Below are positions 1-64,000 of a stretch of DNA of 64,000 nt, one piece after another. The stretch spans positions 1 to 64,000 of the forward strand of contig JAVKOQ010000235.1 in the NCBI GenBank assembly GCA_031835245.1. The letters are read 5' to 3'. The position numbers and the translations under genes were made by a program. The notes beneath the pieces are model-generated. The model was not told the DNA's origin. It did not search any database and worked only from the letters and a program-made list of their open reading frames with translations. Position 1 is the first letter of the stretch. The number at the start of each line of letters is the position of its first letter. The stretch is from Balamuthia mandrillaris. Taxonomy: Eukaryota; Discosea; Longamoebia; Balamuthiidae.

Positions 1-232
1 TTGGTAAAATCACCAACACTTATCTCAAGACTCCTCATGTTGGATCCGTCCCGGACCCTCAGCTCTCCTTTCTTTTGTATCCCCCATCCTTCCTTTCTCC
101 CTTTTCCCCTTTCTCTCGTGTACTTTGAAGCAACGTCGGAGATTCACTCTCGTTGTCCTTCCTCTATTCTCTTGAATACACTCCTTGTCTCGTCACCGAC
201 TCTTTCCTTCCTAAGGTTGGATTCAACCAACA
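1..232 (+). repeat. Left LTR (first 2 bases outside window)
   Basis: It matches the right LTR base for base over 1-226. The right copy shows the element begins TGTTGG, and the left copy ends CCAACA at 227-232, giving a perfect 6-7 bp terminal inverted repeat of the usual TG...CA kind. The first 20 bases also form a small palindrome (TGTTGGT, six bases, ACCAACA). No clear tRNA-complementary primer binding site follows: the next bases are a T run and then gacttacataag. Confidence 0.9.
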
Positions 233-285
233 TTTTTTTTTGACTTACATAAGTGATTCAAATCCCCTCTTGCGCTACGCACATC

Positions 286-3200
286 ATGGAAGCCACAGCC
301 GCTCTCGACACCCTCCGTGAACAGCTTCGCAAGGCACAACAGGAGTACCTCCGCATGCTCCAACAATCTTTTCAACTTGAGCTCGACATCCCCAGCTGTC
401 CCGAGACTGAACACGTCGCCAAAGAAGAAGAACAGCACAAGTTAGACGAAGTCGCAGAACACACTAGAAAGGCCATGGAACGGTTACAACAACGTATAGA
501 CAGCTTTGCTATTTTCCTCGCATCCACCTCGGCCACACTAGGCAATTCTTCCACATGCAACACTTCCGCTGCCGCTGTTTCTCCTCCCTCGCCCGTTCCA
601 CAGATCTCTCCCATACAGTCACCTCGTTCGAGTTCACCCTCTCCCGTTGACATTTCCGTCAACAACACAACTGCTTCCAACAGCACACACGTTGCCTCTG
701 TCCCAGAAACACAAAACAACACAACTACTCCTTCCCCTCCTACTCAGAAGAAAATGCCTCGCCTTCCCCCCGGACTACCTAAGTTCGACATCAGCAAGCG
801 CCAGGACCCCGCTCTTCACACCATGGAACTGGAGTATCACCTCAACGCCTACAACTACCCTGAGGATAGATGGACGCAAGCCCTCATCACCACCCTTGTT
901 GGAGACGGACGTCTTTGGGCCATTAGCGCTCTACGAGACCAACCATGGAACGTCGCCCGAGACCTCTTCCATCGGCACTACCGCCTTCCAGACATCGAGG
1001 CCACAACGATTGAGGCCGTCACGTCGTTTCGACAGAAGCCTGGCGAAAGCGTTCATCAACTCATCGATCGGTATTCTGTACTCTGTAATCGTCTTCCTGA
1101 CACCTTCTACGACTACCTCAAAGCCTTCTTCTTTGGACGAGCCCTTCTTCCCCACATCAAGTCGAAGTACAAGCAACAGACTCTTCGCAACAAGCCACAA
1201 GACGTCATCGCTGCTTTCGAGCTCGCAGTCCTCATAGAAGCAGAGTTTCCACAACCTTCTTCGAAAGATAAAGGTCACAGCAAATCACCTCAAAGGCAAT
1301 CACAGTTACCCCACACTATCGGTGCTGTTTGCGCACACTGCAAAACACGCAACCACACGGAAGATCAGTGCCAAAAAAAGGCCCGCAAGCTACAACGGCA
1401 GTCTTCTCCAGCTACGTCTGCTACACCAGCCTTATCTTCTGCTCCCACAACACGCAACCCCACGTCAACACTGCCGCAACAAACACGCGCGCAACTACCA
1501 GCACGCCAGTCCTCTCCCAGCTCACGTTCCCTCAACTCCATGTCTTCTACGCAACAACAGAGCAACACACCCGCTCCTGCCGCTGAGCAGCAAGACTCTA
1601 TCGGAGATGAAGAGGAGTACGACGAGTTCTATGAGTCACAACGGGCTCTCAACTCTATCACCGTCACTGACGATATGCCTGGACCCAACGACCCTATCTG
1701 TGCCCCGATGACCATCAACGGCCGTCGAGTCACCGCTGTCATAGATTCTGGCGCCAGCCACTCCTTTATGGACCCTTCCATTGTTGACTTAGTTCGTGCC
1801 AAAACCAAGCAAGCCAACTACATGGTCAAACTCGGACACCGTGAAACCACCGCTACATGTGCCGCCGAAACGGAGCCACTCGCTATTGGCTTCGGCGAAT
1901 GCTGTTTCCATCACATGTTCTCCGTGTTGCCTCAACCAGATGGTCAATCGATCATCCTGGGCCGCGACTTCATGCGCAAGTCCGGCATGGGCATTACAGA
2001 CATCCCAATCGACTACCCTGAGGAACCACTACCTCGCTCCAAGGACCACGACATCACCCGACGCCAACATCAACGTTTGGTGAAAGCTGTCAAGGAACAC
2101 ATCCGCAAGCGTATTCTCGAAGCCATCGAGAAATACCTCCAGGAGAATGAGGCTCTACCGACAGGACCTTCCTGTACCCTCCCCGAAGCGGTTCTCCATC
2201 TGGACACTGGAGACCACCCTCCTGTCTTTCGCCACCAATACCCCATCCCACACCATTTAATGCTCGTTATCGATCTGCAAGTGGCGGAATGGCTGCGTAC
2301 CGGCGTCATCGTGCTCGCCCCACCCGACAGTCCCTGGAACTCTCCTCTCACCGTCGTACCCAAGAAGGACGCTGACGGCAACGTCACCCAGTGGCGTGTC
2401 TGCATCGATCCGCGCCTTCTGAACAAGCTCCTTTTGGACCTCACATACCCAATCCCTACTATCCGCAGCATCATCTCCAAAGTGCAAGGCTTTTTCATCG
2501 CCTCCGCCCTCGACCTTATCTGGTCTTACACACAATGCCCCATTGCTCCTGAAGACTGCGTCAAAACTACATTCACATGGAACGGTCGTCGTTACATGTT
2601 CGTCGCCGCCATTTTTGGCATCAAAATCGTTGCACAGCACTTCCAGCGCCTCATGGACGTTGTCACTGCCGCTATTGCCGAGTTCACTTCCCATTACATC
2701 GATGATCTCGCTGTCGTTTCCCAAAGTGTGGAAGAACATATCGAGCACCTTATCCGCGTTATCCTCACTCTCACCGCCGCGGGACTCCGTATCCGTCGGG
2801 AGAAGTGTCAGTTCGGGTACAAACGCCTCTGCATCCTCGGTTTTATCATCGACTGCAGCAACATCCTTCCCGACCAACGCAAGCTCTCCACCTTCGCACT
2901 TCTCGAAGTACCTTCCACCAGCAAACAAATGCAATCCTTCCTTGGCTTTGCAGGCTACCTTCGCGACTTCATTCCCATGTTCGCCCAACTCGTTCGGCCC
3001 CTTGACACCCTCCGGTACATCAAGGATGTCCGTCCCCATTGGAACCAAGACTGCCAGGACGCCTTTGACGCCCTCACACACATCTTATCCAACCCACCTG
3101 TGCTCTCACTCTATGACCCATCCTTACCTCTTTTGGTTGGCACCGATGCCTCCCAATTCGGTGTTGGCGCTGTCCTTTACCAGATCGGACCCAACAACAA

Positions 3201-4937
3201 GCACTGGTACATCGCGTTCGTGAGCAAGGCTCTCAACCCTGCCCAACGCAACTATCCTGCCACCAAACGAGAGATGCTCGTCATCCTCTTCGCCGTCCGC
3301 TCCTTCAGCGATTGGCTCTATGGCAACAAGTTCATGATCTTTTCTGATCACAAGGCTTTGTCCTACCTCTTCACTTCTAACAGTAAAAAACTACACCCTC
3401 AACTATTGGGCTCTCCTCATCTCCGAGTACAACTTCGAGATCGTCCACCGCCCTGGCGTTCACATGATCCTTGAGGACTGTCTCTCTCGGCTGTACCCGC
3501 GCTCCTTCTGGGACAACGGTGGTCTTACACCTCCCTCCATCCCTCTTGACGCCCCTCGCTTGGCTCAGCACAAACCCCGCGACCTCAAGGCTCTCGCCTT
3601 GGTTGACAACTCCCCATCCACAGCCAAATCCGCTCTTAACAGGCACATCAAGGGCAGACTCAGCAAACAACTCCCTTCCACCTCCAAACGGAAACACCTC
3701 CTGCAGCTGTTCCACACAGAAGGACATCACGGAGCAGAAACCTTGTTCGTCAAGATCTGGAATGAAGGCTATTACTGGCCTACTCTTCGTGCTGACTGTT
3801 CCCGCACTTGCCTACAATGCAATGACTGCCTTAAGCACAACGTCACCAAACACGGCTTTCATTCCCTCAAAACCATCCACGCCACTTACCCCTTCGATCA
3901 CGTCGCCATCGATCTGTTTGGCCCACTTCCCACTTCTTCCAAAGGCTTCAACTACGTTCTGGTCACCACAGACATCGCTACCCGGTTCCACTTCCCTCCG
4001 CCCAATCCACGCCAAGACTGCTAAAGACGTGGCCCGCACCCTGTATCAAGTCGTCTCTGATTTCGGTCTCCCTAAGATCCTTCAGTCAGACAACGGCACT
4101 GAGTTCGTCAACGCGATCATCAAAGCTCTCAAGACACTCTCTGGCTTTGAGCACCGGTTCATCTTGGCCTATCATCCTCGAGCCAACGGAGCTGCAGAAA
4201 GCCATGTCAAGCTGGCCCGCAACACCCTTAACAAGCTCATTAACAGTGATTGGTCTCACTGGCACACCTTTCTTCCTGCTGCCCAATACGCAATCAACCA
4301 ACGCGTCACCCATCGTCACAAGTCTTCCCCTTTCCAACTGTTCTTTGGTCGCCCAGCTACCACTCCACAAGACTATTCTTCTTCCTCCTCCCAGCTTCCT
4401 ACCGAAACTCTCCTCTTGGAGAATGCCAAGCAAATGCATGATATTGTCTACCCGGCATCAGCATCTTCTACCCGGAAGCACAGCTCCAACATCAAGGCTC
4501 AACATGATTCCTCTAAGCCACTCCGCGAATTTTCCACTGGTTCCAAAGTCATGCTACGCAAGCCTCCCAGGTCTCCCAAGTCTCTTCCTGAGTACTCTGG
4601 CCCCTACACAGTTATCCGCCGCAATCGTGGTGGTGCATATCTCCTCCAGGACAGCACCAGTGTTACCCTCCCAGACAAATTCAGCCCCAACCAGCTGAAG
4701 CTCGTTGCCCCCCCAGAGGACTCGACTACTAATGAACTCCTGCCAGATGAGTACGAAATAGATGAAATCCTTGATCACAAAGGCCCAGCCAATAAGCGTG
4801 AATACTTTGTTCACTGGAAAGGCTACCCACATTCTGACAACCAATGGATCCCTGCTAAAGATGTTCATGCTCCCAAACTCGTCAAACGTTATTGGGATCT
4901 CCTCAAACAATCTTCTTCACCTTCCACTTCTTCTTAA
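286..4937 (+). pseudogene. Gag-Pol polyprotein with two frameshifts
   Basis: The first ATG is at 286. Gag contains a CCHC knuckle (CAHC...H....C) near 1330-1370. A protease motif DSGAS lies near 1745, RT with YIDD near 2697, and RNase H (TDAS) near 3142. Frame 1 is lost at about 3400-3406, where the RNase H end continues in frame 2, and frame 2 is lost at about 3987-3992 inside the integrase core, continuing in frame 3 to the stop at 4937. The integrase has the HHCC zinc region (about 3712-3830) and the D,D,E triad (D near 3910, D near 4090, E near 4198). The C-terminus (about 4750-4910) is a chromodomain with a FVHWKGYP-type core. Both shifts equal one extra base, so they are mutations, assembly errors or, less likely, recoding sites. 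As read, the product is not continuous. Confidence 0.9.
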
Positions 4938-4948
4938 GAGGGGGAGTA
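4936..4948 (+). promoter_or_regulatory. Polypurine tract of the retrotransposon
   Basis: A 13-base purine-rich run (aagagggggagta) ends immediately before the TG of the right LTR. This is the expected position of the plus-strand primer for LTR-element reverse transcription. It overlaps the end of the coding region (stop at 4935-4937). Confidence 0.85.
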
Positions 4949-5176
4949 TGTTGGTAAAATCACCAACACTTATCTCAAGACTCCTCATGTTGGATCCGTC
5001 CCGGACCCTCAGCTCTCCTTTCTTTTGTATCCCCCATCCTTCCTTTCTCCCTTTTCCCCTTTCTCTCGTGTACTTTGAAGCAACGTCGGAGATTCACTCT
5101 CGTTGTCCTTCCTCTATTCTCTTGAATACACTCCTTGTCTCGTCACCGACTCTTTCCTTCCTAAGGTTGGATTCAA
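4949..5176 (+). repeat. Right LTR, 3' end apparently truncated
   Basis: It begins TGTTGG at 4949 and is identical to the left LTR up to 5176, then diverges: the left copy continues CCAACA while this copy continues aggtatgc. Either the last six bases were lost after or during insertion, or the true LTR ends at the CA at 5174-5175. Confidence 0.88.
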
Positions 5177-5431
5177 AGGTATGCAGATATCGTTCTGATA
5201 TCAATAACTAGCTAAAGTCAGATGGATATCAGTCTAGTATTGTGTCATCCTGATATTTTGCTTAAGATGCCATAAGACACTGTTTTCTGCTGTGGTGCCA
5301 CAGGATGGACACAATTAATGAGGGAATTAACTTGAGTAGCCAAGGCGAAGTATGCAGTTAAAGGAGAAAGAGGAACAAGAGCATGGCTTTGACATAACCT
5401 CTTAAGTGTAACGTCTTAACAACAGAGCTTA

Positions 5432-5887
5432 GTGATTACCAACCCAAGGAAAGAACATTTGATGAATGCTATTCGTTGTGGTGGTCTGCTCATTGGAAAA
5501 AAGTGGATAGCCATTCAGCAGTTTGAAGAGGACAGCATGTGCCCTGCATGCAATGCTGAGGAAGAAACAGCAGAACACTTCCTGTTAAGATGTCCAAATC
5601 TTTGGGAAGATCACTTTAGAATCTGGAGTGTGGACAATGGAGATGAAGAACAAGTCAGAAAGCTAATTATAGAAGACTGTACAACAAAGCTCCTGTCAAG
5701 TGGAAAGAAATGCAACAGAGCTCAAGAGATGGAACAATGTAAGCAAAGTTGTAAACGAGTCTGGAGATTATGGGCAGCAAGAGCAAGTTGGAAGCATGGA
5801 AGTTCTTCTGCATTTTATCAATCTTTGGAATGTAAAAGCAAGGAAAAGAGAAGAAAGGAAAGGGGAAAGAAAAGGATAGCTAGATGA
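5432..5887 (+). pseudogene. 3' remnant of a LINE (non-LTR retrotransposon) ORF2
   Basis: An open stretch of 151 codons starts without an ATG (gtg at 5432; an in-frame stop lies just upstream at 5417). It encodes a Cys/His motif CPAC-x-(E-rich)-H-x4-C near 5540-5592, the pattern of the C-terminal zf-RVT region of LINE reverse transcriptases, followed by a basic tail. No RT core precedes it, so this is a 5'-truncated copy. It starts within 260 bp of the end of the retrotransposon. An AATAAA lies at 6045. Confidence 0.7.
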
Positions 5888-6464
5888 TACAAAGTTAGTC
5901 TGAAATCTCATTCAACACCTTTCACTTGTGAACTTGAATAACAATTGGGAAGGCATTGAGGATGAGGGAGTAAGAGAAGTAAGAGTACACTATGTATGTA
6001 CAATGCTTACTTTTTATGTATAGATTGGTGTTGCTCTCAGAGCAAATAAACTTCTTATTACTACTACCCAATGGGAATATGCCAAGTCCCCTGCAACGAG
6101 ACCCCCAGCCCCCACAATGAGACCAACCGCTGTTTTTGCCACTACATATCGCTGTAGAAAGGGTTAATAAGCAATGAGGATACCTCACCACTGGAACAAT
6201 GTAAAACGCACCTTTAAAACAGGGAAATACGAGTCCAACTGGGAGGCAGTGGTCAAGGAGGGGTGTTTTCTTGCGTGCGTTTTTATTTGGATTATTAATT
6301 TTGGCAGCGTTTATTTTCAGGAATTCTTCCTCAGAAGAGGAGGGAGCAGAGGAAGAGGAGAGCTATTGGCGTCGTACACTATGAAATTACAAGTTGAATC
6401 TTACTGTATGTAATATGGTGTACTAACTCTTTTTCTCCTGCTACAAATACAAATGGAACATTCT
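5888..6464. other. Intergenic region after the LINE remnant
   Basis: It holds an AATAAA at 6045-6050 that may end the LINE remnant, then a TTATTACTACTAC-like tail. No convincing coding exon is seen on either strand. The distal part is the 3' flank of the minus-strand gene ending at 6465. Confidence 0.5.
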
Positions 6465-7080
6465 TCAAAAAGCTCCACCATAAATAGCTGCCCTGAACTT
6501 AAGCTGAGCCTGCTCAGGGGTGCCTCTCTTTAAGTCCACAATAAACCTGCAATGAAGGTGAGTTTCGTTGCCTGTCTGTCCAAAGATTAGGGGCCATTTT
6601 GCCTTGAGTTGAAACAGATTAGCATTGGGATCAAGTCTGCGCTCCAAGTACCGATCGCCTTGTTTAACCCGTTCCAGCACCTCAAAGTAACGCGTAAAGT
6701 CTGCTCCGAGGTTAAGCTTTTCAGCCATCTGCTGAGCAATTAGCTGAGCAGTGGTATTACTGCTTACAATAAGGCTCTTGTAGGCGTCGTTCTTAAGAAA
6801 AATTTTCATGATTTCCTGTTTCGGTGCGATGGTTTGTGTTTATGGAACGCAAAGACAATAAGGCGGTGCTACTGACTAGCAAGCATCTACAGGAATAAAC
6901 AATAAACAATAGAGTGGAAAGTGTTACCTTCTCCTCTCGCGCTACTGGCTGCTCTGAAGTAGGTAGAGTGGTTGAGCCACTGCGTTCGTTTTTGATGACT
7001 TTGGGGAGTTCTGGAGGCTGGAGTTGTTGCTCTGCAAGCCATAAAACGAGGATGAGTTGAAGCAACATCACTGAAAAAAA

Positions 7081-7146
<66 letters not shown>

Positions 7147-8003
7147 GGGCATATGTTAAAAGGATGTGAAAAAAATGATACCTGACAGTGCACCACTTCG
7201 CACTTGTTCGTAGAGATTCCTCATTTCGGACTGTGTCCAAGGAAGCGCCAGGTCGACAGGGGTATGGCCTTCATTATTGGTGATATAAATGTCAGCCCCT
7301 TTCTTGATTAGCCAAAGGGCTAAAGGCTCCACCCGGTTGATGATAAGGGAGTGCAAAGGGGTCAAACCCCGCTTATTCTGAGCGTTAATGTTAGCACCCC
7401 GCTCCACCAGCAGCCGAATGGCGTGTTGTTGTGATTTGGCACACGCCCAATGCAATGGACTGGAACCGGTATCAAAGTCAATACAATTCACATCCGCCCC
7501 TTTTCATGATAGGCAACAAGAGAGAAAGCAGCAGTCACTGGGGTGAGAAAAAAATCCTTTCTTTCGTGAACACTACCACTTACCCAAGTCTAGAAGCCGT
7601 TTGATGGTCTTGATGTCGTTGCTTTGAGCTGCCTTGAACAGCTCGAAGTTGGTTTTGTTTGTGCCCCTCGTTTGTAAGACCTCCGTGTTATCCCGTATCC
7701 GCGTTTGTTGCAGCAAGGCCAAGGCATTGGTAGAGGTGGGACGAAGGGACTCCATTGTGGCCAACCTCTGCGCTTCCAGCTGTTTGCTGCTGGGTCGGTT
7801 GGTTGGATCTACCGTATAAAAACAACTCTCACAGCGAGAATAACCTTGGTTGCCGAAACAAGAGAGATGAAGAAGAACATGATGAAAATTACAGAAGCAA
7901 ATCGAGCGATGATTAGCGCTAAAGAAAAGCCAGCAGAGATCCTGTAACACGTACCGCGCGCCCTATTTGTTGAAACATCGTCGGAACCACAATTAGGACA
8001 CAT
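6465..8003 (-). CDS. Zinc-ribbon, ankyrin-repeat, Ras-association domain protein
   Basis: Five exons: 8003-7955, 7844-7584, 7499-7182, 7031-6928, 6815-6465; 360 aa. Residues 2-25 hold two CxxC pairs (CPNC and CESC), the second completed only after splicing intron 1, like the zinc ribbon of double-zinc-ribbon/ankyrin proteins. Residues about 80-200 form three ankyrin repeats (SPLHWA, TPLHSL, TPVDLAL). The last exon encodes a ubiquitin-fold Ras-association or FERM-F1-like domain (MKIFLKND... YFEVLERV... YLERRLDP). Zinc ribbons and ankyrin repeats bind partners, and RA domains often bind Ras-family GTPases, so an adaptor role is inferred. Intron 3 contains a pure ATT repeat. The gene is divergent from the AASDH homologue. 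The exact RA subfamily is uncertain. Confidence 0.82.
7083..7146. repeat. (ATT/TAA)n microsatellite in an intron
   Basis: About 20 uninterrupted trinucleotide units lie inside intron 3 of the zinc-ribbon/ankyrin/RA gene. They are likely length-polymorphic. Confidence 0.95.
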
Positions 8004-8514
8004 TTTGAAGTATTGAGATTGGATGAAAGGCCGCGAGTTCCCCGGCGAGAGCTGGCCCGGTGCTTGTGCGGATCTTGGTCCGACGCCAGGGACGGGTCCG
8101 CGTGCAGGCTGGGGACGCCTGGCTTTAGGATTGAAAAGAAAAGAAGAGAAAAAAAGCAAATTAAGTACCGAACAGCAAGACATACCTTCAGCAACAAACA
8201 AACCTACCTCCCACTTCCATCTCCTGCAGTAAAGAGTCCAATTCCTCCATCTCAGAACAAAAGGGAGGGGAATGCCAATGGCCGTCTTTGTTCGCTTGTT
8301 GTCGTTTGTTGTTGTTTGGTCGCTGTTACAGAATGGCGCTGCTGGTTGTCGGGGAGTGGTGGTATTGTGTATTGCGGACTGCTCCTCAACAACAAGGGAT
8401 GAGGGGTCCCCGCACAAACAAGAATTCGGTCGACACAACACCAGTGCATGGTGGTTGGCGGAGGAGGGGCGGGGGTAAACGAGAGAAATTGCCCAACATC
8501 CAAAGCTTGCTTGG
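8004..8514. other. Divergent promoter region
   Basis: This 511-bp gap separates the start codons of the minus-strand ankyrin/RA gene and the plus-strand AASDH gene, so it should hold both promoters. The half near the minus-strand gene (8030-8130) is clearly GC-rich, with several GGGAC/CCCGG words. I see no TATA box and no convincing coding exon; the short ORFs across it have low-complexity content. Confidence 0.55.
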
Positions 8515-11500
8515 ATGTTGCACCAGTTGTTTTTGGAACAAGCTAGCCGGCTACCGCAGCAACCTGCAGTCATTTCTTATGAGAATGTAACATTAGACCG
8601 AGTACTTGAAGCTCAAGAGAACTCCAATTCCTCTTTGGTACACGAGCTTCCGCTTCGTTCCTGCTCCTATGCTGAGTTAGACCGACGCTCCGCCGTACTT
8701 GCGGTTAGAATTCTCTTCATCAGTTGGTGGACAACAAGCGTGCGTATAGACTGACCACCACCTCTTCGCACAGGGTCGCCTGCGAAGCACGTGGGCAAAC
8801 CTCGTTGAGGAGTCAATTGGTTCCTCAAGCCAGCCCTTGGTGGCGGTGCAGCTGCAACCCTCACTCGATTTGATAGTGGCCATTCTCGCCGTGATGAGGG
8901 CTGGCGCCGTTTATGTGCCGCTAGAACCTTCCCTGCCTTGGAGAAGAAAAAAAGAAATGCTTCGCATGCTTCCTATCACGCTACTACTCACAGAACCAAC
9001 CATATGGCGGAAGGAAAGGCAATACTGGGTTCTCTCCTCCTCTTCTTCTTCCTTTTCCCTTGGTCGCCCTACATTAGAGGAGGAGGAGGAGAAGGAGGAG
9101 GAGCAAACAAACCCCAGTCTCCAGTTTATTCAGGAGGTACTACTCATTGGCCACTCTGATGCTGATGACCATGCACAGCCCAGAGAAAAAGCACGAAAGG
9201 AGGCGGTTCCTACCTCTGATTGCGACCACAGCAGCAACAATAGCAATAGCAGCGAGGACGTGTTGAATCAACAGCAAAGGCAAACACTGGGGTTCAACAA
9301 CCCGAAAACAAATGACAACATGCTTGCCTACGTTATGTTCACGTCGGGTACAACAGGTTCACCTTGTCCTGTCCGCGTCTTCCATACTTGGTGCGTTATG
9401 TCTTGTCTTCATCGATGGGTGGATGATAGCTATATTTGGTATCATCGTACATTGGAGAAAAGCTGCTAACCTGATAGTTGCGCAGCGTCGTTGAACCAAA
9501 TATCAAAGCACTCGGCACTCTTTGGAAAGTAAGCACCGAAGATACAGTCTTTATGGCTTCTCCTATCACTTTCGACCCGTCGGTACAGTTTCCGATCTAC
9601 TGGCTTCCTCTGTTTAATTCGCTGATCGGAGGCAAGCTTTCTTCAACTCCTTTCCATAGATTGTGGAGATATTTATGACCCTGGCCTATGGTGCCTGTCT
9701 TTTGGTGGTGCCACAACAAATTAAGCTGGCCCCACAGGCCCTAACATTTCTGTTTCGTCGTCATTCCGTCTCTATACTGCAAGCAACCCCCTCTTTCTTA
9801 CGTACACTTGACGTCTCCTCGCTTAGCCGGCTTAAAGTATTGGCTTCTGGCGGAGAGCCATTTCCCATCGATGTAGCGAGGCGTATGCAACGGGACTCTG
9901 CCAGTGACGTTCGCCCTCGTTTGTTCAATTTATATGGTATTTTTGCTATTTCTTGTCTAGATGTCGTGGAAGCTACCATAAGCAAGCGTTTAATCAACTT
10001 ACTATCTACGCTAACCGTGCACGAACTGCGTCATAAGGAACAACGGAATGCTCTGTGGTATTGTGTCCTTCATGACCATTATTTTCTTGCCCGGACTAAT
10101 ATTACTTCTGGTCGTAGTGGGCGACAGTGGCAGAACTTTCAAATTGGGGTAAGAAAGAGGCATTCGTAAAACAGGAGAGAATTCCGCTAGGCAAGCCCTT
10201 TCCGGGAACTCAACTCGAGCTGCGTTCCCTTTGTAATGGGCATATACTTCAACAATGGGAACCGGGTACCGTTGCGGAAATATGCATTGGAGGGCCAACC
10301 AGAGTGTGCCTTGTGAACAACGAGGATCATGGGCAGAGGTAAGCTACTGTCTTATGTTTATCCTTTGTTTTTGTTATCCTAAATGTACTCGAGTTGCTTA
10401 GGCTGCGTGATACGGGCGATTTGGTTAGAGTATTAGGCGATTTGGAGCTTGAATATGTTGGGCGAAGGTTACTCACCCCAGACTTTGCCTACTGCTCCAC
10501 TCTCTACTCTTTACTGACGGAAGCACAGCGATAACCAGGTCAAAATCCTAGGACAGCGTCTGCAATTAGAAGAAATAGAGCACGTTATCTCTCATATTCC
10601 TTGCGTTCAAGGATGCAAGTAAGTAATCGCAAAAACGCATTGTAGTTTTTATTAATACGTGCTGCTGCGTGTTCTTTTGAGAGGGTTCTGTCTTTGAAAA
10701 CAGGAGGATACAACCCTTCCTTGCTAGCGTTTATCGCCGCTGATGTTTATTATCCAGAGCAAACAGAAGGTAGTTTTGTTTTGCTCCAAGTTTGAAAGTT
10801 TTTTTGATTAATGATATCGCGCAGATATCCTGCTATCAGTAAGGCAACAATGTAACCAACACTTACCTGAGTATATGTCTCCAACGTCTATCTATGTATT
10901 TCCCACGCTTCCGCTTGGAGCGCATGACAAAGTAGATGCATCGCTCCTTCTCAACCATCATTTGCATTTGAGCAAATGGCGTTTGCAAACATGTTCACAA
11001 CAGGACGTTACCCTCAGAGCACTCGAAACTGGTCTATTGCGTTTTGTTGAAGCAAGGTTTGGAGAAGATGCTATTCGCCAAAATTTTTGGGGACACCAAC
11101 ACCTGCTATCCCTAGGGGCAACGTCAATCGATATTGCTAAGGTAAGGTCGAACCATTGTAAATATTATGCTAAGCAAATCTAGTTGTTGACAGGTCTGGA
11201 GGATGCTCTGCACTCAGCTGGCGTAGACATAAGGGAAGACACTGCCTTCCGCAATGAAGCATTAAATATTTTGCTACATAAACCAATCACAGATGCACTC
11301 TCCCTTTTGATGGATAAACTATCCTTACTCAAGCGCTCATCACCCGCGAGCACCAAAGAGCTCAACCAACCACCAACAAGATTCCCCTTTGCAAACACCG
11401 AAGCCCGGTACGATGAGGCTACCGCCCTCTTCATCATAGCCCTTTCGCTTACTATCATCCCTCCTTCGTCTTTCTCGCTTTTTCTTTTCTCTTTCCTCTT

Positions 11501-11684
11501 TGCTCTTTGACTTGAAGCGGAAAGGAAATGTCATCCTTTATCCCAACTTGGGCCATCAGCAAACGAAACTCCTTTAGCAAATTTGGAGAAAATCCAATAA
11601 CCTGGAATCCTTTTGAACACACGAAAGTACCTGGCTACTTTGGATTGCGATGGAAGGTCTTTCTAGAAAAGGTCTCTATTTCTC

Positions 11685-11720
<36 letters not shown>

Positions 11721-13359
11721 AGGGCTAACGCTTCCTATCCTGTAATCCACTTTAGTGCATTGATTCTTCACCCTTGATCGTCGGCCAGAAGGATAGTGGA
11801 GACCCAGTACGTACTTGCGTTATGCACAATATTCGCCCTTGGTAATCCAGTTCTCAGAGAATCTTCATTGGCTCTCACTCTGGCCTATTTGTGGCGTTGT
11901 CAGTTTCAACTGGTAACATTGTATGGAAACAACGCCTTGGTGGACGGATCGAGAGTACCGCAGCAGTTGTTAGAAAAGGTACCACTCCTGTTGCATTTGA
12001 TCTTGTTATAACTTTTTGTTGTGAACAGAAATTGTTGTGGGGTGCTATGATAAAAGACTCTATTTCCTTGATGCTGAAACTGGCACTATAAACTGGAGTT
12101 TCGCAACAGGCGGGGAGGTCAAATGGTAGCACCAACGGGTTTTTTGATAAATATTTATGTTGTTTATGAGATAAAGGTTAGCTAACTTGGCTTTTATACG
12201 TACGCAGCACCCCGTGTGTTGATGGTGACACTTGTTTTGTTTGGTGTGGTAGTCATGATCACTATCTTTATTGTTTGGATAGCAAGGCACGAACTTGTTA
12301 TTGGAAACTTGATTGCTCAGGCGCAGTACGTATTTACCGAAATTTGTTTCTTTAGGTTTCTCCGTTTTTTTTCTTATCATTCTTTTCATTGCTTTCTTCT
12401 TTCCGTTTATACCCTTCTTTCTTTATAGTTGTTATAATTCTGTTTCTGTTTATCTGTTGCTGTTCTAACGGGGGTTGCAACAGGTCTTTTCATCACCAAC
12501 AATATCTGGGGGATGTTTATACGTGGGTTCGCATTCAGGCAAGTTTTTTTGCATTAATTTAGTGCTATCATCAGGTATTTATGTTTATTTTAGAACCTTT
12601 TGCACCTACTCTACTACAACAGTACATCTCTAACAAACAACGCAGGTAGTAACTCGTACGCCGTTGCTTGGGAACGTTCGTTTGTAGCACCCATCTTTTC
12701 CTCCCCTGTCGTTGATGCAAGACAAGAGGTCGTTGCATTTGGTTGTTGTGACGGAAAACTGTATGCTCTCAACTGCAGGACTGGTGAAATGGTAAATATA
12801 CAAAGATGAAAAGTTGCGAAATGCTCTCGACACTGAATGAAATGATTGACCCGTGCAGATATGGAGCTTTACAACATGTGCGCCTGTATTCTCATCTCCA
12901 TCCTTGTGGCATGGTACTCTTTGGTTTGGTGCCCATGACCACAAGCTTTACTGTTGTGAGCTCTCTAGTGGTAGTCTACTGGCCGAGATCGAGACTCCAG
13001 ACGCCGTGAATGCTACACCCTGCTTGGTTTCAGTTCCTGGTGCTGGTGCGTATCTGTTTAACATTCGCATCTAGTGGGTGCAGCTCGTGGCACTGACCAA
13101 CCACATCACAGACGTAGACTTGCTTGTTAGTTGTTCCGTAAATGGATCTCTGTTGCTGATGTCAGTGCCCAGAAAGTCTTCTGAAGAGTCTCTTTCCCCA
13201 AACCACCCAAGGGACACACAGGAAGGCGCGACATGTTCCCCACACGTGCTTTCCCAAGACTTACTTCCTGGAAAATTGTTTGCCTCCCCAGTGATTCTTA
13301 GTGGGTCGGTGTTTGTGCCGTGCAGGGACGACCACCTTTATTGCTTTGATTTAGTGTGA
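8515..13359 (+). CDS. AASDH: AASDH / acyl-CoA synthetase family member 4 homologue (adenylation, carrier, PQQ-propeller)
   Basis: Twenty exons: 8515-8703, 8774-9390, 9486-9582, 9660-9936, 10038-10057, 10118-10338, 10402-10467, 10529-10618, 10684-10769, 10825-11141, 11184-11407, 11518-11671, 11756-11806, 11858-11978, 12029-12125, 12208-12325, 12484-12538, 12646-12791, 12859-13045, 13112-13359; 1126 aa, close to the roughly 1100 aa of the animal protein. The N-terminal adenylation domain has TSGTTGSP (about residue 250), the completed YGTTE motif, TGD and a GRSDNQVKILGQR hinge. A carrier domain follows with LGATS (Ser about 653, pantetheine site). From about 780 to the end lie PQQ-like beta-propeller repeats (repeated IGSHS, VVGCYD, YCLD words). 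The family activates an acid as adenylate and loads it on its own carrier; the substrate cannot be told from sequence. Exon 5 is 20 nt, and intron 17 starts GC. The usual Lys after TSGTTGxP is Cys here. Confidence 0.92.
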
Positions 13360-13613
13360 GTGAGTCTCTCCTTTCCCAAAGGGGCGGCGCCAAGAGGGAT
13401 ATTTGATGGTGGCCTACCAATCAACGTGGTGGAAAATAAATAAAAGGCGTAGTAGAACTTTTTGGTCGACAGGGAAAAAAAGGAAGGAAAGAAAGTTGTT
13501 CCTCAAGTCTAGCGCGGAGCCGCACCCACCCGCGGAAGGACGCTGAAGCCTTTAAGCCTTTGCTGCTGGTGCTGGCCCTGCTGGCCGCCAAAGTTTTTTC
13601 GTCTTGCAGCGGC

Positions 13614-16600
13614 ATGAAAGAACAGAGCCAGCACCAAGCTCCCTCTCAATCCGCAGCTACTCGTTGGCTGACACGCTTTAGGACGGTGGCACTGCGAAAG
13701 AAGAGCGAGAGAACAGGATGGAAAAAGAGGAAAATACAATTCAACAGAGATGCCCAACGCTTTGGTTTTTTGTGGACAGCAAGGCAGCGACTCGGACAGC
13801 GGGTCCTTGCTGCATTTCCTTTGTGGAAACGAAGCCACGAAACAGGACCAGTGCGTACCATCCATTGCAATCTTGAGAACAAGCTGTTCCGCACAAACTC
13901 TATAAGTACCACCAAATACACCCCCTTGACCTTCATTCCCAAGAACCTTGCCGAACAGTTTGGCAGGTTTGCAAACGTTTGGTTTTTGGTCATTGCTATC
14001 TTGCAGGTTCTTCTTGTTCTTCTTGTTCTTCTTGTTCTGCTTCTGCTTCTGCTTCTGCTTCTTCTCCTTCTGTATCTTCCCCTCCTGCTCCTCCTCCTCT
14101 TCCTCTGTTTTGTTTATTGCAATGCCAAAGAGCCAGATTGTGCTTACTGATACTCCTTGCTTTGTTCCCCTCCTAGTTTATACCGCAAATAACTCCCCTC
14201 AATCCTGTAGCAAGCGTCGTCCCTCTTGTTCTCGTCTTACTTGTCACAGGCATCAAAGAAGCCTGTGAGGACATGGTATGCACATTCTCTCTCTCTCTCT
14301 CTCTCTATGCTCTCTTCTCTTTGTTGCTTGTTCTAACAAACAAAGCAGAAACGCAGGCAGAGTGACAGAAGTGTGAATAACAGGCAGGTAGAGGTGCTGG
14401 TGGATGGGAGGCTGCAACTGGTTCCATGGCGCAAGGTAACGATGCTTTTAAAAGATGTTTTACTCCTCCACCCTCCCCATCAAGGGACCTTACCCGTCAC
14501 GACCACATGAAAAAGGTACGAGTGGGACAGGTCTTGCGGATAAAATGTGATGAAGACATTCCTGCCGATGTTATTTTGTTGAACTCCAGCAACGCAGATG
14601 GACTGGCATATTTGGAAACTGCAAACTTGGATGGGTATTTATTTTTTTCTTCTGCCTCTTGACTACAGCAATACAGATCTGAAATTGATTGATGACAGGG
14701 AGACCAACCTCAAAGTAAGGCAAGCTTTGCCAGACACCGTAGGCTTTAGTGTTGAGGATGTCACCAATAATCCACTGGTCGTCCAATGCGAACACCCTAA
14801 TCCCGAATTGTACAACTTTGAAGGAACTATTAAGCTACCAACTCAAGCAACAGATTTACCTTTAAATTTAGAACAAACCCTTTGGAGGGTACCTACGTTG
14901 TTCCACCCACACTCTCCCTATTGTCTTTATCTCTTAAGTGTTGGTTACTTGGAATAGGGGTGCGTATTGAGAAATACAAAGTGGGTTCTAGCAGTGGTGG
15001 TATATGCTGGTATGGATAGTAAGATAATGAAAAACGCCAGGTTTAGCACTTTCTCCTTATTATTTCAATCATTTTTTTTAACACTGCATAATTTCGTTCT
15101 CTCCTACAGACCACCTCCATACAAACGGAGTTCGTTGGAAAAGGATATGAATAGGACAATATTAACTGTATTTGCCTTCATCCTTTCAGTAGACCTGCTA
15201 GGCGGCATCTTTGCTGCTGTTTGGTTTGCTGCAGAAGGACGTAATCAAACGTATGGTGTTTTATTTGATTTTATTATTTAGTGTTTCTTTGTTGTATGTT
15301 GCTTACTTCAATATGGGTAATTAAAATGAAGCTATTTGAGACTGGAAGACATGGATGAAAACGCTGGCGTAGTTGGCGTCTTGGCTTTTTTTTCTTACGT
15401 CATTCTATTGCACTCCATGGTCCCGATCTCACTTTATATGTACCTCGAGCTGATAAAGGTCATAACAGCTAGTCACATAAATTCTGACCTTGATATGTAC
15501 CACAGTGAAACGGATACACCTGCAAAGGCAAACACTTCAAACCTGGCTGAGGAATTAGGCCAAGTATAACCTTTCTCTTTTGTTGCTATTTCTTTTTTGT
15601 TAGATTTAACAAGAATATTTAATAGATTGAATTTATATTTTCGGACAAAACGGGGACCCTTACCAGTAACGAGATGTTTTTCAAATGTTGCAGCATTAAT
15701 GGAAAATCTTATGGAATCGCTCCACAAGACTCCGAGATCGATCCATCCAGCGACACAGAACGTAACATGGAAGGTATAGAGCCTTCAGATGAGGTAGGTA
15801 CCTCTTTATGCCAATGTTACCATTAGCATGTCCTTTTAAACAACTGTAGGCTTATATCTTCAGAGATCCAAAACTGTTGGAAGATATCGACAGTGATTCC
15901 AGCGACATGATTCGTATGTTCTTCAAACTGCTGGCCCTCTGCCACTCGGTCATCATTGCAAATTCAAGCGACGATGGTTTCAACTCCTCTTTTACCTCTC
16001 TATTCTTCTTTCTTTTCTGTTCCCTCATAATAACAAATAGATGTCTGCGAGAATGCAGAGGATGACGAAGTTGCTAGAAGAACCATCGTATATCAGGCCT
16101 CGTCACCAGACGAAGCTGCTCTTGTTGCAGGCGCCCAGCGCTTTGGCTTTGAGTTTATTGTATTTGTTATGTTTGTTGAAAAGCACTATGAACCTTCACT
16201 CACGCGTATTTTTTTTTGACCCAAATAGGCACGAACTCCTGCTCAGCTATGCTTAAGGGTTGATGAAACAGAGGAAGAATGGGAGCTGTTGAATATTCTT
16301 GAATTTAACAGTGACCGAAAGCGTATGTCTGTATTAGTTAGACGTCCCGAAGATGGTTGGTTTGATTTTGCTTTTTGTTTATGTCTGTAGATGTATTTTA
16401 CTTGCTAATACGTAATGTGTTTATGCGCCTTTCAGGTCAAATCATTTTGCTTTGCAAGGGAGCAGACTCTGTCATTTATAATCGTTTAGCGAAGAAGCAA
16501 AAGCTAGAGGATATCGAGGACAAAACGTATCAGCACTTAAAGCAATTCGCTAACCTTGGTCTACGTACTCTGTGCATGGCCTTTCGGGAAATATCAGAAG

Positions 16601-19567
16601 AAGAGTATGAATCATGGGCCGAGCAGTACGCAGTTGCTGCCCTGCAGATTAAAGGCCGAGATGATGTGGTATGTAATCAAGAACTGCATCTTGCTTTTAT
16701 GTTAACATTTATCTTCATTTGTAATTACAGATTGATGCTGTGGCAGAACAAATTGAAACCGACTTACAGCTGCTCGGGGCTACCGCCGTTGAGGATCGCT
16801 TGCAGGAAGGAGTGCCTGAAGCAATAGAAACCTTGTTAAGGGTAAACGCCAATCATTAGCAACTCGCCCTTTTGACGTGCTAATTAATCTGAATCTTATA
16901 GGCCGGCATCAAAATGTGGGTGTTGACAGGAGATAAAATGGAAACAGCAATTAACATAGGCTTTTCATGTTCTCTGTTGGAAGAGGATATGCAACTCCTT
17001 ATATTTTCCTCTGAACCAACAGAGAACGGTAGAGTTCCTATCAGAAACCACAGAGATGCCATGGCTCAGTTACGGGCTTATGCTAATTCCTACTTCTCCG
17101 ATATTGATGCTAGTAATTGGCAAGACGAATATGCTGCTGCCTCAGGAGAAAGCTCTTCTAGCGTGCAGTGTGCAGACACAACCAACGAAGACTTAGACTC
17201 GTTTTACCGTGAGGACGACAGCGACGTCGAAATGATCTCCAGCTCCTCATCAATTCGCACATCTACAAAAAACAAAACCGGGAACGCTGATCGACAGGTT
17301 TGTAAATTGTCTAACTCTTCTTGGTTTTCATTTACCTAACTCAATTCTATGGCACCCTGCTGGTAAGCAATCCTATGCAGTGATAATTGACGGTGAATCG
17401 CTCAGCCACTTTGTTCCTCACAACGGCACGTTTAATGCATCGAGTGCCCAATTTCTTCAACTTGCCATAAGGTGTAAAGTGCTCATATGCTGCCGAGTTT
17501 CTCCTCTTCAAAAATCTCTTGTGGTTTCCTTGGTGAAACAAGGCATCAGAGCCACCACGCTAGCTATCGGTGACGGCGCTAACGATGTACCTATGATCCA
17601 ATCGTCACACGTTGGTACGTAGCGCGTCGCTCCTCTTCCTCACACACGCACACACAATAATATAATATATTCACCCCTTAATGTTTCATAGGTGTGGGCA
17701 TTAGTGGCAAAGAAGGGAGGCAAGCTGTATTGGCTGCTGACTACGCGATAGCACAATTTCGCTTTTTGGTCCCGTTACTGTTGGTGCATGGACACTGGTC
17801 CTATAGGCGTATGGCTGTACTCCTGCTTTATTCATTCTATAAGAATGTAGTATTCGGGCTGTCGAACTTTTGGTTTGGCGTGCTTAATGGCTTTTCATCA
17901 CAGGTACCTTCATTCAATTTATTGTTTGCACTTTATTCGTTGTGCACGGCTAATTTTATTCAATGGTGTCTGTGTGCAGACTTTGTATGAAAGTTGGGCT
18001 GTGAGTATGTACAACGTTTTATTTACAGGATTGCCCATTCTAGCTGTTGCCATTTTTGATAGGGTTAGTTTTTCTCTACGCTCTCGCCTTTTCGTTAATC
18101 ATAGCCATTTCTTTATGTTCCTAATCGATTTTATTACCACACTGCCCTGTTGGTTTGTATTTGAATATTTTAAGGCAAATTCAAAACAGGTGCGTGAAAT
18201 TTCGCATTTCTCCTCTTTTTCAAAATAAAAAATCCACATTCTCCACGAACGACGCTGCTCCTGCCAATGCATAAGGAGTTTAACGTTGTCTGATGGAGCC
18301 AGGGATGGGCGGGCGATTCAAAGCCTAATAGTCCCGTCGCTCGACCACACTCTCTGCTAAAACATTCATTATGGGATTTCTCACCTGTGTTATTTTGAAT
18401 CTATCAGGAATTATTGGCCTACCCCCAACTATACCAACGTGGCTTACGCAAACAAGAGGTGCATCCTCCCTACCGCTGTGTTTCCTATCCTTTCCATTCT
18501 CAGCTACCTGCGTCTTACAATGCTCCAATTTTAAGTTTTCAACCATCAAATATTGGAAATGGCAACTGTTAGGCGTATACCAGTCAGTGGTTGCCTTTTT
18601 CTTTGGTATGGGAGCCTTCAGCAACGGCAACGTTTCTAAAAGTGGACGAGTATTGGACCTTTTTGGTATGGGACACACAATTATGCTGACCGTTATTCTC
18701 ATTGTTACTGCACGTGTGTCCTTACTCACAAGGTACGTTGGCTTTGTGTGGCAATGAAATCCATCTTCTTTTTTTTGACATGTTTACATCCAATTCTCCT
18801 AGCACATGGACGCTTTACAACCATGGGGCTATAACCTTCAGTCTTCTCGTTTGGTTTTTATTTATCATTGCCTTTTCATTCATCCCTGACAACCCATTGG
18901 CTCATCCGGATGAGATTGCCCGCGATCCTTTCAACTGGATGAGCACCGCTGCGTTTTGGTTGACTCCTTTCGTAGCCACGGCAGTGGCCTGTCTACCCGA
19001 TATCCTGTATAAATTGTAAGTGATTCTCTCCTTTCCTACTATTCGTGAAAAGCACTCATCCTTAGTGAAATATCTTGGGCTATGACAGTATAAAGCGCAC
19101 CTACTTCCCAGAAAACTATCACATTGTGCAAGAGCTGTCTTTGATTGGTCCTACTCCGAGCTCGTCCACAACAGCGCGAATAAAAAAGTGCTCGTTCGTC
19201 GCCAAGCTTCCCCGTATTAACATGTTGCATGGCAAACGTAGATCTGCCGTTGATCTTGACCGTACGATCCTTTTCTTGGCCCATGTGAGTTGTTGCTCGA
19301 ATTCAACCCCGTTCTTGCTCTATGCTCTTAGACACAGGTTTTGCTTTTGCTGAAGATGCTGGCGCCGTTGACCGTCTCAAAGTTCTTGGCCTTCTTCCTC
19401 CTGTGAACGCAACGCCAGGATTAACCCCACAAGAGCTGCTTCCCATCGTCAAAGAAGCTGCCACAATAGAGAAAGACAAACAGAAAGAAAAGACAAAAGA
19501 AACCGAAACTGAAAGTGATACAGATACAGAAACCGAAACTGGGACGGATACAGAAACTGAAACTTGA
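13614..19567 (+). CDS. P4-type ATPase (phospholipid flippase)
   Basis: Twenty-four exons: 13614-14006, 14177-14275, 14349-14435, 14516-14634, 14699-14888, 14958-15040, 15110-15250, 15332-15563, 15626-15793, 15850-15976, 16041-16159, 16229-16355, 16436-16668, 16731-16841, 16902-17297, 17368-17614, 17692-17903, 17980-18063, 18175-18189, 18408-18458, 18536-18732, 18803-19015, 19089-19261, 19332-19567; 1350 aa. Diagnostic P4 motifs are all present: DGET (split by intron 4), SDKTGTLT with the phosphorylated Asp, [21 protein letters not shown], the YPQLY loop and the C-terminal HTGFAF. P4-ATPases move phospholipids from the outer to the cytosolic leaflet, usually with a CDC50 partner (none here). 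The N-terminus ([10 protein letters not shown]) is typical. The C-terminus ends in a Glu/Thr/Asp repeat tail. Exon 19 is only 15 nt. The class (ATP8A-like or other) is not assigned. Confidence 0.95.
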
Positions 19568-19882
19568 ACATTTAAAGTCCTTGGGACAAAGGCTACACAA
19601 AAAAAAAAAAAACAAAAAAACAAAAAACAAGGGCAAACAAGGACAAAGTGTACTGTGGAAGAGGCAAGCCTCCTTCTACGAAGGTTTGGTAACGGGATGG
19701 TAATGGTGTATTTGGTGGAAAATGTGGTGGTTTTAGTTCAGTGGGTGGTGGCGGTCGAGCAACCCTATTTTTCTTGAAGACTTGTATGAGCACCAAGAAA
19801 ACAGGCAAGCCAGGCAAGGCAGTTTGTGAGGCTGCCTTCCCCTTCAACTTCTTTTTTGCTTGGTTGGGCGAGTAGTCACCAT
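19568..19882. other. Intergenic region
   Basis: This region contains an A-rich run (19599-19629), probably the 3' UTR end of the flippase gene, and the upstream flank of the GRF gene. I see no coding exon. Confidence 0.5.
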
Positions 19883-19890
19883 TATAAAAA
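19883..19890 (+). promoter_or_regulatory. Probable TATA box of the GRF-finger gene
   Basis: TATAAAAA lies 29 bases upstream of the ATG at 19919. At the usual 25-30 bp spacing, transcription would start almost at the start codon, leaving a very short leader. Confidence 0.5.
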
Positions 19891-19918
19891 TATCAGCGCT
19901 TGTTTGCCGCGTACGGAA

Positions 19919-20605
19919 ATGACTGCCAATCTTGTGGAGGCAAATAGGAGCTGCGGCGCTCCGCCGCCGTGTTGGTGCCCAATGGCTCGGCCTAGTGCTA
20001 TCGCACAGATCAAACAAACAGATGGGCTTCATCCAGGCAAGAAGTACTGGCGCTGTGCTAGATGGAGCTGCGCTTTCTTCCAGTGGGCAGGTGCAGTCCA
20101 ACTTGATGGCAAGCAAACCGCCAAAAACTCCGCACATAGAACGGCAAAAGGCTGCCTCCCCTCCCTTCACACTGGAGCTGACAATAGCTGCCAAGGATTG
20201 CCTTTCGTTAAAGTAGCTCCTTGCGTAACTGCACGAACCTCATCCCTTGGTCTGCTCCTCCTTCAACAAATCAACGAAGCAGCCACAGTCCCTACTATCA
20301 CCGCCTCTCACCACAACCAGCAACCTACAACAACCGCCCCTCATTACCCGCATTACCAGCAGCAGCAGCAACTGCAAACACACACAGCACAAGGAAGGCC
20401 ACCTGCTCTTCATTATTCAGAAAAAACGTATAGCGCTAACAGAAGGAATCCTCAGACTACCCAGAACAACTACAAGAAGGAGGCCGCCAGCAACAGTCAC
20501 CCCAAGCGAGCCTTTGCTTGCTCCCCTCCCATTCCTATTCCCATTCCCATCCCCACAGTAGGCAGAGGGAAGGAGCACCAACGAGGACGAGCCAAGTTGC
20601 CGTAA
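19919..20605 (+). CDS. GRF-type zinc-finger protein
   Basis: Residues about 12-60 read CWC, then GKKYWRC and CAFFQW, the CxC...C...C-x-FF-W pattern of zf-GRF domains. These occur in TOP3A, APE2, NEIL3 and TTF2, where they bind single-stranded nucleic acid. The ATG at 19919 follows a TATA-like box; the frame is open further upstream but without an ATG. The remaining 170 residues are Gln-, Thr- and Pro-rich and unrecognised. Other frames are also open across 20150-20560, so the C-terminal frame, and whether an unseen intron changes it, is uncertain. No enzymatic domain is attached, unlike the larger GRF proteins. Confidence 0.65.
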   Translation: MTANLVEANRSCGAPPPCWCPMARPSAIAQIKQTDGLHPGKKYWRCARWSCAFFQWAGAVQLDGKQTAKNSAHRTAKGCLPSLHTGADNSCQGLPFVKVAPCVTARTSSLGLLLLQQINEAATVPTITASHHNQQPTTTAPHYPHYQQQQQLQTHTAQGRPPALHYSEKTYSANRRNPQTTQNNYKKEAASNSHPKRAFACSPPIPIPIPIPTVGRGKEHQRGRAKLP

Positions 20606-20822
20606 AAAAAAATCGCATAGCATAGTGTCGACAAAATAAGATCTTTCAATAAAAAAATCGGGTTCGCTCGTCTTAGTGTTTTGGAGGATGAAAGACTAAT
20701 CAGACACAACGAAAAAAGACTAATCAGACCTTTTGATTTCTTTTTTCGTTGTCCTTAGATCTTATGATCTTTGCGCCGCCTTGAGGCAAAACACTGCAGA
20801 GGGTCACCGAGTCTATCTGACA

Positions 20823-22161
20823 ATGGGGCGCATGTCCAAGAACAAAGGCAAGGACCGAGGGAGCGTGGCTGCTGCCCCTTCCCGCTCCAAAAATGTTAAA
20901 GCCAAAGCGTCAACAAAGGGAGCTGCCGCAAGGGCCATGACCTCAACAAGACACGGTAAAAAGGGGACCACCTCCCACAGCGGCGCTACTGCTCTTGTTG
21001 GAGTTGTTGCCTGTTCAGCGGACCTATCCGAGTGTTTATTGTTGGAAAGGGAGAGCTCGCTGGAGTTTAAGGAGTTCATGCAAGGCACTGTCTGTTCTTT
21101 CAACCTCTTCAACAAACGCTTTGTCTCACAGTCCCCCCCCCCCTTCCACAGATGCCGTTGATAAAAGTGCTTCAACCGCACAGAAGGCTGCTGGTGGACC
21201 CCCTAAGCTTCCTAAGGCTCTCTCATTCCTTGAGCGTAAGTTCTACTTTATGACCACGGACGAGTTGGAGGCTGTGTTGGCCCACTCTTCCAGCCCAACT
21301 GACTGGGAGACCTTCTGGCAGCACCACTGGAAGCCTCTCTCCTCTTCCCTTCACTCTTCGAAATCGTCCCCCATTTCTACGGCCGATTCAGCCTCTTCTT
21401 CTTCTTGTTCTTCTCCTCCTCCTCTCACAACCACAACTTTGGCAGCAACAACCACAGAGGCGGAAGGGGAAGATGGTGAGAATGAGGGGGGGAAATCTGT
21501 GCCGCTACCGCCGCTTAGAAAGGACCTATTTGAATGGCTGAACAAGGATGCTCAACAAAAGATAGAGCGTTTGCTGGCTTATCGCAAACAAACCCAATTG
21601 GCAATGACATTGGGCTGCACCTGGGATCTACCCACTTACTACGTACCTAAGCCATCTAACTCTGATGCTAAGTGGCAGGCTGTGTTGCGTGGGTTCAGCC
21701 GTGACCTCGGCCTTGCCCATTCAGCACCTTTTCTACGACGGATGGGCGGCGGCGAAGTTGTCACCACCAGCACTGGCGCTACTTTCTTCTTGGCAACTTG
21801 TGATGCTGTTGTTGCCGCCGATGCAAGCGGCAGTTGCGATACCGCTGATGGGGGTGGCAATGGTCACGACGGTAATGGCAACAGTGAACTAAGAGAGGAG
21901 CAAACGGCTAGCAGCAGCCCTCCTTTGCTGAGCGCCACCGCCAAGTATTTGCCTATGGATGCTGCGCTACAGTTTTTCGAGACATACGTGCAAGCCCTTG
22001 ATCACATGACTCTCCATTGGGAAAAATCGTGGAAACAACATGGCCTTCAACTGGAGGAAGTAGACATCACCCGTAAGCGTGAGTGGGCTTCTGCAAGACT
22101 GGACGTGCTCCAAAAGACAAAAACCCAACGGGCTATCAAAAACCACAGCAGCGTCCAATAA
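20823..22161 (+). CDS. Unrecognised basic/Ser-rich protein
   Basis: Two exons, 20823-21093 and 21152-22161; 426 aa. The frame change at 21094-21151 is best read as a 58-nt intron: GTTCTT donor (also used by intron 1 of the flippase), C11-TTCC polypyrimidine tract and an ACAG acceptor. The N-terminal 60 residues are Lys/Ala/Ser-rich and could be a nuclear signal. A moderately conserved-looking core begins LERKFYFMTTDELEAVL, and later parts include LFEWLNKDAQQKIERLL and a Trp-rich C-terminal segment (LHWEKSWKQHG). I recognise no family. Low-complexity Ser and Gly/Asp stretches separate the segments. Confidence 0.7.
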
Positions 22162-22424
22162 TAATAGATGAACTCGAGTTTCTTGGCCCTTTTGGTAGCG
22201 AAGAAACAGGGGCCTCGGCGTAATGAGTGCACCATTATTAGTATATTAATTGCAGCCGCCGAAAAGGAAATGAAATGACGCATAGCCGCCACTTTTGTGT
22301 GGTAACGTTACAAACCTGACCGACCGTTTCTTCGGAAGCAAGCAACCGCAAAGCCAGTAGTTGCGGCCGCTCCTGAAGAAGGAGAAGGCCCCTTCCCCCA
22401 AACCCACCAAAAAAAAATTAAAGA

Positions 22425-25400
22425 ATGTTTTCGCCAAGGCTTCGAAAACGAGGTAGAAGTGCGTCCACCTCCCCCCCTGCAAGACCACATGCTACCTCCG
22501 TCTCTCCCTCCTCTTCTTCTTGCTCTTCTGTGGAAGTAGCCTTCAGGCGGCACGCCTCTTCCTCTGGGGAAGGGATCCTTCCACTCCACCCGTTATCCAA
22601 AACCTCGCCAACCACACTTAACACCAAAGCACGTACCGGCAAAAAGAACCGGACGAAAACGGAGCCTCCTCCTCTTCTCGGCAATAGTACAAAGGGAGGG
22701 AGCTTCCGCCTCCGCAAAAATGTTTCAATTGACCCCAGCTGCTTGGTGGAACCGCCAGCGCAACCTGGCGGCGATGCTCCCCTTCTCATCGCCGCTACAC
22801 CACCGCCCAAGAGACCGCCTCTCACCATCTCACAACAACGGCAACAGCAACCTGCGCAGCAGCAGCCGAAGCAGAGTACCGTTCCCACGCCCCAGAGCCC
22901 CACAAACGCAACCACGACTACACCTGTACTACTACCGCCACTGTTACTACCCTCACAAACACCACCACCACAAACACCATCACCACTCTCTTCAAGAAAG
23001 GGGTTTGCGCGAGAAACGTTGCCTGGCACCGTTCGACCGCATTCCATGGGCAACTTGCACAAGCTCAAATTCCAAGAAGTGCTGCACAGCGTAGCCACCA
23101 GTCCTCAGGTTGTTACCAATTCAGTTCAGCCGGTTCCTCTCTCTTCTGTAAGGCAGGAGCAACAGCAAACATCTTCGCGTAAAGCTGCCACCAAGAAAAA
23201 GAAGAAGCAGAAGTCGGGCAGTAAGATTCTTCCCGCTGGCCAATACGCCATGCAACGCAATCCTACAACCGGTAAATAGTGCTTCGCTTTTATTTTGCTC
23301 TTACTTAACCATGTCACTGACCTTCATCTTCTTCTATTTTTTTTCTTGTCGATCTTTGCTGCCCAATAGGCGATCTGTACTACGTATACTCGCCATCACC
23401 ACCTCTACCTCTTGCTTCTGATGCCCTCCGGGCGTCTAGCACAGAGCCAAGGGATGTCCCAAAAGACCGTCTGAGTTACAGTGGGATTTTGCAGAGTGCC
23501 ACAAGCCAGTTTATTTCTGCTGAGGAAGGGATTGAGCCAATACCTTCGGATGCCAATGAGCTCTGCGAAGAGACTGCCCTACATCTGCCCTTAACTGAAT
23601 CGTTTGCCTCGGTACTGACCTCCTATGCCCTTTCGGTCAACAGTTCCGAACCCGCATCTGCTCGCTCTTCCAAGAGAGGCAGCATTAAGAGGCAGTCCTC
23701 GTCTTTCTTTTATGATGCTTGGTCCTCACCTTCGGAAAATACCTCTTCTTCGTCTGAAACTGACTCAGGTGAGCAGTTTTATGTTTATTTTTTGTTTTTA
23801 AATTATTTTTTATTTTTTATTATTTTTTTACCTTTTTCTTTTACTGTTTTTTCGCTTTCTTTCTTTTTTTCTTTCTTTTTTCGTTTTTCTTTCTTCTTTT
23901 GCTGTAGTCTCTGTCCTCTTGTCTCGTTGTTCGTTTTTGTTCCTACCAACCCGGCTCACTTTTTTTGCCTCAAATATAACACAAACCTAGATGAAGACTT
24001 CATGCTGGATCCATCGTGGGTTGTTGACGAAGACGAACTTGCCTTTCGCCGTGCGTGGGAAGAAAAGAGAAGAAAAAGGAAACACAAACAACAACATAAA
24101 CACAAACAAGAACAGTCACGGAACGAACAAATGAAAGAGCAGCCACACTTTAAACCGTCAACGAAACCTAAAATAACAACAGAGCTTCGAGAGCAAGAAA
24201 AGGAAAGAGAAATCGAAAAAGAACGAGAACTACAACGCCTTTTGCGGTTGAGCGTAGGCCTAAAGCCAAAGCTTGACAAGCAAAAGACAGTCGAAGAGGA
24301 AAACAAAGCACATCGTGGAAAGCATAGTGCCAGCAACGAAGTGAAAGTTGTGAATCCGTTGTATGCAAAAAACCTGCACAAGCGTGTTGCTTCTATGGAC
24401 ACGCATAACTCGCATTCGAGCGATGCGGATCTTGAGCACTCTTCTCGCTCCTCATCTTCCGACACGCGGCACGTCAGGGTTTGTATTGACGAGGTATCAA
24501 GAGGACGGTCCCGCACCCGAAATGAGATAGGAAAATATGGAAGTCTCAGAGAGCGAGGCTTTTCAACTGTAAAATGTGAGCCCGAGGAAGAACGGAGAAT
24601 TGATAGGGAAGAATATAACGCACTTTTCAGTGCTAGTAGCCATGTAACAAGCCTAACACGAACGAACACTGGAAGAAGCCGAAGCTTATCTCCAGGGAGG
24701 AAGCGTGATAAGATTCCGAGGCAAGAAAATGAACAACAAAAGTGGGGAAAAAAGAAGAAGAAGAAGAAGGAGAAGAACAGAAAACCTCACGGTATACGGC
24801 ACAAGACCTACAACTACAAGGAACCAAGGAACAGTTGGAAGGAGGCTGCGACTTCGCTTTGGCTCATAGAACATGAACCTCCCCAGCTAGCTGGAGTTAA
24901 AACGCATGATGGAGTGTTTGTGGACCAACAAATCAATCGAGAATGGAAGGGGACGCGGAAAGAGGAGATACGGAAACAGGAATACGTGGAAAATGAGGAA
25001 GAAAAAATCAAGGAAGCAGAGGAGGAAGAAGAGGAAGAAAAGGAAGAGGAAGGGGAAGATGATATTGTCAGTGCGGCCATTTTATTGAAGAAATACTTCC
25101 CCAGCAACTCACCGAGACAGCACCTTGTCAACAACAGTTCGGATGGAGTTGATATAACGAAGAGGGACATTAAAAGTGACGCAGTAACAAAGCAAGCCCA
25201 CAGCTGTAGGACAGAGGCGGGCCAAGAGCTGTCCCTAGAAGTTAGTGGCAGAAGTGAAAGTGCTTGTATCCCAATCACTTGCTCTTCCGTCACAGTGGCC
25301 CATTCCGACAACCTCAATGAATGCACAAACCACAGCAGAAACGCCCAGAGTTTCTTTTCGGTAAGTTCAGCCCTGCGCTTTCCTGAAGTAGCTAATTGAA

Positions 25401-25813
25401 CTATTGCTCACTTTTATCTATTATAGGAAACACTCACCCACCCACAAAAAGAACTCGGGGCAGAGCAATTGGCAGACTGGCGACAAAAAGAACAACAGTG
25501 GCATAAAGAGAAAAAAGAGATGGAGGCCCGAATCAGTAAGATACGGCTAAAATACTTGGCGTTAAAAGAAAAGTGTAGGGGAATGAAAGACACCGACGAC
25601 ACCCGCTCAACAACAGCCATGCAAGAAGATTGCACTGTGGTGATTAGCAATGGGCATTCAGAGAAAAAGCTCTCCAAGCCTGACTGCTCCCACTGTCAAG
25701 AAAAAGATGAGACAATCCAAAAACTGTTGGCTCTTTTCGCGGAGTTAAACTGCATCAACGCCAAGGCTCAAGCGCTTGTGCGAAACAAAGAAAGTGAACA
25801 TAGTTGTGAATAA
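22425..25813 (+). CDS. Unrecognised large charged protein with coiled coils
   Basis: Four exons: 22425-23271, 23370-23768, 23991-25360, 25427-25813; 1000 aa. The N-terminal third is Pro/Ser/Gln-rich and basic. After NPTTG comes the aromatic stretch DLYYVYSPS, followed by Ser-rich and then Lys/Glu-rich segments with a long acidic run near residue 750. The last exon is a predicted coiled coil ending with a CSHCQEKDE segment and a Leu-rich helix. Intron 2 is T-rich and reads through in frame if retained, so two isoforms are possible. The stop codon lies inside an AATAAA (25809-25814). I do not recognise the family; a scaffold or cytoskeletal role would be a guess. Confidence 0.75.
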
Positions 25814-26075
25814 AATCTTCGGGATTCAGTGTCAATTAATTTTTTGTTGTTTTGCTTTGCTGTAGGTTTGTAGCGTCGACAAAAAATATATAGCCGAGTG
25901 GTCCCGTTACCCACCAGAGAGAAAAAATCAAAAAAATAAAAAAATAAATTGAGAGAGAAGAGAAAGGAAGGGCAAAAAATAAGAGGAAGGAGGACGGCCT
26001 ACTATTTGCTCACCCAACACAAACCACCACCACCCTTGTCGCCGCTGACTTACCGAGTGTCGTAGCTTTACGGTC

Positions 26076-26169
26076 ATGGATATTACCGAAGGGGATCCCG
26101 AAGAGATTTTTGACATGCTGGACAAAATAGGGGAGGGGTAAGTCCACACTACCGCCAATAATGAGCTCC

Positions 26170-26218
<49 letters not shown>

Positions 26219-27875
26219 CTCTCCATTTGTACCATCAATCAACTAACATTCGGTACGAAAAGGTCTTATGGCATTGTGTGTAAATGCAAGAGGAAGTCAG
26301 ACGGTAAGCTTTTTGCCATAAAGTTGATAGAATTAGAAGGAGAAGATGATACAGCCATTCGAAAGGAGATAGACATCCTCAAGGCCTGTGACTCGGACCT
26401 GGTGGTGAGGTATGGTGGTTGCTATAAAAAAGGCAGTACCTTGTTGGTGAGTATTATTACCGTCGTAATCCTTGAGGAGGCACGGCGCAGGACTTCCTCT
26501 TTTCGCCCTTCATTTGGTGGCTAACTTGGTGTTGCTGCTATGTCTTGCGTGTCAGATTGCCATGGAGTTTTGTGATGGCGGATCCGTTCAGGACCTCTTG
26601 AGAATAGCAAAACTCAAGATGACCGAAGAGCAAATAGCCTGTATTTGCGGCCAAATCTTGGAAGGTCTTGTCTACCTTCACTCCCACCACATTATGCACA
26701 GAGACATAAAATCTGGCAACATATTGCTTACCCAAAGTGGCGCCGCTAAACTAGGTACCTGTATCTTCACCGTTTTAATGGCCTCTTCCTCTTCTCTTAG
26801 TCTTCTAGTGCAATGTTGTTAACATGTCCTTCTTTGCCTGCACTACCATCTCTCTCTGTCATAGCTGACTTTGGCGTATCGGCGAGGCTGCAGAGCACTT
26901 TTCAGAAGCGGGCTACTGTTATTGGAAGTCCCTACTGGATGGCCCCTGAGTACGCCTTTCTTAATGCTATTCTCTTTTTGTTCTGTTGTTATCTTATTTA
27001 TTGCTCCTTTCACATATATCAGAATCATTGCCAAATCAAATGAGGGATACGACTCACGGGCTGATATCTGGTCTCTTGGTATAACTGCCATTGAGATGGC
27101 AGATGGTGTACCTCCTAGATATGACATCCATTTTGCTAGGGTATGCCCTTTTATCTCCCCATACTTTCCCATTTCCATTTTTCAACAACATTTTTCTCTC
27201 TCTCTCTCTCTCTCTCTCTGGGATAAAACCCGTTCCGCCTACCACAGGTTATCTTTATCATTCCTCAGCGAGAACCACCGACTTTCAAAGAGGAAGATAA
27301 ATGGTCTAGCGAGTTTAGAGACTTCACAAGCAAGTGTTTGCAAAAGGATTGCACAAAAAGGCCAACAGCCAAAGAATTGTTGCAGGTAGGACCCTCATCA
27401 CAGGCAGTACTTAGGTTTTGTTGTTGAAGCTAATATTATCATTTTTTTAATTTTTTAATTTTATTTATTTACTTATTTATTTTGCTCACCGCACATTCAT
27501 TGTCTTGCGACCGTTAGCACCCTTTTATCAAAAAAGGGCGTGGCAAAAACCAGCTTATCGCCAGTCTCGTGACGCAGGCTCTTCCCGTAATAGAGGAGCA
27601 TCGGGCCATGGTCGCCGCCAAGGAAAGTGCCGAGGATGATGACGACTCCGGAACTATCGTAAAGCGCGTAAGCACTGTAGAAATAAGAGGCGGCGAAGGC
27701 TCCTCTGATACTCTAGTCACGAATGACAAAGCAGGCCCTAATCATATCAAAGGTAGGTTGCTGCCCTCCAGATGCATCTACTCCCGCACGCTCACACTCA
27801 CACTCTCCCACCACTCTTTGTTCGTTTTCTTCCCCATTAGGCCTCGATCTAAGCAATGTGCAAACGTACATGTAA
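26076..27875 (+). CDS. Hippo/MST-like STE20-family serine/threonine kinase, short form
   Basis: Eight exons: 26076-26137, 26263-26446, 26556-26754, 26865-26949, 27023-27140, 27248-27385, 27518-27752, 27841-27875; 351 aa. The kinase has GEGSYGIV (P-loop, split by intron 1), AIKLIE (Lys), [16 protein letters not shown] and GSPYWMAPE, all complete. The N-terminal [17 protein letters not shown], the PQREPPTFK segment and an acidic DDDDSGTIV linker match the MST1/2-Hippo branch. The protein stops about 50 residues after the linker, so the C-terminal SARAH dimerisation domain of Hippo kinases is absent as read; the last coding exon is only 35 nt. Intron 1 carries a long CT repeat. The kinase call is near certain, the Hippo subfamily likely. 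Confidence 0.92.
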
Positions 27876-28658
27876 CTAACTAACTTTAAAATGGATGGTA
27901 ATGCTGGGGATGGAGGGTGATGGAAACATAAAACAAAAGAAAAAACCTACGGCAGAAACCAACGTTGTGTAACATTTTCGATGCCTAGTGGTGGCAGTGC
28001 TGCTGCAGCTGTGGCTGGTTGCCTGTGTTGTTTGAGAAGAAAAAAAATATGTTGAATTCGTTTCGTGTAAACTAAGCCGACAACACAACACAGCTAAGTC
28101 GCTGCCTGCCTGCTGGCAACGCCCGACAACTTTTGTTGGGTTGTTGGTGCAATAAAAAGCAGCAGCAGCAAGCAGTGCGTGCTGCGGCAGCGGCGGCGCA
28201 GACCAAGCTCAATAGGTGAACCCTCAGGCCATACAGCTGTCTCACTTAGAGAAAAACATACAGACAGCTGGTGTGCTCTCAGACAGGTTGTTGTTAATCC
28301 GCTGCTGCTCCTGCACCTGCTCCTGCTCCTGCTCCTGCACCCTGGAAGAGAGGAGTGCAGGCAGGCAGGCAGGCATCGGTAAAAAAAGAAAAACAACCAA
28401 CCGCCGCCCGCCCGCCCGCCCGCCCGCCCAAAGAAGCAACACCTGCCTTGAAACGCTTGGTGCAACCGCCCTCTTGTCTCTTCCCTCCCTACCTCAACAC
28501 TTGCATTGCTTCGTAGCTACGCCCCGCTAATCCGCTTGGGAGAGGAGTGGCGTCCACCCAAAAAGAGACTCTTTGGCTCTATCTTTGCCAAGCAGTACAC
28601 ATCTTCCCCATCTTTTAAAGAATTGTGAGCTAAACAGAGCACCACCAGAGAAGCACAA
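27876..28658. other. Intergenic region with simple repeats
   Basis: This 783-bp gap holds CAG/GCA-rich words (28160-28200), GCTCCT repeats (28300-28340), a CAGG run (28359-28374) and a (GCCC)n run (28404-28429). An open stretch on the minus strand (28094-28465) is built from these repeats and is not convincing. The region should contain the promoter of the ALKBH5-like gene. I see no coding exon. Confidence 0.5.
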
Positions 28659-31600
28659 ATGAGAAACGAAAGTAGCACGTGGGCGGCGTTGGAGGCTTGC
28701 CCTGCAGCCAATGGAATAGACACCAGAAGCGGTTCCCTCTATCTCCATCCTACCGACGCTATGCTACTGCAGTGCACGACGACATCCCTACCCCAACCTC
28801 AACTTGAACCTCAACCACAGCAACTACTAATGGCCGGCAGAACATTTGCAAGAAGGCTGGACGGCAACATCCCCGAACAGCAGGCCAACTACAACTCCGG
28901 AGGTTCTCTTGCCGCAGCTGATCCTGGCTCCTCTATCTCTCCTCCCTCCCACTCCTCTTCGCAAGAGCCAAGCGTTGGCAGCTCACAGGAAAACAAGAGA
29001 GCTTGCGATCTTTGCGACAAGTGGCTAGAAGAAAGGTCGTTGGGACGACCAGCCTCCTATGACCTCCACTCTGTACTCCCACTTAAGTGTGGGGAGTGCT
29101 CCAAGGCACGTATTTTCCAGGGTTGGTTGCTGGAGGTCATTGTACCTTCCCCGCCCGCCTATGCCCTCCCGCCCTTTTTCCGTACTTTTTTTTTTCATAT
29201 TTATGCTAACTTTAACCTGGACATTTGTATTCCTTACCTGACACAAACCGTCCGGTCGCACACTAGAAAGGCTATGGAGGCGTGTCCTACGTGGTGGAAT
29301 CAGAATGTCAGCAGGGAGAGACAGTGCGAGGCAAGAGTTTGCAATATCGTTCGTTGCCACATCCGGTCTATCGACCGTGCAACCTCAAAGCTTCCCCCTC
29401 TCAGTACTTGACGGACCGGTTTGCACAGGTGATAAAGGATGGACCGGCTGTCCTCACTTCCATGAGCGGAGAGGTCCACACTGTCAATGAAGTGAGAACT
29501 TATCTGCTACGCCGAGCAGCCAGAAAGCATCTCTACGAAACCATTCAGGTGGTAACTGGCCTTGCTGAGATTCGCAGCCAAATCAACGACAAACGTGAAA
29601 TATTTTTGCATTACAAATACCACCCAGAGCTGGTGATCGTTCCTTGCTTCTCTCCTCACACCCCTTCACCGTGCAGCCCTATGGTTGCGGGGTCTGTCAT
29701 GGAGGACACCGACGCCTATTTGCGCCAATGCATCGAGGAAAGCGACATTCAGATTGCTCTGCTGATCCGGAAAGGAACAAATAAGCCCTATGGCTACACT
29801 TGGAACTGCCGTCTCGAATTGTACGTGACTTCCAAACGCCTTTGGGAGTCGCTCACCCCTCAAAGGCGAAACGAACTCAAGTATCTCCAGGAGTGTATTG
29901 AAAGCACAATGCTTATGTACTTTAAACGCTGGAATCGTTCGATAGATTGCAGCCCCTCTGCCCCCGAATGCTCGAAACATCAACAACCACAACAAGAAGC
30001 TTCTCCTCTCGGCAAAAGCAAGAAACAATATCGGCTTTGCATGGTTGGAATGAGCGACATATTTCGCATAGAGCTGATCCCTGTAACAACTACGGTATTT
30101 GCCACAACATCACTTCCCATAGAGGAAGCGTTGCTAGACGCCGAAGCAAAACTTAAAGAGATTATTGTTGACAATGACGATGCTCCTGTAACTGCCCAAG
30201 AGATGCGGTGCGTTTTCCTTCCTACTGTCCTTCCCTATTTCCTTTTCCCCTTTCTATTCCTCTCATCGCTGCACGTGTTGCTGACCGGCATTGCATTTAA
30301 GGCCCAAATCATCTTTATTAAGGGAACAAACCCGAGTGCGCAAATATACAAAAACGGAGTGGCATTTCCCTGTAGATAATATACCCAAAAATTTCAACAA
30401 GAAACTTCACCATGCAAACCACACTGGTCATGCGTCCACTAGCAACGAGCACGCAGTGCCCTTGGGTCCTCCTGTTGGTGTTACTACGTATAACGACTTT
30501 TTTAGCGAGGAAGAGCTGAACGCAATCGAGGTACGGGCACCACACTATCCTCATCCAAAATTTTATTTCTTTGTCGTTTGTTTTTTTTGTTTCTCAAATA
30601 TTTGGCAGATGGAAGCCGATGTAACCGACTCGGATGCCAAAGATGGCAAATATGCAAGCATGCCCAATACCCACCAATCTACCCACAAAGGCAAAGCCAA
30701 TCGCCTCTGTCGCACCAAGTTTTTCTTTGCTGCACGCTACCTGTGGACCAAAGAGCAAATGGAACAGCCTGATTCTCACGTCAGTGAAGGTGGAAATAAT
30801 CTATGAGATCAAGTATTGTCCCACATTGTTAACAATTGTTTCCTGTTTATGATGCAGGCATTAGAGCTGATGTTGCTGCTCCTCCCACTTGGATGAAAAA
30901 CTTGGTAGAGAAGCCTCTCGCAGAGGCTGCCCTGATCCCCGAAAATTGGGTAAATGAATACGCAATGAACATTTACCATGATGGAACAGAAGGCCTTGGA
31001 CAACACTACGATGACAAGAAAAGGTTTGTGGGATATATTGCTTCAGCTGAGTGGAAAAAACCCTGCACATACAACTGACCCCAGGCCGTTTTGATGCCAT
31101 AGATTCCAGCGCCCAATTTACTCCTTACGGCTGTTCTCCTCTTCTCGTCTTGCCTTTGGTAGCAAAGATTTTTCTATGACCAACTCGCTGTTTTTTATTC
31201 CGATGCCACGAGGCTGCATCACAGTTCTCGAAAAGGATAGCTACGCGGCAGATGGGGTGAAGCACTGCATTAGACCTGTGGACATGGGTATGCCCCTTCC
31301 CTTTCCCTGTCGTTTGATTTCCTTTTTGCTTAAGATGTCGGTCAATCATAGGAGGAAAATGTGGTGTCGTTATCCTTCGGCAAATTCATACCGACTTATT
31401 CAAAGAAGCTAAGGAACGAGAGCTCCGTCAATGGTTCATTCGGTGGTTTAAATATCTTGTGGACACCGAGGGGCTCTGGAGTTGCATGCGCAGCCCAGAA
31501 GAAATTCAGTCGACAACCAATAGTGTTATCGAAGCTTTCCTTCGAGAGGAGATTACAGAGCATTCCTTAGCTAATCTCAACGAGTGTGATCTGAAGATGT

Positions 31601-33045
31601 TAGGATTCACTAAGATGGGTCCTCGTAAAATTGTTTTGGCAGCTATTCATAAGCTCAAAGGTTTGTAGAGGAATTTTTTTCATTAGGAGCCTTGCTATCC
31701 TCAGTACACCAACTTTGCGCGTTTCTCAGAGCAACTCACAGGGGTGCCTTTACCTGTCCACATGCCATGCAACTGCACCTGTTCTGATTCGTTAGATCAG
31801 AGACGCCAAGTGGCAATAATCGCCCCAGTGGAGGTGGATAGACGCAGGCAGCAATCGCGCGGGGATTCCATACTATCCCATCAACTTTTACAAGACACTG
31901 AGGAAGTTTTGGAATCAGGAAATGCATCTCAACCTCCTTCATTCGATTCTTCTCCTTCACCTTCTTCCTCCTCTTCCTCTTCTTCCTCTGCTTCTACGTC
32001 TTTGCAGCAAGCAACCCTTTTCTCACCGACGACTCCTCCGGGCAACAAGCGACGAGATTTGCGAAAGAGTGCTCGGAGACGTTCGGGAGCCTCCGAAAAG
32101 AGCGCGACAAAAATCGTATACTCCTTTCCTTCTCCATTTTCCTCAACCACTGGCTTTCCTCTTCCGACATCCTCTTCCGGTGTAACTGTGCCGTCATCCT
32201 CATGTTCAAAAGAGCATGAGGCAAAGCTCTTAACACCACCCATAAAGCAGGCCACTCCCAAAGAACTTGATTCTGCCCATCAATACTCAAGCACGTCCTT
32301 TTCTTCAACGGTTCCGTCATCTATCACCAATCTAATGCTGCCTGCCTTTTCTGCTTTTCCATCCCGAAGTTCCTCTTCTTCAACCTCCAATATTCCACTT
32401 AAAGAGAATGATTTGCGCTCACTGCCTTCGTTGTCTGGTACTCCTTCAGTTTACTCAACTTATCGGAATAGCGGTGGCAGTGGCAGCAGCTCAGTTCCCT
32501 CTCCTCTGGCCAAGTCATTGCCCTCAACTCAACGCACACCTCTGGCCACGCTTCAATATGCAAACAGCGCTACCAGTGCTCCAACCCACCACCCACAAAC
32601 TCCCTCTACGTCAACTTCCATAGCAAGCCACCAGCCACCTACCCTTCCTCCTCCTACCTCAAGCCACCCCCTTCACCGTGGTTCCATCGGTCACTCCCAT
32701 CCTCAACAACATCATCCCTCTTCTTATGCGCACCCCTCTCCTACCACTACCTTTGGTCCTGTCCATGCTGTTCCCTCTGAGGGCCTTACTTCCTGGTCTT
32801 CTTCTTTTTCAACAATCCCATATGCCTCTACAAGCCCACAAGGGAGCTTATTTCCCTTACCCCATCCCTCTCGATCCTCATTTGCTTCTTCTCCCCTACC
32901 ATTCCCCCCAATGTCTTTACCCCCCTCCCCAGCTCTTTATTCTTCCTTCCAACCTCCATCATCGCATGCCTACCCCTCTACTCCTGCATCCCTTACCATC
33001 ACTGGGCATCATCCGAATGAGCAACGCAAACGACAGAAACTTTAA
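28659..33045 (+). CDS. ALKBH5-like 2-oxoglutarate/Fe(II) RNA demethylase with SAM-like domain
   Basis: Eight exons: 28659-29109, 29271-30207, 30302-30530, 30609-30789, 30858-31023, 31103-31287, 31352-31660, 31730-33045; 1257 aa. Residues about 560-740 match the AlkB fold of ALKBH5: RTKFFFAARY, an IPENWVNEYAMNIY strand, the iron triad HYD (about 650) with distal His in GVKHCIRP (about 708), RPIYSLRLF, a SYAADG segment and VVILRQ with the 2OG-binding Arg. ALKBH5 removes m6A from mRNA. Before it lie a CDLC...KCGEC putative zinc site (about 115-150) and about 330 residues I do not recognise. After it, residues about 775-820 resemble the C-terminal helices of a SAM domain (LNECDLKMLGFTKMGPR). The last 430 residues are Ser/Pro-rich and disordered. 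Exon 1 ends before GTATTT; a GC donor 4 bases earlier would be an alternative. Confidence 0.88.
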
Positions 33046-33363
33046 AATCGTTTTGGCTGTTATTTGATTCATGAAGTGCTTTCCAATATTTTTGTGTGGG
33101 GGAGGAGCTCTATGGAATTGGTCTGCTGCTGACTGATAGCCCCGCAAGGATGTTTAATCATTATTCCTAATGAACGAATGATGAGGCTGCAGATGATGAG
33201 GTTGATGATTATCATTAATTAGCTCAAAAATGAGGCCCATTCTATTTTCGTAACGTTCCTTCCCTCTGCCCAAAACCCTGGTACACCCCTGCAACAACAA
33301 CAACAACACAAGTGGATAGAAGAAACCCAGTCCAAGGTTTGTTCGTTGGTGCCCACCACTTAC
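33046..33363. other. Intergenic region
   Basis: This region contains the 3' flank of the ALKBH5-like gene, an ATGATGAGG-type short repeat near 33178-33205 and an (ACA)n run at 33294-33309 just upstream of the next start codon. No coding exon is seen. Confidence 0.5.
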
Positions 33364-35486
33364 ATGGCTGACAGAGAGGAAGTGAAGGCCGTCGGCGAAT
33401 CTGACTCGGAGGATGTAGGAGCAAGCCCACAGGGCCAACTGGTTCGAAAATCAAAGAAAATACTCCCAAATTCGCGTACGCAGCCACTCTTTAGTGTTCT
33501 CCCTCTTCCTTCTTCTCCCCTCTTCCCTTCAACAGAACATGTAACCTTTTCTAGCAGAGTCATTGCGTACACTCTCCCCCGTGGTTGCGCGCAAAAAGAA
33601 GAAAGACGTGTTACGTCACCTCTTCCACTCTACGGAACAGCCTACCCGTGAGTTCTCCCTCTCTCGCGCATCTCTTGTTACTTCCTCATCTTCTTCTTCT
33701 TCCTCGTTGTGGGCAGTGCCTCTAATATTGATTGTGGTAATTAGCTCCAAAAGTGGAGGCCACTTCGCAGTGGCGTTCAACAAGAACTGAGAGTTCTCGT
33801 CCACCTTCGCTTGTGCGGACGTTAAATGAGGTGGCCGCTCAAATAGAAGGAGGCAGAATATTATATGAACAAGATAGACGGTTGCAAGGGGGGAGGTCCG
33901 GCAGCAGCCCTCCTCCGGCTACCATCGCTGTTCGTCGCTATCACAAAAGAAGTGGCTCGATGGACCATACCCAAAACAGCATGGGGTTAAATGGAAGGCA
34001 CAAACATGTGGCTAGTGCCCCGTCAGAAGAGAGGCCACACGCAGTCCCGGTACGAGGAAATATGGGACGACCGCTACCTGTGCCAATGCAACCCAGACCC
34101 GAGGGTCCCATTGCTCCTCCCTCTCGCCAACAATCTGTTGCTTTTGAAGACCCCTCTGGTTTGAGCCGTGCTCTTGAATGTGGTCTCGAGCACAGCCCTC
34201 TCTTCAGCCAGTTGGCCAAGTATAGTCAGTTACAGCAGGAACAACCGGAGCCGGAAGAAAGCGAAGAAGATGATCATGACAAAGGGGAGGATGAGGATGA
34301 TGAAGAAGAAGAGGAGGAATACGCAGATGATGAAAACAACGAAGCAGATGGGTTTAAAACTGCAATTCATTTGGAAACGGATAAAATCCAATCAAGCAAG
34401 GAATCGGGTATTACAAAGACTGCGCTGATCAAACCCTCTGCCGCTGCCCTGCAAGGTTAGTTTATTTGGCCGTTAGAAAGCAGGTCTCTTTACTCACCTT
34501 ACATGCTTGCCAGATCCAGCCGTGATTGCCCATAATGGAATATCTGGTAGTCCTCCCAGATGTGTAGTGACAGCCTCCTCGCCAACAAGCAGCCAAAGGA
34601 CTTTGAGAAAAGGAAACAAGAAAGTCCCTCCAACCCCGCTTAAAGCTCGGCCTGTGGACCCTCCAGCTCCTCCTTCCCTCACCGACGAAATGCAAGGACA
34701 GGCTGGCCATCTGCCTGTTACCAACTCTCCACGCGGTGGTGATTCCGTAGGGGTTTGTTGCTACACCATCTTATCTCATTTCTTGTTTTGCATAACCCTG
34801 TGCCTCTCTTTCGCTACAATAGAAACCAATTCCTCCTCCTCGCCGAAGAACTAATCTCGTGATGGACGCAATCAATGCTGCAAGCCACGAATTTGACAGC
34901 AAGCGAAGCGCCCTTAAGCATGCCATCCCATCTCCCACTGGTTTGCCCTCCCTGGCTCTCCTCTACTCTTTTGCTGGGGAAATGAAGCGCCCTATCATAG
35001 TATTCACCTAATCTTTAACTTTCTGTCCACCTTTTTCATTCTGCAGGAGTTCGGCCAGATGCTCCCCCTGCTCCCCCTTCCTTGACAGAAACGAACGACT
35101 TTGCTTCTTCTTCTCCTTCCCCCTCTTTTTCTGCTGCCTCTTCTATACCTTCATCTTCACCACACGTCCCTCCACCGCCACCTACAGTGTGGACACAACC
35201 AAATGGTTCTTTGTCCACTACCTCATCATCGTACCCACCACGTCTACCCGGGACAGCTCTGTCCCCCGAAGATGAGAGAAGGATAGAAAAGGCTAACAGG
35301 CATCGTGGATTGGTGCTTCATACCCCCGAGTCATGGAGCCAGCAACCGAGAAAGGCAAGAGGGACCACTGGGGTCGATTTTGATGCCATAAACAATCGTC
35401 GCTTGTTTTGGCAAAACATGTCAGCCATGAATTCTGAGGCGAACGGCGGCACAACCACGCAAGCGGCCGCCAACGATAGTTGTTGA
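33364..35486 (+). CDS. Unrecognised proline-rich, acidic protein
   Basis: Six exons: 33364-33475, 33558-33647, 33745-34455, 34514-34752, 34823-34940, 35047-35486; 569 aa. Nothing matches a family I know. A basic segment (VARKKKKDVLRHLF) lies near residue 50, a long acidic run (EESEEDDHD... to EEEEEEYADD) near 240-265, and Pro-rich linear motifs repeat: PPAPPSLTDE and PPAPPSLTET occur in exons 4 and 6, a likely internal repeat or docking motif. Several PxxP sites could bind SH3 domains, and the PH/triple-SH3 protein at the other end of the window is a possible but unproven partner class. The protein is mostly disordered. Confidence 0.72.
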
Positions 35487-36139
35487 TGGTTGGCTACAAA
35501 AAAAAAAAGCCGAGTTTTTGCCAGTGCTGCCAGCCAGCTCCTCTCCTCAGCGTTCTGCCTCGTACGATAAGAACCTTGCCTCTGCCAACTGGCCCTACTC
35601 CACCATTATGCCTTTTTTTTACTTTTGTAAAGTGTACAGTTTCACTGTAAAAGAAAAGAACAGAACGAACAGAAGAGAAAACAAAAGTGTGGAGGGCTGG
35701 TTGGTTAAGTAAATGCCTAGGCATGCAGCAGGTCCCCCAACAGCGATGGCTCGGAGAACGGCGTCACTGCCGCATTAACGTGGCTGGTTCCTCTGCAGCC
35801 GAGGAAGGGGAAAGGAAGCTTCTGGTGGCGGCGGCGGTAATGCTGCATTTATTCCAATTTTTTTGATTTTATATAATGGCGACCAAAAGGGCTCCCCCCC
35901 TTTTGGCGCAAGAAGAAAAAGAAAGCCAGGGGTATTAAGACAGAAGGAAGGAAGGAAGGAAGGAGGGAGGCGTGAGGGAGGTGGCTGCTTGTCGTGCTAC
36001 GCAGCCTGAGTTGGAGGTAGAAAGTTGCTGGTTTATGGACAACACAAGCACTACTGCGGTGTGAGGACCAACCCAGCAGGCAAGTCAGCAGCCTTTACTC
36101 AACCAAGTACACAACTTTTTACTCAGCTCAGCAAACAAC
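35487..36139. other. Intergenic region
   Basis: It contains an A10 run just after the preceding stop (35499), a (GGAA)n repeat (35945-35964) and the upstream flank of the next gene. The short open stretch at 35518-35712 has no ATG-led, motif-bearing protein. I see nothing else. Confidence 0.5.
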
Positions 36140-37996
36140 ATGGCGGAGGCCACGCTATTGCAAGGCAAAGCTCAAGTGGGTGATCAAGCAAAAGACTTGC
36201 AGGAGGAGGGGGAAGAGCATGCAGTTGCAACACAGCAGCTAACAGAGGACTGGCTTAGCAATTTTGATCACGCCTTGCTGGAGGCCGAGAAACGGAGACA
36301 AAACCTCATGAAAGGGAGCGGTTGCGAGGAAGAGGAGGACGCTTTGCAGCACTATGCTGACAAGGAGCAAGAGAAAGAAGGTCCGTTCAACGGTCTCGAG
36401 TATGCCCCCGCCAAGAAAGATACATTTTACCTCAAGGTACAAGCACTTCCTCTACCCCTTTTGTTCTCTTTCCTTCTTGTTCTTCTTGTTCTTCTTCTTC
36501 TTGTTCTTCTTCTTCTTCTTCTTCTTCTCTTGCAATATATGTTTTTTGTTTAACCGTGACGGGTGAGGCAGGTTCTACCAAAGAACTTCCTGGAGAAGCA
36601 ATTGCAAAAGTACAAAGAAGCGTTGGAAGTGGAAAAAGAGACATCGAAACTTCGCCTGGAAGAAAAGTTGCAACTGGAGGAGGAGCTCATCGAGGCCAAA
36701 CTTCAATTAGAAGATGAGCGCCGGAAGGTTGCAGCACTGAGGAGCGAGAAGGAGGCTCTAGAGGACTATGTAGTGGTACTGGCCGATGAAATGGAGAGAG
36801 AAACTTCACAAATGATGACGATGAAAGAACAATTCGTGGAAGAGTTTGGAGACGAGGCTGTCTACGCCAGCGGCAGCGGCCACAGCAAGGGGGAGGGTTC
36901 AGCGGAGGGCGGCTATACGGGAGGAGGCGGGACATTTGGTGGTGGAGATGAAGGAAAAAGAGGGGGAGGGGAAGCAGGGAACGAGATGCCCGCAGCTGCG
37001 GCGGTACGAGGACGATTTCGGCGAAGGAGGAACTCTTCCTTTCTACGTAGCAAGCTGGAGGAGGATGGCAAAGAGAGAGAAGTTCTTATTGGTTTATTGC
37101 AAGAACATGTCATGAAAGTGAAAGAGTACGGAAAAGAGCAGCAACAGGAACTTTACGAGATAACCGCTATTGTAAATAACATCGCTGGCGAGGTGGACAA
37201 ACTCAAAGATTGGCAGCAGGAAATGATGGCAGGGCAGCGGCTGATGCTCCAACAACAGCGGCAGTTGCTTCAATTGTACTTTCAACAAGAGGATGGGCGG
37301 AGAGAGTTCCAGTGGGCAGAAGATGATGATTACGCACTGCCACCATCGAGTCACCAACCCGTGGGTGGCAGAGATGGCCGATCGGGCACCCTCCTGCCTA
37401 AACCAATATATAGGCTTGGCTCCTCTTCATATGACACCCCCTATCCCTATGGCCTTGGGCGGGTAGCTGCTTATGCAAGCAACTCCTCGCAGGAAGAAGC
37501 AGAGCGGAGGAACCTTGTACAAAATCTCAATTCCCTACTCTTCTCTTCTCCCTCATCCTCCGACCTCAGACGAAGATCTACACTGGAGTTTTTAGAGCGA
37601 GCCTCTAAAGTGGAAGAAGCGACCTTGCCCTACTTCTCTCCCAATCGGCAAGCCACGACTTTTCCAGCCACTGCCGGCCTTCTTCAAGGAGAGCACCCAC
37701 CGAAAAGCAGGAGCCCAGGCAAGAGTGGTGCACCTTCCACAGCTCTTTCATCGGGTAAAGGTAAATCCTTGCACAGCCACATTAGAGAAGCCTTTGCCGA
37801 GCGGCGGCTCTCCTTGTTGCACAATTTTCAGAGTGAGGGCAGCGAGAACTGCACAGAGGCTGGGTTGCGTCGCTCTTCTTCTTCTTCTTCTTCTTCTTCT
37901 TCTTCTTCTTCTTCCTTTTCTTCTTCTTCTTCTTCTTCGGCTTCGCTATCAAGGGACAGAGCAGACCTCCAGGCCAAGACTGCCTTTCGTAAATAA
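36140..37996 (+). CDS. Unrecognised coiled-coil protein
   Basis: Two exons, 36140-36436 and 36572-37996; 573 aa. The first exon is acidic. The start of exon 2 encodes a long heptad-patterned coiled coil (about residues 103-190, Glu/Lys/Leu-rich), then a Gly-rich linker, a second helical Gln-rich segment (about 270-340) and a Ser-rich C-terminus with a Ser run from a TCT repeat (37877-37941). The stop codon is inside AATAAA (37992-37997), indicating a very short 3' UTR. No catalytic motif is seen and the family is not recognised. Confidence 0.75.
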
Positions 37997-38072
37997 AATG
38001 CTTCTTTTCCTACAAGTTTCCGTCGGGTCGACGACACTGGAGCCCACAGGACGAAAAAAAAAGAGAAAGAGA

Positions 38073-38075
<3 letters not shown>

Positions 38076-38115
<40 letters not shown>
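38076..38115. repeat. (GA)n tract just upstream of the TCERG1 start
   Basis: An almost pure GA run ends 4 bases before the ATG at 38120. It lies in the 5' UTR or core promoter. Confidence 0.9.
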
Positions 38116-38116
<1 letters not shown>

Positions 38117-38119
38117 AGA

Positions 38120-40328
38120 ATGGAGACAAATGGCCAACCACAAGAAAGCTCTCCGCAGAAGCACGAGGAGGACGTGTTAGGCTCGTTTTGGGCATGCTAC
38201 ACAACGCCTGAAGGCGACAGCTACTACTATAACTACAGGAGTCGCGAATCAACTTGGCAGCAACCCGTTGGCGTTGTGATTCACGCCAAGCCAGCAAGGC
38301 CAGGGCCACCTATTGCTTGGTTAGTATCGAAGGCACCTCCCTCACCTGCCCCACGTTACGAGCAAATCTAATCTAGGTGAGTGGTGGCACTGTTGTGCAG
38401 GAAACAGTTGGGTCAAACGGAATGGAAAGTGGTACTCTCAGACTGTGGCGAAGAATATTTCTACAACAACGACACTAAAAAGTCAAGTTGGGTGCTGCCG
38501 CCAGAAGTTCAAGCTCAATTCCTTCCTTCAGACTTACACCCACCAACCACGGCACGTCAACCCACACATTATTCTTCTACCAAAAGGGCATCAGCCTCCG
38601 GCCTTCATCCTCCAGCGCACCCAAGCGAAGCCCACTGCCTGTCACCCTCACTACAAAGCTCACTTGCCTCCTCCTCCTCCCCCCCTTCCTCGTCTGCAAC
38701 ACAAACTGCTTATGCGATAGAAGGTGGAGGCTCTGCCTTGGCCTCCGTAAAAAGAAAGCTTGGAGAAGAGCCTAATGCAGAAGAAGCATCAAGTCCATCT
38801 TTCGAGATTCAGTCCGATGGTGGCCCTTTGCTGGAAGCAGTCGGCAGAGAGAACGAGAGTGATTCAACTGGGCAGCATGCAGAAGAAATGGAACGAGACT
38901 ACCAGCAACGTGTTGCAACTTTCATGGTACGGGTTTCTTTTCCGCACACATTTTTCTTTACCTCTGCTTGCTTACTTGTCTGCCATGCTTGTTTGGTTCA
39001 TCGTGTGCCTTACCCTCTGCACTGACCTTTTTCATGCCATACCGCAGCAATTGTTGCGAGAACAAAACCTCACCCCATTCTCTTCTTGGGATAAAGAACT
39101 TCCTAAACTCTGTTTCGATCCACGGTTCAAAGGTTCACAGCCCCCAGAAGCCCTGCTGTTCTAATATTTCGCACTTACATTGTCAATCTACAGTGTTACC
39201 CAAGCATTCTGATAGGAGAGCTATATTTGAAAACTATGTAAAGAATATTAAACACGAAGAACGATCAGCCAAAAGACAACGGATTGAGGTTTGTGGTGTC
39301 CTGGTCTCTCCTGTGTTTTTGTGGTTATTTGCTTGTTCTTTAGTTGTTTTGTTTTGTTTATTGTTCTTGGGTTCTTGAATTGCTGACTTGGACGTCTCCA
39401 TCTTTAAAGACTGGAAAACAGCAGTTCCAGGGCTTATTAGAAGAGCACATTTCACTCCTTAAGGAGGGCATATCTTTTGAACAATTTTGTAGAGAGGTGG
39501 GGGAACAAAACGCCACTCTGCCTTTGGCAAAACGAAAAAAAATGTTCAATGCTAAAATTGCTTCTCTTCAAGCAAAGAAAGAGGAAGGTGAGCGACATTA
39601 TTCAAAGCGAAAACACCACAAAATAACAGTTCTAATAATTCTTTCTTTTGCTAAAGAAAAACGAGTACAACAAGAGACTACCAGGACCGATTTTATAAAT
39701 ATGTTAAAAGAGTGCTCTTTCATAGAATCTTGGTCTAGTTGGAGTGACGTGAAAGAAAGGCTTCGTGGCGATTCTAGATGTGAGGCTGTTCGCTCATCAA
39801 GGGAACAAGAAGAGTTGTTCCTACAGTATATTCGAAGCATTTCGAAGGATTACGAAAAGAAAGAACGAAAACAAAGGTATTTCTGTCAGTAATACCCACG
39901 TGGTTTCCGTTTGTTAAAAAACGGCATTCTCAGGGAGGAAGCAAGCAAGAGGGAACGGGAGCGACAGGTACAACGACGACGTGACCAGGAACTCAGAGAA
40001 ATTAACAGCAGAAAAGCCGAATTTACCAAGGAACAAGCCATTGCCCGTTTCCAAACCTTGTTGTCAGAGCGAGTACGAGACTACAATGTGCGTAAGAAAT
40101 TAGGATTTATTATGGATGCGTGCTTTGATGTGTGAACTGACCATCCAGTCTTTCTACCACACGTGCAGGCAAGCTGGGGAAAAAGCAGGTCTACTCTGGA
40201 ATCTGATTCTAGATTTTCCCATTCATTGCTCTCTTTGCCGGAAAAAGAACAATTGTTCCGGGCACACACTGCTAGTTTATTAGAAGTAGGCGCCGCGCCT
40301 TTCTTCTTCTTCTTCTTCTTCTTCTTCT

Positions 40329-40362
<34 letters not shown>

Positions 40363-41031
40363 GTTGTTCTTGTTGTTCTTGTTTTTCATCTTCTTCTTCT
40401 TCTTCCTCTTCCTCTAAATCTACCTGCATTGCCCTCAACATAAAGTTGCTTACTCACTTTCCACATCTTGTAAGAACATATACAGTGACTTTGATAAACT
40501 GTTGATGGAGATGGACCTGATTAACTTCACAACCAAATGGGAAGAAGCTGTACCACTCTTAGAAAAGGATGCTCGATTCAAACGTGTGCCCTCTGATGAG
40601 ACCAGACAGCGGCGATTTGCACAGCACTGTAACCTTCTCCATAGCACTGCCAGGCAAGAATTTTTGGTAAATGCCATGTGTACTTCATCGTCATATCAAT
40701 TCTCATCTCCTCTCCTCCTCTCCTCTCCCTCTCTCCACCCAGCAATTACTTTCAGAAACGAAATCTATCACATCGGGCACTTTGACCCATGGACCGAAAT
40801 ATGAAGCGCTTATTTCACAAATCAGGGTATGTTTCTCCTCAAACTTAGTCCTTTTTGATACGCCGTTGATCTTTATCTCCCCTTGTAGAGTGACAAACGG
40901 TACAAGCAAATGGAGTGCAGCCCGGAAGAAAGACAGGAGCTGTTGGTAAGTGTCATTTTTTCCATAGCTTGCTTGCACTCATTTTATCATCATACCAGCA
41001 TGCATACCTTTCAAGGGTTACGCAACATTAG
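38120..41031 (+). CDS. TCERG1: WW/FF-domain transcription elongation regulator (TCERG1/CA150-like)
   Basis: Twelve exons: 38120-38319, 38401-38926, 39048-39132, 39194-39288, 39410-39587, 39657-39876, 39934-40087, 40169-40285, 40475-40666, 40743-40826, 40889-40945, 40999-41031; 646 aa. Two WW domains: residues about 23-50 (WACYTTPEGDSYYYN, STWQQP) and about 73-102 (WKVVLSDCGEEYFYN, SSWVLPPE). A Ser-rich linker is followed by a series of FF domains from about 243 on (PFSSWDKELPKLCFDPRF; FENYVKNIKHEERS is typical of TCERG1 FF1-2). TCERG1 links RNA polymerase II C-terminal domain to splicing factors; PRPF40 is the other candidate, but the FF1 sequence favours TCERG1. The last coding exon has only 10 codons plus stop. 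Intron 8 carries a long TTC repeat. Confidence 0.88.
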
Positions 41032-41286
41032 AAAACCAAAACATTGGATTCAGAACCTGCACCAGAACTGACCCCTTTCCTCATAGTCACCGAAAGACAG
41101 AGGAGGAGGCGGGGACGTAGACAGAGGAAATTAAGGCGGCGCCAAGATCTAAGATCTAAGGACAACAAAAAAAAAAGAAACCACCAATGGGTCTTTTGGG
41201 CCAATGAGCATGTTTCCCGCCATTTTTGAAGGTCTAAAAAGAGCACAGTATTCTTTTTTTTCAAAGCAAAACAACCACCGCAGAGA

Positions 41287-41288
<2 letters not shown>

Positions 41289-41324
<36 letters not shown>
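41289..41324. repeat. (GA)n tract just upstream of the katanin start
   Basis: A GA run ends 12 bases before the ATG at 41337, the same arrangement as in the gene before. Confidence 0.9.
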
Positions 41325-41328
<4 letters not shown>

Positions 41329-41336
41329 AAAGCAGG

Positions 41337-43815
<2,479 letters not shown>

Positions 43816-44211
43816 TAGCCACCCCTCCTCTCAATTTGGCGGCAGTAGTATTCGGGAGCTGCTGTTCACTGCAGTTGCCCTACTTAATATGTAGTGATTT
43901 TTTTAGCTGGCGCACTTTTTTTCTTCTAGGAACAAAAGTTAACCTTTTCCCATTGATCGGCCTGATCTCAAGGCAACTACATTATGGGAGGGCACTTTTC
44001 CGATAAATAGCTTTTGTGTTTTTGCGTTTTTTGTGGCACCACCAACACAACAGTGCAAAGCAAGTAAACACACAACCACTTCACCAAAAAAAACAAAAAG
44101 TGAAAAAAGGCGGAACAAGAAACCCCACAACACTTTTTGCCTCCCCCTCTTGTACCCCTACCCCACCCACACTTTTTGCCAAGCAACTCCTCGAGCAAGG
44201 GATTTTCTGGA
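43816..44211. other. Intergenic region
   Basis: Katanin 3' flank and RAD6 upstream region, with A-rich runs around 44087-44105. No coding exon is seen. Confidence 0.5.
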
Positions 44212-44834
44212 ATGAGCACCCCCGCAAGACGAAGATTGATGCGTGATTTCAAGAGGCTTCAAGAAGACCCCCCTTCTGGCATTAGCGGAGCTCCTTGTGA
44301 TAACAACATAATGGTGTGGCATGCTGTCATCTTTGGGTGAGTAAGCATGCTCGGCGTGTTATTCGTTGGCGTTTCTCACCGTTTAATATTCATAAAATAG
44401 GCCAGACGACACACCATGGGAAGGTGGAACTTTTAAATTGAAACTGCAGTTCGAAGAGGAGTATCCCAACAAACCTCCCAAGGTCACCTTCTTATCCAAG
44501 ATGTTTCACCCAAATGTGTATGCAGATGGATCTATCTGTTTGGATATTCTGCAAAATCAGTGGAGTCCCATCTACGACATCGCGGCTATACTGACTTCCA
44601 TCCAGGTTGGTTTGTTTGTTTGTTTGTTTGTGGTGTGCTTTCCTTTGTGTTGGCTCTTCCGCTTTAACGTTTTCTGACGTGTTCTCAAACCACCACCGCC
44701 GCCAGTCTTTGTTATGTGACCCAAATCCCAATTCACCAGCTAACGGAGAGGCCGCCCGACTTTTTCAAGAAAACAAACGGGAGTACAACCGCAAAGTAAA
44801 GGAAATTGTAGAGAAGAGCTGGGTTTCGGAGTAA
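44212..44834 (+). CDS. RAD6: RAD6/UBE2A ubiquitin-conjugating enzyme E2
   Basis: Three exons: 44212-44336, 44401-44605, 44706-44834; 152 aa, exactly the length of UBE2A/B. It begins [17 protein letters not shown], carries the [15 protein letters not shown] active-site region with catalytic Cys88, the [11 protein letters not shown] loop, and ends [11 protein letters not shown] without the acidic tail of yeast Rad6. The enzyme takes ubiquitin from E1 and, with E3 partners, mono-ubiquitinates PCNA (RAD18) and histone H2B (BRE1). Intron 2 has a GTTT repeat. It is convergent with the FYVE-TIG gene, whose stop is 174 bp away. Confidence 0.97.
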
Positions 44835-45008
44835 AACGACAAACAACATTTGGTTTTGTTCCCTTTTTGATATTGTCGATCAATGTAGGTAATATTATAC
44901 TAGTAATTGTTGTAACGAACGAAACCTTGTTTTCGCTATCACCACGGGTAAACCTGTCCCTCAACTGAGCACCACCAGTTTGTCGTTCCTTTTTATTTTT
45001 TATAAAAA

Positions 45009-47455
45009 TCACCAACCCCACGAACTTACGCCCTTTGACTTGTTGCGCTTATGACCACTGCCACTGAAACCTGCCCGAAAGCTCATCCCCGTGGAAAGCG
45101 GTCCGCTGGTCCCGTCCTCTTCCCTTTCCTTCTCTTCAGATAAGGGGTAGCCGTTACCTGCCTCCGCGTGAGGAGACATTTGCGCTCTGTTCGTTGGTTG
45201 CGGTTGCCTATTTGTGGAGCCCCAACGATTTGGAGGAGTGGCAGGAGGAGTGGCAGGAGGAGTGGAAGCTGCAGTGGCGGAGGCACGCGTAGAGGGAGAA
45301 GTGGATCTGGTGCCAGCCTCGCTGCTGATGCGGGTTGGAGAGGCTGCCTGCCTTGTTTTCGTAGGAGTTTGGCGAGCAATTGTATGCTGCTTGTTGGAAG
45401 TGGTGGAGGAGGCGGGGCCAACAAGAACGGGGTCGTCTGTGTAAAATAACACACCGTCCAGTACGAAGTGGGCGCCACCAGGGTTGATGATCTCAACTTT
45501 ATGCTGGCCAGCACTCAGCGGAGGGCTTTGCATCTGCATCACGCATGAATTGCTGCTAGTGGCACGTTCCAAGAGCTGTACTTGGGTGGCTTCTTTACCG
45601 CCCACTAACACCCTTGAGCCGCTACTAAAGTTGTCTCCAGTGAGGCGGATTTGGGTGCCTTGCAGTGGAGAGATTGCTGGATGAACCATGCGAATGTTTG
45701 GTGGTCCTGTTTTCATGGAGGTTTGACAGACGCAGTCGCACTCTTGCATCAATGGCTACCCCAGATAAAGTGAAAGGAAGGGAAATCGACACTATACCTG
45801 GCAGTGAGCTGTCCTCTATAAAAGATCGTTGAGAAGGCTTGCCGCTAGCAACAGAACCTGCAGCAGTAGAAGTGGTATTAAGGAGAACTTCCGAATCCGG
45901 CATTGTGGCTACCAGCTCTTGCAAACTGTCATGCTCTTTACCCTCGATTCCTGCTAAAGATGATAGTGCTGAATCCGCCGTTTCTTTGCCTTTGTCGCTC
46001 ATGCCCGTCCGACCCTGCCCTTCTGGATTTGTCTGCACTTTGCTTTGTTTGGAAAATAGCTCTTTATCTTGCGAGTAGAACAACACACGGCTCAGCTTGT
46101 AGGACCTTTTATCTGGTTATCACAAATAATTGTGCAAATAATATTGAAAGGAAAAAGTGAGAAGAAAAGAATAAAACGTGGTGCGGAAGGATTAAGGAAA
46201 AAGAAACCCGGGTTGATGACTTCTATGTCTTTTAGTCCTTCTTCAAAGAGGATAGGACTCTGACAAATAAGATTATCTTTGGCCACAAACTTAGTCTTGC
46301 ACTTGGCTCCATCGATCAACACTACAGTATCTTTGAAAAAGTTCTCCCCATGAATAGAAATGATAGTGCCTGCCATTGGAGACATCGCAGGTTCAAAACT
46401 GATTATGAAAGGCTCTTCTGCAGAAGACAAAGTTTGTCATAAGAGATGTGAAACACAAGCAAACAGATTGACCCCATCGGTCAGCACAACAGTATCTTTG
46501 AAAAAGTTCTCCCCATGAATAGAAATGGGAGGGTAATACATACTTTCAGTATCTCCCACCCCTTTATCATTCTTCGAAGAAATCTTTTTCTTGCCACTGC
46601 GTTCGTCCTCCATGGCTTGCGCTAAAAGTTCTTTTCGTTGCTGTCAATGTCAGCTTTATTAGTGGCGTTTGCGAGAAACACTGTGAGCTTAACAAAAATG
46701 CAACAAACCTTTTGCAAAGCCTTAAACTTCATGAGGTTTTCTTGCAAGAAATTAACAAGAGAAAGCTTGATATTAGCTTGTATCCGTTTATCACGGGGAT
46801 CATCCAGAGGAATCGCCACCACTTTCTTCACTCCAATGTCAAAGTTTCGAAATAGTTCTAAGAGATGCACCTCCAGCTTCCCAGCAGCCTTTAGCCATAA
46901 TAAAATATAATATAATTGGAGAAGAAAATGCCCAAATGGTAAGCAAGAGGAAAGGGAAACGAGAAATGAGAAATGAAACCTTTAGATTTTCAACAGAGAC
47001 GTCCTCCGCAAGTACCATATCTGTAAACTTGGGGAGAAGTGTAGACAGTAATTGAAGAATCTCGCTAAGGATACCGTGATAATAGACGAGTGGGTGATTG
47101 TCAGCGCGCTCGAGAGCTTCCTCAAATTGTTGCTTCTCCTCTCCTTGCTGTACATATAGTTTACAATTTTTACATACCATTATTGTGACTGTACATTGAA
47201 CAAAGCAAAGTCAGTATGTGTACTATCGTCTTTTGCCAAATTGTTGGAAGGTACCAGCTTCTTCGTTAAAGAATACAGGATCGAGCTCAACCCGCTCCGT
47301 GAAGCAGCTCGAGCAAACGTAGCGCTCACAGAGAGGGCATTGATACTTTTTTCGTATCAGCATCTTAAAAGGAGCCCTGTATCAACGAAAATATCTTTAG
47401 TCTCCTCTCACTTGGGTTCTCACTTCTATCTTTCTCTGTTGCTCGCGCACTCTCA

Positions 47456-47491
<36 letters not shown>

Positions 47492-48176
47492 CTTTCCCTT
47501 CCTTCCTTCCTCTCCCCTTCTCTTTCTGAAGAAAAGGAAAAGAGATGCATACGCGCACAGCGAACACTTGTACACATATTTGGCAGAATCTTGTTCGTCA
47601 ACGCTGCTATTGTAAGAAGGGTCCTCGCCTTTTCCAATCCAAGAACCCGTCTTCCAGAGCAACCCATAAGAAGACCTATTGCGAGCTTCCTCTTCCTTTG
47701 CTTTACGGTCATACGACAGCTAGATTAATAAAACAAAAAAAAATGTCAGAGCGAAACGAAGAAAGTTAGAACTAGGCATGAAGACGCACAACAACGAGCT
47801 CTTCACCTTTGTCTTTTTGTTCATGATGAGCTCCAGCTGCTTGTTACCTCTAGTGCGATAGCTCCTTCTCATGTGTTCGAACACAGCTGTAACGTCCCTA
47901 GTGTGTGGCTCTGCACAAAGTTTAGCAGGAAGGACAGGTGTTTAATCCTGAGAGAAGGCTCTGCATACCGCGTTGAAGGTCGTTGTTGGTGCTGTTCTTC
48001 ACAGAGCTCCTTCGTCTGCGGGGGCCACCTTTGCCCTCTGAATTGCCCTCATCGGGTTGTTGCGAAGGCGCCCCGCCACCCCCTCCATTATTGTTCTTTA
48101 TTGGAGCGGACACTAAGAAATGGGACCTTCCCAAAACCACAGTGGTTGACCATGAAGAAAGGCGGTACATACCCAT
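45009..48176 (-). CDS. FYVE-like zinc finger plus two TIG/IPT domains
   Basis: Eleven exons: 48176-48173, 48112-47969, 47910-47807, 47719-47553, 47376-47255, 47188-46980, 46888-46709, 46640-46544, 46417-46208, 46112-45798, 45706-45009; 749 aa. Residues about 130-190 have CSLC, CPLC, CSSC and CKNC pairs in FYVE spacing, though the usual RRHHC is RKKYQC; several pairs are joined only after splicing. An uncharacterised helical region follows. TIG 1 (about 342-425: FEPAMSPMAGTIISIHGENF) and TIG 2 (about 518-600: HPAISPLQGTQIRLTGDNF) each end in an INPG strand. The C-terminus is Ser/Thr/Pro-rich. FYVE domains bind PI3P on endosomes and TIG domains are immunoglobulin-like. Coding exon 1 is 4 nt, and intron 1 is 60 nt and open in frame, so retention is possible. 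A GTAAGT at the last codons could mean one more exon. Confidence 0.78.
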
Positions 48177-48540
48177 AGCGCGCCAGAGGACCAGTACTTG
48201 ACAACATCCTTGAGCATAAGGCTCATGCGTTTGCCTTGCTCCTCCATTTCTTTGTTGTTTCTTTTTCTTTTTTTTGGTGTGCGTGGATTACTTTATTATG
48301 CTCCAACCTATTAGTGGATTATGTGCGAGATTAATAGCAGAAGTGTCGACACGATACAAGTTTACGGAGCACGACGGAAGAGAGAGAGAGCAAAAACCAC
48401 TCTACTGCTGCTCATTCATTCCACTCCGCAACAACCACCACAAGCTTAGTGCTTAGGCCAACACCATACTACTACTACTACCACTACTACTACTACTACT
48501 TTATTGAACGAACAAAAAAAAAGGCAAAATAATAATAATA
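48177..48540. other. Divergent promoter region
   Basis: This region separates the start codons of the minus-strand FYVE-TIG gene and the MsrA gene. It holds a (CTA)n repeat (48465-48501) and AATAAT runs directly before the MsrA start. No coding exon is seen. Confidence 0.5.
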
Positions 48541-49309
48541 ATGGAAGCGCACGACCTACGGCTTGCGACGGCCACCTTTGCTACTGGCGTAAGGCTGGCT
48601 TCGCCCTTCTTCTTTCCTTCCTCCCTTCATTCTAACCCTTTTTTCCACCTTGTTTGCTCTTATTCTATCTTTGTTGCAACAAACAAACCAGTGATTTTGG
48701 ACCCCTGATGCCGTGTTCGGCATCAGGGAAGGGGTGATACGCACCCGCGTTGGCTATTTCGGTGGTAAAATTGCCGATCCCTCCTACAACGACCTCTGTG
48801 CCGGCCGCTGCGACCACACGGAGAGCCTCCAGCTGGACTACGACCCCCAGAAGGTGAGCTACGAGGAGCTGCTGGAGATCTTTTGGGAGAGCCACTCCCC
48901 GAGCCGGCCCGCCGGCTGCGCGCAGTACATGTCTGCCATCTTCTACCACGACAAGGCTCAGAAGAAGGCAGCCAAGAGCTCCAAGAAAGCCGTGGAGAAG
49001 AAGTACGGCAAGCCCCTCCACACCAAGCTCCTTCCAGCCAAGGGCACCTTTTGGGTGGCTGAGGACTATCACCAGAAGTTCTACTTGAGGAGACACAACG
49101 GAGGCGCCTTGCTGGACATGTTGGGCTTCACCTCCGAGGCGGAGCTGAGGGATTCCCCAGTGGCCACCAAGCTCAACGCTTACGTTCAAAACAAGGGCTC
49201 TCTGGCGCAGTTGCAACAGGAAATAGACTCGTTTAATCTTTCCAGTGAGGCCAGGGACTACCTCCTTGACTTTGTGCAGCGCATGGAGGCAACCAAGCAG
49301 GCTGCGTAA
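48541..49309 (+). CDS. MSRA: Methionine-S-sulfoxide reductase A, selenocysteine-containing
   Basis: Two exons: 48541-48588 and 48692-49309. MsrA reduces methionine-S-sulfoxide in proteins using a nucleophilic Cys in a conserved GCFW motif near the N-terminus. Exon 1 ends ...ATFATG with donor GTAAGG in phase 0, and exon 2 begins TGA TTT TGG, so the codon at the catalytic position (48692-48694) is TGA, giving G-U-F-W. The frame then stays open for 205 codons of clear MsrA sequence (TPDAVFGIREGVIRTRVGY; YNDLCAG; QYMSAIFY; EDYHQKFYL). Selenocysteine at this site is known in Chlamydomonas MsrA and some bacterial enzymes. A SECIS-like hairpin lies in the 3' UTR. The product would be 221 aa including Sec. 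Cys residues in the LCAGRC and GCAQY segments could take part in regeneration (inference). Confidence 0.92.
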
Positions 49310-49367
49310 AGGCAAGCTTGTAGAGAGAACTGACCTGAGGGTGGAACTTTACGCCTTGGAAGAGGCA

Positions 49368-49423
49368 ATGAAGTGAAGTGGAGAAAACAAACTGACAACC
49401 ATGTTTGTATCCATTTGACTGAG
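49368..49423 (+). promoter_or_regulatory. Candidate SECIS element (type 2) in the MsrA 3' UTR
   Basis: It lies 59 bases after the MsrA stop. ATGA at 49368-49371 faces TGAG at 49420-49423, giving the tandem G.A core. Helix II pairs 49373-49382 with 49410-49419 (one G-G mismatch at 49375/49417, one G-U at 49378/49414). An unpaired AAAA (49384-49387) sits about 11 bases above the core, then a short helix of CAAAC (49388-49392) with GTTTG (49403-49407) closes a 10-nt loop. These are the features of a type-2 eukaryotic SECIS. The basal helix I is weak by eye. Confidence 0.8.
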
Positions 49424-49869
49424 ACGAGCAACAGAACATAAGGACCTTCCTATCACCACCAACGTAGGTCCTTATCTCATCGTTCTTCCTTGTGTGTATC
49501 ATTCGTTCTCTTGTCCTCCAACAAGTGTTGGTTGTATCAGTAATAATCTCTCCTCCTTCTCTTTTTATCTCTTGTTTTTTGATTTGAAGAACTTTCCAAG
49601 GGGAGTGTAGAGCGCCGACGATAGGGGTCAGTGTGAGAAATATCAATGAAGTAGATAGACCAAGCCCTTTGTAATATTGGCAACCCGCGATGCTCTCACC
49701 ACCCGTTGACACCCCTTGCGCCATGGGTTTGGAGTATTTTTTTTCTTACGAAAAAAAACATGCCCATGTGAGGTAACACTTCGATGTGGTTTGCCGCTAA
49801 TGCGGCGCTACAAAGAAGCAAGGTTGTGGGCAACCCGCTATTTATTGCTCCCGTGACAAAGGCCCGCCA

Positions 49870-50223
49870 TTATGGGTTGTTGGTTCCGGGCAGCCCCATG
49901 CCCACCCGCTTCGCCACACGCTCCAGCTCCTCCCGCGAAGAGGTTTGAGGCCCGCCGATGCCATAGTACTGCCACAGCCTCTGTTGCTCCTGCATGCTGC
50001 GCAAAAGGTTGACGCTGGTGACGGCCACTCGGTAGAGCTTCAGCCGTTCCCTGTCGCTCGTTACCTCACGGTTCCGTCGGAACTCTGACATCACTTTGTT
50101 CCTCCATAGCGTGTTGTTTGAAACCGGCGTGATGTGCTTGTTGACCTCTCCGAGGAGGGCCTTGTAGACTCCCAATATCTGCTTTTTGTCCAAATTTTGC
50201 CAAGATGGTGCCGCACCGCTCAT
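49870..50223 (-). CDS. FMC1: FMC1-like mitochondrial complex assembly factor (LYR-type)
   Basis: Single exon, 117 aa, the usual size. The order of features fits FMC1: YKALLGEV near the N-terminus, WRNKVMSEFRRNREVTSDRE, a helix with VNLLRSMQEQQRLWQYYG, and an ending AKRVGMGLPG. FMC1 helps assemble the F1 part of mitochondrial ATP synthase in yeast. The start at 50223 is preferred over upstream in-frame codons because the conserved part begins there. It is convergent with MsrA (560 bp) and divergent from GNA1 (369 bp). Confidence 0.78.
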   Translation of the reverse strand: MSGAAPSWQNLDKKQILGVYKALLGEVNKHITPVSNNTLWRNKVMSEFRRNREVTSDRERLKLYRVAVTSVNLLRSMQEQQRLWQYYGIGGPQTSSREELERVAKRVGMGLPGTNNP

Positions 50224-50592
50224 CGTTTTTGTAGTTTGCCGCCTGCCCGCTGAGTTGCTTCCCCTTTCTTCGCTCCACTCGAATTCACAGTTTGGCCCCT
50301 CATCCTGCCTTCCTATTCCAGCAAATCCCCGCTCCGATGGTCCCAAATTTCCAGGGATTTGCTGTGCTGACGAGAACACTCCAGTCTTTTTTTTGTGGCT
50401 TTTCTTCTTTCGTTCTTATTCTTATCACCAACAACAACGACAACAACAAATACCTCATCTCCATCACCCCCACCGCCCCAAACTAATAAGCGGACGCCAT
50501 TGCAGTTTTTTTTTTTAAAAAAAAAATCTTTGTTGAGCCCAACGAGACGTAGCAGTCTACCGCCGCACGCATACATACACCAACAAACGACG
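50224..50592. other. Divergent promoter region
   Basis: Located between FMC1 (minus) and GNA1 (plus). It contains an (ACA)n stretch (50429-50450) and a T10-A9 homopolymer pair (50507-50526) near the GNA1 start. No coding exon is seen. Confidence 0.5.
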
Positions 50593-51387
50593 ATGTTCAT
50601 AGAGAAGCTCGACAACCATTTGGTGATGCGCCCGCTGGGCATCACCGATTATGATAAGGGTATTTCTGTTTTTGAAAAAATCTTGCTTTCTTTCGTATTT
50701 TGTCGGGAGTGTTTCGGAGACGGCCAGTGATCAAAAAAGCTGCGAACAACTACTAACGCTAGCAGCGATGCAGGTTTTCCTGCCATCTTGGGCCAGCTGA
50801 CGGAAGTTGGAGACGTCAGCAAGGAACAGTTCGAGGAGCGGTTTGCGCAACTGAGAAGGACCAAGAACACCTACTTTGTGTTTGTGATCGAAGACATCAC
50901 CAAACAGCGTATCATCGGCGCTGCTACCCTTTTGGTGGAGCGAAAGTTCCTCCGCAACTGTGGCAAAGTATTTCTTCTTTTGCCCGAGTGAAGTGGGGCG
51001 CTGTTGCTCCCTATTTGTGCTGACTTTTCTTGTTTTTTGCTTTTTTCTCCGCAGTGTGGTCACATCGAGGACGTTGTGGTGGACTCCTCCTATCGAGGAA
51101 AACAACTGGGCCTTCGGCTGGTGGAGCTATTGAAGGGAGTGGCCAAGACACTTGGCTGCTATAAGGTGGTGCTGAACTGCTCCCCCAAAAACATTCCATT
51201 CTACGAGAAGTGCGGCTTTGAGAAGCACGAAGTGCAGATGGCCATGTACTTTCCCAAGCAAGAAGTGGCGGAGCGAGCCTCCGCAGCGCCTTCTACCTCC
51301 ACCGCCCTACCAACGCACATCGCTCGTTACGTGGAAGCGCAAGTGGTAGAACCGACTTCTCCTTCGAAGCACGCAGCTAGGCTATGA
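50593..51387 (+). CDS. GNA1: Glucosamine-6-phosphate N-acetyltransferase
   Basis: Three exons: 50593-50659, 50774-50967, 51055-51387; 197 aa. The enzyme acetylates glucosamine-6-phosphate with acetyl-CoA on the way to UDP-GlcNAc. The GNAT fold is clear: LRPLG-type N-terminus (MRPLGITDYDKG), IIGAATLLVERKFLRNCGKCGHIEDVVV, the acetyl-CoA loop SSYRGKQLGLRL, and the terminal NIPFYEKCGFEKHEVQMAMYF. About 40 residues after the catalytic domain are Ser/Thr/Ala-rich and not part of the usual 150-185 aa enzyme. Intron 2 begins within the CGK/CGH segment, as often seen for a compact GNAT gene. Confidence 0.94.
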
Positions 51388-51668
51388 TAATTTAATAATA
51401 ACGGAACGAAGAGCTGCTGCGGGTACTATTAAGGCCGTAGTCGCTGCAATGTACTGGTGGCAAACTGAGCTGATGACTGTACGATTACTTCGTGTTCGCG
51501 TTTATATGAATGTGGGGCTTCTGCCGACCAACCATCAGCTGTTATCGCTGCTGCTTTGCAAGTCCGACCGCTTTCTGTTCGGCATTGAAAAAAAAAAGTC
51601 TCGTTGAGACAAGTGCTTAAGTACTTAATACAGAGCAGAAATACAAAACCGGCTTTTGTCTTTCCACT

Positions 51669-54251
51669 TTAAATCTTCCTCAAAGTAGACCTCCACTGAG
51701 GAACGGGATAGCGCTCCTCCAAGGAATTCAAACGCAACGCACCGTTCCTTGCGTCCTTCAACCACTCCTCAAACTCAACCCGCCTAATCCCTCTCTTGCT
51801 TCTGTCTTCCCTTCTTGCTGCTGTATCTTCTCCCCAGGAAGACCCTCCATAGCCGTCGTCCGGTTGGTCGCGAGGGCGATAGGTGGTGGCCGCCTTGATC
51901 TCAAAAGGGAATCGCTCTGACAAGACGAGATAGGACAAGCCGTTGAGGTCTCCTCGTCGCCATGCTCGCTTGAATGTACGGTGTCTCGCCATACCGTTCA
52001 TGGCTTCTATCCGCCGTACCAAGTTCTCCTTCTGCTCCTTCATATCTGCCACCATCGCTATCTCTTTGTTGCTACTATCATCATCTTCACTTCCAACGAC
52101 CGTTCCGTCATCATCTTTTCCGTTTTGGGAATGGTTCTCTAAGACGAGAGCTGGCTCCACAGCAACATCTAGGCCCCGCTTGGCGTACTTTAGCAACCGT
52201 TTCTCGTGGTCAGGGCAGCCGCGGATGCTGTAGGAGCGATCATAGAAGAGGCTCCAGCGATGGTTAATGGCCATGAATGCCCTGGTGCTCATCCACACAT
52301 CTTGTCCATCAAAGGCAACGCAACAACCGTCAACATCACCGTTAGTCAGCAGATCTACAGGCTGGCCCCACAAGCCCAGCACCAGCTGTAAAGGTCTTGC
52401 CAACGAAGCATCTGCCTTCTTTTCGTGACACGCTTGCAAGTATCCACCACCACGACCACTCCGACCACCTCGACCCCCGCGACCATTCCTTCTGCCACGG
52501 CCCCACGACGCCGGAGAAGAATGGGAACAAGCACCATTCCCACAAGAGCGCTTCAGGGTAAGAGTGTGGGGTGTTGTGAAGGCGGTTACTTGGGAGAAGG
52601 AGGTGTTTCCTTGTTGATGTTGGAGGAGGAGGTGGCGCTTAACAAGAGTGTGAACGCGTTGAATCTTGTCAAGGAGGCGTTGTGGGGAGAGGCCATAGAA
52701 GAAGAAATCAACATCAGCATCACGGTAGGACGCCTCGCTCTCGGCCAAAGCCTCTTTCGAAGCAAAGGAATTGGGAGGTAAGAGAGAGGCGACGACGCTT
52801 CCTCCCACGACTAACACGTTGGCCCAGTCCTCTTCCGTCCAGTCTTCAAAGAGTCCGCCCGTAAAGGCATGAAACCGGCGTAGAAAGCTGGCTCTATCCA
52901 CAATGGAAGGAGAACCATCGATAGGCCTTCGTGGCGCCTCTTCTTTTGCATTACGCTGAACTACAAAGTACAGCCTCTCTTTTTCGAACTGAGTGAGAGG
53001 GCCAAACACAAAGCTGGGCGCGGGGCTCCCATCCTCTTGTCGATGAACACGCAATATATGATTGCCGCACAGCAGGTGCGGCGGAAAGGGTAGACTGGCC
53101 TTTTGAGCCAAGTCCCACAGGTGCTCTTGTATGCGAATGGCGTCCAGCATCTTCCTCGTAACGGCTACCTCCTCTTCTTTTTCAGTCTTGGTGTTACGGT
53201 TGCGAAGACGATCGTAAAGATAACTCACTGCAGCGAAGTGATAAGGGTGCACCTGTTGGAATATTGACTCTTCCGTCAGCGGAAGTTTCTCTATCGCGGA
53301 CTGAATCGTGTGGTGTCGTTGTACTTGTTTTGCTTCCTTTCCAACCGCTGCTGCCTCTGCTTCTCCTCCTTCTCCAAGGTCACCTGCGATTTTCCGCATC
53401 CTGAATTCCACAAGGTCCCTCGCACAGAGTTGCATGAGGCTAAGCGGCTCTTTAGTGAGAGTGCATGAGGTCCCTTCCGGCCGACTGCGCAGTAACAATG
53501 ACGATGGTGAGGGTCGCCAACTACGGGTAAGTGCGGTGTCATAGGTACGAAGAAACGGAAACGGTTGAAAGGGGTCCAAACGAGAAGAGAACAGAGAGCT
53601 GGGCATAGCTGCCCATAGAAGCCCCAGCATGTTGGAGGCACAACGGCTCCAAAGCCCTCTAAGCGCCAAAAACTGGGGAGCGTAACAGGGCCTCTCTTCC
53701 ACTTCCCTCGCCCCATCCTTCTTTTCTGGGTGATTGTCTGCGGTCGCGGCTTGTTCTCTTCCAAATATTTCTTGTTGGCACACCCTCCACAGAAAAGAGA
53801 GCACGGCTTCGGGATGGAAGCCCAACGCCGCCAACTCCAACGTCCTTGCTCTCAGCTGGCTCGACACCAGCTTTTGCGTGCTTCTTGCTTCTTCGCTGAT
53901 GGAAGAGGGGTGAGGAAGATTTGTTGGTGGGGAGAAGAGGACCTCTTGCAGCAGCGTTACGTCGCCGAGGAAACAAAGAAAGTCGACGACGTGGGTCGGT
54001 TCGCTCTGCGGGGCTTCTCTACGATGAAGCTTCAGCGGCGTTTTGTGGTGATGAAGCGTTTTGAGAGCGGCAGCAGGGTCACCATCCGACCCACTTTTGC
54101 CCGCCCTCCAGCGAGCGAGCGTCTCCTCTCTGGTGGCCTCGCCGTAGATGAGCCTGGCTATGGCCAGCTGTTCTTGTCGCAGGGACTCGTCATTACTTTT
54201 GTTGTTGTTTTTGGCTCCTCTCCTTCGTCTCCTCTTTCCGGCTTGCAACAT
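51669..54251 (-). CDS. Intronless nucleotidyltransferase-like protein
   Basis: One 860-aa open frame without introns, unusual among its neighbours. The N-terminal half (1-450) is unrecognised. From about 470 it has VVGGSVVASLL (about 483), then RDADVDFFFYG (DxD, about 512), PLQLVLGLWGQPVDLL, DVDGCCVAFDG (about 643), a RAFMAINH segment and the basic RLLKYAKRGLDV. The GGS...DxD arrangement is that of the polymerase-beta-like nucleotidyltransferase fold. From memory, similar D-x-D...CC-x-x-x-DG...KYxKRG strings occur in uncharacterised fungal and large DNA virus proteins; I cannot verify this here. A Gly/Arg-rich insertion (about 590-620) interrupts the domain. Activity and substrate are unknown. 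The gene is convergent with GNA1. Confidence 0.8.
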   Translation of the reverse strand: MLQAGKRRRRRGAKNNNKSNDESLRQEQLAIARLIYGEATREETLARWRAGKSGSDGDPAAALKTLHHHKTPLKLHRREAPQSEPTHVVDFLCFLGDVTLLQEVLFSPPTNLPHPSSISEEARSTQKLVSSQLRARTLELAALGFHPEAVLSFLWRVCQQEIFGREQAATADNHPEKKDGAREVEERPCYAPQFLALRGLWSRCASNMLGLLWAAMPSSLFSSRLDPFQPFPFLRTYDTALTRSWRPSPSSLLLRSRPEGTSCTLTKEPLSLMQLCARDLVEFRMRKIAGDLGEGGEAEAAAVGKEAKQVQRHHTIQSAIEKLPLTEESIFQQVHPYHFAAVSYLYDRLRNRNTKTEKEEEVAVTRKMLDAIRIQEHLWDLAQKASLPFPPHLLCGNHILRVHRQEDGSPAPSFVFGPLTQFEKERLYFVVQRNAKEEAPRRPIDGSPSIVDRASFLRRFHAFTGGLFEDWTEEDWANVLVVGGSVVASLLPPNSFASKEALAESEASYRDADVDFFFYGLSPQRLLDKIQRVHTLVKRHLLLQHQQGNTSFSQVTAFTTPHTLTLKRSCGNGACSHSSPASWGRGRRNGRGGRGGRSGRGGGYLQACHEKKADASLARPLQLVLGLWGQPVDLLTNGDVDGCCVAFDGQDVWMSTRAFMAINHRWSLFYDRSYSIRGCPDHEKRLLKYAKRGLDVAVEPALVLENHSQNGKDDDGTVVGSEDDDSSNKEIAMVADMKEQKENLVRRIEAMNGMARHRTFKRAWRRGDLNGLSYLVLSERFPFEIKAATTYRPRDQPDDGYGGSSWGEDTAARREDRSKRGIRRVEFEEWLKDARNGALRLNSLEERYPVPQWRSTLRKI

Positions 54252-54734
54252 CTCTTCTTGGTTTCATGAAACTAAAGGGTTTGGGCGGACGCGGGCAGGC
54301 CACCGCTAAAGCAGGGAGCCTCTCTTTTGCGTTCTTCTGCGAAAGGTCTCCCTGGCTTTATCGATTAAAGGCCTTGTTGTGCCCGCCCGCCGCCAACTTC
54401 TTCTCGGATTTTTATGGATTTCCCCGTGGTTTCCGGAACATCGCCCCTCATGCACAATTTACCAAATATAGATAAGTCCTGATGTCATAATGACCTAATA
54501 TGGAAAAAAGCAACTTCACCGAAGTTGTCCTCCGTGGCACCACCCCTAAATTTACGGGAAGCAGCAAGGAAGGACACACCGCAAAGCCACTTTTTTAACT
54601 TTAAACAAAACCTCTCACCACCTCCCCAGTCTCCTCTCTTGCCAAGGCGCTGTATAGTTTATTGTGCCTGCTGCTTCATCATTTTTTTTTTTGGTTTGGT
54701 TGTTGTTCAGAAGAACCTCCCTCTTCCAGCCAAG
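54252..54734. other. Divergent promoter region
   Basis: Located between the nucleotidyltransferase-like gene (minus) and the CUE-PB1 gene (plus). Frames are open in parts but lack motifs. A T10 run lies at 54681-54692 before the CUE-PB1 start. I see nothing else. Confidence 0.5.
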
Positions 54735-56135
54735 ATGTCAGCCAATATAACGACCAAACGTAAGCTGGACACGCTGGCGGAGATGTTCCCCGCCTTGGAC
54801 TTTGTCATCTTGCAGTCCGTCTTGGACTCCCAAAAGGGCGATCTGGACGAGGCCATCGTGGCCCTCCTCCAAATGAACGAGACCACCTTGTCCGCGGAGG
54901 GGGAGGAGGTGGAACATGGGGTTCCTGCGCAGCCCTCCAGGCCAACCCTTCAGAACTACTACCCTGTAAATAGCCTTACCTCTTCTGCTTCTTCCTCCTA
55001 CCGTATTCCCACCAACTTTAACAAGCACATCCGCAAACAAAAGTTGGGCACAACGGGCAAGCAACGACGTCGTCGCAACAGCAACAACAACGGTAATAAC
55101 AACAACCTCAACCTCCACTCTAACAGCAACAGCAGAAAGGAGAAGAGGAAGAGAGAGCACCGCCATACCCCGGTTGCTGCTGGCGGGTCCCTCTTGGACA
55201 GTGCCACGGCTTCTGCGGGCAGGGACCCTCGCCCTGTGCTGCAGCCCCTACCGGAGGATCTCAACGACAGCTTCCCAGCACTTCGCCTCGACGACTCTGT
55301 TGACTTTCCTCGTCTGGTCTCCCCTCCTACCACTGCGGAGCAGCTACCTACCGCTGCCGCCTCCTCTTCGGGTGGTACTATTGCCTCTTCTGGCAGCAGC
55401 TTGAGCAGCGCTGAGGCGATGCCAGCACCACCAGTGCTTTCTTGGAGGGATGTGCTGAAGGACATGGCTGAGTCTCCTGCTCAACAACAGGGAGCGGAGA
55501 GAGAAGAGGAGCAGAGTGACCATATTCCCTGCAATGGCCTGTCACTTTCAGAAGAAGACCGGGCAGTCGTTCCTTTCAGCAGCAGCAGTTGCGATGATGC
55601 GGAAGGAACGGATGACTTTGTGATGCTATACGAAGCAAAGAACGTCGAAGAAGAGCAGCCGGAGGAAGAAGATAAGCAGGAAGAGGAGCAAGAGAAGGAG
55701 AAAGAAAAGCAACCAGAAGAGGAGCCAGAGCCTGCAAAAGAGCAGGAAGTGGTGTTGCCTTTGCATCCCTCTCTCACCACTTCCTACAACAAGGAAGAGG
55801 AAGAGGAGGCAGAGGAGGTTGCTGTCAAGCTCTGCTACGAGAATCCCAACAAGCAGAGCAAGGACATCCACCGCTTCCGTTTGCTGAACCATAAGAAGGA
55901 TGGTTGGGCGCAGCTGCTTGCCCACATTCACAACAAGCACCCAAACTGCCAAAGCGAGTTTGTGGTGCAGTACGTGGATGATGAGGAGGACCTCATTACA
56001 GTGCGTTCCCAGGAAGAGCTGGAGGAGGCCGTTCGGGTTGCTCGTGCGCTCTCCCTCTCCCTTCCTGGGGGCAGTTGCGGTGCTGCTCTTGTTGCCCCGT
56101 TCCTCCTTCGCTTGTCTGTATCTTTCTGTAGTTAA
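54735..56135 (+). CDS. CUE-domain and PB1-domain protein
   Basis: Single exon, 466 aa. Residues about 9-48 (LDTLAEMFPALDFVILQSVLDSQ, then GDLDEAIVALLQM) form a CUE domain, a three-helix ubiquitin-binding fold. A long disordered, Ser/Asn-rich then acidic linker follows. Residues about 358-440 form a PB1 domain: KLCYENPNKQSKDIHRFRLL with a basic N-terminal part, and an acidic OPCA-like segment (VQYVDDEEDLITVRSQEELEEAV). PB1 domains pair head to tail, and in autophagy receptors they occur with ubiquitin binders, so a selective-autophagy or ubiquitin-signalling adaptor is a reasonable inference. ATG 54735 is chosen because the CUE domain begins there, although the frame is open upstream. Confidence 0.85.
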   Translation: MSANITTKRKLDTLAEMFPALDFVILQSVLDSQKGDLDEAIVALLQMNETTLSAEGEEVEHGVPAQPSRPTLQNYYPVNSLTSSASSSYRIPTNFNKHIRKQKLGTTGKQRRRRNSNNNGNNNNLNLHSNSNSRKEKRKREHRHTPVAAGGSLLDSATASAGRDPRPVLQPLPEDLNDSFPALRLDDSVDFPRLVSPPTTAEQLPTAAASSSGGTIASSGSSLSSAEAMPAPPVLSWRDVLKDMAESPAQQQGAEREEEQSDHIPCNGLSLSEEDRAVVPFSSSSCDDAEGTDDFVMLYEAKNVEEEQPEEEDKQEEEQEKEKEKQPEEEPEPAKEQEVVLPLHPSLTTSYNKEEEEEAEEVAVKLCYENPNKQSKDIHRFRLLNHKKDGWAQLLAHIHNKHPNCQSEFVVQYVDDEEDLITVRSQEELEEAVRVARALSLSLPGGSCGAALVAPFLLRLSVSFCS

Positions 56136-56289
56136 AAGTATTGCCCCATCATGGAGCAATGAACAGGCTGAAGTACCCTCTGCCTGTCCTGTGAATATGT
56201 TTCCGCTTTGCTTGGTTGTTTTCCCCCTTAGTTTGTATCTATGATCAACCACCTTTCTTTTGGTTTTGGTCCATAAAAAAAACACAACA

Positions 56290-56565
56290 ACAAGAAGCGC
56301 TCTCTCCTCTCTCCTCTCTCCTCTCTCCTCTCTCCTCTCTCTCTCTCTCTCTCTCCTCTCCCTCTCTCCTCCTCTCTCTCCTCCTCCTCCCTCCTCCCTC
56401 CTCCCTCCTCTCTCCTTCCCTCTCCCTCTCTCTCTCCTCCTCTCCCTCCTCCCTCCTCCTCCCCTCTCCTCCCTCCTCTCTCCTCTCTCCTCTCCCCTCT
56501 CCCCTCCCTCCTCTCTCCTCTCTCCTCTCTCCTCTCCCCTCTCTGCGCTCTCCTCTCTTGTAACC
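56290..56565. repeat. Long CT-rich polypyrimidine tract
   Basis: About 270 bases of nearly pure C and T on the plus strand (TCTCC, TCCC and CT units in imperfect tandem) fill most of the 502-bp gap between the CUE-PB1 and radical SAM genes. It ends about 70 bases before the latter's start codon, so it lies in its promoter or 5' UTR. Confidence 0.95.
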
Positions 56566-56637
56566 GCGACTACTACTACCTATTAGGTTGGTGCCACACA
56601 AACAAAAAGAACAAAGGAGAAAGGAGAGAAGAAGGGG

Positions 56638-58621
56638 ATGGGAAGAAGACTGTCGCTCTCTCTGTTGCTTCGTTCTGGACAGGGTCAAGCACCTACAGCG
56701 TGGCCGAAGCTGCGGACCCAGCCTTTTGGGAAGTGGTGGGTACCGCGAGCATCGACCCTGCTACCTCACCAGCAGCCTTCCAGGAATGTTCGCAGCTACT
56801 CCGTGCATAGCTCCGAGGAGGAGAAAGAGCTGCAGCGGCGCAAAGAAAAGAGAGAAAAGAAACGACAACGCCACCAACGGACTGCACGGTCTGAACAGAC
56901 GGGGGCAGCGGAGTCTGCCAACACAAAGACTAAATCCACGACAGCGCTCTCCCTGCCAAAGAACCACAACCACAACCGAAAACCAGCCAAAGACTTGAGT
57001 TATTCCAGCGACAAGCCGGTGATGGTCTACTCGGATGAGCGCGGCCAAGTGGTGGACTATCCATTCATGCAAATGGCAGGGATGGTGGCAGGGCGAGAAG
57101 GCATGCAATTCCAACAGGTGGAAGAGTGGATCCCGCTGCCGGAGGGAAGCCAGCTCTTCACGCTGCAGGGCAGAGCACCCATCGGCTACAACCCTCACAC
57201 CTCTGAGTTTGAAATTCTGGACAGAGACCCCTCTCAATCGAGAGATACACCCCGACGCAAGAGGACTTGGCCTCCAGAGGCTGTTGCTGCCTTTGTGGCT
57301 CCCGCTTATACCCATACACACTTGTCTGCCTACGAGAGCCTGCCTGGTTCTCCTATCCTTCCTCTTTATGCCTATACTGCTGTGTACCGAGCCCTTCTCT
57401 CTTTTTTTTGTTTCTTCGTTCTCTTACTCTGACATTTGCTGCAAAAAATGTGTTGAACAGAGGCCTTCATCGCGGGAAGTTTGTGGTGGCAGCCACGCGA
57501 ACTGATGCGGACGAAAGGCAAGACGCAAAACACTTTGACGACGAGGTGGTGGCTAGCAAGGCAGAGGCCAAAGCCAAAAGCATGAAGGACAATAGGCTGG
57601 TATGGCACTTGGCTCGCTGCGCACTGGAATATAACTGCGCTTGCAGCAAGAACTACTTTTTGGGTCGATGGGAAGCTCCTATTCCTGTATCCTCTGAGTG
57701 CAACGCGCGGTGTGTGGGCTGCATCAGTTTGCAGGATGAAGGCGACCAAACTCAGTTTCCTTCTTCTCAAGAGCGAATTGATTTCACACCTACTCCAGAG
57801 GAGATAGCCGAGATAGCGATTGAACATCTTTCGAAAGCACCTGGAGCCGTTGTTAGCTTTGGTCAAGGTCTGTTTGTTTCTTTCTTTTTGTGAAAATGCA
57901 GTTCCTGGTATTCATATTTATGTACAATTACAGGATGTGAAGGAGAGCCTCTATTGCAAGCGATGCTCATTGCTGATGCTATAACCCGCATCAGAAAAGC
58001 TACATCCCGTGGCACCATCAACATCAATACCAATGGCATGTGTACGTAGCATTTCTATTTTCTTTCTTGTCGTTTCTTTCTCTCTTTGCTTTCTTTACTT
58101 TCTTGCAACCATACATACCATTCTCTGGTTACTGCAACCATTAATTAGTACCAAGGAGGCTAGCACTGTTAAGAGATGCAGGGTTGGATAGCGCACGCAT
58201 CAGCCTCAACAGTGTTCGCCCGCGTTTCTACAACGCGTATTACCGCCCTACTGGCGGAACGGAGAGCGCCCTCGATAAGATCAAAGAGTCTCTTATCGTC
58301 ATGAAAGAGAAAGGAGGCCACACAGCCATCAATTACCTCGTGATGGCCGGCTTCACCGACGAGATGGAAGAGTTCGAGGAGCTGTGTCGCTTCATAGAGG
58401 AGACCAAAGTGGACCTCATTCAGTGGCGTAACCTTAACATAGATCCAGAGTACTACCTCCAAAAACTGGACTATAATAGCCAAGCCCCTTCCTCCATTGC
58501 TTTTTCTGAGAAGCTGGGCATGCGGCGTCTCCTTGCTGAGCTCAAGCAACGGTTCCCTCATCTCTCCTACGGTTACTTCAATCCCTGTCTTGACAATAAG
58601 GCCACTAAGTTCGCCTTTTGA
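56638..58621 (+). CDS. Radical SAM enzyme, probably mitochondrial
   Basis: Four exons: 56638-57383, 57461-57867, 57934-58041, 58149-58621; 577 aa. The cluster motif is SSECNARCVGC (CxxxCxxC, about residue 328), which binds the 4Fe-4S cluster that cleaves S-adenosylmethionine. GQGCEGEPLL (about 383-392) is the SAM-binding GGEP-type motif, split by an intron. Later come NTNGM, RPRFYNAYYRP and a C-terminal LIQWRNLNIDPEYY. The first 60 residues are basic, Ser/Leu-rich and lack acidic residues, as in mitochondrial leaders; a Lys/Arg-rich linker follows. GCEGEP-type proteins of this length without an added partner domain are mainly bacterial in my memory, so an organellar or transferred origin is possible. 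The substrate is unknown. Confidence 0.85.
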
Positions 58622-58707
58622 CCTCTAAAATATTTATTACAAGAGCTTCCTATTTACAAACTTTATGAGCTACTTCTAAGACGTTGTGGAATGCCTAAGG
58701 ATGCGAT

Positions 58708-61700
58708 TTAAATCAGGCAATAGGAGGCCGGAAAGATGCCTTCCCTTCCATCAATTTCGCCCCTCCACCACTCCTCTTCCTCCTCACACTCCAATAAGTT
58801 GATTACATCTCCTTTCTTGAAGCTTAGCTCGTTTTCGTTCTCGGCCACGAAGTCGTAGAGAGCCACTGCCGCATAGGCTCCTTCGTCCCCTTCTTCATAA
58901 TAGTCATAGTCGTCCCACCCGTCTTCCTCTCCTCCCACAAAACCATCGTTTGTAGTGTTGGAAGTTTGTGCAGTATCGGTGCTGGGAGATGAGGACGAGG
59001 TTGAAAGTACATGGACGTAGGAGGAAGGTATGATGCCCTCCCTTCCGTTGTTCTCCGCCTTTAACCATTCGCTGCCATAGAGGGCGGACTCGGCCGCTGT
59101 GGGAAGCAAGATGGTGATGACGTCTCCTTTCTTTGCCTCCAATTCTTGCTCGCTCTGGGCAGCAAAGTCGTAGAGAACTTCGGCTGTTCCAAGCTCGAAT
59201 CTCTGGGGAGAAGGACGAGCGGTTGGGGGGGCAGCGCTATTATCCTTCGGGGTGCTCGTGGGGACAGGTGCGGTGGTTGTTGCAACGGAAGGCTCTTGTT
59301 CTGGCTGCAGCTTCACATAAGCGGAGGGGAAGGCTCCTTCACTGCCGTCTGCCAGTTGACCTTGCCACCAGTCTGCACCGTCCTCGCACTCTAGCAAATA
59401 CACTATGTCACCAGCCTTCAGTTGTAATTCGGCATCACTGGCTGCCTCGAAGTCGTACAAAGCAACAGCCTGTAGCTGCCCTGTTTGGTTAAGGGAATAT
59501 GGTGGGGAGTGTATTTCTGTTGCGGTTGGTGGTTTTGTTGGGGTAGACCGAGGAGCTGATGGAACAGGAGAAGAGATATGGGCTTGGGGGTTTGCAGTTG
59601 GGAGTGGAGGTGACTTAGGTTGTTCGGAAGGTGGATTGAGTTTTTGCAAAGCAATGTTCACCGTCTCCTTTCTTTCTTCCAACCCGTCCAACTTCTTTTT
59701 AATGGCATCCAATTCAACCTGTGACTTCTTCTGCTGTACTGGGTCGGATGCGTAAAAGTGGACCAACTTCTCCAATCCTGCAGCAACCGTCCTAGTCTTC
59801 TTGATGTCTTCTCGTATTTTCTTTGCTTCTTGCTTCAGTTCTTCTGCGCTCATCTTCTCGGGTTCTATCTTGGCTGCGTTTGCGGATGGAGAAGAAGGGC
59901 TTGCTGCAGAGCGAGCACTGGGAACTGGTGAAGACGGAGCACCAGTCATGGAACGTTTAATAAGGGTAGAGTTTCGTTTGTAGTGAAGGTAGGCTGCCCA
60001 AGTCCGCAAGCTGTGTACCCAAAGGTCGTGCTCCTGTTGGCTGTTGGTACCGCACACTAACTCTCGTTTGGGCATCAGAATAGAGAACACATGTTTGTGC
60101 CACGTTGTGTTGGGCTACAAACCAGCACTCATTGTTAGCATGCAGAAGGAAGAAGGGAGGAAAAAAAAACGATGGAGAGAAGAGCGTACCTTCACGTCTA
60201 GGATTTGAGTGAGATCAATAAACCCTCTGAGCTTGCCCTCCGGTTGGGAAGCGTAGTTAAGGCGTATGCCGCTTTGGTAGAACCACAACTTGGAGTAAAG
60301 CACGTTGCCAGCAGAGTACTTGTAAAGCCAGCCTTGCATCTTGGGAGGCTGTGTTGGTAAGATAAAGAGGTGTGGTGAGCGAAGAAAAAGTGAGTGATGC
60401 GAACTTTGTTTCCATTGCTCACAACACCTGCCCGAAGCCACTCAGTGGGACGTACCTCTACGCTCACAACCTTGTCCGAAGAGGCAGAAGAACCCATGGC
60501 TGCTGCCGCCGCTGTCGCCGCTGCTGATGGTTCGTTTGGCCTTTTGGGTTGTGGTGACGAAGCAGATGGCGAGGAGGGTGCTGCCGCCGCCGCAGAAGTG
60601 GCTGTAGTAGTTTTGGTGAGAGGGGGATAAGCTTGCGTTGGCCTTGCTGGCGGTGCTGAGGGAGGAGGGGAGGCGGCTTGGGTTGGCTGAGTCGGGCCAC
60701 TGCTCTCGCTAGTGGTGATGGTGGTGGCAGTGGCGGTTGCTTTGTTGGAGGAGGAGGAAGAAGAAGTTGAGAAAGAACGACCAGGTTGAAAAGGGGTATG
60801 CTCAGCGGGGTCATTGCGTTGGATGGAAATTCCGCTGTTCGCGCCTTTAGTTTTCTGCTCTCTCTCCTTCTCTTTTTTCTTGGAGGAGGAGGTGGAGGCA
60901 CCCCCAAATGTCTTCTTCCCCTTGATGAAGCTGCCACCACCGCCCTCTTGCTTCTTGCTTTTCTTTCCGGCTTTGGATGGGGAGAGATCTATGTTGTGGC
61001 TCGCAAACAGCTTCTGTTGTGGTTGTGCTTGTGGGGCGGGTGAGGAGGAAGAGGAAGATGTTGGCGTTAAGACCACAGAAGGGGCTGGTTGAGAAGGCTT
61101 TGGACGTTCTTCCGCTTTTTGTTGTTGTTCATTACTTTGTTGCGGTTGCGGTCGTGTCTGCTTAGCTTGTTGGGTGACAGTGGTTGTTGGCTTTGCGCTC
61201 AGCAACTCGGCGGAGAAGATGACGGACTTGACGGCGAGCACCAAAGTTGTTAACAGATGACAAAGCTCTTCCTTTTCGCTGAGAACCACCTTGGCACTGC
61301 TAAAGTCCAAATCTTTGAAGCAGACAGTCAATCTTCTCTTCACTCTCCTTTCTGCTCTCTTTCTCTCTTTCTCTCGCCTAGCCAAGGAGAACAAAACCAA
61401 ACCTTGATAATTAACAAGTGAAGCAGCACTAAGAAGAGCCTCTTTGGCGTGTTCCAGACCTTCGATTGAGGTACTGAGAAGCATGGCGGTGGATGAGTCC
61501 AAGCCAGAGAGTTTATCCCTCACCATAGAGCACATCTTTGCGGAGGCTGTTTTGCAGCCGATGGAGGCTTGGTTTATAGGATTGGGAGAGCCTTTCTTGC
61601 CGCCTTGCACACGCCACGCGTTGAACTCCTGTACCAGTAACTCCACCAGTCTCTTTGCTTCAGCTGAAGTAAAGTACATCAATTTGTATGTGTTCAGATG

Positions 61701-63504
61701 ATGGCAAGCGGGTAAGGAGAAGAGAAGAAAGAGGACAAAAAAGAGGGAAGAGAAATGGAAGAGTTACCACAACAAGTCTTAGATGCGCCTAGCAAGGTGT
61801 TATAAAAGGCAATGTCCGCGTTCTTCAAAGCAGAAGGCTGGCTAATAACGTCATTCATGGACACATCGATGTGGTCTAATGATAAGTCAAGCTCTTCTAT
61901 GATCGGCTGTGCCTTGGTGGTAGCGGCCTTCGCTGAGGCAACTGATGCAGTGGAACTAGCAGAACTATCCGAGGAGGTGTGTGATGGTGAAGAGGTTGGG
62001 CTGTCACCATCATGCAATTCGCTACCTGCTTCTTGGTTTGAAGCATGTTGAGCTTTTCGAGGTTCGGTCGTAGTCCACCCTGCCGATAGAGCTTGTGTAG
62101 ACCCTTCTTGCTGCACCTGTTGGGGTGGTTGCGGTTTTGGTGAAAGGTGCGGCGGTGGTTGCTGCTGTTGTGGTTGTTGCTGTTCCTGTTGTGGCGGTAG
62201 TTGCTGTGGTTGTTGTGATGAAAGGTGCGGTGGTGGTTGCTGCTGTGGTGGCTGCTGCTGTGATGGTTGCTGCTGTACCTGTTGTGGTGGCGGCTGTTGT
62301 GGCGGTTGTTGTTGCTGTTGTTGCAACACCTGTTGTTGCTGTTGTTGCTGGTGCTGCTGCTGAGGCTGTTGTTGCAAAGATGGGTCATAAAATTGGGGAT
62401 GGATATCGTCCGTGGCCTTAAGAGGACTACCGCTGTCACTGTAATTGGTTGGCTGTTGTGATGGTTGATAAGGAACGTGATGTTGTTGGGGCACTGGTTG
62501 TTGTTGATGATGCTGTGGGTAAGGAGACGTCGGTTGTTGAAAGTATTGCTGCTGCTCCTGAAAATTCTGCTGTTGTGGAGGAGAGTAGACTTCTTGCTGC
62601 ACCTGTTGTGGTTGCTGTTGTTGCTGCGGGTATTGTTGCTGTTGTAGGTGAGGAGCCACATAAGTGTATTGTTGATAGGGATGAGTGGTGTTCATCGGGA
62701 TAAAAGATGAAGTGCCACCCAGCGACGGTGCCGGGCCTGGATACTTCTTGCCAGCACCGTCCTGCCTTCCTCCGCTTGCATCGTAGCTCTGTTGCTCCAA
62801 CGAAAACGAAGCGGCAGAAGCACCAGCAGCAGGATAAGAAGTAGAATAAGCCGAAGAAGGGGAATGGGTGCCATAAGGAGCTGGAGAAGGCGGTAAATAG
62901 GGAGAAGAGGAAGACGTGGAAGCGGGAGAGGAAGAAGAGGAATAGGGCGAATAATCAGAGGAGGAAGAGAAAGGAGGCGAGGAGGCAGTATGACCATACG
63001 AAGAGGGAGGCGTCAGGTGGGACTGGTATGAAGGTTGGAGGTATTGTTGCTGTGACTGTTGCTGAGCGTAGCCGTAAGAAGAGGCAGAGGAAAACGAAGG
63101 AGAAGAAGAAAAGCTATGATCTACTCCAAATGTTGGTTGAGGAGAGGAGAAGGGAGGATCCCCTCCTGAAGGCGAAGGGAATGACAGTGAGGAAGCAGAG
63201 GAGCCGTAGCTGTCGTGTGAAGCCGAAGGAAAGGGCACGTTGGAGGAAAAGCTCGACCCATAGTCAGCGCCGGTAGGAGGAGGACCATAGGGAAGGTCTA
63301 GCGAAGGAGATGGAAAAGAGAAAGTGGCAGGATCAGAGGAAGGGTACGAAGGTGCGCCTTCAATGCCGTAGTTGTTGGTAACAGGGTAGTAGGTCGGAGG
63401 ATAGCCGCTGCCTGTTTTATTATTCATCGTCAGTCAGGTGAGAGTTACAACAAGAAAGAAGGGTTCAGACCTGGGGACCCATTCCAACCGCCAGGATAGG
63501 CCAT
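58708..63504 (-). CDS. Scaffold protein with PH domain and three SH3 domains
   Basis: Six exons: 63504-63471, 63411-61768, 61663-61403, 61312-60456, 60348-60190, 60114-58708; 1453 aa. The N-terminal 500 residues are Tyr/Ser/Pro-rich then Gln-rich (polyQ around 62130-62660). A helical domain spans about 530-690 (IAFYNTLLGASKT, EAKRLVELLVQEFNAW, SSAKVVLSEKEELCHLLTTLV); I do not recognise it. After a Ser/Pro/Ala-rich linker comes a PH domain (about 933-1015: MQGWLYKYSAGN...YSKLWFYQ... W at the C-terminal helix), a coiled coil (about 1060-1140) and SH3 domains at about 1188-1245, 1290-1350 and 1398-1453, each with ALYDF or VLYDF, a WW or W, and a PSAYV/PSSYV/PASYC end. The set suggests a membrane-associated actin or endocytosis adaptor (inference). 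Its stop is 86 bp from that of the convergent radical SAM gene. Confidence 0.88.
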
Positions 63505-64000
63505 TTTTCTAACTCGCACGCACCACCAAAGCAGCTCTTCGTACAACCGCTGTGGCAAAAGCTTGGTAACGTTTGGAGGAAGCGTACGACGCTTTTTATT
63601 CACGGCAATAAAAGAAAAAGAAAAGCTCTGTGTTCTCCTCTTTCTCTTTTTCGTGAAACACACACCCCACGACCGCTGCTATGGGACCACCCCTCAACTC
63701 TCTCTCTCTCTCTCTCTCTCACAAAAAGAAAGAGAGAGAGAAAACTGCTACAACGAAAAAAGAAAGCTGAAAACAAACACTGCGCTTGTATTATTGCATT
63801 CCCCTTTCATCCGACTCACTGCAAGCGGAGGTTTAGTTATTTTTAGTGGGTGGTTGGGCCGTGCCCTCTTCTTCACAATGGATGCCGACCAAGCATGTCA
63901 GCCAGCAAAAAAAAAAAAAAGCACTGCTTCTTCATCTTAATCGACTTGCTCCACAATTAGCTACGGCGACGATGTGGTGAGAGCAGTGGTGACAGTGCCG
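63505..64000. other. Upstream region of the SH3 gene, window edge
   Basis: This region contains a (CT)n run (63699-63720) with a nearby GA run forming an inverted pair, and an A14 run (63908-63921). A 20-codon ORF with an ATG at 63878 reads MDADQACQPAKKKK and may be the first exon of a neighbouring gene or chance. No other coding signal is seen. Confidence 0.45.

Follow-up and report, generated by a model that had tools for sequence, protein, structure and literature searches.

The gene at positions 48541 to 49309 on the forward strand of the window (the whole stretch of 64,000 nucleotides analysed here, which is contig C234 of an assembly of 775 contigs and 64.8 Mb) is predicted to encode a eukaryotic selenoprotein MsrA, with selenocysteine (Sec) at residue 17 and a C-terminal helical domain of the type known from Clostridium (Alkaliphilus) oremlandii, a reading to which we assign a probability of about 0.97. 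A preliminary description of this DNA had proposed that the in-frame TGA of this gene is recoded as Sec, and this proposal is supported by a SECIS-like hairpin in the 3' UTR, by homologues of the Sec machinery elsewhere in the genome and by the occurrence of TGA at the same codon in relatives. The features of the locus are given below with their coordinates in the window.

48541..48588, forward strand: predicted exon 1 of Sec-MsrA, 16 codons, MEAHDLRLATATFATG, with the 5' end taken from the first ATG.
48589..48691, forward strand: intron of 103 bases, phase 0, GT-AG (gtaagg...aaaccag).
48692..48694, forward strand: TGA, codon 17, read as Sec, where MsrA has its catalytic Cys.
48692..49309, forward strand: exon 2, encoding the remainder of the MsrA catalytic domain and a probable C-terminal helical domain.
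49139..49246, forward strand: match to PF20939 (selenoprotein MsrA, helical domain), residues 166-201, 21.2 bits (slightly below the curated cut-off of 23.7), E 2.5e-4.
49368..49423, forward strand: SECIS-like hairpin in the 3' UTR, with an ATGAA/TGAG core, helix II, GAAA and an apical mini-stem.

Exon 2 opens with TGA TTT TGG ACC at 48692 and its frame remains open until the TAA at 49307-49309. The conceptual spliced Sec-MsrA has 221 codons, in which the TGA of codon 17 is the sole internal stop, and the reading across the exon junction is ATFATG-U-FWTPDA, with U at the catalytic cysteine of MsrA. The canonical donor and acceptor and the phase 0 junction claimed in the preliminary description were borne out, the same boundaries being found in a second copy of the gene, and the placing of TGA as the first codon past the junction, followed by Phe-Trp, at the MsrA catalytic site was likewise confirmed. 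The TGA follows the acceptor AG with no base between them, so that splicing at 48691 cannot place a Cys codon in front of TTT TGG. An unbroken ATFATG-W-FWTPDA is present in two predicted environmental proteins, P0003 and P0004, which are known as proteins, their DNA being unseen; TGA is translated as W under genetic code 4. As both proteins run through this point without a break, they provide independent backing for the predicted exon junction.

When Cys was substituted at the TGA, the product matched PF01625 (PMSR) over residues 10-152 with 151.3 bits against a cut-off of 23.7, which confirmed that the open frame downstream of the junction is MsrA, as first described. The best solved-structure match was the selenoprotein MsrA of C. 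oremlandii (PDB 4lwj; residues 7-214, E 2.4e-42), and the region matched by PF20939 lies inside this alignment. The C. oremlandii protein (PDB 4lwj, 4u66) carries Sec at the catalytic position together with a C-terminal helical domain, as is predicted for the product of the window gene. According to the consulted part of the published account of that enzyme (PMC4333827), the Sec form is 20-fold more active than the Cys version, activity requires the helical domain, and glutaredoxin is an efficient reductant. The same part of that account describes no Cys besides the catalytic Sec, whereas the protein encoded in the window contains Cys 52, Cys 56 and Cys 92. Cys 52 and Cys 56 delimit the motif CAGRC (residues 52-56, window 48797-48811) in a lengthened loop between RVGYxGG and DHTE, a loop that is shorter in the 11 aligned relatives and in each of the 78 bacterial loci measured. 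A similar loop, CSGQTGH, is seen in the Cys-type MsrA of the same genome.

The extent of 48541..49309 put forward initially held for the coding part of the gene, but the functional unit is longer and reaches at least 49423, so as to take in the SECIS-like element. To our knowledge, Sec decoding in bacteria proceeds without a SECIS in the 3' UTR. The element has the order ATGAA-GTGAAGTGGA-GAAA-(mini-stem)-TCCATTTGAC-TGAG, with 10 of the 11 positions of helix II paired, and lies 58 nt past the stop codon and 676 nt past the TGA; the corresponding element of the second copy, on contig C220, lies 60 nt past the stop. Helix II forms in the minimum-energy folds of both copies, and the core ATGA and GAG are unpaired. 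The A run is unpaired as GAAA in the window copy, and in the C220 copy only GA is free, the remaining As being taken up in the apical stem. The C220 hairpin is 7 nt shorter, with the difference confined to the apical part and helix II intact. Helix I, below the core, was absent from the predicted folds of both copies, in which a separate upstream hairpin formed instead. The folding energies gave z values of -1.6 and -2.0 for the two copies, with 16 of 200 and 9 of 200 shuffles folding equally well, and folding energy alone is weak evidence for a SECIS.

SECIS candidates were sought by a custom scan for core, A run and helix with a score of 8 or above, rather than by SECISearch3. Across both strands of the 64 kb window the MsrA UTR element was the only match that scored at least 8. 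Dinucleotide shuffles of the 561-nt MsrA UTR attained a score of 8 in 2 of 500 cases, a figure which is somewhat flattering because the candidate had already been spotted by eye when the scan was written. The scan also found a hairpin after the stop codon in all three copies of SPS2 in the same genome (score 9), and these hits were not known beforehand. Over 17 loci of the genome (L040-L056, 92,833 bases, both strands) it returned the three SPS2 elements and one chance match, a low-complexity stretch in L052 with a score of 9. Rfam yielded no SECIS hit within 47400-51000 of the window (E up to 10), and it missed the SPS2 hairpins as well (two SPS2 loci, E up to 0.5), thus indicating that its library is insensitive to these SECIS elements. 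A MAFFT alignment of the SECIS stretches of MsrA and SPS2 was rejected as structurally not sensible. Further downstream, a neighbouring gene on the minus strand at 49870-50223 (MSGAAPSWQNLDKKQILGVYKALLGEV..., 118 codons counting the stop) resembles, by eye, a small LYR-type protein, and the MsrA 3' UTR extends no further than the 3' end of this neighbour.

If the TGA is decoded as Sec, the genome should hold the means to do so, and the preliminary description had predicted tRNA-Sec, EFsec, SBP2 and SelA-type genes elsewhere in it. A tRNA-Sec was found by Infernal at C111:21854-21939 (70.9 bits, cut-off 47; anticodon loop CUUCAAA), in locus L009, for which ARAGORN called no tRNA. About 200 bases past it lies a second tRNA-Sec-like sequence (C111:22138-22224, L009 1785-1871) of 26.5 bits, below the cut-off of 47, which is perhaps a decayed tandem copy. 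EFsec was also found, on C95, where the spliced exons match the selenocysteine-specific elongation factor 5izk as the best PDB match with E 9.1e-121, compared with E 1.5e-34 for the best EF-Tu. None of the 37 matches to TIGR00475 (EFsec) was above its cut-off, and the real gene was the lower match on C95; the top matches were rejected, as inspection by eye pointed to EF-1A and mitochondrial EF-Tu. For SBP2, C138 has one resembling exon (E 2.1e-5 over 69 residues), nearly duplicated on C165, while PF01248 matches on C44 and C324 were rejected because their sequence did not read as SBP2. The expectation of SelA-type genes was not borne out: the genome has SecS, on C38 (five matches, best 145 bits), the eukaryotic route being through PSTK and SecS and not SelA. 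PSTK was found on C13 as two exon pieces (E 3.6e-12 and 3e-8, below whole-protein cut-offs). SPS2 is present on C37, C438 and C403, and in all three copies exon 1 ends in ELKG-TGA-G and the next exon reads CKVPQ; each copy has its own TGA at the catalytic site and a SECIS-like hairpin past the stop. By similarity, then, every main component of Sec synthesis and decoding is represented by a putative homologue, PSTK and SBP2 only in pieces.

The second copy of the gene, on contig C220 (L003), is 92% identical over 1,877 aligned columns and 93% identical over 1,173, with the junction at the identical position and the TGA retained; its CDS is 9 bases longer, in frame, near the C terminus. As the C220 copy carries the TGA too, an assembly or base error is an unlikely source of this codon. 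Over 218 codons compared, with the TGA codon excluded from the rates, the two copies differ at 6 synonymous and 13 nonsynonymous bases (dN 0.023, dS 0.054, ratio about 0.4), pointing to mild constraint between them. The stretch shared by the two contigs spans about 47166-50368 of the window at 92-93% identity, and further genes are likewise found in near copies, an indication of separated haplotypes or of genome duplication. At least four other amoeba-type MsrA genes were found (two on C135, one on C35 and one on C630), all four with GCFW; the genome search scored the best candidates only, so that the count of MsrA genes is a lower bound. The Cys-type MsrA of this genome has the PMSR domain and the FW motif in common with Sec-MsrA, but the frames stop shortly past the PMSR domain (...GGQCAAK.CTDTIRCYG) and are without the helical domain. 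The two genes on C135 (L004) stand in tandem, at 33268 and 34072, and near copies of one of them lie on C35 and C630.

Bacterial relatives were examined as DNA at 80 loci, the best 80 of at least 559 confirmed and not a random sample, and among these the codon before TTY TGG was TGA in 71 and Cys in 7 (4 TGC, 3 TGT), with the site unlocated in 2. On such sequence comparison the in-frame TGA at the MsrA catalytic codon is confirmed as a real feature beyond chance, given the Pfam PMSR score of 151 bits and the TGA at the same codon in 71 of the 80 bacterial loci. Protein relatives numbered 395, of which 120 were listed, the window gene's own fragment, P0001, among them; 75 of the listed proteins start downstream of the catalytic site, 26 have Cys there, 18 have Trp and 1 is misaligned. 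Gene callers turn TGA into late starts or into W, which fits this pattern, and the 18 W-bearing relatives may be read as Sec proteins since TGA gives Trp under code 4, their DNA being unseen. In a quick, midpoint-rooted tree of 107 rows, with weak deeper forks and with algal Sec-MsrA left out, the window protein was sister to the environmental P0003 (SH-aLRT 90) and fell outside both an 82-row, mainly bacterial clade (SH-aLRT 96) and a 17-row clade holding the named animal rows (SH-aLRT 88).

The same observations bear on three other accounts of the TGA. The codon could be a true stop and the locus a decayed gene, a pseudogene of a Cys-MsrA, whose function could be covered by the other intact-looking Cys-type MsrA genes; the dN/dS of about 0.4 between the copies is not strong constraint. 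However, the remaining frame is open in both copies and the lone nonsense codon falls exactly on the catalytic residue, while a SECIS-like element lies downstream and TGA is common to 71 of the 80 bacterial loci, and we consider decay very improbable. Still less credible is alternative splicing that avoids the TGA and leaves a main product which is not a selenoprotein. The position of the TGA directly at a splice junction would suit such a scheme, but the acceptor used cannot yield Cys-Phe-Trp, and the same codon is TGA in bacterial relatives and W in environmental ones.

The least probable account, to which we attach hardly any weight, is a changed nuclear genetic code in which TGA is read as Cys or Trp. 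One contig of the same assembly, C3, does seem to read TGA as Trp, its MsrA having two TGA, but C3 looks like a separate bacterium of mycoplasma type with bacterial tRNA clusters. The Trp of the window gene, two codons past the TGA, is encoded by TGG, no TGA was seen at conserved Trp or Cys positions in the MsrA, SAHH and EFsec exons read, and tRNA-Sec and the Sec route are present in the genome, all of which speak against a changed code. C3 itself is a contig of 570 kb with a mycoplasma-type look, on which the loci L001 (C3:73688-77137) and L013-L015 were examined for the MsrA match with two TGA and the bacterial-looking tRNA clusters; it is perhaps a contaminant, perhaps an endosymbiont.

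Under the preferred reading, in which codon 17 of the window gene specifies Sec, the mechanism would follow established knowledge of the family, the sequence itself supplying the gene anatomy, the shared TGA, the hairpin and the machinery homologues. PSTK and SecS would form the Sec-tRNA, drawing on selenophosphate supplied by SPS2, which in this genome is a predicted selenoprotein in its own right. SBP2 would bind the SECIS in the MsrA 3' UTR and recruit EFsec with Sec-tRNA, which together would read UGA 17 as Sec. In the finished enzyme Sec 17 would attack methionine sulfoxide to give a selenenic acid, and this would be reduced by an external thiol, for example glutaredoxin, or be resolved by Cys 52, Cys 56 or Cys 92. 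A bolder reading would make this gene the first report of Sec-MsrA in Amoebozoa and place it in a deep eukaryotic lineage with the helical domain, distinct from both the animal and the bacterial clades; Cys 52 or Cys 56, in the lengthened loop near the active site, would then resolve the selenenic acid internally, where C. oremlandii MsrA relies on glutaredoxin. We regard this reading as doubtful.

Sec-MsrA is described, in the parts of the literature consulted, from green algae and a diatom (PMC2375036, PMC7539508), from marine invertebrates (PMC3473315) and from bacteria (PMC4333827), in agreement with the earlier statement that it was already known in algae, other organisms and bacteria. 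The eukaryotic cases are likewise selenoprotein MsrA, but the host here is probably amoebozoan. This placement comes from SAHH: among the 120 relatives listed of 7,996, those with an organism name are the amoebozoans Stereomyxa (78%), Vannella (77%) and Planoprotostelium (76%), rows bearing no such name go up to 84%, and neither these rows nor the PDB matches included an identical protein. Five selenoproteins, MsrA not included, are given for D. discoideum in the consulted part of PMC2375036. For A. castellanii, the consulted part of PMC8038987 has a predicted Sec thioredoxin reductase and a 163-residue MsrA that is not called a selenoprotein there, and SPS2 is reported in some Amoebozoa in the part seen of PMC4561486. 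No report of an amoebozoan Sec-MsrA was found in the open-licence literature searched, as far as the consulted portions of it extend, which is consistent with the view expressed at the outset that this case is likely undescribed.

The known spread of Sec-MsrA would thereby gain a lineage, probably amoebozoan, in a genome in which each main part of Sec decoding was detected. The gene also exemplifies a problem of annotation. Automatic annotation conceals the family's active site, as 75 of the 120 proteins listed (P0001 among them) start past it, and in the protein database searched the only form of the window's Sec-MsrA gene is P0001, a fragment of 126 residues that begins at residue 96, downstream of the TGA.
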